Shown: positions 1 through 42,142 of the stretch, piece by piece
How the letters are laid out: each line of letters begins with the position of its first letter
How positions within the stretch are numbered: the stretch's first letter is position 1
NCBI GenBank assembly: GCA_009838635.1
Contig: VXRE01000153.1
Coordinates: 1-42,142, forward strand
DNA: 42,142 nucleotides
Direction of reading: 5' to 3'
Origin: Acidimicrobiia bacterium
Lineage (GTDB): Bacteria; Actinomycetota; Acidimicrobiia; Spongiisociales; Spongiisociaceae
Translations under genes and position numbers: made by a program
Notes under the pieces: model-generated
The model's input: the letters and a program-made list of their open reading frames with translations, nothing else
Database searches by the model: none
Told to the model about the DNA's origin: nothing

Positions 1-834
1 CTGTCGGGTACGGCCTGGCTCGTGTACGCCTTCTTCTACGCCCCGATCGCCCTGCTGGTGGTGTTCTCGTTCAGCGACGACCGCAACGTGGGGCGATGGG
101 GTGGCTTCACCCTCTCATGGTACGAGCAGTTCATCGACCACTCGCAGCTCCAGAACAGCCTGTGGGTGTCGATCCGGGTGGCCCTGCTGTCCACCGTGAT
201 CTCGGTGGTGCTGGGGACGCTGGCCGCGCTGGCGCTCGAGCGGTTCCGGTTCCGGGGGCAACAGGTGTTCGACGCTCTCCTCTACCTGCCGATCATCATC
301 CCGGACGTCACCATGGCGGTGATGATGCTGCTGTTCTTCTCCGAAGGGATCCGCATCGCCGAGCTGCTGTTCGGCCTCGACCTCACCAAGGGATTCACCA
401 CCATCACCATCAGCCACATCGCCTTCAACATCAGCTTCGTATCGGTGGTGGTGCGGGCCCGGCTGTCGGGTATGAACGAGCAACTGGAGGAAGCCGCCCT
501 GGATCTCTATGCCAACCGGTGGCGCAGCTTCCGCTACGTCACCCTCCCGCAGATCGCCCCCGGCATAGCAGGCGGCGCGCTTCTCGCCCTCACCCTGTCG
601 CTCGACGATGTGGTGGTCACCCAGTTCGCCTCCGGCCCGGGTTCCACCACCCTGCCGGTGTTCGTGTTCGGCATGATCCGCCGCGGTGTCACCCCGCTCA
701 TCAACGCCGTCTCGGTCATCATGTTGGCGGCGTCGATCGCGCTGGTGATCCTGTCGCTCACCACCCAACGCCTCCGCGCCGGAGAGACCGGCCGGAGCCT
801 GGGAGCCCGCCTGCGAAGCCGATCCGGCCATTAG
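1..834 (+). CDS. potC: Spermidine/putrescine ABC transporter permease, PotC type (5' end missing)
   Basis: This is an inner-membrane permease of a polyamine importer. The reading frame is open to base 1, so the true start lies outside the window; GTG at 22 is only the first start-like codon inside. The visible 277 codons contain about five or six hydrophobic helices. They also carry the EAA cytoplasmic loop typical of binding-protein-dependent permeases (EEAALDLYANRWRSF followed by TLPQIAPGI), which docks the ATPase. The conserved LSLDDVVVTQFASG segment matches PotC rather than PotB. The binding protein PotD follows at 970, so potABCD order is expected upstream. The short Arg-rich C-terminus is unremarkable. 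The family call is secure; the exact substrate (putrescine or spermidine) is inferred from family and neighbours. Confidence 0.9.
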   Translation: MSGTAWLVYAFFYAPIALLVVFSFSDDRNVGRWGGFTLSWYEQFIDHSQLQNSLWVSIRVALLSTVISVVLGTLAALALERFRFRGQQVFDALLYLPIIIPDVTMAVMMLLFFSEGIRIAELLFGLDLTKGFTTITISHIAFNISFVSVVVRARLSGMNEQLEEAALDLYANRWRSFRYVTLPQIAPGIAGGALLALTLSLDDVVVTQFASGPGSTTLPVFVFGMIRRGVTPLINAVSVIMLAASIALVILSLTTQRLRAGETGRSLGARLRSRSGH

Positions 835-872
835 AACTATCGATCAGCGCCACCTTGTCCGCGGAGCGTCGA

Positions 873-878
873 TACAAT
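873..878 (+). promoter_or_regulatory. Candidate -10 box upstream of potD
   Basis: TACAAT lies 92 bases before the potD ATG in the 135-base gap after potC. No convincing -35 hexamer sits 16-18 bases upstream. It suggests that potD can be transcribed on its own, as expected for a binding protein needed in excess over the permease. Confidence 0.3.
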
Positions 879-969
879 TCGCCCGAGGCTTCTCGACGCG
901 AGCCGCCAGTCGGAGGGTGAGCCCGGACGGGGCTTCGAAGTCACGAGCGACAGACAGAAAGAGGTTGTC

Positions 970-2079
970 ATGAGACCTACCCCGATACGCCGCCTGCTCG
1001 CCGTGCTGGTGGCCACGACGCTCCTGGCCGCCGCCTGCGCAGGAGACGGCGAGGAGACCGCTGCGGCCGCGGATTGCGAAGTGGGCCAGACGGATGGTGA
1101 CCTGAACCTGTACAACTGGGCCGAGTACATCGATCCCGACCTGGTGGACGCCTTCGCGGCCGAGCACGGTGTCGAGATGACCGTGGATGTCTACGACTCC
1201 AACGAGGCCATGCAGCCGATCATCTCCGCTGGCAACTCGGGATATGACCTGATCGTCCCCTCCGACTACATGGTTGCCATCCTGATCGCCGGCGAGGACA
1301 TCCAGCTGCTCAACAAGGACGCCATACCCAACATCGCCAACATCTCGGCGGACTTCAGCGATCTGGTGTACGACCCGGCCGGTGACTACTCCGTGCCCTA
1401 CCAGTGGGGAACCACCGGCGTGGCCGTGGACACCGCGGTGGTGGGAACCGACTTCCCGAGGTCGTGGTCGATCATCTTCGACGCGAGCTTCGCCGATCAG
1501 TACGCGGGCAGGATCTCGTTGCTGAACGATCCTCGAGAGACCCTGGGCGCGGCGCTGAAGTACCTCGGCTACTCGCTCAACACCACCGACTCCGGAGAGT
1601 TGGAGGAGGCCAAGGAGCTGGTCGCTGAGGCGAGGGGCCGGGTGGCGGCCTTCGACACGGACCAGGCCGACGAGCTGCTCACGACCGGTGAGACGGCGAT
1701 AGCCCATGGCTACTCGGGTGACATGTTCACGCAGTTCCTGGAGACCGACGACCCGTCCCGTTACGTGTACTTCGTGCCGGAGGAGGGCGGGACACGCTGG
1801 ATCGACAACATGGCGATCCCGCACGACGCCCCCAATCCCTGCACGGCCCACACCTTCATCAACTGGATACTCGATGCGGAGAACGGCGCTGCCCTGTCCA
1901 ACTACAACTACTACTCCACCCCCAACGCGGCAGCCCTCGACGGCTTGGAGCAGGAGTTGCTGGACTTCGTGGCCGACCCCGCGGTGATTCCGGGCGGGGT
2001 GGGTTCGCTGGAGGAGATCCAGGACACCGGCGACTTCGAGATCAACTACACCGACGCGTTCATCGAGGCGGTTGGTTAG
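970..2079 (+). CDS. potD: Spermidine/putrescine-binding lipoprotein PotD
   Basis: This is the extracellular solute-binding lipoprotein that delivers polyamines to the PotC-containing importer. Residues 1-23 form a lipoprotein signal: Arg-rich start, hydrophobic core, then lipobox LLAAAC with Cys23 as the lipidated residue. The mature part starts with a short acidic linker and continues with LNLYNWAEYIDPDLVDAF, the characteristic N-terminal strand of PotD/PotF proteins. Later come SGYDLIVPSDYMVAIL and WIDNMAIPHDAPNP, which line the polyamine cleft in the family. At 369 residues it has the usual length. AAGAGG precedes the ATG. Its last 20 bases overlap the 3' end of convergent queG. Confidence in family is high; the exact ligand is not visible. 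Confidence 0.92.
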   Translation: MRPTPIRRLLAVLVATTLLAAACAGDGEETAAAADCEVGQTDGDLNLYNWAEYIDPDLVDAFAAEHGVEMTVDVYDSNEAMQPIISAGNSGYDLIVPSDYMVAILIAGEDIQLLNKDAIPNIANISADFSDLVYDPAGDYSVPYQWGTTGVAVDTAVVGTDFPRSWSIIFDASFADQYAGRISLLNDPRETLGAALKYLGYSLNTTDSGELEEAKELVAEARGRVAAFDTDQADELLTTGETAIAHGYSGDMFTQFLETDDPSRYVYFVPEEGGTRWIDNMAIPHDAPNPCTAHTFINWILDAENGAALSNYNYYSTPNAAALDGLEQELLDFVADPAVIPGGVGSLEEIQDTGDFEINYTDAFIEAVG

Positions 2080-3208
2080 CCGCGGTCGCGAGGGGTTCAC
2101 GAACCGGTACCCGGCGGTCCAGTTCGTCGCGGACCAGCGGGTCCTCACGGCCCCGTAGGGGGGCGAGGCTCAAGCCGAGACGCCGCGCGCACCAGACGGC
2201 ATGGGCGCGCACCAGGGCATCGGGATGGGCCAAGGCCTGGCTGACTACGGAACGGACCCGGGGCTCGGACGGATCCCCGACGTTGCCCAGCGCCACCAGA
2301 GCGTTGCGCCGCAGGTATCGGGGCTGGCGCCGCGGGATGTACCAGCGCCCGAAGCGGTTCATGAGGTCTTCGTCGGAGGCGTCGAGCAGACCGACCAGGG
2401 ACACCCAGGCTTCGTCCGGGCGTTCGGCCGGCCGGCCGTCGAGCCGCACTCTGACCCGGTTGGGAGGGCACACCTCGGCGCAGTCGTCGCAGCCGTAGAT
2501 CCGGTCTCCGAGCGCCACCCGGAACTCGGGACGGAACACCCCGGACTCCTGGACCAACCAGGCCAGGCAGCGCCGGGCGTCGACCACCCCGGAGGCGATT
2601 ATGGCGCCGGTGGGACATCCGTCGAGGCATTGCCGGCACGACCCGCAGCCGTCGGCCATCGGCTCCGGATCCGTGTCGCACAGAGGGGCGTCGGTAACCA
2701 CCGCGCCCAGCACCACCAGGCTCCCCGCTCCCGGCACCAGGATGTTGGAGCTCTTGCCCCACCAGCCGATGGCGGCCCGGTAGGCGGCCGCCCGGTCGAC
2801 GAGGCTGTTCTCGTCGGCCACCACCACCGCCCGGTGGCCCGCCGCGCGCAGCGCGTCCGCCACCTGATCGAGAGCGGAGCGGAGGGCGGCGTAGTGATCC
2901 TCCCGGGCGTAGGCCGCCACCCGTCCGTATGGGAGCCCGTCGTCCGGGTAGTCCGGCTCGCCGCGCCAGAAGTCGAGGGCGCCCACCACCAGGGAGGCGG
3001 CGCCCGGCAGGATGCGCGACGGATCGGTAGAGCGCTCCGGGTTGCGGTAGGTGAACTGCATCCCTCCGTGAAGCCCGCGCTCCTTGCGTTCCCTTAGGGT
3101 TCCGGCCATCTCAGTGAACGGCTCCGCCTGGCACACCCCCACCGCGGCCAGCCCGGCCCGCCGCCCGATGTCGAGAATCGAGTCAACTTGGACTTGCGCA
3201 GTAGCCAT
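2060..3208 (-). CDS. queG: Epoxyqueuosine reductase QueG
   Basis: This is a cobalamin- and iron-sulfur-dependent enzyme that reduces epoxyqueuosine to queuosine in the anticodon of tRNAs with GUN anticodons. I place the start at the ATG at 3208 (MATAQVQVDS), giving 382 residues; an upstream in-frame codon at 3223 would add five. Two [4Fe-4S] motifs are visible: CGSCRQCLDGCPTGAI and YGCDDCAEVCPPN. The family's substrate-domain segment YDxR-type region (YPDDGLPYGRVAAYAREDHY) precedes them, and the C-terminus has the HEAT-like repeat typical of longer QueG proteins (HPDALVRAHAVWCARRLG). It is convergent with potD and stands alone. No other queuosine gene is in the window, and the neighbouring tRNA-like gene is not a GUN-anticodon substrate. 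Confidence 0.93.
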   Translation of the reverse strand: MATAQVQVDSILDIGRRAGLAAVGVCQAEPFTEMAGTLRERKERGLHGGMQFTYRNPERSTDPSRILPGAASLVVGALDFWRGEPDYPDDGLPYGRVAAYAREDHYAALRSALDQVADALRAAGHRAVVVADENSLVDRAAAYRAAIGWWGKSSNILVPGAGSLVVLGAVVTDAPLCDTDPEPMADGCGSCRQCLDGCPTGAIIASGVVDARRCLAWLVQESGVFRPEFRVALGDRIYGCDDCAEVCPPNRVRVRLDGRPAERPDEAWVSLVGLLDASDEDLMNRFGRWYIPRRQPRYLRRNALVALGNVGDPSEPRVRSVVSQALAHPDALVRAHAVWCARRLGLSLAPLRGREDPLVRDELDRRVPVREPLATAANQPPR

Positions 3209-3427
3209 CCGTGATCTCACCACTTGGCGGGATCTCGGTCAGCAACCCACGCCGGAGGGAAGCGTGGAGTGGGGTTCGGACCGGCTCTACTCACATCACG
3301 CGGTCCGGCCGGTCAAGGACGCGGTCCATGCTCGAACAAGTGGTCCAATGACTTCATTATGAGGCAATGCCCGCTCCATGAGCATGAGATTCGGCCGTTC
3401 CAGGATCAAGACAATAACCCGACGGGG

Positions 3428-3441
3428 GGGGGTAGTCCCCC
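3428..3441 (-). terminator. GC hairpin downstream of the tRNA-like gene
   Basis: On the minus strand five G, the loop ACTA and five C form a strong hairpin 44 bases after the end of the tRNA-like gene. No U-tract follows. It could end the tRNA-like transcript. The surrounding C/G homopolymer makes the exact stem boundaries uncertain. Confidence 0.4.
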
Positions 3442-3484
3442 GGACGCAGTGCTGTTACCATCTAACCAATGTTGCGGTAAACGG

Positions 3485-3579
3485 CGGCGGGCAGCGGAGT
3501 CGAACCGCAACCAAGGAGAGTATTCCTCCCGGCTCCGAGTTTCTGAGGCCCGGTCCTGTACCCACAGGCAATACCCGCC
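3485..3579 (-). tRNA. Class II tRNA-like gene with 8-bp acceptor and 4-bp T stem (anticodon read as CAG)
   Basis: The minus-strand sequence folds as a 95-nt class II cloverleaf. The acceptor stem GGCGGGTA (3579-3572) pairs over 8 bp with TGCCCGCC (3493-3486), followed by G at 3485 as discriminator and CCG rather than CCA. The T arm is GCGG - TTCGACT - CCGC (3508-3494), only 4 bp. The D arm is GCCTGT-GGGT-ACAGGA with a G.A pair at its base and a 4-nt loop. The anticodon loop CTCAGAA (3547-3541) puts T before CAG; its stem has a C.A mismatch next to the loop. A variable arm includes GGGAG/CTCTC. The 8/4 layout, long D stem and G73 resemble selenocysteine tRNA and the reported 8/4 'allo-tRNAs' more than normal tRNA-Leu. 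A 7/5 reading needs a T-T pair. Whether it is charged or functional is unknown. Confidence 0.6.
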
Positions 3580-3633
3580 AGTTCGGGGTGACGGGCGACG
3601 GCCATCCGGCTGTCGTCCGTTCTCCTATATGGC

Positions 3634-3662
3634 ATCGTTACCTTCGTGGGAGCGGCTGACAA
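3634..3662 (-). promoter_or_regulatory. Candidate promoter for the tRNA-like gene
   Basis: On the minus strand TTGTCA (3662-3657) and TAACGAT (3640-3634) are 16 bases apart, giving a start about 50 bases before the tRNA-like gene. The -10 match is moderate. It sits just past the end of the upstream FAD oxidoreductase gene, next to a weak CCCCT/AGGGG hairpin that could end that gene. Confidence 0.3.
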
Positions 3663-3690
3663 CCCCTTCGGTGGAGGGGAAGCATCGGCT

Positions 3691-5067
3691 TCAGCGGCCG
3701 AGCAGTTCGTAGGCCAGGCGGCCGAGGCGCGAGGAGCGTCCGGTGCCGAACTCGAAGCGGTCGGCCCTGCCCATCACGGCCCGGGTCCCCCGGATGCCCA
3801 GCCAGCGCAGAGGCTCGGGCTCCCACGGGCGGGATTCGATCCCCACCCAGGGGAGTTCGGTTAGCTCAGACTCGGTTCCGGTGATCAGATCGGCCAGCGT
3901 GCGGCCGGCCAGGCAGGAGGGGACTACCCCGTCGCCGACGTATCCGCCGGCGGTGCCCATCCCGGTCGGGGGGTCGTAGCGCACTGCCGGGATCCAGTTG
4001 CGCGGCGCCGCCAGCACGCCTCCCCACTCGTGAGTGATGGCTACGTCGCCCAGCACCGGGAATATCTCCACAAGCGCCCTTCTGATGAGGTCGTGGGACC
4101 GACGGTCGCGCTCCGTGGCGGGGTTGATCCGGGAGCCGTACAGGTACGGGATCGCCCGTCCCCCGAAGGCGATCCGGTTGTCGGCCGTCCTCTGCCCGTA
4201 TATGACGGCGTAGCGATCGTCGGCGAAGGTGGGCCGGGTGTCGAGTCCGATCTCGGCGAGAGTCGGGTCGTCCAGCGGCTCGGTGGCGATCATCAGCGAG
4301 TAGAGGGGTACCAGGGTCCGTCGCTCTCCCGGAAGGTCACGGGTGTAAGCCTCGGTGGCCCGGATCACCACCGGCGCGCTGACCTGCCCACCGGCGGTCG
4401 TGACCCCTCCGTCCCGGATCGCGGTAGCCGCGGTCTGCTCCACGATCCGGACGCCGCGCCGTTCCACCACCTCGGCCAGCCCTCTTACCAGCCGGGCCGG
4501 ATCGAGCGCCGCGCAGGGCGCGTAGAAGATACCGCCGTGGAGGTCGGTGGGCCTGGCGAAACGCCGCACCTCTTCCGGCTCCAGCAGGCGGATGATGTCC
4601 TCCCCGATGCCGTTGGCGCGATGGCTCTCGATCTTGGCGGCCTGGCGTGCCGCCTGGGCGCGGCTGCGGGCGAACCGGATCACCCCACCCTTGGTGAACC
4701 CGCAATCGATGGCCTCGGTTGCGGTTACCCGGACAATCTCGTCGACCCTGCGGCGCACGGGGTCCATGAGGCGGCGAGCCGCCTCATGGCTCGAGCGGCG
4801 GGCGTAGGCGTCGAGTCCGGCGGCCAGATCTCCGATCGCCCATCCGCCGTTGCGTCCGGAGGCGCCGAAGCCGCAGATCTCCCGCTCGATCACCAGGATC
4901 GATAGCGAAGGGTCCCGCTCGGTCAGGTAGTAGGCGGTCCACAGGCCGGTGAAGCCGCCCCCCACGATGGCCACATCCACCGAGGCATCGCCATCTAGGG
5001 GTGGGCGGGGGGTCAGGTCGCCTTCGAAAGTCGCCATCCATAGCGACAGGTTCGAGTAGTCAGGCAC
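3691..5067 (-). CDS. FAD-dependent amine/amino-acid oxidoreductase (DAO family, PuuB/DadA-like)
   Basis: This is a flavoprotein of the D-amino-acid oxidase fold that probably oxidises a secondary or primary amine. The N-terminal Rossmann motif VAIVGGGFTGLWTAYYL (about residues 31-47) binds the FAD ADP moiety, followed by ICGFGASGRNGGW, the flavin-contact loop seen in PuuB and related oxidases. The C-terminal GYVGDGVVPSCLAGRTLADL is the second FAD-binding segment. At 458 residues it has the normal length for gamma-glutamylputrescine oxidoreductase-like proteins. The GTG start at 5067 lies 7 bases after a TATACT box, so the mRNA may be leaderless. Proximity to potC/potD fits polyamine catabolism, but the substrate cannot be read from the sequence; sarcosine or D-amino acids are alternatives. 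Confidence 0.8.
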   Translation of the reverse strand: MPDYSNLSLWMATFEGDLTPRPPLDGDASVDVAIVGGGFTGLWTAYYLTERDPSLSILVIEREICGFGASGRNGGWAIGDLAAGLDAYARRSSHEAARRLMDPVRRRVDEIVRVTATEAIDCGFTKGGVIRFARSRAQAARQAAKIESHRANGIGEDIIRLLEPEEVRRFARPTDLHGGIFYAPCAALDPARLVRGLAEVVERRGVRIVEQTAATAIRDGGVTTAGGQVSAPVVIRATEAYTRDLPGERRTLVPLYSLMIATEPLDDPTLAEIGLDTRPTFADDRYAVIYGQRTADNRIAFGGRAIPYLYGSRINPATERDRRSHDLIRRALVEIFPVLGDVAITHEWGGVLAAPRNWIPAVRYDPPTGMGTAGGYVGDGVVPSCLAGRTLADLITGTESELTELPWVGIESRPWEPEPLRWLGIRGTRAVMGRADRFEFGTGRSSRLGRLAYELLGR

Positions 5068-5074
5068 CGCCGAA

Positions 5075-5082
5075 AGTATAAT
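5075..5082. promoter_or_regulatory. Overlapping divergent -10 boxes for two leaderless genes
   Basis: AGTATAAT contains TATAAT on the plus strand (5077-5082) and TATACT on the minus strand (5080-5075). Each lies 7 bases from a GTG start (5090 plus, 5067 minus). Both the acetyltransferase and the FAD oxidoreductase could therefore start transcription at or next to their first codon. Neither has a clear Shine-Dalgarno sequence. Confidence 0.6.
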
Positions 5083-5089
5083 CCGGGGG

Positions 5090-5707
5090 GTGACCGGCGA
5101 CCTCCGCTACGTGAACCTGGAGGCCCGATGGGCCGGGGAACTGGAGGCGCTCGAGCTCCGGTCGTTCCCCAGCGTGAACCCCGCCGATCTGTACAACGCC
5201 CGGGAGTTGGTCGAACTGGCCGAGGTCTTCCCCGAAGGGGGCTTCGTGGTACTGGATGGTGAGGAGCCCATCGCCATGGGCCTAGGGGTGAGGGTCCACT
5301 TCGACCTGTCCCGCCCCCAGCACCGCATGAAGGACCTCATGTCCGGGCACCACAAGGCCGGTCACGATCCCACCGGCGAGTGGTACTACGGCACCGACAT
5401 CGCGGTGGACCCCCGCTACCGCCGCCGCGGGATCGGCAGCCGCCTCTACGACCTGCGCAAGGAGGTGTGCCGGACCCTCGGCCTGCGGGGCATCATCGCC
5501 GGCGGGGTGATCCCCGGATACGCTGCGCACAAGGACGACATGTCCGCCGCCGAGTACGTGGAGAAGGTGGCCGCCGGCGAGCTTTACGACCGGACCCTGA
5601 GCTTCCAGATCGAGAACGGCTTCGAGGCGCGCGGGGTGCTGGAGAACTACATGGAGGACCCCGACGTAGACAACTGGGCCTCCCTGATCGTGTGGGAGAC
5701 TCGCTAG
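5090..5707 (+). CDS. GNAT-family N-acetyltransferase
   Basis: This is a soluble acetyl-CoA-dependent acetyltransferase of 205 residues. The acetyl-CoA pyrophosphate-binding motif A is visible as DIAVDPRYRRRGIGSRLYD, with the Arg-Arg-Gly-Ile-Gly core around residues 105-115. It is followed by the helix leading into GLRGIIAGGVIPGY. The end (FEARGVLENYMEDPDVDNWA) resembles the GNAT module that in some bacteria is fused to a nitrilase-type hydrolase; here no hydrolase follows. The GTG start sits 7 bases after a perfect TATAAT, which suggests a leaderless message. It is divergent from the amine oxidase and may share its control, so a polyamine or amino-acid acetylation role is possible but is inference from position. 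Confidence 0.8.
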   Translation: MTGDLRYVNLEARWAGELEALELRSFPSVNPADLYNARELVELAEVFPEGGFVVLDGEEPIAMGLGVRVHFDLSRPQHRMKDLMSGHHKAGHDPTGEWYYGTDIAVDPRYRRRGIGSRLYDLRKEVCRTLGLRGIIAGGVIPGYAAHKDDMSAAEYVEKVAAGELYDRTLSFQIENGFEARGVLENYMEDPDVDNWASLIVWETR

Positions 5708-5843
5708 CCGTTCGCTGCGGTCGAGCCGGCCGTGGCCCGTGTCCTCCACAAGTCTTTCGCGTTCTGATCGGAACAAGCCGTTCGGAGCGCCCGGCCGTCC
5801 CCACGGCGCGGCCGAGCACGCCTTGTTAGTCTGTTAAAGTAAG

Positions 5844-5859
5844 GACTATCAAGATAGTC
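5844..5859. promoter_or_regulatory. Perfect palindrome, likely VapBC operator
   Basis: GACTATC-AA-GATAGTC is a perfect 7-bp inverted repeat. It covers a possible -10 (TATCAA, 5847-5852) placed 18 bases after TTGTTA (5823-5828). A dimeric AbrB-fold antitoxin binding here would block its own promoter, the usual autoregulation of VapBC modules. Confidence 0.6.
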
Positions 5860-5880
5860 ATGGCAATAGGTGATGATGAA

Positions 5881-6114
5881 ATGATCGAGTCAACTATCAC
5901 TTCCAAAGGACAGACCACCTTGCCCAAAGCTGTGCGAGAGGCCTTGTCCGTCAATCCGGGGGACCGTGTGCGGTACGTGGTGAACGAAGGCCAGGTCCGC
6001 CTCCTCGGAGTGCGTCCCATAAACCGCTTGTACGGGGTGCTCCGGCATCATGGCCCGGCGGCAACGCTCGAGGACATGGATGACGCCATCGCGGAGGGAG
6101 CAACCGGCGCGTGA
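5881..6114 (+). CDS. vapB: AbrB/SpoVT-fold antitoxin (VapB type)
   Basis: This is the DNA-binding antitoxin of a toxin-antitoxin pair. The N-terminal swapped-hairpin domain is clear: IESTITSKGQTTLPKAVREAL then GDRVRYVVNEGQVRLL, the AbrB signature. The C-terminal tail (about residues 48-77) is the part expected to wrap around the toxin. I prefer ATG 5881 because AGGTGA ends 7 bases before it and the AbrB fold then begins at residue 2, giving 77 residues. A start at 5860 (seven more residues) is possible if the message is leaderless. Its stop overlaps the toxin start (GTGA), so translation is coupled. The perfect palindrome just upstream is its probable target. Confidence 0.85.
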   Translation: MIESTITSKGQTTLPKAVREALSVNPGDRVRYVVNEGQVRLLGVRPINRLYGVLRHHGPAATLEDMDDAIAEGATGA

Positions 6115-6518
6115 CCGCCATCGACACGAACGTACTCGTGCGCTATCTCGTGCGAGACGACGCCGAGCAGGCAGCGGCGGCCCGGGTGCTGCTGGAACGG
6201 TTGACACGCGAACGCCCCGGATACGTCTGTCGCGAGGTTGTGGTCGAGGTCGTATGGGTGCTGGAGCGGGCCTACCGGTTCGGACGAGCACAGATCGCGG
6301 ATGTGCTCCTGGAGCTGGTGGCGACCGACTGCTTGGTGTTCGAGTCTGCCGACGATGTCACCCGCTCGGCGCTCCGCTATCGACAGGGCGGACCCGGTTT
6401 CTCCGATCTGATGATTCTCGCGGCGGCCGACCGGGCCGGAGCGCTACCCCTGCACACCTTTGACGCCCGCCTGGCCGGAGTGGAGGGAGCCAACCTGCTT
6501 CGCGCCCATCAGTCTTGA
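6111..6518 (+). CDS. vapC: PIN-domain ribonuclease toxin (VapC type)
   Basis: This is an endoribonuclease of the PIN fold, presumably held inactive by the AbrB-type protein encoded just upstream with a 4-base overlap. The acidic active site is intact: Asp5 in AIDTNVLVRYL, Glu42/Glu46 in REVVVEVVWVLE, Asp99 in FSDLMILAAA and Asp118 in HTFDARL. At 135 residues it is full length. VapC toxins usually cut tRNA or rRNA at a defined site; which RNA is cut here cannot be told. The gene is followed convergently by the amidase gene after only 50 bases with no clear terminator. The pair looks functional rather than decayed. Confidence 0.87.
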   Translation: MTAIDTNVLVRYLVRDDAEQAAAARVLLERLTRERPGYVCREVVVEVVWVLERAYRFGRAQIADVLLELVATDCLVFESADDVTRSALRYRQGGPGFSDLMILAAADRAGALPLHTFDARLAGVEGANLLRAHQS

Positions 6519-6568
6519 CCCGTTAGTTCCGTCGGACCGGAGGGGATGTCCGGGAAGCCTTGTGGCAC

Positions 6569-7639
6569 CTACTCCAAGATGGGATCGTCACAGCGGACAG
6601 AGCCCGAGTGCGAGTGCGAGTGGAAGACGCGCGTCTCCCGGATGAATCCGGTGCCCGGGCGGTCGGTGGACAGGTAGCCGTAAATGGCGTCTGCGGTGGC
6701 CATGGCGGCGACCGCGATGTATTCGTCGGTGGCGAACAGTCCGGCCTCGGAGGGATTGGAGAGGTACCCGTATTCCACCAGGGCGGACGGGATTGCCGGG
6801 AGGCGTACGATCCCGTACGCGTCCTCGCCGCCCGGGAGTAGGACGCGCAGCACGCCGGCATCGCGCAGGCGGCTCCATGTGACGTTGTCGAACGTGGCCA
6901 GTGCGGAGGTGATCTCCTCGTAGAGCAGCCCACCGAGGCGGGCGGAGTCGGAGCGGGCTCGCTGGGCTGTCGCGGACTGCACGTACACCTCGGTGCCCGG
7001 TACGTTGCTCGTGTCCCAGGTGGGAGCGTTGTGGTGAATCGACACCAGCACCTCGGCCCCGATGGCTCGAAGGGCGTCGGCGAGGGCGGCGCGGACAGAG
7101 ATCAGCATCCCGTAGTCGCCGGTGCGGGTGATCACGGCGGCGATGCCGCGATCGGCGAGTTCGTCCCGGACGGCGAGGCTGAGCCTCAGGTTCAAGTCGC
7201 TCTCCACCAAGCCGTTTGGTCCTATGGCACCGGTGTTCCACCTTCCCCCATGTCCCGGATCCAGCACTACTCTGGCGCTCTCGATCGGCTCACCGGTCGT
7301 GACCTCTGCCGTGTTACCGCACGGCGTCCACACCAGGTAGCCCGTGCCGCTACGTTCGATGACCGCGACCGGAACCCCGAGCGGGGTGATGACAGCCGAA
7401 GGGGTGGTCATGGTCGGTGGGACACCGCCATCGGCACCCGGTTGCGACTCTTCGCCCTCCGGGTAGGTGCCCGCCGGCGCGGCCGGGTCCGGCTCGGGCG
7501 GCGATGCTTCCATCACAGTTTCTGCCGGTGCCGGCTGGGCCGACGCCGGGTTCTCGGCTTCGTTCCCGCCCGCCGCGAGGAGTCCGAGCCCGACGAGGAC
7601 AACGCTTCCCAGGAGAAGGGATGCTCGTCGTTCAGACAA
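6569..7639 (-). CDS. Exported N-acetylmuramoyl-L-alanine amidase (Amidase_3)
   Basis: This zinc amidase cuts the bond between N-acetylmuramic acid and L-alanine in peptidoglycan. A hydrophobic N-terminal segment (about residues 7-24) directs export; there is no lipobox cysteine. A Pro/Glu/Ala-rich linker runs to about residue 80. The catalytic domain then starts with VVLDPGHGG: zinc ligands are His130, Glu146 (LVESDLN) and His202 (SIHHNAP), and catalytic Glu289 is in ALVEYGYLSNP. All key residues are present. The 356-residue length fits an AmiC/CwlM-like domain with no added binding repeats. It stands downstream of the repeat-protein gene on the same strand, separated by a strong hairpin, so it probably has its own promoter. 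Confidence 0.9.
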   Translation of the reverse strand: MSERRASLLLGSVVLVGLGLLAAGGNEAENPASAQPAPAETVMEASPPEPDPAAPAGTYPEGEESQPGADGGVPPTMTTPSAVITPLGVPVAVIERSGTGYLVWTPCGNTAEVTTGEPIESARVVLDPGHGGRWNTGAIGPNGLVESDLNLRLSLAVRDELADRGIAAVITRTGDYGMLISVRAALADALRAIGAEVLVSIHHNAPTWDTSNVPGTEVYVQSATAQRARSDSARLGGLLYEEITSALATFDNVTWSRLRDAGVLRVLLPGGEDAYGIVRLPAIPSALVEYGYLSNPSEAGLFATDEYIAVAAMATADAIYGYLSTDRPGTGFIRETRVFHSHSHSGSVRCDDPILE

Positions 7640-7657
7640 CGCTCGGGCCCCTCGCGG

Positions 7658-7692
7658 GCGCGTGACCGGGGGAGGGTTTCCCGGTCACGCGC
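7658..7692 (-). terminator. Strong 13-bp hairpin between the repeat-protein and amidase genes
   Basis: GCGCGTGACCGGG and CCCGGTCACGCGC pair perfectly over 13 bp with a 9-base loop. It lies downstream of the His-rich repeat gene and 19 bases before the amidase start, both on the minus strand. There is no U-tract. It probably ends the repeat-protein transcript but could also act as a protein-binding site. Confidence 0.6.
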
Positions 7693-7760
7693 TCCTCCCC
7701 GCCGTATCGGCGCGCCTTCGCAGGGGAGGGGTTGGGGTTCACGTCAGGCCGGTTCCGTTG

Positions 7761-8408
7761 CTAGACGCAGTCGTCCGCTTCGTCTGAACTCGAGCCGCTG
7801 TGGTTTGCGGCGCAGTCGGCGGCGTGGTCGGCACCCTGAGCGTGGGCGTGATCGCCCTCCGCGTGGGTGTGATCAGCATCTCCCGTACCGTCCCCGTCAC
7901 AGTCGTCCGCTTCGTCTGAACCCGGGCCGCTGTGGTTTGCGGCGCAGTCGGCGGCGTGGTCGGCGCCTTGGGCGTGGGCATGGTCGCCTTCTGCGTGGGC
8001 GTGGGTGTGATCGCTGCCGTCCCCACTGCCGTCGCCGGCACAGTCCTCCACGGTCTCAGAACCCGAGCCACTGTGGTTGGCAGCGCAGTCGGCCGCATGA
8101 TCGGTGGTCGTAGGGGTGGGGGTATCCCCTACCTGGTTGCTGGTCGGTGGCTGCGCGCCCGAGACGGCGACCACCGGAGCAGTCACCACCTTCCCACCGG
8201 CCTCGGCCGACGGGACGGCATCCGGCACCAGCGCGACCGGAGCAGTCACCACCTGGCCGCCGGCCGGACCCAGCGGCAAGAGGGCTACCGCCAGCATCGC
8301 CACGGGGACGAGTGTCAATAGCCTCTTCCGGCCTCTGCCTACCGGAGGGGCGCCGGGTCGGTGGGCACCTCTCCACGGGTCCGGCGTCCGCGTTCCTGCA
8401 GCGCTCAT
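7761..8408 (-). CDS. Secreted His/Cys/Asp-rich repeat protein, probably metal-binding
   Basis: I recognise no named family. The 215-residue protein has a basic N-terminus, a hydrophobic signal segment (about residues 28-50, ending GPAGG) and a spacer with the duplicated motif VVTAPV. From residue 103 it consists of three repeats starting DHAADCAANHSG: copies at 103-149, 150-193 and a shorter one at 194-215. Each full copy has two Cys, clusters such as DHTHAEGDHAHAQ, and many Asp/Gly residues. Such density of His, Cys and Asp suggests binding of zinc, copper, nickel or a similar metal outside the cell (inference). AAGGAG precedes the ATG. A 14-bp motif shared with the adjacent response-regulator gene lies 59 bases upstream, which suggests joint control. 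Confidence 0.65.
   Translation of the reverse strand: MSAAGTRTPDPWRGAHRPGAPPVGRGRKRLLTLVPVAMLAVALLPLGPAGGQVVTAPVALVPDAVPSAEAGGKVVTAPVVAVSGAQPPTSNQVGDTPTPTTTDHAADCAANHSGSGSETVEDCAGDGSGDGSDHTHAHAEGDHAHAQGADHAADCAANHSGPGSDEADDCDGDGTGDADHTHAEGDHAHAQGADHAADCAANHSGSSSDEADDCV
7764..8102 (-). repeat. In-gene tandem repeat (three units, about 132-141 bp)
   Basis: The units lie at 8102-7962, 7961-7830 and 7829-7764. Stretches near 7930 and 7799 are identical over about 35 bases (CTGTGGTTTGCGGCGCAGTC and onward), so duplication is recent. Copy number may vary between strains. Confidence 0.8.
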
Positions 8409-8466
8409 TCCTTCTCCTTTCGGGGGTTGTACGTTGATTGAGCGCTACCAGTGTCGGGGGTGGTTG

Positions 8467-8480
8467 TGAGCAGACCGTTA
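8467..8480 (-). promoter_or_regulatory. Shared 14-bp motif upstream of the repeat-protein gene
   Basis: On the minus strand the motif reads TAACGGTCTGCTCA, 59 bases before the repeat-protein start. The same motif with one change (TAACAGTCTGCTCA) lies upstream of the response regulator at 11593-11606, in the same orientation to its gene. I infer a binding site of that regulator. Confidence 0.45.
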
Positions 8481-8598
8481 GGCCCGGATCAGGTTCGCGA
8501 TAAGGTTTCGGCCGCCATTGCGGCCCGTTCGGAGGAGGCCAGGGCCAACGTCGGCGGTCCGGGCGCCGCGCGGACCTGCGCGGCTTACCTGCCGATGC

Positions 8599-9498
8599 TC
8601 ACCGGGCGAAGAAGAGTTGGAACTCCATGATGCCGTGGTCCTCGACCGAGATGACGGCGACGGACATCGGAGCGGTCACTCCGTAGTCGCTGAAGATCAC
8701 CGGAGCCGATCCCACGACCACGATGGTGTCCCCGGCGCGTCGAGCTTCCAGATCGAACACGACGCGGTTGGTGACCCCCTTGATCGTGAGGTCTCCCAAG
8801 ACCGACCCTGAGAAACCCTCGCCCTCGACCACCCCGGCGGGCAGCTCCACCGGCTCCGCGAGCCTGAACACGGCCAGCGGAAACTCCTCGGTGTTGAGGG
8901 CTCCCCGCGCATGGCTGTCGCGGTGGCTGTCGTCCGTGCGCAGGCCGGCCATCTCAACCTGCACGGTCGCGGCCACCAGAGCGCCGCCGCTCAGCTCGAT
9001 GGCACCGGCCACCTCGGCGGTGCGACCCACCACGGTGGATTCGTCAACGCCGCCGGCCAGCACCTCCACCACCCGGTATCCGGCAAAGCTGACCGGAACC
9101 TCTCCGGTCGCCCCGTCGGCGCCTTCGCCGGTGACTACGGTCCATACCCCCGCCAATCCGGCCGCCTCGGTGTCCCAGGATGTCGTCTCCGTGCCGCTGT
9201 TCGTCGACAGGGTGTCATCTCCAGCCGCGGCGGTCGATGTGGTGACCGAAGCACCCGGTCCGGCGCTCGGCGCCTCTCCCGAGTTCTCGCTGGATTCGGT
9301 GGCGGGCGTGGAGTCCGATGAGCTGGCGCTCTCGTTGCCGGCCGCGGTCTCCAACTGAGCTACAGCCGCCTCCAGATCTACCGGCTCCGGTCCGTCGGCC
9401 CGGAGGCTCCACCATCCGACCCCGGCGATGGCCACCCACAAGATCACGACCACGGCTCCTGTGATGAGCCTGGTGTGCCTGCTCACGAGTGGACTCAA
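8599..9498 (-). CDS. Membrane-anchored YceI-domain protein
   Basis: This is a 299-residue protein with one N-terminal membrane segment (about residues 12-30, ending VGWWSLRA), a Ser/Thr/Glu-rich linker (about 50-110) and a C-terminal YceI-like lipocalin-type beta-barrel. Typical YceI features are GVWTVV near the barrel start, an RTDDSHRDSHARGALNTEEFP stretch and GDLTIKGVTNRVVFDLEA. YceI domains bind isoprenoid-type lipids in known members; the ligand here is not known. Its start overlaps the kinase stop by 4 bases (ATGA), so it is the third gene of the regulator-kinase-YceI operon and is probably made together with them. It may protect or sense the envelope, but that is inference. Confidence 0.82.
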   Translation of the reverse strand: MSPLVSRHTRLITGAVVVILWVAIAGVGWWSLRADGPEPVDLEAAVAQLETAAGNESASSSDSTPATESSENSGEAPSAGPGASVTTSTAAAGDDTLSTNSGTETTSWDTEAAGLAGVWTVVTGEGADGATGEVPVSFAGYRVVEVLAGGVDESTVVGRTAEVAGAIELSGGALVAATVQVEMAGLRTDDSHRDSHARGALNTEEFPLAVFRLAEPVELPAGVVEGEGFSGSVLGDLTIKGVTNRVVFDLEARRAGDTIVVVGSAPVIFSDYGVTAPMSVAVISVEDHGIMEFQLFFAR

Positions 9499-10868
9499 TG
9501 TTCCGTGGTGGGGAGCTGCACGGTGAATCGGGTACCGGTGGGTCGGCGGGCGGTCACGCTAACCGCGCCTCCCATGACCTCGGTCAGCTCGGCCACGATG
9601 GTCAGGCCCAAACCCGAGCCGGACTCTTCGATTCGGGGCGTGCGCCGCGCCACGTAGAGGCGTTCGAACACGTGGGGCCGGTCCTCGCGGCTGATGCCGG
9701 GACCGTCGTCGTTCACTGTGACAACGGCCCAGGCCTTCTGTCCCTCGTTCTCGATCCGAGACTCGACCTGTACCAGGGAGTCGGCGAACTTGAGGGCATT
9801 CTGAACCAGATTGGCAACGACCTGGGCTACCCGCACCGGGTCGCACCAGGCCATGACGGGCTCCTCGCGGATCACCTTTAACTCGAGGCCCCGATCAGCC
9901 GCTCCCTGGGCGAATCCGGCGCATACCTCCTCCACCACCGCGCCCACATCCGCCAGCCGGCTCTCGAGTGTGAACTCCCGGGCATCCAGCCGGGCCAGGT
10001 CCAGCAGGTCACCCACCAGCCGCTCCAAGCGGATCGCCTCGGAGACGATGACCTCGGCGGCCTGCTCCCGGTTATCCGCCGTGCCATCAGAGATGGCCTC
10101 TCCGTAGCCCCTTATGGAGGTGAGCGGCGTGCGCAGGTCATGGGAGATGGACATCAAGAATCGCTGCTCCAGGCTCTGGGAGCGTTCCAGCGAGGCGGCC
10201 ATCTCGTTGATCGAGGTCGACAGATCGCTGATCTCATCCCGCCGATGCTCCTCCACAGGAACACGGGCGCTGAGGTCGCCGCCCGCGATCAACCGGGTAG
10301 CGTCACGGGCCTGGCCGAGCGGCCTGGCGAGCCGGCGGCCCAGCATCACGGCCACCACCACTCCCAGGGCCAGCGATATGGCCGCCGACACCCCCAACCA
10401 TCGCATTACCGCTGCCAGGAACTGATCGGCGGTGTCGGTCAGGACCACGACGATCGTCACCGAGCCCGCTTGTTCCGTGGCCGCCGCCCACGCGGTTGAG
10501 CCTTGGATCCCGGTGATCGACCCGGTGGCTCCCGAGGCAAGCGGGTGGAGGCCTTCGGCCGGCACATTCTCGGGCAGGTCGCCGATGAATTCCCCGCCAT
10601 CGAGGAGCAGGACGGCCACGTCCTTACGATCCAGATTCTCGGCCGCCCGGTTCAGGTGCGAACTCAGATGGGAACCGAGGTGCGAGTGGTCGTCATCCTC
10701 CACGTGGACCGTCGCCATCAAGCTGGCCAGAACGTCGGCCTCCTGCTCGAGCACCTGCTGGATCGCGTGGCGATCGGTCCGGCGCACCAGGGCAAGGGTC
10801 ACGACTCCGGCCAGCAGCAGGGCCACCGCGACCGTTCCCACCACCGCGATCGACAGCCGCCGCTGCAC
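9495..10868 (-). CDS. Sensor histidine kinase with His/Asp-rich extracellular loop
   Basis: This is the membrane sensor kinase of a two-component system, 457 residues. TM1 is at about 7-28 and TM2 at about 153-176, bracketing an external domain. The start of that domain holds VEDDDHSHLGSHLSSHL (residues 56-72), five His and several Asp that could bind a metal. A HAMP linker follows (177-230), then the H-box SISHDLRTPLTSIRGY with phospho-accepting His243. The N-box VVANLVQNALKFA, G1 VNDDGPGIS and G2 GSGLGLTIVAEL of the ATPase domain are all present. It is encoded 12 bases after the response regulator and overlaps the YceI gene. The His-rich loop and the His-rich neighbour protein suggest a metal signal; antimicrobial or envelope stress are alternatives. 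Confidence 0.9.
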   Translation of the reverse strand: MQRRLSIAVVGTVAVALLLAGVVTLALVRRTDRHAIQQVLEQEADVLASLMATVHVEDDDHSHLGSHLSSHLNRAAENLDRKDVAVLLLDGGEFIGDLPENVPAEGLHPLASGATGSITGIQGSTAWAAATEQAGSVTIVVVLTDTADQFLAAVMRWLGVSAAISLALGVVVAVMLGRRLARPLGQARDATRLIAGGDLSARVPVEEHRRDEISDLSTSINEMAASLERSQSLEQRFLMSISHDLRTPLTSIRGYGEAISDGTADNREQAAEVIVSEAIRLERLVGDLLDLARLDAREFTLESRLADVGAVVEEVCAGFAQGAADRGLELKVIREEPVMAWCDPVRVAQVVANLVQNALKFADSLVQVESRIENEGQKAWAVVTVNDDGPGISREDRPHVFERLYVARRTPRIEESGSGLGLTIVAELTEVMGGAVSVTARRPTGTRFTVQLPTTEH

Positions 10869-10880
10869 GTCCCCTCCCCC

Positions 10881-11585
<705 letters not shown>

Positions 11586-11592
11586 AGAAATA

Positions 11593-11606
11593 TGAGCAGA
11601 CTGTTA
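11593..11606 (-). promoter_or_regulatory. Shared 14-bp motif upstream of the response regulator
   Basis: On the minus strand it reads TAACAGTCTGCTCA. Measured to the preferred GTG start at 11540 it is 53 bases upstream, close to the 59 bases seen for the repeat-protein copy. Its left part (TTAACA) could double as a -35 element. Confidence 0.45.
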
Positions 11607-11637
11607 AGAAAGGTCCCTGCAAGGGAGGTTCCCGGAG

Positions 11638-12876
11638 CTAGCCCTCCTGGCCCTCTAGGTGGTGGGTGATGTTGTAGGTGGCGAGTGTGGGATGCCCGTC
11701 CGGCGCCACCGCCACCTGGGTGACCGACGTGTTGTCCAGGGGACCCAGCGATCCGGCCTTGCCGTAGTCGAATCCCAGGATCGCGGTGGAGTAGGCCTTG
11801 ATCGCCCCGCCGTGTGACGCGGCCGCCACCCGGCGCCCCGCGTAGGTATCGGTGAGGCTGCTGATGAACCCGGTTACCCGGTCCTGGACCTCACTCCATG
11901 TCTCCCCGGTACCGCCCCGCCGGATGTCCTGCCCGTCATGGGGATAGCCGCCGAGCCGGCCCGACGCCTCCAGCTCCTCCCACAGCTCACCCTCCCACTC
12001 ACCGAAGCTCATCTCCACGAGTTCGTCCACCAGCACCGGTGGACGCCCGAAGGCCAACTCCGCCGTGGACGCCGCCCTTCTCAGCGTGGAGGAGAAAACC
12101 TCGTCGGCTGTCCCGATCCATGACGCCAACCGCCGAGCCTGTTCCCGTCCCGCGGGATGCAGATCGCTGTCGACCCGTCCCTGGGCCCGCCGTTCCAGGT
12201 TGGCCTGGGTGACACCGTGACGGATCAGGTCGATCACGATGCCGCCGCCGTCCCGGGTGAAGTCGGCCCAGTACGACACCGGCCCGAGATGGGCGGCGTC
12301 GTTGTAGCGCAGGATGGACGCCTCCTCGCCGTCCAACGCCAGCTCGCAGAAGGAGGTGTTGGACAGGAACCCGAGGCGGCGGCGCCCTATCGGCAGGCCG
12401 AGCAGCCGCCACAGCACCAGCTCGATCAGACCGCCGTGGGTGAACACCAGCCCGATCTGTCCCTCCTCGAGCCGGCCCACCAGGGCGGCCAGCGCCTCCC
12501 AGCCGCGCTCGGACACCTGGCGGGGTGACTCACCGGTCTCGCCCATCCGCAGGTCGTAGTCCTCCTGAAGCCGGACCAGATCGTGGCCGTAGTGGGCTTC
12601 GACCCACTCACCGGGCCGGCCCTCCCAGACGCCGATGTCGCCTTCCCGCCACACCGTCTCCACCCGCGGCCGGAAGCCCGCTATCTCGGCGGTGTGAAGG
12701 GACCGCTCGAGATCGGAGCTCTCCACCAGATCGAACCGCCGGCCGGCCAGCCGGTCGGCGGCCAATCCGGCCTGATGGCGGCCCCGGGCGGTCAACGGCG
12801 AGGAGGTAGCGCCCTGCCAGATCTCGCCGGCGTTGGCTTCGGATTCCCCGTGCCGGACCAGCAGCACCCGTTTCAC
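11638..12876 (-). CDS. Tandem histidine phosphatase (two phosphoglycerate-mutase-like domains)
   Basis: This is a cytoplasmic protein with two complete histidine-phosphatase domains in one chain of 412 residues. Domain 1 has LLVRHGESEAN (phospho-accepting His9) and FTHGG (His147). Domain 2 begins at about residue 213 with IDLIRHGVTQAN (His220) and has AASHGGAIKAYS as its second catalytic His. Both keep the acidic residue region after the first third (VWREGDIGVWEG; EMSFGEWEGELW). Single-domain relatives act on phosphoglycerate, alpha-ribazole phosphate or other phosphomonoesters; the substrate here is unknown. The GTG start at 12876 lies 22 bases after the hppA stop on the same strand, so it may be co-transcribed with the pyrophosphatase. 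Confidence 0.87.
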   Translation of the reverse strand: MKRVLLVRHGESEANAGEIWQGATSSPLTARGRHQAGLAADRLAGRRFDLVESSDLERSLHTAEIAGFRPRVETVWREGDIGVWEGRPGEWVEAHYGHDLVRLQEDYDLRMGETGESPRQVSERGWEALAALVGRLEEGQIGLVFTHGGLIELVLWRLLGLPIGRRRLGFLSNTSFCELALDGEEASILRYNDAAHLGPVSYWADFTRDGGGIVIDLIRHGVTQANLERRAQGRVDSDLHPAGREQARRLASWIGTADEVFSSTLRRAASTAELAFGRPPVLVDELVEMSFGEWEGELWEELEASGRLGGYPHDGQDIRRGGTGETWSEVQDRVTGFISSLTDTYAGRRVAAASHGGAIKAYSTAILGFDYGKAGSLGPLDNTSVTQVAVAPDGHPTLATYNITHHLEGQEG

Positions 12877-12898
12877 GGCGGAGGTGGGTGGTAACAGA

Positions 12899-14962
12899 TC
12901 AGATGAATGCGGCGGAGAAGATCAGGGAGACGATCGTCATCACCTTGATGACGATGTTCATCGCCGGACCGGAGGTGTCCTTGAACGGATCGCCCACCGT
13001 GTCGCCGATGACGGCCGCCTTGTGTTGCTCCGAGCCCTTGCCCCCGAAGGCGCCGCTCTCGATGAGCTTCTTGGCGTTGTCCCAGGCGCCCCCGGCGTTG
13101 GCCATGAAGATGGCCAGCAGGAATCCGGTCACCAGCGCTCCCGCCAGCAGGCCCCCCAGGGCCTCCACGTCGATGAAGCCCACCACCAGCGGCAGGGCCA
13201 CAGCCAGGGCGCCCGGAATCACCATCTCCCGCAGCGCCGAACCGGTGGCGATGTCCACCGCCTTGGCGTACTCGGGTCGTGCGCTGGGATCGCCGGCCAG
13301 CAGTCCGGGGATGTCACGGAACTGGCGCCGCACCTCCTCGATCATGCGGAAGGCGGCTCTCCCGACCGCCTTGATCGTGAGCGCGGCGAACAGGAACGGG
13401 AACATGCCGCCCAGGAACAGGCCGACGGTTGTACCCACGTTGGTGATGTCGATGGCGTCCAGGCCGACGGCCTGGGTGAAGGCGGCGAACAGCGCCAGCG
13501 CCGTCACCGCTGCCGACCCGATCGCGAAGCCCTTGCCCAGTGCGGCGGTGGTGTTGCCCAGCGCATCCAACTCGTCGGTGGCTTCGCGCACCTCGGGCGG
13601 CAGGTGGGCCATCTCGGCGATACCCCCGGCGTTGTCGGCTATCGGCCCGTAGGCGTCCACCGCCACGGTGATCCCGAGCGTGGAGAGAACACCGATGGCG
13701 GCGATGGCCACCCCGTAGATCCCGCCGCCGTCTCCGATCGCCCAGTCCCCGGCCGCGTAGGCGCCGGCGATCCCGGCTGCGACCACCACCACCGAGATGG
13801 CGGCGGACCGCATCCCCTCGGATATGCCGGCCAGTATCACAGTGGCCGGACCGGTCTCGGACTGGCGCGCGATCTCCTTTACGGTCTTGTAGTGGTCGGA
13901 GGTGAATACCTCCGAGATCTTGCCCACGCAGATCCCCACCGCCAGGCCGACCAGCACGGCCAGGGATAGGCCGAAGGGGTTCTCCACCCCGCTCGATCCG
14001 CCGAACACCACGTTGGTGAGGATCAGGACGCCGATGACGGTGAGGCCGACCGCCACGTTGTTGCCCCGGTGCAGGGCCTTGGCCAGGTTGTCCCCGGTCA
14101 CCCGCACGAAGAAGGAGCCGATGATGGCGGCGAACATGCCGATGGCGGCCACGGCGAGGGGGAAGATGATCGCCTCGGTGGCGAAGGACCTGGAGGCGAA
14201 CACGATGGCCGCGTAGGCGATCGGGGCCACGATCGAGCCTACGTAGGACTCGAAGAGGTCGGCCCCCATGCCCGCCACGTCACCGACGTTGTCGCCGACG
14301 TTGTCGGCGATCACCGCCGGGTTGCGGGGGTCGTCCTCGGGGATGCCCGCCTCGACCTTGCCGACCAGGTCGGCGCCAACATCGGCCGCCTTGGTGTAGA
14401 TGCCGCCGCCCACCCTGGCGAAGAGGGCGATGGACGACCCGCCCAGGCCGATGGCGGCGATGATGTTGTACTGGTCCGAGTCGCTGATGCTCAGCACCTC
14501 GACGAACAGGAGGTAGCCGATGGTCACTCCCAGCAGGCCCAATCCGGCTACGCAGAACCCCATCACCGCGCCCCCGCGGAAGGCCACCGGCAGGGCGCGC
14601 TTCACCCCGCCGAGCCGAGCCGCCTCGGCCGTCCGGGAGTTGGCCGCCGTCGCGATCCGCATACCAGCGAAGCCCGCGGCTGCCGACAGCACCGCGCCGA
14701 AGACGTAGGCGATCGAACCCCACGGAGCCCCCCAGGGAAGGATCACCGAGATCAGGACCGCCAGCACCACCACGAAGACGGCCACCCACGTGTACTCGCG
14801 TTTCATGAAGGCGTTGGCGCCTTCCCGAATGGCTGCCGAGAGCTCCCGCATGCGGTCGTTGCCCTGGTCGGCGGCCATCACCACGCGGGCGTAGTAGGCG
14901 GCCAGGGCCAGGGCCGCCAGCCCGGCCACCAGCGCGATCACCAGTACGGCATCTGAAGACAT
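12899..14962 (-). CDS. hppA: Membrane-bound ion-translocating pyrophosphatase
   Basis: This integral membrane enzyme hydrolyses pyrophosphate and pumps H+ (or Na+) across the membrane. It has 687 residues and about 16 hydrophobic helices. The active-site signatures are intact: DVGADLVGKVEAGIPEDDPRNPA with the Asp/Lys pyrophosphate ligands, ADNVGDNVGDVAGMGADLFE, and the late GDTVGDPFKDTSGPAMNI. In ALGNTTAALGKGFAIGSA the position that is Lys in K+-independent enzymes is Ala, which assigns it to the K+-dependent subfamily. That subfamily includes both Na+ and H+ pumps, and the ion cannot be decided here by eye. AAGAGGT precedes the ATG at 14962. Confidence 0.95.
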   Translation of the reverse strand: MSSDAVLVIALVAGLAALALAAYYARVVMAADQGNDRMRELSAAIREGANAFMKREYTWVAVFVVVLAVLISVILPWGAPWGSIAYVFGAVLSAAAGFAGMRIATAANSRTAEAARLGGVKRALPVAFRGGAVMGFCVAGLGLLGVTIGYLLFVEVLSISDSDQYNIIAAIGLGGSSIALFARVGGGIYTKAADVGADLVGKVEAGIPEDDPRNPAVIADNVGDNVGDVAGMGADLFESYVGSIVAPIAYAAIVFASRSFATEAIIFPLAVAAIGMFAAIIGSFFVRVTGDNLAKALHRGNNVAVGLTVIGVLILTNVVFGGSSGVENPFGLSLAVLVGLAVGICVGKISEVFTSDHYKTVKEIARQSETGPATVILAGISEGMRSAAISVVVVAAGIAGAYAAGDWAIGDGGGIYGVAIAAIGVLSTLGITVAVDAYGPIADNAGGIAEMAHLPPEVREATDELDALGNTTAALGKGFAIGSAAVTALALFAAFTQAVGLDAIDITNVGTTVGLFLGGMFPFLFAALTIKAVGRAAFRMIEEVRRQFRDIPGLLAGDPSARPEYAKAVDIATGSALREMVIPGALAVALPLVVGFIDVEALGGLLAGALVTGFLLAIFMANAGGAWDNAKKLIESGAFGGKGSEQHKAAVIGDTVGDPFKDTSGPAMNIVIKVMTIVSLIFSAAFI

Positions 14963-15007
14963 ACGTCAGACCTCTTGTTCGACTCGGGATGCCGGAGTAT
15001 ATGGCCC

Positions 15008-15142
15008 TCCCGGCAGGCCGTTGGTCGTGCTGTGATAACAGACCCGGAGCTGCTGCTCATAGACAGTCCGGCGATCGGGCTCACACCGGCCATCGTGGCC
15101 GAGGTCTATGCCTTGATAACCGGGCTGCACGCCGAAGAACGT
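15008..15142 (+). pseudogene. Remnant of a branched-chain amino-acid ABC transporter ATPase (LivF-like)
   Basis: The short frame here reads SRQAVGRAVITDPELLLID then SPAIGLTPAIVAEVYALIT and GLHAE. This aligns with the region of LivF around Walker B (ARALMTDPELLLLDEPSLGLAP, in family terms). The catalytic Glu of the DE pair is replaced by Ser, the ABC signature just before it is scrambled, and nothing of the N-terminal Walker A half is present. About 45 residues of a normal 235 remain. It lies at the 5' edge of the mutase cassette, in a 270-base gap that otherwise holds no gene. Confidence 0.6.
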
Positions 15143-15220
15143 CGATCCCCTCCGAAAAGGGTTGCGCCTGCTGCCGTTCCGGGGTCCGAGACTGGCTGAG
15201 AGGCTTCCACACCCGCGGAT

Positions 15221-15226
15221 TATGCT
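15221..15226 (+). promoter_or_regulatory. Candidate -10 box for a leaderless mutase message
   Basis: TATGCT lies 8 bases before the GTG start at 15235. The distance suits transcription starting at or just before the first codon. No clear -35 is seen. Confidence 0.35.
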
Positions 15227-15234
15227 CCCAAAAG

Positions 15235-16851
15235 GTGAGGAACGAAAGCCCAGAGGATAAACCTCCCCACCCACCGCCAGGATTCCCGACCGTAACCCAT
15301 TCCGGAATTCCACTCGAGTCATGGTACGGACCAGAGGCGCTCGAGGAGATCGAGCCGGCAGCCGACATCGGTGCGCCCGGCCAGTTCCCATTCACGAGAG
15401 GGATTCGCAAGGGGATGTACCGCGAAGGGCTCTGGGTCATGGGACAGTACTCCGGGTACGCGACCCCCCGGGAGACGAACGCTCGGATCAAGTCGCTCCT
15501 GGCCCAAGGTCAGAAGGGCTTCTCCATCGCTCTCGACCTGCCGACGCAGAACGGCCTCGACTCCGACGACCCACTGGCCAAGGGCGAGGTCGGCAAGGTT
15601 GGGGTGCCGATCGACTCCTTGGCCGACATGGAAGAGTTGCTCGATGGGATACCACTCCATCAACTCAACCAGATACGAACGACCGCGAACTCTATAGGCC
15701 CTATCGCCGCCTCACTCATCATCGCCGCGTCGGAGAGGATGGGGGGCACGCCCGACAGCTTCCGGGTGATGTTCCAGAACGACGTGCTCAAGGAGTACGT
15801 GGCACGTGGCACGCAGATCTTCCCACCCCGGCGCGGCCTGGAATTCTCGATCGATCTCGTCGAATACTGCGCCAGACATCTCCCCCACTGGGAGCCCATC
15901 GAGTTCTGCGGGTATCACATTCGAGACTCGGGCGCCAATGCCGTCCAAGAGGTGGCCATCGCCGCTGCGAACGGCATCGAGTACATCGAAGCTGCCCTCA
16001 GGAGAGGGCTCTCGGTGGACGACTTCGCCCCCAATCTCTTCATGTTCCTCTCTGCCGACCTCGACATCTTCGAGGAGGTGGCCAAGTATCGAGCGGCTCG
16101 CCGGATGTGGGCCCATCTCATGCGCGATCGCTACCGGGCTGCAGACCCGGAGAGCCAGGCTCTCAACATCTTCGTGTACACGCTTGGCGGATCTCTGACG
16201 GCGCAGGAGCATATGAACAACCTCTCGAGGGTCGCGTTCGAGGCGCTCGCTGCGGTACTGGGAGGTGTGCAGACCCTGGCCACATCGTCGTACGACGAGG
16301 CAATCGGCCTTCCCTCGGCGGAAGCAGCCAACCTGTCTCTCCGCGCCCAGCAGATCATCGCACTGGAGACCGGCGTCCCCCGTACAGCCGATCCCCTAGG
16401 CGGGTCCTATTTCGTGGAATGGATGACCGACCAACTCCACAGCAAGATCCTCGAGTACATGAACCAGATCGCGGATCAGGGCGGAGCGCTCGCGGCTCTG
16501 GAAAGCGGCTGGATCGGAGCGGAGATCGAGCGAGAGGCCTATGCGCTCCAACGCAGCATCGACGACGGCACGCGGCCCCGTATCGGTGTGAACCGATTCG
16601 CCGGCGGTGCTCCCACACCCACCGCCGCTTTTACGATCGAAAACGAAGGAGAGGCGATGCAGGTCGAGAGGCTGCGGGGACTTCGCGCCGATCGCAACAA
16701 CGCGGATGTAGACGCCGCGCTCGCGGAGGTGAGGGAGGCGGCCGCCACGGGCCGTAACTCCATGCAGTCGATTCTCCAAGCAGTCAAGTCCTACGCCACC
16801 GTCGGCGAGATCACCTCCGTGCTTCGGGAAGAGTGGGGAACCTACAGGTGA
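15235..16851 (+). CDS. Acyl-CoA mutase large subunit (methylmalonyl-CoA mutase-like), no B12-binding domain
   Basis: This is the catalytic TIM-barrel subunit of an adenosylcobalamin-dependent carbon-skeleton mutase, 538 residues. The usual C-terminal cobalamin-binding domain (DXHXXG) is absent, as in two-subunit mutases such as HcmA. No small subunit gene follows in the window. Substrate-pocket positions by family alignment: QY at 71-72 keeps the Tyr of RQYAGF (Ile in HcmA, Phe in isobutyryl-CoA mutase), but the preceding Arg is Gly70. Gln181 and Arg191 (QNDVLKEYVAR) match the carboxylate-binding Arg of methylmalonyl-CoA mutase. GYHIRDSGA holds the His above the corrin. This suggests a carboxylated acyl-CoA, not 2-hydroxyisobutyryl-CoA. 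GTG 15235 is chosen because homology begins soon after and a -10 box sits 8 bases upstream. Confidence 0.85.
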   Translation: MRNESPEDKPPHPPPGFPTVTHSGIPLESWYGPEALEEIEPAADIGAPGQFPFTRGIRKGMYREGLWVMGQYSGYATPRETNARIKSLLAQGQKGFSIALDLPTQNGLDSDDPLAKGEVGKVGVPIDSLADMEELLDGIPLHQLNQIRTTANSIGPIAASLIIAASERMGGTPDSFRVMFQNDVLKEYVARGTQIFPPRRGLEFSIDLVEYCARHLPHWEPIEFCGYHIRDSGANAVQEVAIAAANGIEYIEAALRRGLSVDDFAPNLFMFLSADLDIFEEVAKYRAARRMWAHLMRDRYRAADPESQALNIFVYTLGGSLTAQEHMNNLSRVAFEALAAVLGGVQTLATSSYDEAIGLPSAEAANLSLRAQQIIALETGVPRTADPLGGSYFVEWMTDQLHSKILEYMNQIADQGGALAALESGWIGAEIEREAYALQRSIDDGTRPRIGVNRFAGGAPTPTAAFTIENEGEAMQVERLRGLRADRNNADVDAALAEVREAAATGRNSMQSILQAVKSYATVGEITSVLREEWGTYR

Positions 16852-18389
16852 CGTCTACGACGGCTGACCTCGGGGCCTTGCTGGATCGGTCATTCCGACA
16901 GCACGCCCCACGAGTCGCCGTAGAGGACGGAGAGCGGACCGAAACATTCTCTCAACTCTCCGAACGGTCAGACCGCCTCGCATCGGCTCTTTTGGAACTG
17001 AACCCCTCGGGTAGGCCGGTCGCCATTCTCGCCTCCAATCGCATGGAGTACATAGAAGCCGACATTGCCCTGGTGAAGGCGGGCCACCCCAAAGTCCCGA
17101 TCAACATGCGCCTGAGTCAGCCCGAACGCCTTCATCTGGTGAGCGACTCCGGGGCCGCCGTCCTGATCACCGAAGCTACATCGGCCGACTCTGCCCTGAG
17201 CCTGGTAGACGAGGCTGAAGCACTCGATACCGTCGTGTCGGTGGGCGGCGGGGGGACCCATGACTACGAAGATGTGCTCGCAGCTGCAAACCGCCCCCCG
17301 GGGCGCACATGGCGACCGGACGACCCGAGCGTGATCCTCTACACCTCCGGTACCACCGGCCGCCCGAAGGGCGCGACGTCCACCTTTCGGAGTCGGATGG
17401 CTGCAACCTGGAACATGCTGCTCGACGAGCTGATCGACGTCAGGCCCGGGGACGGCATGCTGCACGCAGGGTCGCTGTCACACGGCAGCGGCTCGAAGGT
17501 GATCGCGTATGCCCTCAGTGGAGCGCGCAACATCGTGGTTCCCTCCTTTGATCCGGGCCGCTTCCTGGATGAAGCGCTGCATCGGCGGGCGACTGCCTCG
17601 TTCGTCGTGCCCACGATGATCACGGTGCTCACCGAGGAGGCCGAGTCAAAGAGAAGACCGACGCTCAACCTGCGACACGTCTCGTACGGAGGCTCCCCCA
17701 TCGATCCGAGCACGATCAGACGAGCCGTCGATGTCTTCGGCCCGGTGTTCGTGCAGGTGTACGGGGCTGCGGAGGCGCCGCACCCGCTCACCGTGCTCTC
17801 GCGCTCCGATCATGTAGATGCGTCCGATCAGCGTCTCGCGTCGGCAGGCAAGGCGACGCGATCGGTCGAGCTCCGCCTCGTCCCGACGGGCGCTTCCGGC
17901 TCACCGGAGGGTGAGATACAGGCTCGGGCAGAGAGCGTCATGGTCGGATACTGGAAGAACGAAGAATCGACTCGAGAGGCATTTGTCGACGGGTTCTACC
18001 GTACCGGGGACATCGGGTACTTTGACGATGAGGGTTACCTGACAATCGTCGACCGGCAGAAGGACATGGTCATCAGCGGCGGGCTGAACGTATACCCTGC
18101 GGAAGTCGAGGCGGCGATCGCCAACCACACCGGCGTTCTAGAGTCAGCCGTGATCGGAGTGCCCGACGAGCGATGGGGAGAACGCGTCGTTGCGTACGTG
18201 GTCGCCCGGCCCGGGCACACCGTCAGCCCCGAGGAGGTCACTGCAGAGGTGGCCCGCAGGCTGGCCGGCTACAAGAAGCCGCGAGAGGTGTGGGTTGTGG
18301 AGGAGCTGGCGAAGGGCTCGACCGGGAAGATCCTCAAGTCGGTACTCAGGAGTCGATACTGGGATCAACAATCGCGCCAGGTGAACTGA
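16848..18389 (+). CDS. Acyl-CoA synthetase (AMP-forming)
   Basis: This ligase activates a carboxylic acid to its CoA thioester through an acyl-adenylate. It has 513 residues from GTG 16848, which overlaps the mutase stop as GTGA. ATP-binding motif A3 is YTSGTTGRPKG; A5 is YGAAEAPHPLT. The later core is GFYRTGDIGYFDDEG and IVDRQKDMVISGGLNVYPAEVE, and the catalytic Lys is in KGSTGKILKS near the C-terminus. All are intact. It belongs to the medium-chain/4-coumarate-like ligase group, whose substrates vary. Direct coupling with the mutase resembles the ligase-mutase arrangement of 2-hydroxyisobutyrate degradation. The preserved carboxylate-binding Arg in this mutase suggests a different acid, perhaps a dicarboxylate. 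Confidence 0.9.
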   Translation: MTSTTADLGALLDRSFRQHAPRVAVEDGERTETFSQLSERSDRLASALLELNPSGRPVAILASNRMEYIEADIALVKAGHPKVPINMRLSQPERLHLVSDSGAAVLITEATSADSALSLVDEAEALDTVVSVGGGGTHDYEDVLAAANRPPGRTWRPDDPSVILYTSGTTGRPKGATSTFRSRMAATWNMLLDELIDVRPGDGMLHAGSLSHGSGSKVIAYALSGARNIVVPSFDPGRFLDEALHRRATASFVVPTMITVLTEEAESKRRPTLNLRHVSYGGSPIDPSTIRRAVDVFGPVFVQVYGAAEAPHPLTVLSRSDHVDASDQRLASAGKATRSVELRLVPTGASGSPEGEIQARAESVMVGYWKNEESTREAFVDGFYRTGDIGYFDDEGYLTIVDRQKDMVISGGLNVYPAEVEAAIANHTGVLESAVIGVPDERWGERVVAYVVARPGHTVSPEEVTAEVARRLAGYKKPREVWVVEELAKGSTGKILKSVLRSRYWDQQSRQVN

Positions 18390-18419
18390 GGTGCCGTGAC
18401 AATCCAGGAAGGGGACCGA

Positions 18420-19172
18420 ATGGCAGGACTGGCCGATGCGAGCGGAGACCGGATCACTGTCCATGGACTCGACCTGGCCGAGGAGTTGATCGGCAGTACC
18501 AGCTTCGCTTCGATGCTCTACCTCCTCACGATCGGAGAATTGCCCGAGCGATCCGTGGAGTCGATGATCGACGCCATGCTGGTGACGGTCGCTGAGCACG
18601 GCCTCACTCCATCCGCCATCACTGCGCGTCTCACGTATCGCGGTGCGCCGGACAGCCTCCAGGGTGCGGTCGCCGCCGGCCTGCTCGGGGCCGGTCCTGC
18701 GCTGCTCGGCACGGCGGAGCAGGCTGCCGGAATGCTGGCGCGGTTGGTGAGCGACTCCACAGCCGAGACGCGCGAGCAAGTCGTCTCTCAGAGCGTGGCT
18801 GCCTGGTTGAGGGAGGGGGCGGTGATCCCCGGCTTCGGCCACCCAATTCACCGAGACGGCGATGCCCGGGTTGCGGCGCTCAGACGTGTCCAGACCGATC
18901 AGAGGCTCCCGGAGGAGCACTTCCTCACCGCGGTCCTGGTGGAGAGTGCCCTGAGCGAAGCCAAGGGCAGGACCGTACCGATGAACGCCGCCGGAGCGAT
19001 CGGCGCCATAGTGTCCGACATGCGGCTGCCCCCGCGGTTCGCGAGGGGCCTCTCGATAGTCGCTCGCTCGGCGGGCCTCCTCGCACACGTCATGGAGGAG
19101 GCGTCGCATCCCATCGCCGACCGGATCTGGAAGGACACCCGTTCAAGGTCGTCCAACCCTGGTCAACCCTGA
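18420..19172 (+). CDS. Short citrate-synthase-like enzyme (citryl-CoA lyase-type family)
   Basis: This protein belongs to the citrate synthase superfamily but has only 250 residues against about 370-430 for true citrate synthase. It keeps the large-domain helices and the catalytic-loop segment IPGFGHPIHRDGDARV, which holds the second active-site His. The PMNAAGAIGAIVSDMRLPP stretch corresponds to the region with the catalytic acid. The first-His loop (usually NHG) is replaced by TYRGAPDSLQGAVAAGLLG. Family members of this size are annotated as citryl-CoA lyases or unknown C-C lyases acting on acyl-CoA. I choose ATG 18420 because AGGAAGGGG lies directly upstream; GTG 18396 is the alternative. 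It probably acts on a CoA ester made by the preceding ligase and mutase (inference). Confidence 0.7.
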   Translation: MAGLADASGDRITVHGLDLAEELIGSTSFASMLYLLTIGELPERSVESMIDAMLVTVAEHGLTPSAITARLTYRGAPDSLQGAVAAGLLGAGPALLGTAEQAAGMLARLVSDSTAETREQVVSQSVAAWLREGAVIPGFGHPIHRDGDARVAALRRVQTDQRLPEEHFLTAVLVESALSEAKGRTVPMNAAGAIGAIVSDMRLPPRFARGLSIVARSAGLLAHVMEEASHPIADRIWKDTRSRSSNPGQP

Positions 19173-19319
19173 TCCCGCCAGCCCGACCTTCCGACCAGGG
19201 GAGCTCTCGTTTAGCAGAGTGCTGAAAACGGGCGGAGAATGATGAAGGGTCAGCGGATGGTCCACTCCGAGGTCATGCCCCACTTCGCGGACGGCCGGAC
19301 CCGATCCGTCCACACAGTG

Positions 19320-20036
19320 TCAGTCAACGGCACCCGATGACCCTTTGCTTGGGGGCGTTCCTCCACCGGCGGTTACGGACACCACACGGATAGCCAGGTG
19401 GAAGGCGGCGTCGGTGACGCCCAGGCCGGCTCCGGAGAGTCGGTCCAGCGTGTCCACCTCGCCCCCGGCGGCTTCCGCCGCCACCTGATCCTCCCATTCG
19501 ATCAGCGTCGCCCACGACGACAGCCACGGGTTGGCGTGGTGCTGGCGTCCGGTACGGTTCAGGAGTCGGGCAGCCAGGAACCCGGACCGACTCGCAGTCC
19601 CAGGAAACTCGACATCGCGAAACCAGTCCACCATGGCATCCCGGTTCGAGCCCTGTTCCAGGTCGAAGCGGACCGAAGTCACAACCGGGGCATCCACCGC
19701 GCCGGAGCGGCCACCTTCCGACCACGACCGGTCAGGTATCTCGACACCGAGCGTGTGGATCTGCTGGTAGACGGTATTCGATCGATTGGTGACGCCGGCG
19801 AGGATCGCCGGGCGTTCCGGGTCCGAGGCCGGCGTTCGCTTCGTGTTGTAAGCCTCCGAGTAGAAGATCTCCGAGCTGTCGATCTCGTAGACATTGAGGA
19901 TGAACGGCGAACCGGCCTGGCATTGGTATCCGTGGGCGCTGTGGAACCCGATCGAGATCAGGTCGGGTGCGTGCCTGTGTTCGTACCAGTTCATGAATGC
20001 CGGCAGTCCCTCCGGGGCGACATCCATCCGCGCCAT
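19320..20036 (-). CDS. EthD-like dimeric alpha/beta-barrel protein, function unknown
   Basis: I recognise the fold pattern but no named function. The 238-residue protein has two ferredoxin-like repeats. The first runs from ARMDVAPEGLPAFMNWYEHRHAPDLISI to FILNVYEIDSSEIFYSEAY; the second from VRFDLEQGSNRDAMVDWFRDVEFPG to SWATLIEWED. The WYxxxHxPD phrase is typical of EthD and similar small catabolic proteins. Nothing identifies a cofactor. ATG 20036 starts very close to the first strand, so a few residues may be missing or a rare start used; the frame is open upstream to 20116 with no better start. It is divergent from the SDR gene at 20246, with an inverted repeat between them, and sits inside the mutase cassette. 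Confidence 0.55.
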   Translation of the reverse strand: MARMDVAPEGLPAFMNWYEHRHAPDLISIGFHSAHGYQCQAGSPFILNVYEIDSSEIFYSEAYNTKRTPASDPERPAILAGVTNRSNTVYQQIHTLGVEIPDRSWSEGGRSGAVDAPVVTSVRFDLEQGSNRDAMVDWFRDVEFPGTASRSGFLAARLLNRTGRQHHANPWLSSWATLIEWEDQVAAEAAGGEVDTLDRLSGAGLGVTDAAFHLAIRVVSVTAGGGTPPSKGSSGAVD

Positions 20037-20176
20037 GTATATGTTCGGGAGCGTGTCGATGATCCCTCCCTCGATGTGCCGCGGACCTGAGATCGTGTAA
20101 CTCGCTCTCGACCCTCAAAGTCGGCGGCACGACGCTGCCGGGGACAATGCTGCTGAAGGGGCTCTCATTGTCCCAT

Positions 20177-20198
20177 GTGATATCCCATATGTTATAAC
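20177..20198. promoter_or_regulatory. Inverted repeat between divergent EthD-like and SDR genes
   Basis: GTGATATC-CCATAT-GTTATAAC has 8-base arms matching at six positions, with GTTATAAC itself a palindrome. It is the AT-richest point of a 209-base divergent intergenic region. It probably binds a dimeric regulator. It differs from the GATATCG-N5-CGATATC sites farther on. Confidence 0.45.
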
Positions 20199-20245
20199 CA
20201 GCCCCACTACCAACAACGCGAAGCACGAGGAAAGGTGGGCTTGTC

Positions 20246-20947
20246 ATGAGGAACCATGTTCGACATGCCCTCGTCACCGGGGCTGCGCGAGGCGTAGGAC
20301 ACGCAACCTCGCTGTCACTGGCCGGCCGGGGTTACGAGGTGGTAGGCGTCGACATCCGCCAGCAGCGTTCGAACGGAGCCACGGCCACGATCAGCGCCGA
20401 CCTGAGCGATCCGTCGGAGTGCGACCGGGTAATCGCCGAGGCGGGGAGGATCGACGTTCTCGTGACCGCTCACGGCCTGCTCGAGCCGCGTTCAATCGAG
20501 TCCACAACCGTCGAGGACTTCGATCGAGCAGTGAGCGTGAACCTTCGTTCTGTGTTCCTCCTGTGTCAAGGGAGCGCACCATCCATGGCCGCCCGGGGAT
20601 GGGGACGCATCATCAACTTCTCCAGCGTCGTCGCCCGGACCGGGGGGTTCTCGTCCGCGCCCTACGCCGCAGCGAAGGCCGGCGTCATCGCGCTCACGAA
20701 GTCGTTCGCGACGGCGTACTCGAGCAGGGGCGTCACCTGCAATGCCGTTGCGCCCGCAGCCATCGACACCGAACTCAATGCGTTCCTCGACGAAGCAGGG
20801 CGCCAGAGGATCATCGATCTGGTGCCGGTCGGCCGGTTCTCGACACCCGAGGAATTCGCCGCGCTCGTCGTGTACCTCGCCGGAGACGACGCCGGATTCA
20901 TCACCGGCGCAACCATCGACATGAACGGCGGATGGGTGATGACGTGA
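20246..20947 (+). CDS. Short-chain dehydrogenase/reductase (SDR)
   Basis: This is an NAD(P)-dependent alcohol dehydrogenase or ketoreductase of the classical SDR family, 233 residues. The cofactor motif is VTGAARGVGHATSLSLAGRG (residues 10-29); an acidic residue after the second strand (GVDIRQQ) favours NAD+. The catalytic tetrad is visible as Ser in INFSSVVARTGG and Tyr/Lys in YAAAKAG, and the substrate-loop NAVAPAAIDTELN is normal. The C-terminal FITGATIDMNGGW is standard. AAGGTGGG lies upstream of the ATG. It starts the rightward unit that continues with the M20 hydrolase. The substrate is unknown; it would fit oxidation or reduction of a hydroxy- or oxoacyl intermediate in this cassette. 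Confidence 0.87.
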   Translation: MRNHVRHALVTGAARGVGHATSLSLAGRGYEVVGVDIRQQRSNGATATISADLSDPSECDRVIAEAGRIDVLVTAHGLLEPRSIESTTVEDFDRAVSVNLRSVFLLCQGSAPSMAARGWGRIINFSSVVARTGGFSSAPYAAAKAGVIALTKSFATAYSSRGVTCNAVAPAAIDTELNAFLDEAGRQRIIDLVPVGRFSTPEEFAALVVYLAGDDAGFITGATIDMNGGWVMT

Positions 20948-20989
20948 CACGAGTCCGGAAGGCTCTCGTCATGTGCCAACACCTCCGGC

Positions 20990-22141
20990 ATGGCCGGATC
21001 GTCGACGTCCGCCGGTGCGATGGGTGAGATGGAGAGACGCCCGACCGCAGCCGAGCGTGGCGAGGACCTCGCCCGCCATCTCCATGCCAACCCCGAGACG
21101 GGGCTGGCCGAGATCGATGCCTCAGAGCGTTGCGTACGCCTCCTGAGTGAGTGTGGTTTCGGCATCCGGCGCGGCATAGCTTCGCTCGACACGGCCTTCG
21201 TCGCCGAAAAGAAACTCGGCGGGGACGGCCCGACGGTGGGGCTGGTGGTCGAGTACGACGCTCTGCCCGAAGTAGGGCACGGTTGCGGGCACAATCTGAT
21301 CTGTGGCGGGGTCATGGAAGCCGCTCTGGAACTGGCCGGCCGTCCCGATCTGCCGGGCACTCTCAGGGTCATCGGCACTCCGGCGGAGGAATTGTTCGCC
21401 GGCAAGGCGCCCATGCTCGAGGCAGGCGCCTTCGACGGGGTCGACGCCGCATTCACCTACCACCCGTCGGACGTGGTTGCTGTCTTCGGCACGCTGAACG
21501 GCGCCGCCCTGTTCGACTTGGCCTTTGAGGGACAGGCGTCACACGCGGCCAGCCGCCCGTGGGACGGCCGGAGTGCTCTCGATGCGGCGACTCTCGCGGC
21601 GTACGCTCTCGCGATGGAACGCCAGTATCAACGTGACGGCTGCCGGATCCACGCGAAGGTGGAGTCCGTATCGGGGAGCCACAATGTCCTGCCGGACAGG
21701 GCGAGCCTCAGGGTGAACGTTCGAGCTCCGAAGGACGATCTCCTCGAAGGTCTCATCGAGAGCGTGCAGCGCATTGCCGAGGGATCGGCCCACACCACCG
21801 CGACGGCGGTCACCGTGAGCCTTCTGAGTAGAGCCCGTCCCTATCTGATGCATGAGGGGCTCGCCCGACTCGCCTGGGATGTTCTGGGAGTCCCCGCCGG
21901 CACCACCTACGATGTCTCAGGCTCCAGCGATCTCGGTGACGTCAGCCAAGCCATTCCGACGGTGTGCGTCACCGAGGTCGGTTGGCCACCCGTCACATGG
22001 CACTCGCGCGAGCTGCATTCGGCCGCCGGTTCAGAAGGGGCATTCGCCTCGATGCACCGGGCCGCCGGGGCATTGACGAGGATGGTCGAGCGGTTCGTGG
22101 CATCTCCGCACGAATGGCTGGCAGACCCCACGCCGGGTTGA
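20990..22141 (+). CDS. M20-family amidohydrolase (AbgB-like)
   Basis: This is a zinc-dependent amidohydrolase or carboxypeptidase-like enzyme of 383 residues. It has the N-terminal HANPETGLAEIDASERC segment, then VVEYDALPEVGHGCGHNL, the metal-binding motif of AbgB/aminobenzoyl-glutamate hydrolase relatives. IGTPAEELFAGKAP supplies the catalytic Glu pair, and the dimerisation domain begins at SHAASRPWDGRSALDA. The C-terminal ELHSAAGSEGAF holds the last metal-linked His. ATG 20990 is used; ATG 21020 or 21029 are alternatives because homology starts only near residue 20. Its last codons (ADPTPG) run straight into a broken acyl-CoA ligase gene in an overlapping frame, so the very C-terminus may be altered. 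Confidence 0.85.
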   Translation: MAGSSTSAGAMGEMERRPTAAERGEDLARHLHANPETGLAEIDASERCVRLLSECGFGIRRGIASLDTAFVAEKKLGGDGPTVGLVVEYDALPEVGHGCGHNLICGGVMEAALELAGRPDLPGTLRVIGTPAEELFAGKAPMLEAGAFDGVDAAFTYHPSDVVAVFGTLNGAALFDLAFEGQASHAASRPWDGRSALDAATLAAYALAMERQYQRDGCRIHAKVESVSGSHNVLPDRASLRVNVRAPKDDLLEGLIESVQRIAEGSAHTTATAVTVSLLSRARPYLMHEGLARLAWDVLGVPAGTTYDVSGSSDLGDVSQAIPTVCVTEVGWPPVTWHSRELHSAAGSEGAFASMHRAAGALTRMVERFVASPHEWLADPTPG

Positions 22142-22451
22142 GAAGGACATCATCGAGTCGGACGGATTGAACGTCTCGTCGCTGGAGGTCGAGGGTGTTC
22201 TCTCGAGGGTTCCGGGCGTCCGGGAAGTGGCAGTGGTGGGCACTCCCGACCCGGTGTGGTCGGAAGCCGTCACCGCGTTCATCGTGCGAGAGGACGGCAA
22301 ACCAACGGATGGGACGGAGTTGATGGCCGCTGCTCGACGGGAACTCGCGGCATTCAAGGTGCCGAAGCGTGTTCACTACCTGCCTGCGCTTCCGAGGGAC
22401 TCGCAGGGCAAGGTGCTGAAGAGGCAGCTGCGAGAGCTTGTAGTGGAGTAG
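22140..22451 (+). pseudogene. C-terminal remnant of an AMP-forming acyl-CoA ligase
   Basis: The frame reads EKDIIESDGLNVSSLEVEG, which matches the A8/hinge region of acyl-CoA ligases (KDxIxxGGxNVSSxEVE). It continues through VAVVGTPDPVWSEAVTAFIV to the catalytic-Lys motif RDSQGKVLKRQLREL. Only about the last 103 residues of a normal 500-550 are present, and the N-terminal adenylation domain is gone. The frame has no good start codon near 22140 (TTG at 22167 is the first). It overlaps the M20 stop codon, so a deletion probably joined the two genes here. The sequence is otherwise undamaged, which suggests a recent event. Confidence 0.75.
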
Positions 22452-22489
22452 AGACGCGGCGGGGAGGTTCGGGAGACCCGGCCGGTCGG

Positions 22490-24646
22490 TCAGCCGGTGG
22501 CCCGCCGGCGCTTCAGCTCGGCGCGCCGGGTGTGGAGGATGGGTTCGGTGTAGCCCGAGGGCTGTTCCATCCCGAGGAACACCAGGTCGCATGCGGCCGT
22601 GAAGGCCGGGCTGTCGAAGGCCGGCGCCATGGGCCGGTAGCCGGGGTCGCCGGCGTTCTGGCGATCCACCACCACCGCCATCGTCTTCATCGTCTCCATG
22701 ACTTGGCGGCGGTCCACCACCCCGTGGTGAAGCCAGTTGGCGATGTGCTGGGACGAGATGCGGCAGGTGGCCCGGTCCTCCATGAGCCCGATGTCGTTGA
22801 TGTCGGGGACCTTTGAGCAGCCGATACCCTGATCGACCCATCGCACCACGTAGCCCAGGATCCCCTGCGCGTTGTTGCGGAGCTCGGCGGTGATCTCCTC
22901 GGATGTCCAGTCGGTACTCGGGGCCAGTGGTATCTCGAGCAGCTCTGCCAGGTCTCGCGGCGGGCGGGCGGCGATCTCGTCCTGGCGGGCGGTCACGTCA
23001 ACCCGGTGGTAGTGCGTGGCGTGGAGGGTGGCAGCGGTCGGGGAGGGAACCCACGCGCAGTCGGCGCCGGCCAGCGGATGGCCGACCTTCTCCTCGAGCA
23101 TGGCCGCCATGAGGTCAGGCGCAGCCCACATCCCCTTGCCGATCTGTGCCTTGCCCCGCAGGCCGCAGGCGATACCCACATCCACGTTCCAGTCCTCGTA
23201 GGCCTGGATCCAGCCCTGGGCCTTCATGAGGGTCTTGGGCACCATCGGCCCGGCTTCCATGGAAGTGTGGATCTCGTCGCCCGTGCGATCGAGGAAGCCG
23301 GTGTTGATGAAGACGATCCTCGAACGGGCGGCCCGGATGCACTCGGCCAGGTTGAGGGTCGTTCGGCGCTCCTCGTCCATCAGGCCGATCTTGACCGTGT
23401 CGCGAGGCAGGCCCAGCACGTCCTCCACATGGTCGAACACGTCGGACGTGAAGCGCGCCTCCGCGGATCCGTGCATCTTGGGTTTGACGACGTAGTAGGA
23501 ACCTGTCCGGGAGTTGCGCCTGCCGGTCTGCGCTCGGAGGTCGTGGCACGCCACCAGAGTGGTGACCATGGCGTCCACCAGACCCTCGTGGGCCTCGTTC
23601 CCGTCCCGATCGTGGACGGCAGGTGTCGTCATCAGGTGGCCCACGTTGCGGGCCAGGAACAGGGAGAGGCCGGGAAGCGTGAAGCCTGACCCGTCGGGTG
23701 CGGTGTAGGTCCGATCCCGTGCCAGCCGGCGGGAGAAGGTCCGGCCGTTCTTGGTCACCTCGGCGGTCAGGTCGCCCCTGGTAAGGCCCAGCAGGTTGCG
23801 GTAGGCGAGCGCCTTGTCCGCCCCGTCGACGGCGGCGATGGAGTCCTCGAGGTCGAGGATGGTGGTGACCGCCGCCTCCAGCACGATGTCGGACACCCCC
23901 GCCGGATCGTCGGCGCCGACGGGACCCTCAGGGTCGATCTCGATGGCGATGTGAAGGCTGTGGTTCCGGAGCAGCACCGCGGTGGGGGCGTCGGTGGATC
24001 CCTGGTAACCGGCCAGCTGGTCGGGTCGGGCCAGGCCGGCGGTGACGCCCGATGACAGCCGCACCTGCAACCGGCCGTCCGCCACCGAATACCGGGCGGC
24101 GTCGGCGTGCGAGCCGTCGGACAGCGGGACCGCATCGTCCAGGAAGCTCCGGGACCAGGCCACCACGCGGCGACCGCGGGCCGGGTCGTACCCACCCGCG
24201 GGCGGCGGGTCGCCCAGCGCGTCGGTGCCGTAGAGAGCGTCGTAAAGGGATCCCCATCGGGCGTTCAGGGCGTTGAGGGCGAACCGGGCGTTCGTGATCG
24301 GGACCACCAGCTGGGGGCCCGCCACCTCGGCCATCTCGGTGTCCACGTCGGATGTGGTGATGGAGAACTCCGGGCCCCTCGGCTCGATATAGCCGATCTC
24401 CTCCAGGAAGGCCCGGTAGGCCACCCGATCGAAGGCCCCGTCCCGGTTGGCCCGATGCCAACCGTCGATAGCGGCCTGGAGTTCGGCGCGCCGACAGAGG
24501 AGGTCCCGGTTGCGGGGACCGAAGTCGTGGATAAGGTCGGAGAATCCCCTCCAGAAGGCGCCGGGGTCCACGCCGCTGCCGGGGAGCGCCTCCTCGGTGA
24601 TGAACTGGTACAGCTCGTCAGCGACTACCAGACCCTCGATGTCCAT
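22490..24646 (-). CDS. glcB: Malate synthase G
   Basis: This enzyme condenses glyoxylate with acetyl-CoA to give malate. It has 718 residues, the normal length of the monomeric G form. Recognisable segments include [24 protein letters not shown], the [11 protein letters not shown] loop whose Glu/Asp pair binds Mg2+, [32 protein letters not shown] and the C-terminal [25 protein letters not shown] that carries the catalytic acid region. GAGGAGAAACACC precedes the ATG. It lies 27 bases after the FMN-dependent hydroxyacid oxidase on the same strand. Together they convert glycolate through glyoxylate to malate. No isocitrate lyase is in the window. Confidence 0.96.
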
Positions 24647-24673
24647 GGTGTTTCTCCTCGGCGACTCCCGACC

Positions 24674-25894
24674 CTAGGGTCGGCGCCGCACGAGGTCCCG
24701 GCCCACCTCGCCAACCGACCGCACTCCGGCCAGCGCCATGGTAGAGCGCATGGTCTCGGCCAAAAAGTCGAGAACCCAGTCGACCCCCTTCTCCCCGCCG
24801 GCGCCAAGCCCGTACAGGTAGGCGCGACCCACCATCACCGCCCGGGCGCCTAGGGCGAGTGCCTTCAGGATGTCGGACCCCCGCCTGACTCCGCCGTCGC
24901 AGATGATCTCCGCCTCGTCGCCCACCTCCTGGGCAATCGGCTCGATCAGGCCGATGGGTGTTGGGGAGCCCTCGAGCTGGCGACCGCCGTGGTTGGAGAC
25001 GGCGATGGCATCAACGCCGTGCTCGACCGCCCGGCGGGCGTCCGCCACGGACTGGATCCCCTTGATGATGATCGGGCCGTCCCAGACCGACCGGAACCAC
25101 TCGATGTCCGACCACGACAGGCTGGCGTCGAACTGGTCATGGACCAGGCTGGCCAGGGCGACGGCGGAACTGCCGTCATGGTCGGTGAGGCCCACAACAT
25201 TGGAGAAGGTGATCGGTTCGGCGGTGATGAAACGCCAGGTCCAGGACGGCCTCCGCAACCCGTCGAGGAGCATGTCGAGCCCCAGCTTGGGGGGCAGGGT
25301 CATCCCGTTGCGCACGTCCCGCTCCCGGCGGCCCGGCACCGCCAGGTCGACCGTGATGCATAGTGCCTCGTAGTCACAGGCGGCCGCCCGCTCGATCATG
25401 TTGCGAACCAGCCCGCGGTCCTTCCAGACGTACACCTGGAACCAGTTGCGACCCCCGGCGCCCGCATCCGCCACTTCCTCGATGGAGCGGGTCCCCAGCG
25501 TGGACAGGGAATAGGGGATGCCACGGCGCGCCGCGGCCCGAGCCACCGGCAGCTCGCCCCCCGGATCGACGATCCGGGTGAAGCCGGTAGGGGCGAGGAC
25601 CACCGGCATCGGGAGGGGCCGGCCCAGGAGGGTGGTGGAGGTATCGATGTGCGACACGTCCCGGAGCACGGAGGGAACGAACTCCCACCTGTGGTAGTCC
25701 GAGCTGTTGCGACGGTAGGTGATCTCGTCCTCCGCAGCGCCGTCCACGTAGTCGAACACCCCTTGGGGCAGGCGGCGGCGAGCGATGCGGCGAAGGTCGT
25801 CGATGTTCGCCGACGACTGCATGCGCCGCAGGTCGGCGTTCCACTCGAAGGTCCGGAAGCGCGCCACCGACCTGATCGTTCTGAACATGCCCAC
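24674..25894 (-). CDS. FMN-dependent 2-hydroxyacid oxidase/dehydrogenase (glycolate/lactate type)
   Basis: This flavoenzyme oxidises an (S)-2-hydroxyacid to the 2-oxoacid. The 406-residue barrel begins with IDDLRRIARRRLPQGVFDYVDGAAEDEIT, the standard N-terminus. It continues with VLAPTGFTRIV, TVDLAVPGRRERDVRNGM, IIIKGIQSVADARRAVEHG and SNHGGRQLEGSPTPI, in which His is the catalytic base and Arg binds the carboxylate. DGGVRRGSDILKALALGARAVMVGR binds the FMN phosphate. All key residues are present. The upstream position in an operon with malate synthase G makes glycolate the most likely substrate, while L-lactate or mandelate are alternatives. GTG 25894 is used; ATG 25888 is two codons downstream. 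Confidence 0.9.
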   Translation of the reverse strand: MGMFRTIRSVARFRTFEWNADLRRMQSSANIDDLRRIARRRLPQGVFDYVDGAAEDEITYRRNSSDYHRWEFVPSVLRDVSHIDTSTTLLGRPLPMPVVLAPTGFTRIVDPGGELPVARAAARRGIPYSLSTLGTRSIEEVADAGAGGRNWFQVYVWKDRGLVRNMIERAAACDYEALCITVDLAVPGRRERDVRNGMTLPPKLGLDMLLDGLRRPSWTWRFITAEPITFSNVVGLTDHDGSSAVALASLVHDQFDASLSWSDIEWFRSVWDGPIIIKGIQSVADARRAVEHGVDAIAVSNHGGRQLEGSPTPIGLIEPIAQEVGDEAEIICDGGVRRGSDILKALALGARAVMVGRAYLYGLGAGGEKGVDWVLDFLAETMRSTMALAGVRSVGEVGRDLVRRRP

Positions 25895-26115
25895 GGGATG
25901 GGAGGCTAGCGGTCCTAGCCCTGATTATTCCTGTTCCCAGCACACCAGAGCGGATCAGGCCACTTCAACCACATAGGTTCGCAAGCGGCCGCCCTTCACC
26001 CTGCGGTGAGTCCACACCCACTGGAAGATGGGGCTGTCGGATGGCTATACCCCCAGTTCAGGAGCACGGAGCACCCATTCCCGTCACCCGGACAAACCCC
26101 CACCATGAATAATTG

Positions 26116-26137
26116 GGGCTGGTGATGGCGTCAGCCC
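26116..26137 (-). terminator. Hairpin at the 3' end of the amidohydrolase gene
   Basis: GGGCTG and CAGCCC pair with a 10-base loop, overlapping the stop codon of the amidohydrolase on the minus strand, followed by CCAATTATT. It probably ends the SDR-amidohydrolase transcript. The remaining gap (25895-26113) holds no recognisable gene or RNA. Confidence 0.45.
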
Positions 26138-27507
26138 GGTGAGGCCATCCTCCCTCCGCCCGGAGCGGCCACCACCTCTCCGTGCTCGTAGACCATCCGT
26201 CCGCGTAGGAGCGTGGCTTCGATCGCTCCTACGATCCGGCGCCCGGCGTAGGGCGTCCAGCCGCACTTGCTCAAGACGTGGTCGTCGCTGATCACCCAGG
26301 ACCGTTCCGGATCGACCAGGACCAGGTCGGCGTCCCGTCCGGCCTCGATGCGGCCCTTCCGGGAGAGGCCGAAGATCTCCGCCGGCCTGGTGCTGGTGAG
26401 ACGTACCACGTCCTCGAGGGTGATGCGACCGGAGCGAGTTGCGTCCAGGAGCAGTGGTCCGTAGAACTCGAGGGACGGTGTACCGGTGTGCGCCGCCCAG
26501 CCATCCTCCCAGCCCGGCTCCTTCTCCGCGGCAAGGTGTGGGGCGTGATCGGTCGCAACCAGATCGATCGTCCCGTCGCGCATGCCGTCCCACAGGGAGC
26601 CTTCATGCTTCGGCGGTACCCAGAAGGACAGCGCGTAGGAGCCCAGGCGCTCCACGGTGTCCCAGTCGTTGCCGAGGAACACCGCCCACGGGTTTATCTC
26701 CGAGGTCACGTCGCGACCCTGTGCCTTGGCGGCCCGTATCTGGTCGACCATCCCGGCCGTCTGCATGTGCAGCACATGGAGGCGTGCCCCGGTCGACTGC
26801 TGGATGCGGAGCACCACCGCCAGCGCGGCCTCCCATACGATCCCGTCGTGCTCGGCGTAGGCGCGGGCGTAGGCGCGGTAGTCACGCTCGCCCCGGCTCC
26901 AGTAGTCCTGCTCGATGACATCCATGATCGACTGGTCGTGCACATGGACCATCAGGGGAAGGCCGGTCCGCTCCACGAGGGTGAAGATCTCCAGCAAGCG
27001 ACCGTGGTCATGCACACCAAGGCCGGGCATGTGGGGGTAGTCACGCCCCGTGTCGGCCACCATGTAGATCTTGAACCCGGCTATGCCCATCCTGGCCAGG
27101 GCCACGATCTGGTCGGGATCGGTGGCAGCCGCGTTGATGTTCCAGTCCACCACCGCCGCTTCCCGATAGTGCTCGATCATCGACGCCAGCGTGGCCGCGT
27201 CCTTCGGGGGCGGGGACACGTTGGGCATGGCGAAGGTGGTGGTGACCCCTCCCGCGGCGGCAGCCCGCGTGGCGGTGGTGGCGTCCTCCTTGTGGGTGAA
27301 CCCGGGGTCGCGGTGGTGGCAGTGGGTGTCGACCAGCCCGGGCAGGATCATGAGTCCGTCTGCGTCGACAACCCGCCTCGCCGGGATTCCGGAGCCGGGA
27401 TCCACTATCCCCGAGATGCGCTCGCCATCCACGAGGACATCCGCCACCTGCCTGCCCCAGGCATTGACGATCGTTCCTCCCCTGATTACCAGATCGTGTC
27501 GGGCCAT
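26131..27507 (-). CDS. Dihydroorotase/allantoinase-like cyclic amidohydrolase
   Basis: This binuclear metal amidohydrolase hydrolyses cyclic amides, imides or ureides. It has 458 residues, typical of dihydroorotase/allantoinase/dihydropyrimidinase. Metal ligands are in order: DTHCHHRDPGFTHKED (two His), the carboxylated Lys in GFKIYMV, His in LMVHVHDQ, His in LHVLHMQT and Asp in VATDHAPH. The DPGFTHKED form is nearer to dihydroorotases than to hydantoinases. It is encoded just after an SDR with a TGATG overlap, and the pair shares a promoter region with the divergent MmgE/PrpD gene. Because the neighbours are catabolic and no pyrimidine-synthesis gene is near, a role in ring opening of an unknown substrate is more likely than pyrimidine synthesis. 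Confidence 0.85.
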   Translation of the reverse strand: MARHDLVIRGGTIVNAWGRQVADVLVDGERISGIVDPGSGIPARRVVDADGLMILPGLVDTHCHHRDPGFTHKEDATTATRAAAAGGVTTTFAMPNVSPPPKDAATLASMIEHYREAAVVDWNINAAATDPDQIVALARMGIAGFKIYMVADTGRDYPHMPGLGVHDHGRLLEIFTLVERTGLPLMVHVHDQSIMDVIEQDYWSRGERDYRAYARAYAEHDGIVWEAALAVVLRIQQSTGARLHVLHMQTAGMVDQIRAAKAQGRDVTSEINPWAVFLGNDWDTVERLGSYALSFWVPPKHEGSLWDGMRDGTIDLVATDHAPHLAAEKEPGWEDGWAAHTGTPSLEFYGPLLLDATRSGRITLEDVVRLTSTRPAEIFGLSRKGRIEAGRDADLVLVDPERSWVISDDHVLSKCGWTPYAGRRIVGAIEATLLRGRMVYEHGEVVAAPGGGRMASPG

Positions 27508-28286
27508 CAGATGATCGACTCCCCTCCGTCCACCGCGAGGACATGACCCGTGATGTACGACGAGCGAGGCGAGAGAAGGAACACCACCGAGTCAGCGATC
27601 TCTTCGGGGCGGGCGAGGCGGCGCAGGGGAACGCCTGCCCTGAACCGTTGCAGGTTTCCGTGGATGCGATCTTCCACGCCCGATTCGATGGGTGAACTCC
27701 ATAGGTCGACCATCCCGGTGGCGGTGGAACCGGGATTCACGCAGTTGGCCCTGATCCCGCTCTCGGCAAGCTCAAGCGCCAGCACCTTGGTGAACGCGGC
27801 CACTCCCGCCTTGGCGGTGCAGTAGGCGGCCTGGCCGATCCGGGGTAGCGTGGCCGAAGTCGAACCGATCGTCACTATCGAGCCCCTTCCTCTCTCGAGC
27901 ATCAGCGCCGCCGCCTCCCGGCAGGACAGGAAGGTACCGAGTAGATCAACGTCGAGGACCCGCTTCCACCGCTCGTAGGGGAACGACGCCACCTGTGCCG
28001 ACGTCTGGCGGATACCTGCGCACGTGACCAGCCCGTAGGGCGGTCCCAACTGGTCCACGACGGTCCGGAACCCGTCTTCCAGCGACACCGGATCCGTCAC
28101 ATCCGCGCGGATCCCCGCGGTCGTGACTCCGGTGGATCCGAGGCTCTCGGCGGCGTCACGGGCGCGGTCACCGTCGATGTCCAGGATGGCGACCTTCCCG
28201 CCTTCCGAGATGATGTGGCGGGCCACGGCCATCCCGATACCGCCGGCTCCGCCCGTGACGACGGTGACCGTGCCGTCCAGCGTCAC
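27507..28286 (-). CDS. Short-chain dehydrogenase/reductase (SDR)
   Basis: This classical SDR has 259 residues from GTG 28286. An open frame runs 5' to a TTG at 28412, but that codon lies inside the likely -10 box (28418-28413) and the extra 42 residues are Arg/Pro-rich and non-conserved. The cofactor motif is VVTGGAGGIGMAVARHI, with ILDIDGDR after the second strand suggesting NAD+. Catalytic Ser is in TIGSTSATLPR and Tyr/Lys in YCTAKAG. NCVNPGSTATGMVD and SYITGHVLAVDGGES are standard. It is the first gene of a leftward pair with the cyclic amidohydrolase, and an inverted repeat shared with other promoters of this cluster lies at 28428-28446. The substrate is unknown. Confidence 0.87.
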   Translation of the reverse strand: MTLDGTVTVVTGGAGGIGMAVARHIISEGGKVAILDIDGDRARDAAESLGSTGVTTAGIRADVTDPVSLEDGFRTVVDQLGPPYGLVTCAGIRQTSAQVASFPYERWKRVLDVDLLGTFLSCREAAALMLERGRGSIVTIGSTSATLPRIGQAAYCTAKAGVAAFTKVLALELAESGIRANCVNPGSTATGMVDLWSSPIESGVEDRIHGNLQRFRAGVPLRRLARPEEIADSVVFLLSPRSSYITGHVLAVDGGESII

Positions 28287-28412
28287 GGCGGTGCCGGCCC
28301 GGGTCTGGAACCGCCTGCGGCGGGCGTATGGCGGAGGCTCATCGTTCCTGTGGATGACCTTGGATCGTGGGCGGTGACGGGCCGTCTCCGGCAAGGTCGA
28401 CGGCCCCGGCAA

Positions 28413-28418
28413 CTATAG
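28413..28418 (-). promoter_or_regulatory. Candidate -10 box for the SDR-amidohydrolase unit
   Basis: TATAGT on the minus strand, with the shared inverted repeat immediately upstream where the spacer and -35 would be. It places the transcript start near 28405 and so favours GTG 28286 as the SDR start. Confidence 0.45.
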
Positions 28419-28427
28419 TCCTCTGTC

Positions 28428-28446
28428 GATATCGGGCCACGATATC
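28428..28446. promoter_or_regulatory. Operator copy 1: GATATCG-N5-CGATATC (perfect)
   Basis: GATATCGGGCCACGATATC has perfect 7-bp arms and a 5-bp spacer. It sits between the leftward SDR-amidohydrolase unit and the rightward MmgE/PrpD unit and can control both. It is the best copy of a motif found in four intergenic regions of this cluster. Confidence 0.75.
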
Positions 28447-28478
28447 AAGAGTCTGTGCCAGGTGCGTAGGGAGGCCGC

Positions 28479-29795
28479 ATGGACGGCAACGTGCTTGAGG
28501 TCCTAACCGACCACGTGCTCGGGCTCGGCTTCGAGGCGATACCCGATCGGGTGATCCGGCATACCAAGGCCGTCATAGGCCACGACCTAGCCGTAGCGAT
28601 GCTGGGTTGCGGCACCGGGGAGGCGCGGAGGGCGGCGGACTTCGCCACGTCCACCGGAAACTCCGGCGCCTCAACCGTGATCGGCCACGGGAAGGGGCTT
28701 GCGCCGATCGATGCCGCCTTCGCCAACGCGGTGATCATGCGATCCCTCCGCCAGGAGGACTCGATACTCCCTTCGTTCATCCATCCCGGCCCCATCGTCA
28801 TCCCTCCGGCTCTGGCCCTCGCCGAGGAGCGCCGGCTTCCGGGCCGGGAGGTGATCGCGGCTGTTGTCGCCGCCTACAACGTGCTAGGGGCTCTGGCGGG
28901 ATCCGAGTGGACGTGGGAGCGGTGTGCCCGAACCCCATCACACGTGTACGGCGCCTTCGGGGCGGCCGCGGTATCGGCCCGGCTCCTCGGCCTGGACACC
29001 GACCAGACGCGGAGGGCACTGGCGTACGCCGGCAACTACGGCGCGATGATCACCCACGGCTTCGAGAACCACCAGTACGGGATCCTGGTGCGCAACGGCA
29101 TGACCGCCGCCGAGTTCGGCCGGGCAAGGGCACCCTGCAGAGAGGACGCTCTCGAAGGGCCGCACGGTTTCTTCGAGGCCCAGGTGGGCGGGGTGCGGCC
29201 GGGCCTGGAGGAGGACCTGGAAGGGATCGGGCGGCGCTGGGAGATAATGACCGCGGTTCTCAAGCCCTACCCCTGCACGGCCATCAACGTGGTCCCGCTC
29301 ACGTTGCTCGAGGAACTAGTGCGGCGGGTGGGGCTCTCCGCCGAAGGGATTGAGCAGCTCACGGTACGGCGGTCGCGGGACTCGTTCCGCGTTCCGGGAA
29401 TCAACGATCCTGATCCCCGTGCTACCGAGTTCGGCCGGATCAGCTCGCTCCGGTTCAACTTGGCGGTGGTGCTGCTGAGCGGTTCGGTGACCCCGCGGTC
29501 CCATCAGGACCCGCACCTGGCCCAGGAGGCCGCCCGGCTGGCGGGCATCATTCGACTCGAACCCACCCCCTCTGGGGACCTGCTCCATCACGAGGTACTG
29601 GTCAGCACAGTGGACGGACGCCGGTTCTGCGTGGCCGGAGGGGCGGAAGTCCTTCCGACGCCCCGACCGACCGGAATTGCCAGGATGCACCAGGCGGGCG
29701 ACGCGGCGGCGGCCCGGATAGAACTGATGGAGTCCGAGGTCGATCGGTTGGACTCGGTGGGCAGCATCGGCGGGCTGATGCGGAGCGTAGCGTGA
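28479..29795 (+). CDS. MmgE/PrpD-family protein
   Basis: This belongs to the family of 2-methylcitrate dehydratase (PrpD) and cis-aconitate decarboxylase; many members act on unknown carboxylic acids. The 438 residues span the full length. Visible family segments include the helical N-terminus (DRVIRHTKAVIGHDLAVAMLG), GHGKGLAPIDAAFANAVIMRSLRQEDS (the usual HxxDFDD position is changed to RQEDS), TPSHVYGAFGAAAVSARLLGLD and the second-domain KPYPCTAINVVPLTLLEEL. The altered HxxDFDD-like region suggests chemistry different from methylcitrate dehydration. It begins the rightward unit that continues with a cupin and an M20 hydrolase, and the shared operator lies 33 bases before its ATG. Confidence 0.85.
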   Translation: MDGNVLEVLTDHVLGLGFEAIPDRVIRHTKAVIGHDLAVAMLGCGTGEARRAADFATSTGNSGASTVIGHGKGLAPIDAAFANAVIMRSLRQEDSILPSFIHPGPIVIPPALALAEERRLPGREVIAAVVAAYNVLGALAGSEWTWERCARTPSHVYGAFGAAAVSARLLGLDTDQTRRALAYAGNYGAMITHGFENHQYGILVRNGMTAAEFGRARAPCREDALEGPHGFFEAQVGGVRPGLEEDLEGIGRRWEIMTAVLKPYPCTAINVVPLTLLEELVRRVGLSAEGIEQLTVRRSRDSFRVPGINDPDPRATEFGRISSLRFNLAVVLLSGSVTPRSHQDPHLAQEAARLAGIIRLEPTPSGDLLHHEVLVSTVDGRRFCVAGGAEVLPTPRPTGIARMHQAGDAAAARIELMESEVDRLDSVGSIGGLMRSVA

Positions 29796-29882
29796 CCTTT
29801 GGAGCGCTCGGCGCCGGACGTTGTGGACCGTTAGGGTGGTAGCGTTCCGGGCACCTGAACGCCGATCCGGCGAGGCGTCCCC

Positions 29883-30251
29883 ATGATGGAAGACCTGATC
29901 GCGAACGCCTACGAGGTGATTGCCGACAATCCGATCCTCGACGGCGAGACCTTTCGCGTCACTCACCTCCAGCGAACCGAGAGATCCACCAGCGCGGTGT
30001 GCTCGATCGAGGTGGGCGGCGGCCTGCGTCCCCACATCCACCACCATCACGACGAGATCATCATCTTTCTGGAGGGCGAGGCCGATTTCCGCCTGGGTGA
30101 CGAGATGCGGCGGGTAAGGGCCGGTGACGTGGCGGTCGTACCGGCCGGAACCGCCCACGCCACCATGAACGCCGCCACACGGGTGGTCATCGCCGCGGTC
30201 TTCGCTCCCAACTTCGATCCCGCGAACGAGGACCGCGAGTACGTCGACTGA
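29883..30251 (+). CDS. Single-domain cupin
   Basis: This is a 122-residue beta-barrel protein of the cupin_2 type. The metal motif is strong: PHIHHHHDEIIIFLEGEADF with His51/53-56 and Glu58, and the second motif AGTAHATM supplies the last His near residue 95. Small cupins can be isomerases, lyases, dioxygenases or sugar/acid sensors, so function is not defined. It lies 87 bases after the MmgE/PrpD gene and 1 base before the M20 hydrolase, so it is part of the same rightward unit. No separate promoter is clear. In this context it may isomerise or decarboxylate a pathway intermediate (inference). Confidence 0.8.
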   Translation: MMEDLIANAYEVIADNPILDGETFRVTHLQRTERSTSAVCSIEVGGGLRPHIHHHHDEIIIFLEGEADFRLGDEMRRVRAGDVAVVPAGTAHATMNAATRVVIAAVFAPNFDPANEDREYVD

Positions 30252-30252
30252 C

Positions 30253-31458
30253 ATGGCACCCACAGGGCGGCCGGATCCGCCTAGCCAATCCGGACCCGCG
30301 CCGGCGCCGATACCGGTCGTGGACCGGATGGTGGGGTTGCGGCGGGAGCTGCACCGCCATCCGGAGCTCTCGGAGCGGGAGGAGCGAACGGCCGGAGTCA
30401 TCTGCTCATTCCTGGAGGATCTCGGCGTTCCTTTCAGGGCGGGGGTGGGCGGACACGGCGTGGTCGCCCGGGTACCCGGTCGCAGCACGGGGCCCGAAGT
30501 GGCGCTCCGGGCCGACATCGACGCCCTTCCCATTCATGAGGAGACCGGACTTTCGTTCGCGTCCGCGGTCGACGGCGTTATGCATGCCTGCGGCCACGAC
30601 GGCCACACAGCCATCCTGGCGGGAGCGGCCGTCCTGTTGAGTACCGAGCCTCCCCCCTTCCCGGTGCGCCTGCTCTTCCAGCCCGCGGAGGAACGGGGAA
30701 GCGGGGCGCGGATGATGATCGACGACGGAGCTATCGACGGAGTGTCGGCTGTGTTCGGCGGCCACCTCGACATCAACTACCCGGTCGGCACGCTGGTCGT
30801 CACCGAAGGCGCGGTCAATGCAGCATCCGACTACTTCACGATCGACATCACAGGCAAGACGGGTCACGCTGCCCGGCCACATGAGGCGGTGGACGCGGTG
30901 GTGATCGGAGCATCGCTGGTGAACGCGCTCCAGACGGTCGTCTCTCGGGAGGTGGACCCCTCCGACCCGGCGGTGCTGACGGTGGGGAGTTTCAACTCCG
31001 GAACGGCCGAGAACGTCATCGCCGGCTCGGCTCGGTTGACAGGGACCATCCGTACCCTGAACCCCGAGGTGCGCCGGCACCTGCGTGACTCGGTGCTTCG
31101 GATGGCCGAGGCGGTGGGGCAACTCCATGGCTGCGGGGTGGATGCCGAGGTGCGAGAGGGGAACCCTTCCGTTGTCAACGGGCCCGCAATGACGGAGCTG
31201 GCCCGGCGGGCGGCCTCGGCCCTGGTCGGAGAGGCCGGAGTGCTGCGGATGCGCACGGTCAACATGGGATCGGAGGACTTCGGACGGTACCTGGAGCGGG
31301 TTCCGGGGTGCTACATCCGTTACGGCGGCCGGATCCCGGGCGGCGATCCGTCGCCGGCCCATTCGAGCCGGTTCGACTTCGATGAGCGGGCCCTCGAGGT
31401 GGGAGCACGCTGGCTCGACGCCATCGCCCGGTTAGCCGGTGAGGAGTTGGCCGGTTAG
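30253..31458 (+). CDS. M20D amidohydrolase (hippurate/IAA-amino-acid hydrolase type)
   Basis: This zinc amidohydrolase of 401 residues probably releases an acyl group from an N-acyl amino acid or similar amide. Motifs in order are LRRELHRHPELSEREE, ALRADIDALPI, GVMHACGHDGHTAILAG (Cys/His metal ligands), FQPAEERGSGARMMIDDG (catalytic Glu), the dimerisation domain starting KTGHAARPHEAVDAV, and MGSEDFGRYLERVPG. All ligands are present and there is no signal peptide, so it is cytoplasmic. It directly follows the cupin stop. With a peptide-type ABC importer in the same proposed regulon, the substrate may be an imported conjugate. It differs from the AbgB-like M20 enzyme at 20990. Confidence 0.92.
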   Translation: MAPTGRPDPPSQSGPAPAPIPVVDRMVGLRRELHRHPELSEREERTAGVICSFLEDLGVPFRAGVGGHGVVARVPGRSTGPEVALRADIDALPIHEETGLSFASAVDGVMHACGHDGHTAILAGAAVLLSTEPPPFPVRLLFQPAEERGSGARMMIDDGAIDGVSAVFGGHLDINYPVGTLVVTEGAVNAASDYFTIDITGKTGHAARPHEAVDAVVIGASLVNALQTVVSREVDPSDPAVLTVGSFNSGTAENVIAGSARLTGTIRTLNPEVRRHLRDSVLRMAEAVGQLHGCGVDAEVREGNPSVVNGPAMTELARRAASALVGEAGVLRMRTVNMGSEDFGRYLERVPGCYIRYGGRIPGGDPSPAHSSRFDFDERALEVGARWLDAIARLAGEELAG

Positions 31459-31642
31459 GCGATCGATTCCAAAGGGTCCTGGTCAGCAGTTGGTGTTTGG
31501 TAATCGGTAGTCGGCAAACGTTGTAACTCCGGAATGACACGGACAATCCGGCAGGCCTTAACGATCAGGGCGAACCTGGTTTCTCAGGGTGGCTCACCGG
31601 CCACCGAGCCGTGATTAGTATGAACTGCTAACAATAATTAAC

Positions 31643-31684
31643 AACTAGCAACTAGCAACTAGCAACTAGCAACTAGCAACTAGC
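31643..31684. repeat. Six-copy 7-bp tandem repeat AACTAGC starting at the E2 stop codon
   Basis: Six exact AACTAGC units. Read in the direction of the E2 gene (minus) this is TAGTTGC repeated, and its first TAG is near or is the E2 stop at 31682-31680. The 7-bp period puts TAG in every frame. An inverted partner array lies at 35167-35201. Confidence 0.9.
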
Positions 31685-32795
31685 TTTCCAGCGCCTCGAT
31701 TGCCGCCGCCATGAAGCGGCGACCCTCGGCGCCGTCGATGATGCGGTGATCGTAGGAGAGGCTCAAGGGGAACTGCCGGGCGATCACCACCGCGTCGTCC
31801 CTCACCACGGCTCGTGGCTCGGCGCGGCCCACCGAGAGTATGGCGGAGGTTCCGTAGGGGATGATCGGGGTTCCAGTACCCCCTCCCACCGCTCCGATGT
31901 TCGACACGGTGAAGGTCTGGCCCCGCAACTCGTCGACACCCAAGGTCCGTTCCCGGGCGCCGGAGGCAAGCCTCCGAACCTCGGCGGCCAGCTGTTCTAC
32001 AGGGAGGGTGTCGGCGTCGCGGACCACCGCTACCAGCAGGCCTTCAGGTGTGTCGACCGCGAAGCCGATGTCGTAGAACCGTCGTTCGATCACGTCACTG
32101 CCGTCCACGACCGCGTTGAAGGAAGGGAACCGGACGAGAACCGGGACGAGGCGGGTGATGAGGAGCGCCTCGATCGGCGGCTTGCCCAGCCGTTCCCGGT
32201 CCCTCAGGAGTCGGCCCGAGCCGGCGTGCCCGTAGGTGGTCACGTGAGGTATCTCCCTCCACGACCGGGAGAGGTTCTCCGAGATGGCCCTTCGGAGGCG
32301 TGACATCGGCGCGCGTACCGAGGGGCGTTCGGAAGCTGCTGCCCGTACGTCCGCTTCGGTGATGCGGCCGAGCGGGCCGGTGCCGGAGACGGCCGACAGG
32401 TCGACGCCCAGTTCACCGGCCAGCTTCCGCACCATGGGTAGGACGAGCGGCCGGCCGGACACGTCGGGTTCCGCCCCTGGGAGGACACCTACGACGGGCG
32501 CCGACGCCTCCTCGACCACTGGTGGTGGCGTTTCGGGCTCCTCCTCCCAACTCTCGCCGGGCTCCCCGATCACGGCGAGCAGGGAGTCGACTTCCACCGT
32601 GTCGCCGTCCTCGCCCCCTCGATACAGCAGCACGCCCGCGTACGGGGAGGGAATATCGACGATCGCCTTGTCCGTCTCCACCTCGACGAGCGGCTCGTCG
32701 AGCCCCACGGGCTCTCCGACGGCGACGTGCCAGGATACGATCAGGGCCTCTACCAGCCCTTCTCCCACGTCGGGAAGGTGGAATTCGCGTGCCAC
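31680..32795 (-). CDS. 2-oxoacid dehydrogenase E2 (dihydrolipoyl acyltransferase)
   Basis: This is the core transacylase of a pyruvate- or branched-chain-type dehydrogenase complex, moving the acyl group from lipoate to CoA. I start it at GTG 32795, one base after the E1beta stop; it has 371 residues beginning MAREFHLPDVGEG. One lipoyl domain is present, with Lys43 in EVETDKAIVDIP. A peripheral-subunit-binding domain follows (PMVRKLAGELGVDLSAVSG, GRITEADVRA). The catalytic domain ends with LSYDHRIIDGAEGRRFM, where His and Asp are catalytic. An N-terminal extension in frame with the E1beta coding region is a shadow and not used. No E3 gene lies in the window. Its stop codon is the first unit of a TAGTTGC array. 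Confidence 0.92.
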   Translation of the reverse strand: MAREFHLPDVGEGLVEALIVSWHVAVGEPVGLDEPLVEVETDKAIVDIPSPYAGVLLYRGGEDGDTVEVDSLLAVIGEPGESWEEEPETPPPVVEEASAPVVGVLPGAEPDVSGRPLVLPMVRKLAGELGVDLSAVSGTGPLGRITEADVRAAASERPSVRAPMSRLRRAISENLSRSWREIPHVTTYGHAGSGRLLRDRERLGKPPIEALLITRLVPVLVRFPSFNAVVDGSDVIERRFYDIGFAVDTPEGLLVAVVRDADTLPVEQLAAEVRRLASGARERTLGVDELRGQTFTVSNIGAVGGGTGTPIIPYGTSAILSVGRAEPRAVVRDDAVVIARQFPLSLSYDHRIIDGAEGRRFMAAAIEALES

Positions 32796-32796
32796 T

Positions 32797-33771
32797 TCAA
32801 CCCTCCAGCGTTTGCCGGGCTGCCGAAACGATCCGGGCCACGGATGGCATGTAATGCCGTTCGGCGAGCCGTAGGGGTACCACCGTATCCCATCCGGTGA
32901 CCCTCTGGACGGGCGCCCGCAGCGAGTAGAGGGCACGTTCCTGTATGAGGGCCACGATCTCGGCGCCGTAACCCGCCGTAAGGGGCGCCTCGTGCACGAT
33001 GACCGCGCGGCCGGTCCTCACCACCGACGCGACGATCGTGTCCGCGTCGAGCGGCACCAGGGTCCTCAAGTCGATGATCTCTGCGCTCACGCCGTCTTCG
33101 GCCAGCCGATCGGCGGCCTCCCTGGTCTCGCGCATCATGGCGCCGTAGGACACGAGAGACACGTCCGAGCCCGTCCGGTCAACCTCGGCCGAGCCGATTG
33201 GCGTCGTGTGCCGGCCGCCGGGCACCTCGCCGCGGGCCGCCCGGTAGAGCCGGATGGGCTCCATGAAGATCACCGGATCCGGGTCGTCGACAGCCGCTAG
33301 GAGCAGGCCCTTGGCATTCTCGGGAGTGGAGGCTACGACCACCTTCAATCCCGGGATGTGGGCGTAGACAGCCTCGGTGGACTCGCTGTGGTGCTCGGCG
33401 GCGCCTATCCCCGCCCCGTACGGAAGCCGGATCACCATGGGGGCGGTGAACCGGTGCCGGGAACGGTTCCGGATCCTGGCGACGTGGTTGATCACCTGGT
33501 CGTAGGCGGGGTAGGAGAACCCCATGAACTGGATCTCGACGACCGGACGCATGCCGGCCACGGCCATCCCGAACGCAGCACCGACTATCCCCGACTCGGC
33601 GACCGGGGTGTCGATCACCCTTTCCGTCCCGTGCTTCTCGGCCAGGCCGTCGGTTATGCGGAATACGCCGCCGGTGGTCCCGATGTCCTCGCCCATGACT
33701 ACGACCCGGGGATCCGAGAGGGCGACGTCGAGCGCCGAGTTGAGTGCCTGCGCCATTGTCAGCACGCTCAT
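32797..33771 (-). CDS. 2-oxoacid dehydrogenase E1 beta subunit
   Basis: This is the beta subunit of the thiamine-diphosphate-dependent E1 component, 324 residues. Recognisable segments include VVMGEDIGTTGGVFRITDGL, VIDTPVAESGIVGAAFGMAV, EIQFMGFSYPAYDQVINHVA and YGAGIGAAEHHSESTEAVYAHIPGLKVV. These line the cofactor pocket and the alpha-beta interface. The C-terminal transketolase domain contains IDLRTLVPLDADTIVASVVRTGRAVIVHEA. Its start overlaps the E1alpha stop as ATGA and it is followed directly by E2. The sequence looks more like branched-chain 2-oxoacid dehydrogenase or acetoin dehydrogenase than the large fused actinobacterial AceE, but the exact substrate is not readable. Confidence 0.93.
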   Translation of the reverse strand: MSVLTMAQALNSALDVALSDPRVVVMGEDIGTTGGVFRITDGLAEKHGTERVIDTPVAESGIVGAAFGMAVAGMRPVVEIQFMGFSYPAYDQVINHVARIRNRSRHRFTAPMVIRLPYGAGIGAAEHHSESTEAVYAHIPGLKVVVASTPENAKGLLLAAVDDPDPVIFMEPIRLYRAARGEVPGGRHTTPIGSAEVDRTGSDVSLVSYGAMMRETREAADRLAEDGVSAEIIDLRTLVPLDADTIVASVVRTGRAVIVHEAPLTAGYGAEIVALIQERALYSLRAPVQRVTGWDTVVPLRLAERHYMPSVARIVSAARQTLEG

Positions 33772-34808
33772 TGCGAATCCCTCTCTGCGAGGGAGCGCTG
33801 GATGCGCAGCGGTGCCGTCAGCTCCTGGTAGGTGGCGTCGAAAATCTCACCTGCGGTGAACGACACGAGGGACTCGGCCTCGGCCACGGCGGCCTCGATC
33901 CGGCGCGACGCCCGTTCCTCCAGTTCGGACTGCCACGTTTCATCCCAGGCGCCCTGCCCATGGAGCCAAAGGCGGACCCGCTCCAATGGGTCCTTGGCGC
34001 GCCAGGTCGCGACCTCCTCCTCCACCCGGTACCGTCGATGGTCGTCGGCCGTGGTGTGGCCGTGGATCCGGTAGGTGAGCGCCTCTACGAGCGTCGGGCC
34101 GTCGCCGCCTCGGGCACGCGCGACCGCCTCGGCCACGACCTCCTCGACCGCCAGTACATCATTGCCGTCGACCGCGACTCCCGGGAAGCCGTAGGCCACG
34201 GCCTTCTGCGCGATGGTCTCGGACGCCGTCTGTTGCGAGCGGGGCATGGAGATGGCCCACCCGTTGTTCTGGCAGAGGAATACCGTCGGCGTGCGGTACA
34301 CCCCGGCGAAGTTCATCGCCTCGTGGAAGTCCCCCTCTGAGGTAGCGCCATCCCCGAATATCGTCAAGGCGACGGCGTCGGTTCCCTGCAACCGCTCGGC
34401 CCAGGCGAGGCCCACGGCGTGGATCATGTGCCCACCGACTGTTATCGAGGGTGGGAGCGCGTTGACACCCTCCGGCGGGTGGCCTCCCCGCTCGTCGCCC
34501 ATCCTGGTGAGAAGCAGGTTCTTCCACGGGTAACCGTGGAAGAACATGGCCGCCGCGTCCCGATAGCTGGCCACCAACCAGTCCCTGGCCGCCAGCGGGG
34601 CTACCGCCCCGACCTGGGTGGCCTCCTGGCCTTCGTAGGGCGCATAGGTGGCGAGCCGACCCTGGCGCTGGAGCGCCGAAGCCTTATGGTCGTAGAGGCG
34701 CGCCTCTACAAGTGCCCCGTATCTGGCCCGGACGGCGTCGATGTCGGGCGCCGCCCGGCCGGTATGGACACCCTCGGGTGTGAGTAACTGGTGAGGCTTG
34801 AGGTGCAT
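33768..34808 (-). CDS. 2-oxoacid dehydrogenase E1 alpha subunit
   Basis: This is the thiamine-diphosphate-binding alpha subunit, 346 residues. The cofactor motif is GDGATSEGDFHEAMNFAG followed by PTVFLCQNNGWAIS, which ends the classical GDG-to-NN signature. YEGQEATQVG and SYRDAAAMFFHGYP are typical of branched-chain and acetoin-type E1alpha. The phosphorylation-loop-like segment TYRIHGHTTADDHRRYR contains the active-site His. It heads the leftward E1alpha-E1beta-E2 operon. A shared operator copy lies at 34830-34848, 21 bases before its ATG, so it appears to be controlled with the rest of the cluster. No lipoamide dehydrogenase is nearby, so E3 must come from elsewhere. Confidence 0.93.
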   Translation of the reverse strand: MHLKPHQLLTPEGVHTGRAAPDIDAVRARYGALVEARLYDHKASALQRQGRLATYAPYEGQEATQVGAVAPLAARDWLVASYRDAAAMFFHGYPWKNLLLTRMGDERGGHPPEGVNALPPSITVGGHMIHAVGLAWAERLQGTDAVALTIFGDGATSEGDFHEAMNFAGVYRTPTVFLCQNNGWAISMPRSQQTASETIAQKAVAYGFPGVAVDGNDVLAVEEVVAEAVARARGGDGPTLVEALTYRIHGHTTADDHRRYRVEEEVATWRAKDPLERVRLWLHGQGAWDETWQSELEERASRRIEAAVAEAESLVSFTAGEIFDATYQELTAPLRIQRSLAERDSQ

Positions 34809-34829
34809 TGTGCGGAAGGCTACAGTGTC

Positions 34830-34848
34830 GATAACGGATCACGATATC
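34830..34848. promoter_or_regulatory. Operator copy 2: GATAACG-N5-CGATATC
   Basis: GATAACGGATCACGATATC differs from the perfect palindrome at one arm position. It lies in the 112-base divergent region between E1alpha (leftward) and the ferredoxin (rightward). Confidence 0.65.
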
Positions 34849-34920
34849 GGATGTTGAGACCGTCGGCCGGACGGCCGGCTTGCGCCGAGCCGTTTCCTGC
34901 AGCGGTCAGCGGAGATTCAA

Positions 34921-35169
34921 ATGGCGGACATCGTAGAGCGCAAGGTGGGGGATCTGACCCTCCGTATCGATCGAGACCTCTGCGTGGGCTTCGAGCATTG
35001 CACCGACGAGTCGCCCGTGGCCTTCGAGCTAGGCGACTACGACGTGGTCGAGTTCGCGCACCCCGAGCGGGAAGACAGGTCGCGCCTCATCGTGGCCTCG
35101 GAGGTATGTCCGGTGGATGCCCTGTCGGTAATCGACTCCGAAGGGAACCAACTCGTCCCTCGTGTTTAG
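34921..35169 (+). CDS. Small three-cysteine ferredoxin, probably [3Fe-4S]
   Basis: This is an 82-residue electron carrier. Cysteines are Cys21 and Cys27 (DLCVGFEHC) and Cys63 (EVCPVDALSV); the canonical middle cysteine of a [4Fe-4S] CxxCxxC motif is absent. This C-x5-C...CP spacing is typical of the [3Fe-4S] ferredoxins that serve cytochrome P450s and other oxygenases in actinobacteria. No P450 or oxygenase gene is in the window, so its partner is unknown. It is divergent from the E1alpha-E1beta-E2 operon with a shared operator between them. Its stop codon TAG is the first unit of a five-copy TAGTTGC array. Start ATG is preceded by GCGGAGA. Confidence 0.85.
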   Translation: MADIVERKVGDLTLRIDRDLCVGFEHCTDESPVAFELGDYDVVEFAHPEREDRSRLIVASEVCPVDALSVIDSEGNQLVPRV

Positions 35170-35201
35170 TTGCTAGTTGCTAGTTGCTAGTTGCTAGTTG
35201 C
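35167..35201. repeat. Five-copy 7-bp tandem repeat TAGTTGC starting at the ferredoxin stop codon
   Basis: Five exact TAGTTGC units, the first TAG being the ferredoxin stop. This is the inverted complement of the array at 31643-31684, so the two bracket a 3.5-kb block. It is followed by TATTAACTTATAC and a degenerate GACCACCGACCACTGATCAC stretch. Confidence 0.9.
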
Positions 35202-35316
35202 TATTAACTTATACTTCGCACTGACCACCGACCACTGATCACTGACGGCGGCTGTATTACGGCGACAGTGGGTGCGGACGCGTACATTCAGGTGACCGAT
35301 CCAACCGTGCCGAGAT

Positions 35317-35335
35317 GGTATCGGGCTACGATATC
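35317..35335. promoter_or_regulatory. Operator copy 3: GGTATCG-N5-CGATATC
   Basis: GGTATCGGGCTACGATATC lies 44 bases before the first ABC permease gene. It has one arm mismatch and the same 5-bp spacer length; TACGAT inside it could act as a -10 box. It links the transporter to the same control as the enzymes. Confidence 0.65.
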
Positions 35336-35379
35336 GCCATCCAACGTCGCCACCGAAGAGGCAGCAGAGGAGGGTAGCT

Positions 35380-36369
35380 ATGTGGGCTTACATCCTGCGG
35401 AGAGCCGCCCTCGGGGTACTGACCCTGTTCGTCATCTCGATCATCTCGTTCGCGATCATCCAGCTCCCGCCGGGCGATTTCGTGTCAACCGCCTTGGCGG
35501 AGTTGGCGGAGAGCGGGACCGAGACTGCGGACGAGTTCGCGGCCCAGCTTCGGGCGGAGTACGGGCTGGATCGTCATATCGTGGTCCAGTACGGCATCTG
35601 GATGGGCCGGGTCCTGCAGGGAGACCTCGGCACATCGTTCTTCCACCAGAAGCCGGTTCTCGAGGTGATCGGCGACCGCCTGCCGCTCAGCATGCTGGTG
35701 TCGGTATCGGCACTCGTCTTCACCCTGCTGATCGCCATCCCGATCGGGATCTACTCCGCTGTGCGGCAGTACTCGGCCGGCGACCACATCGCCACCTTCC
35801 TGGGGTTCCTCGGCCTGGCAACACCCAACTTCCTCCTGGCATTGGTGATGTTGTACGCCGGGTTCCTCTGGCTCGACGTCTCGCTGGCGGGGTTGTTCTC
35901 GGTGGAGTACGCCACCGCGCCGTGGAGCCTCGCCAAGCTCGGGGACCTGCTGGTTCACCTCCCGATCCCTGCGATCGTCCTGGGGACGGCAGGAGCGGCC
36001 CAGCTGATCCGCATCACCCGGGCCAACCTCCTGGACGAGAAGCGCCAGCCCTACGTCACAACCGCCCGGGCCAAGGGCCTGTCCAACCGTAGGGCGATCG
36101 GCAAGTATCCGGTGCGGGTGGCGATGAACCCGGTGGCCAGCTCGGTGGGCCTCCTGTTCCCCAATATCGTCTCCGGCGCGGTGATCGTGTCGGTGGTGCT
36201 GAGCCTCCCCACCATGGGTCCCGTGCTGCTCAGCTCGTTGCTGAGCCAGGACATGTACCTGGCAGGAGCCATCATCCTCCTGCTGGGCGCGTTCACGGTG
36301 CTGGGAGTGTTCCTGTCCGACCTTGCCCTGATGTGGCTCGATCCCAGGATCCGGCATGGGAACCTCTGA
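35380..36369 (+). CDS. Peptide/nickel-type ABC transporter permease 1 (DppB-like)
   Basis: This is the first inner-membrane permease of a family-5 ABC importer, 329 residues with about six hydrophobic helices. The start WAYILRRAALGVLTLFVISIISF and the long external loop with AQLRAEYGLDRHIVVQYGIWMGRVLQGDLGTSF are characteristic of DppB/OppB. The EAA-type loop is DEKRQPYVTTARAKGLSNRRAI. GGAGGGTAGCT precedes the ATG. Its last 14 bases overlap the second permease gene. It is the first of four tightly packed transporter genes. The family imports peptides, nickel, opines or sugar oligomers, so the ligand is not fixed by sequence. Confidence 0.93.
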   Translation: MWAYILRRAALGVLTLFVISIISFAIIQLPPGDFVSTALAELAESGTETADEFAAQLRAEYGLDRHIVVQYGIWMGRVLQGDLGTSFFHQKPVLEVIGDRLPLSMLVSVSALVFTLLIAIPIGIYSAVRQYSAGDHIATFLGFLGLATPNFLLALVMLYAGFLWLDVSLAGLFSVEYATAPWSLAKLGDLLVHLPIPAIVLGTAGAAQLIRITRANLLDEKRQPYVTTARAKGLSNRRAIGKYPVRVAMNPVASSVGLLFPNIVSGAVIVSVVLSLPTMGPVLLSSLLSQDMYLAGAIILLLGAFTVLGVFLSDLALMWLDPRIRHGNL

Positions 36370-37522
36370 ACGACCACCTCCACGGCCGGGTGACACCGGC
36401 GGGGGGAACGTGGCCGTACTGGTGGAGGAAGACCGGATCTCGGTCGCCCCGCAGTGGAAGCTCATGTGGTGGAGGTTCCGCAAGCACAAGGTTGCGGTGA
36501 GCGCAGGCTTCGTCATTGCCGCCTTCTACCTCGTAGCCCTGCTGGCGAACTTCTTCGCCTACTCCGATCCCGACGACTCGCGCCCGGCCCAGTCCTTCAT
36601 ACCTCCCTCACCCATCCAATGGTTCGCGGAGGACGGTACCTTCGGCCCTTACGTACACCCGCTGGTGGGCGAGCGCGACTTCGAGACCTTCAAGAAGGTG
36701 TGGGAAGCCGACGAGACCGTGTCCATCCCCATCCAGCTGTTCGCCCGCGGCTACGAGTACAAGCTCTTGGGCCTGTTCGACACCGACATCCACCTGATAG
36801 GCGTGCCCGAGGGGTACGAATCTGAATCCACCATCTTCCTGCTGGGGACCGACAACTTCGGTCGGGACATCTTCTCCAGGTTGGTCCTCGCCACCCGGAC
36901 CTCCCTGACGATCGGGCTGGTAGGCGTCTTCCTGAGCCTCGTCCTGGGGGTGACTCTGGGAGGCATCTCCGGCTACTACGGGGGTGTGCCCGACTCGATC
37001 ATCCAGCGGATCATCGAGATACTTCGCTCCGTCCCCGTCATCCCCCTGTGGCTGGGAATTGCTGCAGCCCTGCCTCTCACCTGGAGTCCCACCCGCATCT
37101 ACTTCTCCATCACGATCATCATCTCCCTGATCGGGTGGACCACCCTGGGCCGGGAGGTGCGGGGCCGGTTCCTCCAGCTACGGCACGAGGACTTCATAAT
37201 GGCGGCGAGGCTGTGCGGCGCTAGGGACGGGCGCATCATCCGAGTCCACATGGTGCCCCTGCTTACCAGCCACATCATCGCCGCCACCACCCTGGCCGTA
37301 CCCCTCATGATCATTGCGGAGACCTCCCTCAGCTTCCTGGGCCTAGGCCTCCGGCCACCAGCCATCTCCTGGGGTGTCATGCTCCAGGACGCCCAGAACG
37401 TCCAGACGGTCGCCCAGGCGATCTGGATGCTCATACCCGTGGCTCCGGTGATCCTGGCCGTGCTGGCCTTCAACTTCTTGGGCGACGGTGTTCGAGACGC
37501 GGCCGACCCCTATGGAGGCTGA
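36356..37522 (+). CDS. Peptide/nickel-type ABC transporter permease 2 (DppC-like, long external loop)
   Basis: This is the partner permease, 388 residues against about 300 for typical DppC. The N-terminal helix (VSAGFVIAAFYLVALLANFF) is followed by an unusually long external segment of about 100 residues. Then comes the family motif GTDNFGRDIFSRL, the transmembrane core and the EAA loop EDFIMAARLCGARDGRII. The extra external region could contact the equally oversized binding protein (inference). GTG 36410 is an alternative start, but ATG 36356 with AGGA upstream is preferred. It overlaps both neighbours closely, consistent with a single operon. Confidence 0.92.
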   Translation: MGTSERPPPRPGDTGGGNVAVLVEEDRISVAPQWKLMWWRFRKHKVAVSAGFVIAAFYLVALLANFFAYSDPDDSRPAQSFIPPSPIQWFAEDGTFGPYVHPLVGERDFETFKKVWEADETVSIPIQLFARGYEYKLLGLFDTDIHLIGVPEGYESESTIFLLGTDNFGRDIFSRLVLATRTSLTIGLVGVFLSLVLGVTLGGISGYYGGVPDSIIQRIIEILRSVPVIPLWLGIAAALPLTWSPTRIYFSITIIISLIGWTTLGREVRGRFLQLRHEDFIMAARLCGARDGRIIRVHMVPLLTSHIIAATTLAVPLMIIAETSLSFLGLGLRPPAISWGVMLQDAQNVQTVAQAIWMLIPVAPVILAVLAFNFLGDGVRDAADPYGG

Positions 37523-37523
37523 C

Positions 37524-38558
37524 GTGCGAACCGACCGTCTGCTCTCCGTGCGGAACCTGAAGACCTATTTCCTAGCCGACGAGGGGGTCACCAAAGCGGT
37601 CGACGGGGTGAGCTTCGACGTGTCGGCGGGCCGGACGCTGGGGATAGTCGGAGAGAGCGGGTGTGGCAAGAGCGTCACCGCGCTGTCGATCCTGCGGATA
37701 GTGGATGACCCGGGCCGGATCGTCGACGGCGAGATCCTCCTTACTAAGAACGACGGGACCCCCGTGGACCTCGTGACGCAGCGGCCCAACGGAAAGTTCA
37801 TGCGTTCGGTACGGGGAGGCGAGATCGGGCTCGTCTTCCAGGAGCCGATGACGTCGTTCAGCCCGGTCCACACCATCGGCAACCAGCTGACCGAGGCCAT
37901 ACGCCTCCACGAACGGCTCAACAAGGCGGAGGCCAGGGAGAGGGCGGCGGACCTCCTCACGATGGTGGGAATCCCCCGTCCCGCCGCCACCCTGGACCAG
38001 TACAGCTGGGAACTCTCCGGCGGCCTTCGCCAGAGGGCCATGATCGCCCACGCGCTGGCGCCCGATCCCAGGCTGCTGATCGCGGACGAGCCCACCACCG
38101 CGCTCGATGTGACCACCCAGGCCCAGATACTCGATCTCATGATGTCCCTGCAGGAGGAGCGGTCGATGGCCATCATGCTGATCACGCACGACCTCGGCGT
38201 CATCGCCGAGACGGCCGACGATGTGGTGGTGATGTATCTGGGCCGCGAGGTCGAGCAGGGTTCCGTGGAGAACATCTTCTACGACCCCCAGCATCCATAC
38301 ACCCGAGCCCTGTTGCGTTCCATCCCGGCCCTGGACGCGGCGCCCAAGGCCAAGCTGCCCGCCATCACCGGATCCGTGCCCCATCCGTTCGACCGTCCGA
38401 GCGGATGCAGCTTCCATCCCCGGTGCTCTGAGGCCATCGAGGGCCTGTGCGACATCGAGGAACCAGAAACCTGGAGGCCGGCCGAAGGCCGGGAGGTGGT
38501 CTGCCATCTATTCGGCGATCGGGAGATGGCCGTTTCCATCGAAGGGCGACGGTCGTGA
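37524..38558 (+). CDS. Peptide/nickel-type ABC transporter ATPase 1 (DppD-like)
   Basis: This is a cytoplasmic ATPase that powers the importer, 344 residues. Walker A is [13 protein letters not shown], the Q-loop is [17 protein letters not shown], the ABC signature is [14 protein letters not shown] and Walker B is [13 protein letters not shown], with the H-loop in [11 protein letters not shown]. The C-terminal oligopeptide-transporter domain with Cys residues ([21 protein letters not shown]) matches DppD/OppD and may hold an iron-sulfur cluster as in relatives. GTG 37524 is selected because GGAGG lies 5 bases upstream; upstream ATGs at 37488 and 37512 fall within the permease gene. It overlaps the next gene as GTGA. 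Confidence 0.93.
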
Positions 38559-39610
38559 CCGGGCCCGGCGGGGGTGCGAGCCCGACCAGCGACCACGGGT
38601 CCTCGAACATCCTCGAGGTCCGTAACCTCAAGAAGCACTTCCCGATCAGGGTGGGCTTCGCCAACCGGGTAAAGGGCCACGTGCGCGCCGTCGACGGGAT
38701 CAGCTTCGACGTCCGCCAGGGCGAGACCCTGGCGCTGGTGGGCGAGAGCGGGTCGGGCAAGACCACCGCCGTCCGCTGCTTGGTCCGGGCGTTGGATCCG
38801 ACCGCCGGCGAGATCCGCTTCCATACCGAAACGGGTAAGTGGATCGACCTGAGCGACCTCAGCCGGCGGGAGTTACGTCCGCTGCGGCCCCAGATGCAGA
38901 TGGTGTTCCAAGACCCGCGCTCGTCGCTCAACCCCAGGATGACCGTGCTCGACATAATCGGCGAACCGCTGCTGCTCAACGGGATGAACAACCGCAATGA
39001 CCGCATCGACAGGGTCGAGGAGTTGCTCCGTTTGGTTCGCCTCCGCCCCGAGTACATGCGCAGGTTCCCGCATGCCTTCAGCGGCGGCCAGCGGCAGCGG
39101 ATCGGCATCGCCCGCGCCCTTGCCCTGAACCCGCGCCTGGTGATAGCCGACGAGCCGGTGTCCGCCCTCGACGTCTCCGTGCAGGCGCAGACCCTCAACC
39201 TGTTGCTGGAGCTACAGGAGGAACTGGGCCTCACGTACATATTCGTGGCGCACGACCTGAGCGTGGTCAAGCACATCAGCGATCGGGTTGCGGTCATGTA
39301 CGTCGGCAAGATCGTGGAGATCGGGGAGCGCGACCAGGTGTTCTTCAACCCGAAGCATCCATATACCGCGGCGCTCCTGAATGCCGTACCCCGCACCGAT
39401 CCCCGTGCCAGCCGCACGAGGATCCCGCTACGTGGCGAGGTGGCCGATCCGGCCGACCCGCCCAGCGGGTGCTACTTCCATCCAAGGTGCGCCTACGCCA
39501 TCGAGCGGTGCGGTACCGAGACCCCGGTGGCAGAGGTGGTGGACGGGGAACGGCGGGTCGAATGCCTGCGCGTCGCCGAGTTGGAACTACCCGGCGTCAC
39601 CACCGGCTGA
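38555..39610 (+). CDS. Peptide/nickel-type ABC transporter ATPase 2 (DppF-like)
   Basis: This is the second ATPase of the importer, 351 residues from GTG 38555, which overlaps the preceding stop by 4 bases. Motifs: [11 protein letters not shown] at the start, Walker [16 protein letters not shown]-loop [16 protein letters not shown], signature [17 protein letters not shown], Walker [17 protein letters not shown] and H-loop [11 protein letters not shown]. The C-terminal [21 protein letters not shown] carries the Cys-rich motif of the family. A longer frame reaching 5' to 38447 is inside the first ATPase gene and is not used. The binding-protein gene follows after 207 bases with its own promoter and two operators. 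Confidence 0.93.
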
Positions 39611-39684
39611 ACACACCTTCCGAAACCGGCAACCTCACGCATGCCGGGTCTCCGGCGGCGCTTCCGGCAACCCTGCGAAACCAG

Positions 39685-39714
39685 TTGACACGATGGTTCT
39701 TGTCCGGATATCGT
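39685..39714 (+). promoter_or_regulatory. Promoter of the binding-protein gene
   Basis: A consensus -35 TTGACA (39685-39690) is followed after 18 bases by TATCGT (39709-39714). The -10 lies inside the first of two overlapping operator copies, so a bound protein would block RNA polymerase. Confidence 0.55.
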
Positions 39715-39738
39715 GAAGCGTTATCGGGACTTGATATC
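39707..39738. promoter_or_regulatory. Operator copies 4a and 4b, overlapping
   Basis: Copy 4a is GATATCG-TGAAG-CGTTATC (39707-39725). Copy 4b is GTTATCG-GGACT-TGATATC (39720-39738). They share six bases and are offset by 13. The pair lies over the -10 and early transcribed region of the binding-protein gene, suggesting tight or cooperative repression. Confidence 0.65.
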
Positions 39739-39817
39739 AACAGCACGAGGCCTGCGGAGAGGGCGGACAACCCGACCGATCACAACCTTTGACACGTGGG
39801 CGGAGGAGGTTCCGTTG

Positions 39818-42058
39818 ATGGCGGACGATAAGCACCAGGGCGACAAGGGTGTCTCGAGGCGCCGTTTCCTGAAGCTGGCCGGCGGCAGTGTTGGAGGTGC
39901 CATCGTCATCGCCGCTTGCGGCGCCGACGACGAGCCGGCTCAGACCACCGCCGCGCCCACCCAGACCACAGCCGCCCCGGCGACGACCGAGGCGGCTACC
40001 ACGGAGACGACCGCCGCGGCCCCTGCGGACACTCCGACCACCACAGCCGCAGCAAGCGACGCGCCGACCACCACGGCAGCAGCGGCTGCGGACACGACGA
40101 CCACGACCCGCGCCATCGAAAGGGGCTTGCCGGCGATCGAGGGTCACATCGTGATCACCGATCCCGCCCAGTACCCCACCACGTTCAACGAGTCGCCGGA
40201 GATGGCTGCCCGGGTGGCGGCGGGCGAGCTCCCGCCGGTTGATCAGCGCGTTCCGCGGAACCCCCTGGTGGTCGAGCCGGTGCATGAGATCGGCACCTAC
40301 GGCGGGCGCGAGCTGCGCCGCGGGTATATCTCCACGGTCAACGACCGGCAGAACGCCAACCGGTTCAACGGTGGGCCGGACAACCTGATCTACTGGGACT
40401 ACGCCCACCGGAAGGTCATCCCCAACATCGCGGCCGGGTTCGAGGTGAATGCCGACGCCACCGTGCTCACGCTTTACCTGCGTGAAGGGATGAAGTGGTC
40501 CGACGGAGCGCCGTTCACCGCCGAGGACATCGTCTGGTGGCGCCAGCACATGAGCCTGAACTCCAACGTCGCGGCTCCCCCGGGACAGTTGCGCGTCGGT
40601 GGGGAACAGGTGGCCGTGGAGAAGGTGGACGACTACACGGTCACGTTGACCGCGGTAGCGCCCTACCCCCTGTTGCCGCAGATCATGGCGGGATGGGGCT
40701 CCATCAACGGGCAGACCATCACCGGTCAGTTCGGTTACGGGGGTTTCGCACCCGCCCACTATCTGCAGCAGTTCCATGCCGATTTCAATCCTGACGCCGA
40801 CGCGCTGGCCCAGGATGCGGGCCAGGAGAACTGGGGCGCCTACTTGAAGAACCGGAACACGTGGCAAACCAACCCCGATCTGCCGACCGTCACCCCGTGG
40901 GTGATGACGCGGCCGATCAACGATCCTCCATGGGAGTTCGAGGCCAACCCGTACAGCATCTGGGTGGATACGGCGGGCAACCAACTGCCGTACATCCACA
41001 AGATCAGCATGGCCGGCGCCGAGGACCGGGAAGTACTCATACTCAACTCCGTAGCCGGCGAGTACGACTTCCAGGACCGGCATCTCCAGGTGGCGAGCCT
41101 TCCTGTATTGCTCGAGAACCAGGAGCGCAGCGGGTACATGATCCACCGCACTCCCGGCGTGGGGTCGGACTTCGGGGTGCGTATCAACCTGGCCTACGAC
41201 GCCGACCCGGTGATCGGTGAGCTGATCCGAACCGCCGACTTCAGGCGAGCCCTGTCGATGGGTGTCGACCGGGACGAGATCAACGAGGCCATCTTCCTGG
41301 GAACCAGCCAGACGACGTCGACGGCGCCGTCCGAGCAGAGCGTCTACGCCCTGGGTCAGGAGTGGGTCGAGAAGTGGGCCACCCTCGATGTCGATGCGGC
41401 CAACGCGCTGCTCGACGGCATCGGCCTGACCGAGAAGGACGGAGAAGGCTACCGGCTGCGTCCCGACGGCAGCGGCGACCGGCTCGTGCTGGTCTACGAG
41501 GCGCCGGCCAGCTTCGCCGACTTCCCGGCCGCCGGACAGTTGATCCGGGAACACTGGCGCGAGATCGGGATCGACCTGAGCGCGGGCCCGGCGGTTACCG
41601 GCGGCCTGCTCGTGGAGAAGGCCGAGGCCAACGAGATCATGTTCTCGGGTCACACGGTCTCATCCCCCGACCCGTTCCGGCAGCAGGACCTGATCATGCC
41701 CACCAGGACCAACAACTATCCGGGCTTGATCGGCATCCCCTACGCCAAGTGGCGGGCCACCGACGGCGCCGACGGCGTGGAGCCGCCCGATCAGCTGATG
41801 ATCAAGGAGGGTTGGGCCCTGCTCGACGCCGGTCTGGTCGAGCCGGACGAGGCGGAGCGGATCCGGATCGCGAAGGAGATCTACAAGCTCCATACCGATC
41901 AGGTCTGGTCGATCGGGGTGGTCGGCGACGGCCTGGCGATTTACGGGATGTACCTGGCCAACACCAATCTCGGCAACATCCCGGCCAGGATATCCAACAC
42001 GCTGGACCAGCGGGCGCCCTCCAACGCCCTTCCTCCTGCGTTCTACTGGAAGTCCTGA
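39818..42058 (+). CDS. Long Tat-exported lipoprotein substrate-binding protein (SBP family 5)
   Basis: This is the external binding protein of the adjacent importer, 746 residues, clearly longer than usual DppA/OppA proteins (about 500-550). The N-terminus has a twin-arginine signal, SRRRFLKLAGG (residues 13-23), and a lipobox ending IAAC with Cys34, so it is probably exported folded and lipid-anchored. A Thr/Ala-rich linker spans about 40-105. The family-5 core follows, including LREGMKWSDGAPFTAEDIVW and FRRALSMGVDRDEINEAIF. ATG 39818 is chosen for GGAGGAGG just upstream; a frame open to 39713 crosses the operators. The ligand is unknown. It is the end of the regulated cluster. Confidence 0.9.
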   Translation: MADDKHQGDKGVSRRRFLKLAGGSVGGAIVIAACGADDEPAQTTAAPTQTTAAPATTEAATTETTAAAPADTPTTTAAASDAPTTTAAAAADTTTTTRAIERGLPAIEGHIVITDPAQYPTTFNESPEMAARVAAGELPPVDQRVPRNPLVVEPVHEIGTYGGRELRRGYISTVNDRQNANRFNGGPDNLIYWDYAHRKVIPNIAAGFEVNADATVLTLYLREGMKWSDGAPFTAEDIVWWRQHMSLNSNVAAPPGQLRVGGEQVAVEKVDDYTVTLTAVAPYPLLPQIMAGWGSINGQTITGQFGYGGFAPAHYLQQFHADFNPDADALAQDAGQENWGAYLKNRNTWQTNPDLPTVTPWVMTRPINDPPWEFEANPYSIWVDTAGNQLPYIHKISMAGAEDREVLILNSVAGEYDFQDRHLQVASLPVLLENQERSGYMIHRTPGVGSDFGVRINLAYDADPVIGELIRTADFRRALSMGVDRDEINEAIFLGTSQTTSTAPSEQSVYALGQEWVEKWATLDVDAANALLDGIGLTEKDGEGYRLRPDGSGDRLVLVYEAPASFADFPAAGQLIREHWREIGIDLSAGPAVTGGLLVEKAEANEIMFSGHTVSSPDPFRQQDLIMPTRTNNYPGLIGIPYAKWRATDGADGVEPPDQLMIKEGWALLDAGLVEPDEAERIRIAKEIYKLHTDQVWSIGVVGDGLAIYGMYLANTNLGNIPARISNTLDQRAPSNALPPAFYWKS

Positions 42059-42071
42059 CCGACAACGACAC

Positions 42072-42100
42072 CGGAGGGTGGCCCGACCGGCCACCCTCCG
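42072..42100 (+). terminator. 12-bp hairpin after the binding-protein gene
   Basis: CGGAGGGTGGCC and GGCCACCCTCCG pair perfectly around a 5-base loop, 13 bases after the stop codon. There is no U-tract. It probably ends the binding-protein transcript. Confidence 0.7.
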
Positions 42101-42103
42101 TGG

Positions 42104-42142
42104 CGGCCCGGGGGGGCCCGGGGGGGGGGGGGGGGCGGCGGG
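42104..42142. other. G-rich low-complexity window edge, probable sequencing or assembly artefact
   Basis: The last bases are almost only G with a few C. Such a run at the end of a sequence is typical of a contig edge produced by low-quality bases. No biological meaning is assigned. Confidence 0.6.

Follow-up and report, generated by a model that had tools for sequence, protein, structure and literature searches.

We examined a 42,142-nucleotide stretch of DNA (the window) for the genes around a protein with tandem His- and Cys-containing repeats, which we call HisCys. The gene lies in a block whose order is regulator, kinase, YceI, HisCys and amidase. The features needed for the following account, all on the reverse strand, are:

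11591 to 11608 (-): regulatory box CTTAACAGTCTGCTCATA, whose start lies 41 nt before the regulator's conserved GTG
10881 to 11567 (-): response regulator of the OmpR/PhoB type; the conserved GTG at 11567 is taken as the start, the longest open reading frame beginning at 11585
9495 to 10868 (-): sensor histidine kinase (Pfam HAMP, HisKA and HATPase_c)
10653 to 10706 (-): His-rich segment HVEDDDHSHLGSHLSSHL in the predicted outer part of the kinase, seen in alignments
8599 to 9498 (-): YceI-domain protein, overlapping the kinase gene and part of the block in the window's genus
8465 to 8482 (-): regulatory box CCTAACGGTCTGCTCACA, whose start lies 74 nt before the HisCys ATG
7761 to 8408 (-): HisCys gene, encoding a probably exported His/Cys repeat protein of 215 aa with orthologues in seven further genomes
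8259 to 8408 (-): probable signal peptide of HisCys (residues 1-50), charged and then hydrophobic, ending near PAGG|QV, assigned by inspection
7962 to 8102 (-): HisCys unit 1, DHAADCAANHSGSGSETVEDC plus His/Asp linker
7830 to 7961 (-): HisCys unit 2, DHAADCAANHSGPGSDEADDC plus His/Asp linker
7764 to 7829 (-): HisCys unit 3, DHAADCAANHSGSSSDEADDCV, which forms the C-terminus
6569 to 7639 (-): N-acetylmuramoyl-L-alanine amidase, probably exported, downstream of HisCys (Pfam Amidase_3, 5.8e-30)
6590 to 6625 (-): amidase C-terminal His/Cys tail, FHSHSHSGSVRC; a comparison of four members of the genus shows no more than one change in it

The HisCys start codon is preceded by GAAAGGAGAAGGA, a ribosome-binding site. 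The protein is probably secreted, as read by eye from an N-terminus that is charged, then hydrophobic, and closes on a sequence resembling A-G-[AG]-Q; in the alignment of HisCys proteins (A6), several positions of this part are invariant. The twin-arginine-like motif RRRFL is complete only in the N-terminus of the orthologue from genome G008, with variants in the others, and we therefore claim no Tat signal. The spacer before the units carries the imperfect repeat VVTAPV (DNA repeat 8173-8202/8236-8265). The window's protein contains 16 His and 6 Cys in total, is very acidic past residue 48 (31 Asp/Glu versus 1 Lys/Arg) and has no Met past residue 38; the orthologues in G003 and G009 have one Met each further on.

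All three units start with DHAADCAANHSG, at residues 103, 150 and 194 (window 8102, 7961 and 7829), and the repeat region thus spans 7764-8102 exactly, where the first-pass annotation had placed three units. At the DNA level these are three copies of 104 nt, with 90% and 66% identity to the reference copy. The units have the form HAADCAANHSG...DC and are separated by Asp/His linkers (e.g., GDGTGDADHTHAEGDHAHAQGA after units 1 and 2). In the window's protein the pattern is H-x3-C-x3-H, with the second Cys 11 residues past the second His. The two Cys per unit in the original description hold for every unit; its figure of about seven His fits unit 1 best, given counts of 7, 6 and 2 for units 1, 2 and 3, the last being low because unit 3 stops after its second Cys. 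The C-terminus falls one residue past the second Cys of the last unit, both here and in the other orthologues of the family, which suggests that the functional core is probably H-x3-C-x3-H...C and not the full 44-47 aa period.

The proposal that HisCys belongs to no known family agrees with searches of Pfam, NCBIfam and PDB sequences, none of which returned anything above cut-off. Pfam gave no match for the six members of our first profile (A1), nor for the HisCys proteins of G261 and G895, and NCBIfam gave none for the window's protein; the three NCBIfam matches of the G003 protein were all far below cut-off (E 0.098-0.52). Among PDB sequences, a two-unit piece of HisCys had no match and the A1 profile had seven weak ones, the best of which, to a Q-beta coat fusion (E 0.0062), was taken as chance or composition. 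The letters of the unit motif were absent from the literature searched. AlphaFold modelled HisCys with low confidence (mean pLDDT 47.2), placing short helices over the three DHAADCAANH stretches at block-mean pLDDT below 60; its model of the sensor was also poor (42.8).

HisCys is encoded in 6 of the 15 genomes of the family, the window's genome (G000) included. Nearly all genomes used are draft assemblies, 72-97% complete; G004 and G005 (72 and 78% complete) are counted as lacking the gene on the strength of the genome search. Across the class, an eight-member profile (A6) reached E 0.001 in 10 of 395 genomes, and strong matches were retained in seven after G208, G046 and G151 (1.3e-5 to 9.8e-4) had been dropped as likely signal-peptide or composition matches. 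The gene in G895 was found via its kinase and is additional to these seven. The A1 profile matched one of 396 genomes of the phylum, the window's own, and 7 of 395 of the class; the latter included G208 (8.0e-5), which was dropped, and missed G261. A scan of genome contigs returned a single locus, WTGI01000076.1, with the same cassette as G008.

Unit number varies as had been suggested, in this case between species: over eight genomes there are three units in G000, G008, G012, G013 and G003, two in G009, and one in G261 and G895. The single unit of the last two reads HDADCAANH and much of the remainder is His/Asp-rich; these proteins, 168 and 165 aa long, contain 20 and 18 His and two Cys each.

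The repeats had also been called recently duplicated. In the window's gene, units 2 and 3 agree at 62 of 66 nt over their 22-codon cores, compared with 54-56 of 66 between the same two units within the G012, G008 and G013 genes, and each of the two window units matches its orthologous unit in those genomes at 52-56 of 66 nt. This looks like homogenisation or turnover in the present lineage and not like recent repeat birth. Three-unit orthologues in the same genus (G008, G012 and G013) and in another (G003) rule out a recent origin of the repeats, so that the description fits the near-identity of copies 2 and 3 only.

We then compared rates of change, taking G000 as reference against four relatives (G012, G008, G013 and G009) that are not mutually independent. 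Against the first three, dN/dS is about 0.12-0.14 in the repeats and about 0.56-0.62 in the N-terminal part of the protein; against G009 the two values are 0.11 and 0.65. Only 2 of 76 comparisons at His and Cys positions of the repeat region show a replacement (1 of 22 for Cys and 1 of 54 for His), versus 73 of 327 at other residues. By these substitution counts HisCys behaves as coding sequence under selection, and within the repeat region protection is greatest at His and Cys.

The full order regulator-kinase-YceI-HisCys-amidase occurs in four of the five HisCys-bearing genomes of the genus (G000, G008, G012 and G009); in the fifth, G013, the contig ends before the amidase. G003, from another genus, has regulator, kinase and HisCys, with YceI on another contig and an N-terminal remnant of the amidase. 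G261 and G895, from another order, have regulator, kinase, HisCys and amidase without YceI in the block. What stays constant is thus the core of regulator, kinase and HisCys. Nothing in the block was recognised as a metal pump or chaperone. The amidase tail is reduced in G261 (FNPHPASIPC), the G013 regulator (L011:3282-3982) is seemingly frame-shifted near its C-terminus, by decay or sequencing error, and the G012 assembly is evidently faulty in the gap between HisCys and amidase (L009:6221-6623), where long homopolymers of G/C occur together with N.

The six of 15 family genomes that carry HisCys are also those that carry the orthologous kinase (E ≤1e-60), and the other nine lack both. Three of these, G010, G011 and G014, keep YceI and fragments of the regulator and/or kinase, without HisCys or the amidase at that place, and comparison of the DNA shows that their deletion edges differ. 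The G011 deletion is clean (L042:5048-5049): the first 92 residues of the regulator adjoin the end of the kinase gene, and YceI is intact. In G007, which pairs with the window's genome in the tree, the equivalent of 6507-11653 is missing entirely between flanks that are 93-94% identical. The neighbouring PGM and HPPase genes were found in G006, G002 and G001 without the block or any remnant. A tree of four genes places G011 apart from G010 and G014, and both apart from G007 (support 100/0.985 for the clade with G011 and 94/0.977 for G010 with G014), which implies at least three joint losses of HisCys and kinase in the genus. The remnants argue for loss; transfer may have taken the place of some of these events. 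The four genes are neighbours of the locus and two are missing for G013, G006, G003 and G001, so regional recombination could mislead this tree.

Alignment of the regions upstream of the regulator and HisCys genes revealed one common block. The corresponding box (TAAC-N6-CTYAY) precedes both genes in all eight genomes that have both. The two window 18-mers, CTTAACAGTCTGCTCATA and CCTAACGGTCTGCTCACA, match at 15 of 18 positions, a value reached by 2 of 200 shuffled pairs; in G012 and G008 the shared 18-mers match at 16 of 18 (1 and 0 of 200 shuffles), and in G009 and G003 the best shared 18-mer is at chance level, being equalled in 171 and 66 of 200 shuffles. We settled on 18 as the word length once the alignment had been seen. 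About 65 nt upstream of HisCys (within 8410-8600), wider than the box, are conserved across two genera, reading CTTATCGCGACCCTGATCCGGG ... GACACTGGTAG in the window's genus.

A 17-mer defined on the six HisCys-bearing genomes of the family, TTAACNGTYTGCTCAYA, occurs at up to two mismatches exactly twice in each of G000, G008, G012 and G013 (assemblies 84-96% complete), both times at the cassette promoters; the reversed word gives 0, 0, 1 and 0 sites. At the same threshold G009 and G003 have the regulator's promoter plus one and three other places, and the nine family genomes without HisCys have 0-3 sites each, one of which in G010 and one in G014 is the decayed locus itself. In the other order, it differs from the target promoters of G261, G895 and G882 by 0, 1 and 2 mismatches and from their regulator promoters by 4, 3 and 3.

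A half-site form of the box, worded once the G261, G895 and G882 promoters had been seen and scored at the best place per 130 nt, matches 10-12 of 12 bases at 18 of 18 promoters in nine genomes, with TAAC and CT-A invariant. As a control, 3600 pieces of 130 nt were drawn at random from these loci; 13 score 10 and none scores 11 or 12. The HisCys box is weaker in G009 and G003 (10 of 12). In all 18 sites the half-sites TAAC and T[CT]AY lie 11 bp apart, the two halves agreeing only loosely, and half-sites of OmpR/PhoB-type regulators are about 11 bp apart. The box is a candidate site for the regulator, which would bind it as two half-sites. The exact form TTAAC-N6-CTCAYA has 14 matches in 13 genomes, 13 of them at these promoters and none in the four genomes without a cassette. 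At up to one mismatch the half-site pattern is no commoner overall than its reversed control in the 13 genomes, and we rejected a larger regulon on this ground, although diverged targets could be missed. The promoter scan found no sigma-70-like site. A terminator-like hairpin just upstream of the regulator's box (11614-11626) is at chance level.

In residues 29-158, each of the eight kinases encoded ahead of HisCys has 5-7 His, of which 2-4 are in SHL repeats; this outer part contains no Cys. Four homologous kinases (G882, G391, G383 and G065) have 1, 0, 2 and 0 His in the same residues, and HisCys was not found within 12-16 kb around them. Kinase His content and HisCys presence thus appear to go together, which is a strong hint and no proof, since the numbers are small and the eight kinases are related. 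G882 belongs to the same genus as G261 and G895 and has the same type of regulator and the same box, which there (L113:6372-7027) precedes a different gene, for a 192-aa probably exported protein that lacks H-x3-C-x3-H and has two Pfam matches below cut-off (DUF2680, E 0.055; Cu-binding_MopE, E 0.15). The kinase beside it lacks the His loop, and both sensor and effector have apparently changed within one genus. With 148.8 bits, the window's kinase falls well short of the 292.55 bits that the heavy-metal sensor family TIGR01386 requires, and it lies below the cut-offs of all the best 25 of 98 families; the regulator matches PhoB/OmpR-type models, its best 25 matches all lying below their cut-offs.

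With a probability of roughly 0.55, we read the locus as a small two-component cassette, self-contained, autoregulated and metal-responsive, with a secreted metal buffer as its dedicated product. A metal ion outside the membrane would be sensed by the kinase's outer part, with its loop of SHL repeats, and the regulator would bind TTAAC-N6-CTCAYA, the box found before its own operon and before HisCys. In the exported protein each unit would present H-x3-C-x3-H and then its other Cys; at a spacing of four residues His and Cys could share one helix face, and the Asp/His linkers could add HxH ligands. HisCys may be mostly disordered when empty and fold or clamp on metal, thereby lowering the free ion near the wall. 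Gain, loss and homogenisation of units, which differ in number between genomes, would change the number of sites.

That metal is the signal, that the units bind it and that buffering is the benefit we infer from sequence and by analogy. Circumstantial support for metal binding comes from the His of the kinase outer part, the His/Cys tail of the amidase and the His/Asp-rich tail of HisCys in the other order. The mature protein is rich in His and Asp, has some Cys and almost no Met, and a divalent borderline metal is likelier for this reason than silver or copper(I); we would place zinc first, then copper(II) or nickel. Counting against the metal reading, the amidase and YceI point to the envelope and not to metal alone. 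Paired Cys outside the membrane may also be oxidised to disulphides. On the same side of the balance are the lack of a recognised metal gene in the block, the kinase's score below the metal-sensor cut-off, the poor AlphaFold models and the weaker HisCys boxes of G009 and G003. More tentatively, the cassette could be a minimal sensor-sponge module in which the kinase changes in concert with a nearly sole target, the His loop matching units that vary in number, and a loop without His going with the same box driving a different exported protein.

Periplasmic silver/copper sponges of the SilE/PcoE type are encoded in sil and pco operons tied to a two-component system. HisCys shares with them a small size, probable export, putative ligands spaced i to i+4 and a probably disordered empty state, and by analogy its closest working model is SilE, which is described as disordered, with His/Met spaced i to i+3 or i+4, and as folding on binding Ag+ (PMC5008109). 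For HisCys, adjacency and a shared box are observed and control by the two-component system is putative. Unlike SilE and PcoE, HisCys uses His/Cys in place of His/Met, its units are tandem and variable in number, and its cassette has no recognised efflux pump and an actinobacterial host; no sequence similarity was found, and neither protein was among the PDB profile matches. ZraR is an NtrC-type regulator, whereas that of the cassette is of the OmpR/PhoB type, and HisCys has no ZraP or CpxP domain match. The pairing of a two-component system with a probably exported, putatively metal-linked protein resembles ZraP-ZraSR and CpxP-CpxAR (PMC10848872). The His-rich stretch in the sensor part recalls CusS/CopS-type kinases (TIGR01386), despite the score far below that family's cut-off. 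A His-rich stretch is described for the CusS periplasmic domain, along with the finding that other sites could make up fully for loss of the loop (PMC10100754), which by analogy counsels caution over the His loop here. Metallothioneins are likewise small, with Cys and His ligands, metal binding by HisCys being assumed in this comparison; HisCys differs in being probably exported, not Cys-dominated (6 Cys versus 16 His), built of H-x3-C-x3-H repeats and without a family match. Taken by analogy, HisCys would work like a metal sponge under two-component control, outside all families tested.

The alternative with most in its favour, though we consider it unlikely, is that HisCys acts as CpxP or ZraP do, binding the outer part of the kinase and reporting or damping an envelope-stress signal, with metal as co-signal and the amidase and YceI as effectors. 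Kinase and HisCys are tightly coupled and matched in His content, the two neighbours point to the envelope, and G882 keeps kinase and box with a different, probably exported target without units; moreover, repression by ZraP of the operon that encodes it is reported to require bound zinc (PMC10848872). Against such a role, none of the HisCys proteins scanned has a Pfam match, and hence none has a CpxP/ZraP-type domain, and G003 has kept HisCys in a block from which the amidase and YceI are absent. A redox protein is less probable still. The two nearly invariant Cys per unit could pair in reversible disulphides, either scavenging oxidants or serving as a cue for the kinase, with His tuning the thiols, but His is equally protected, the other order has 18-20 His while Cys falls to two, and the kinase outer part offers His and no Cys.

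We give similarly low weight to a calcium-binding or structural wall protein, in which an Asp-rich GDGxGD would bind Ca2+ and the repeats would bridge wall polymers near the amidase. The acidic character past residue 48 and the amidase neighbour agree with this; however, GDGxGD is not conserved in G009, G003, G261 and G895 while H-x3-C-x3-H is kept, and the lack of a Pfam match means that no known calcium repeat is present. Finally, the repetitive, GC-rich sequence and narrow distribution (strong matches in 7 of 395 class genomes) could suggest a spurious or decaying low-complexity reading frame. This is very improbable, being contradicted already by the selection and promoter-box results: the low dN/dS of the repeats, the ribosome-binding site, the conserved box and synteny all stand against it.

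Should the metal-buffer reading hold, HisCys would represent an unrecognised family of exported metal-binding repeats in a class known mostly from uncultured members, controlled by a two-component system with a regulon of seemingly two promoters. G882 on the one hand and G261 and G895 on the other, all of one genus, would then form a natural experiment on joint change of sensor specificity and effector. If the sensor-sponge module is also real, its unit would count as a new metal-binding repeat, and the cassette would record how ligand and effector of a two-component system change together in nature. The homologues with one, two and three units would provide a ready test of unit number against metal capacity.
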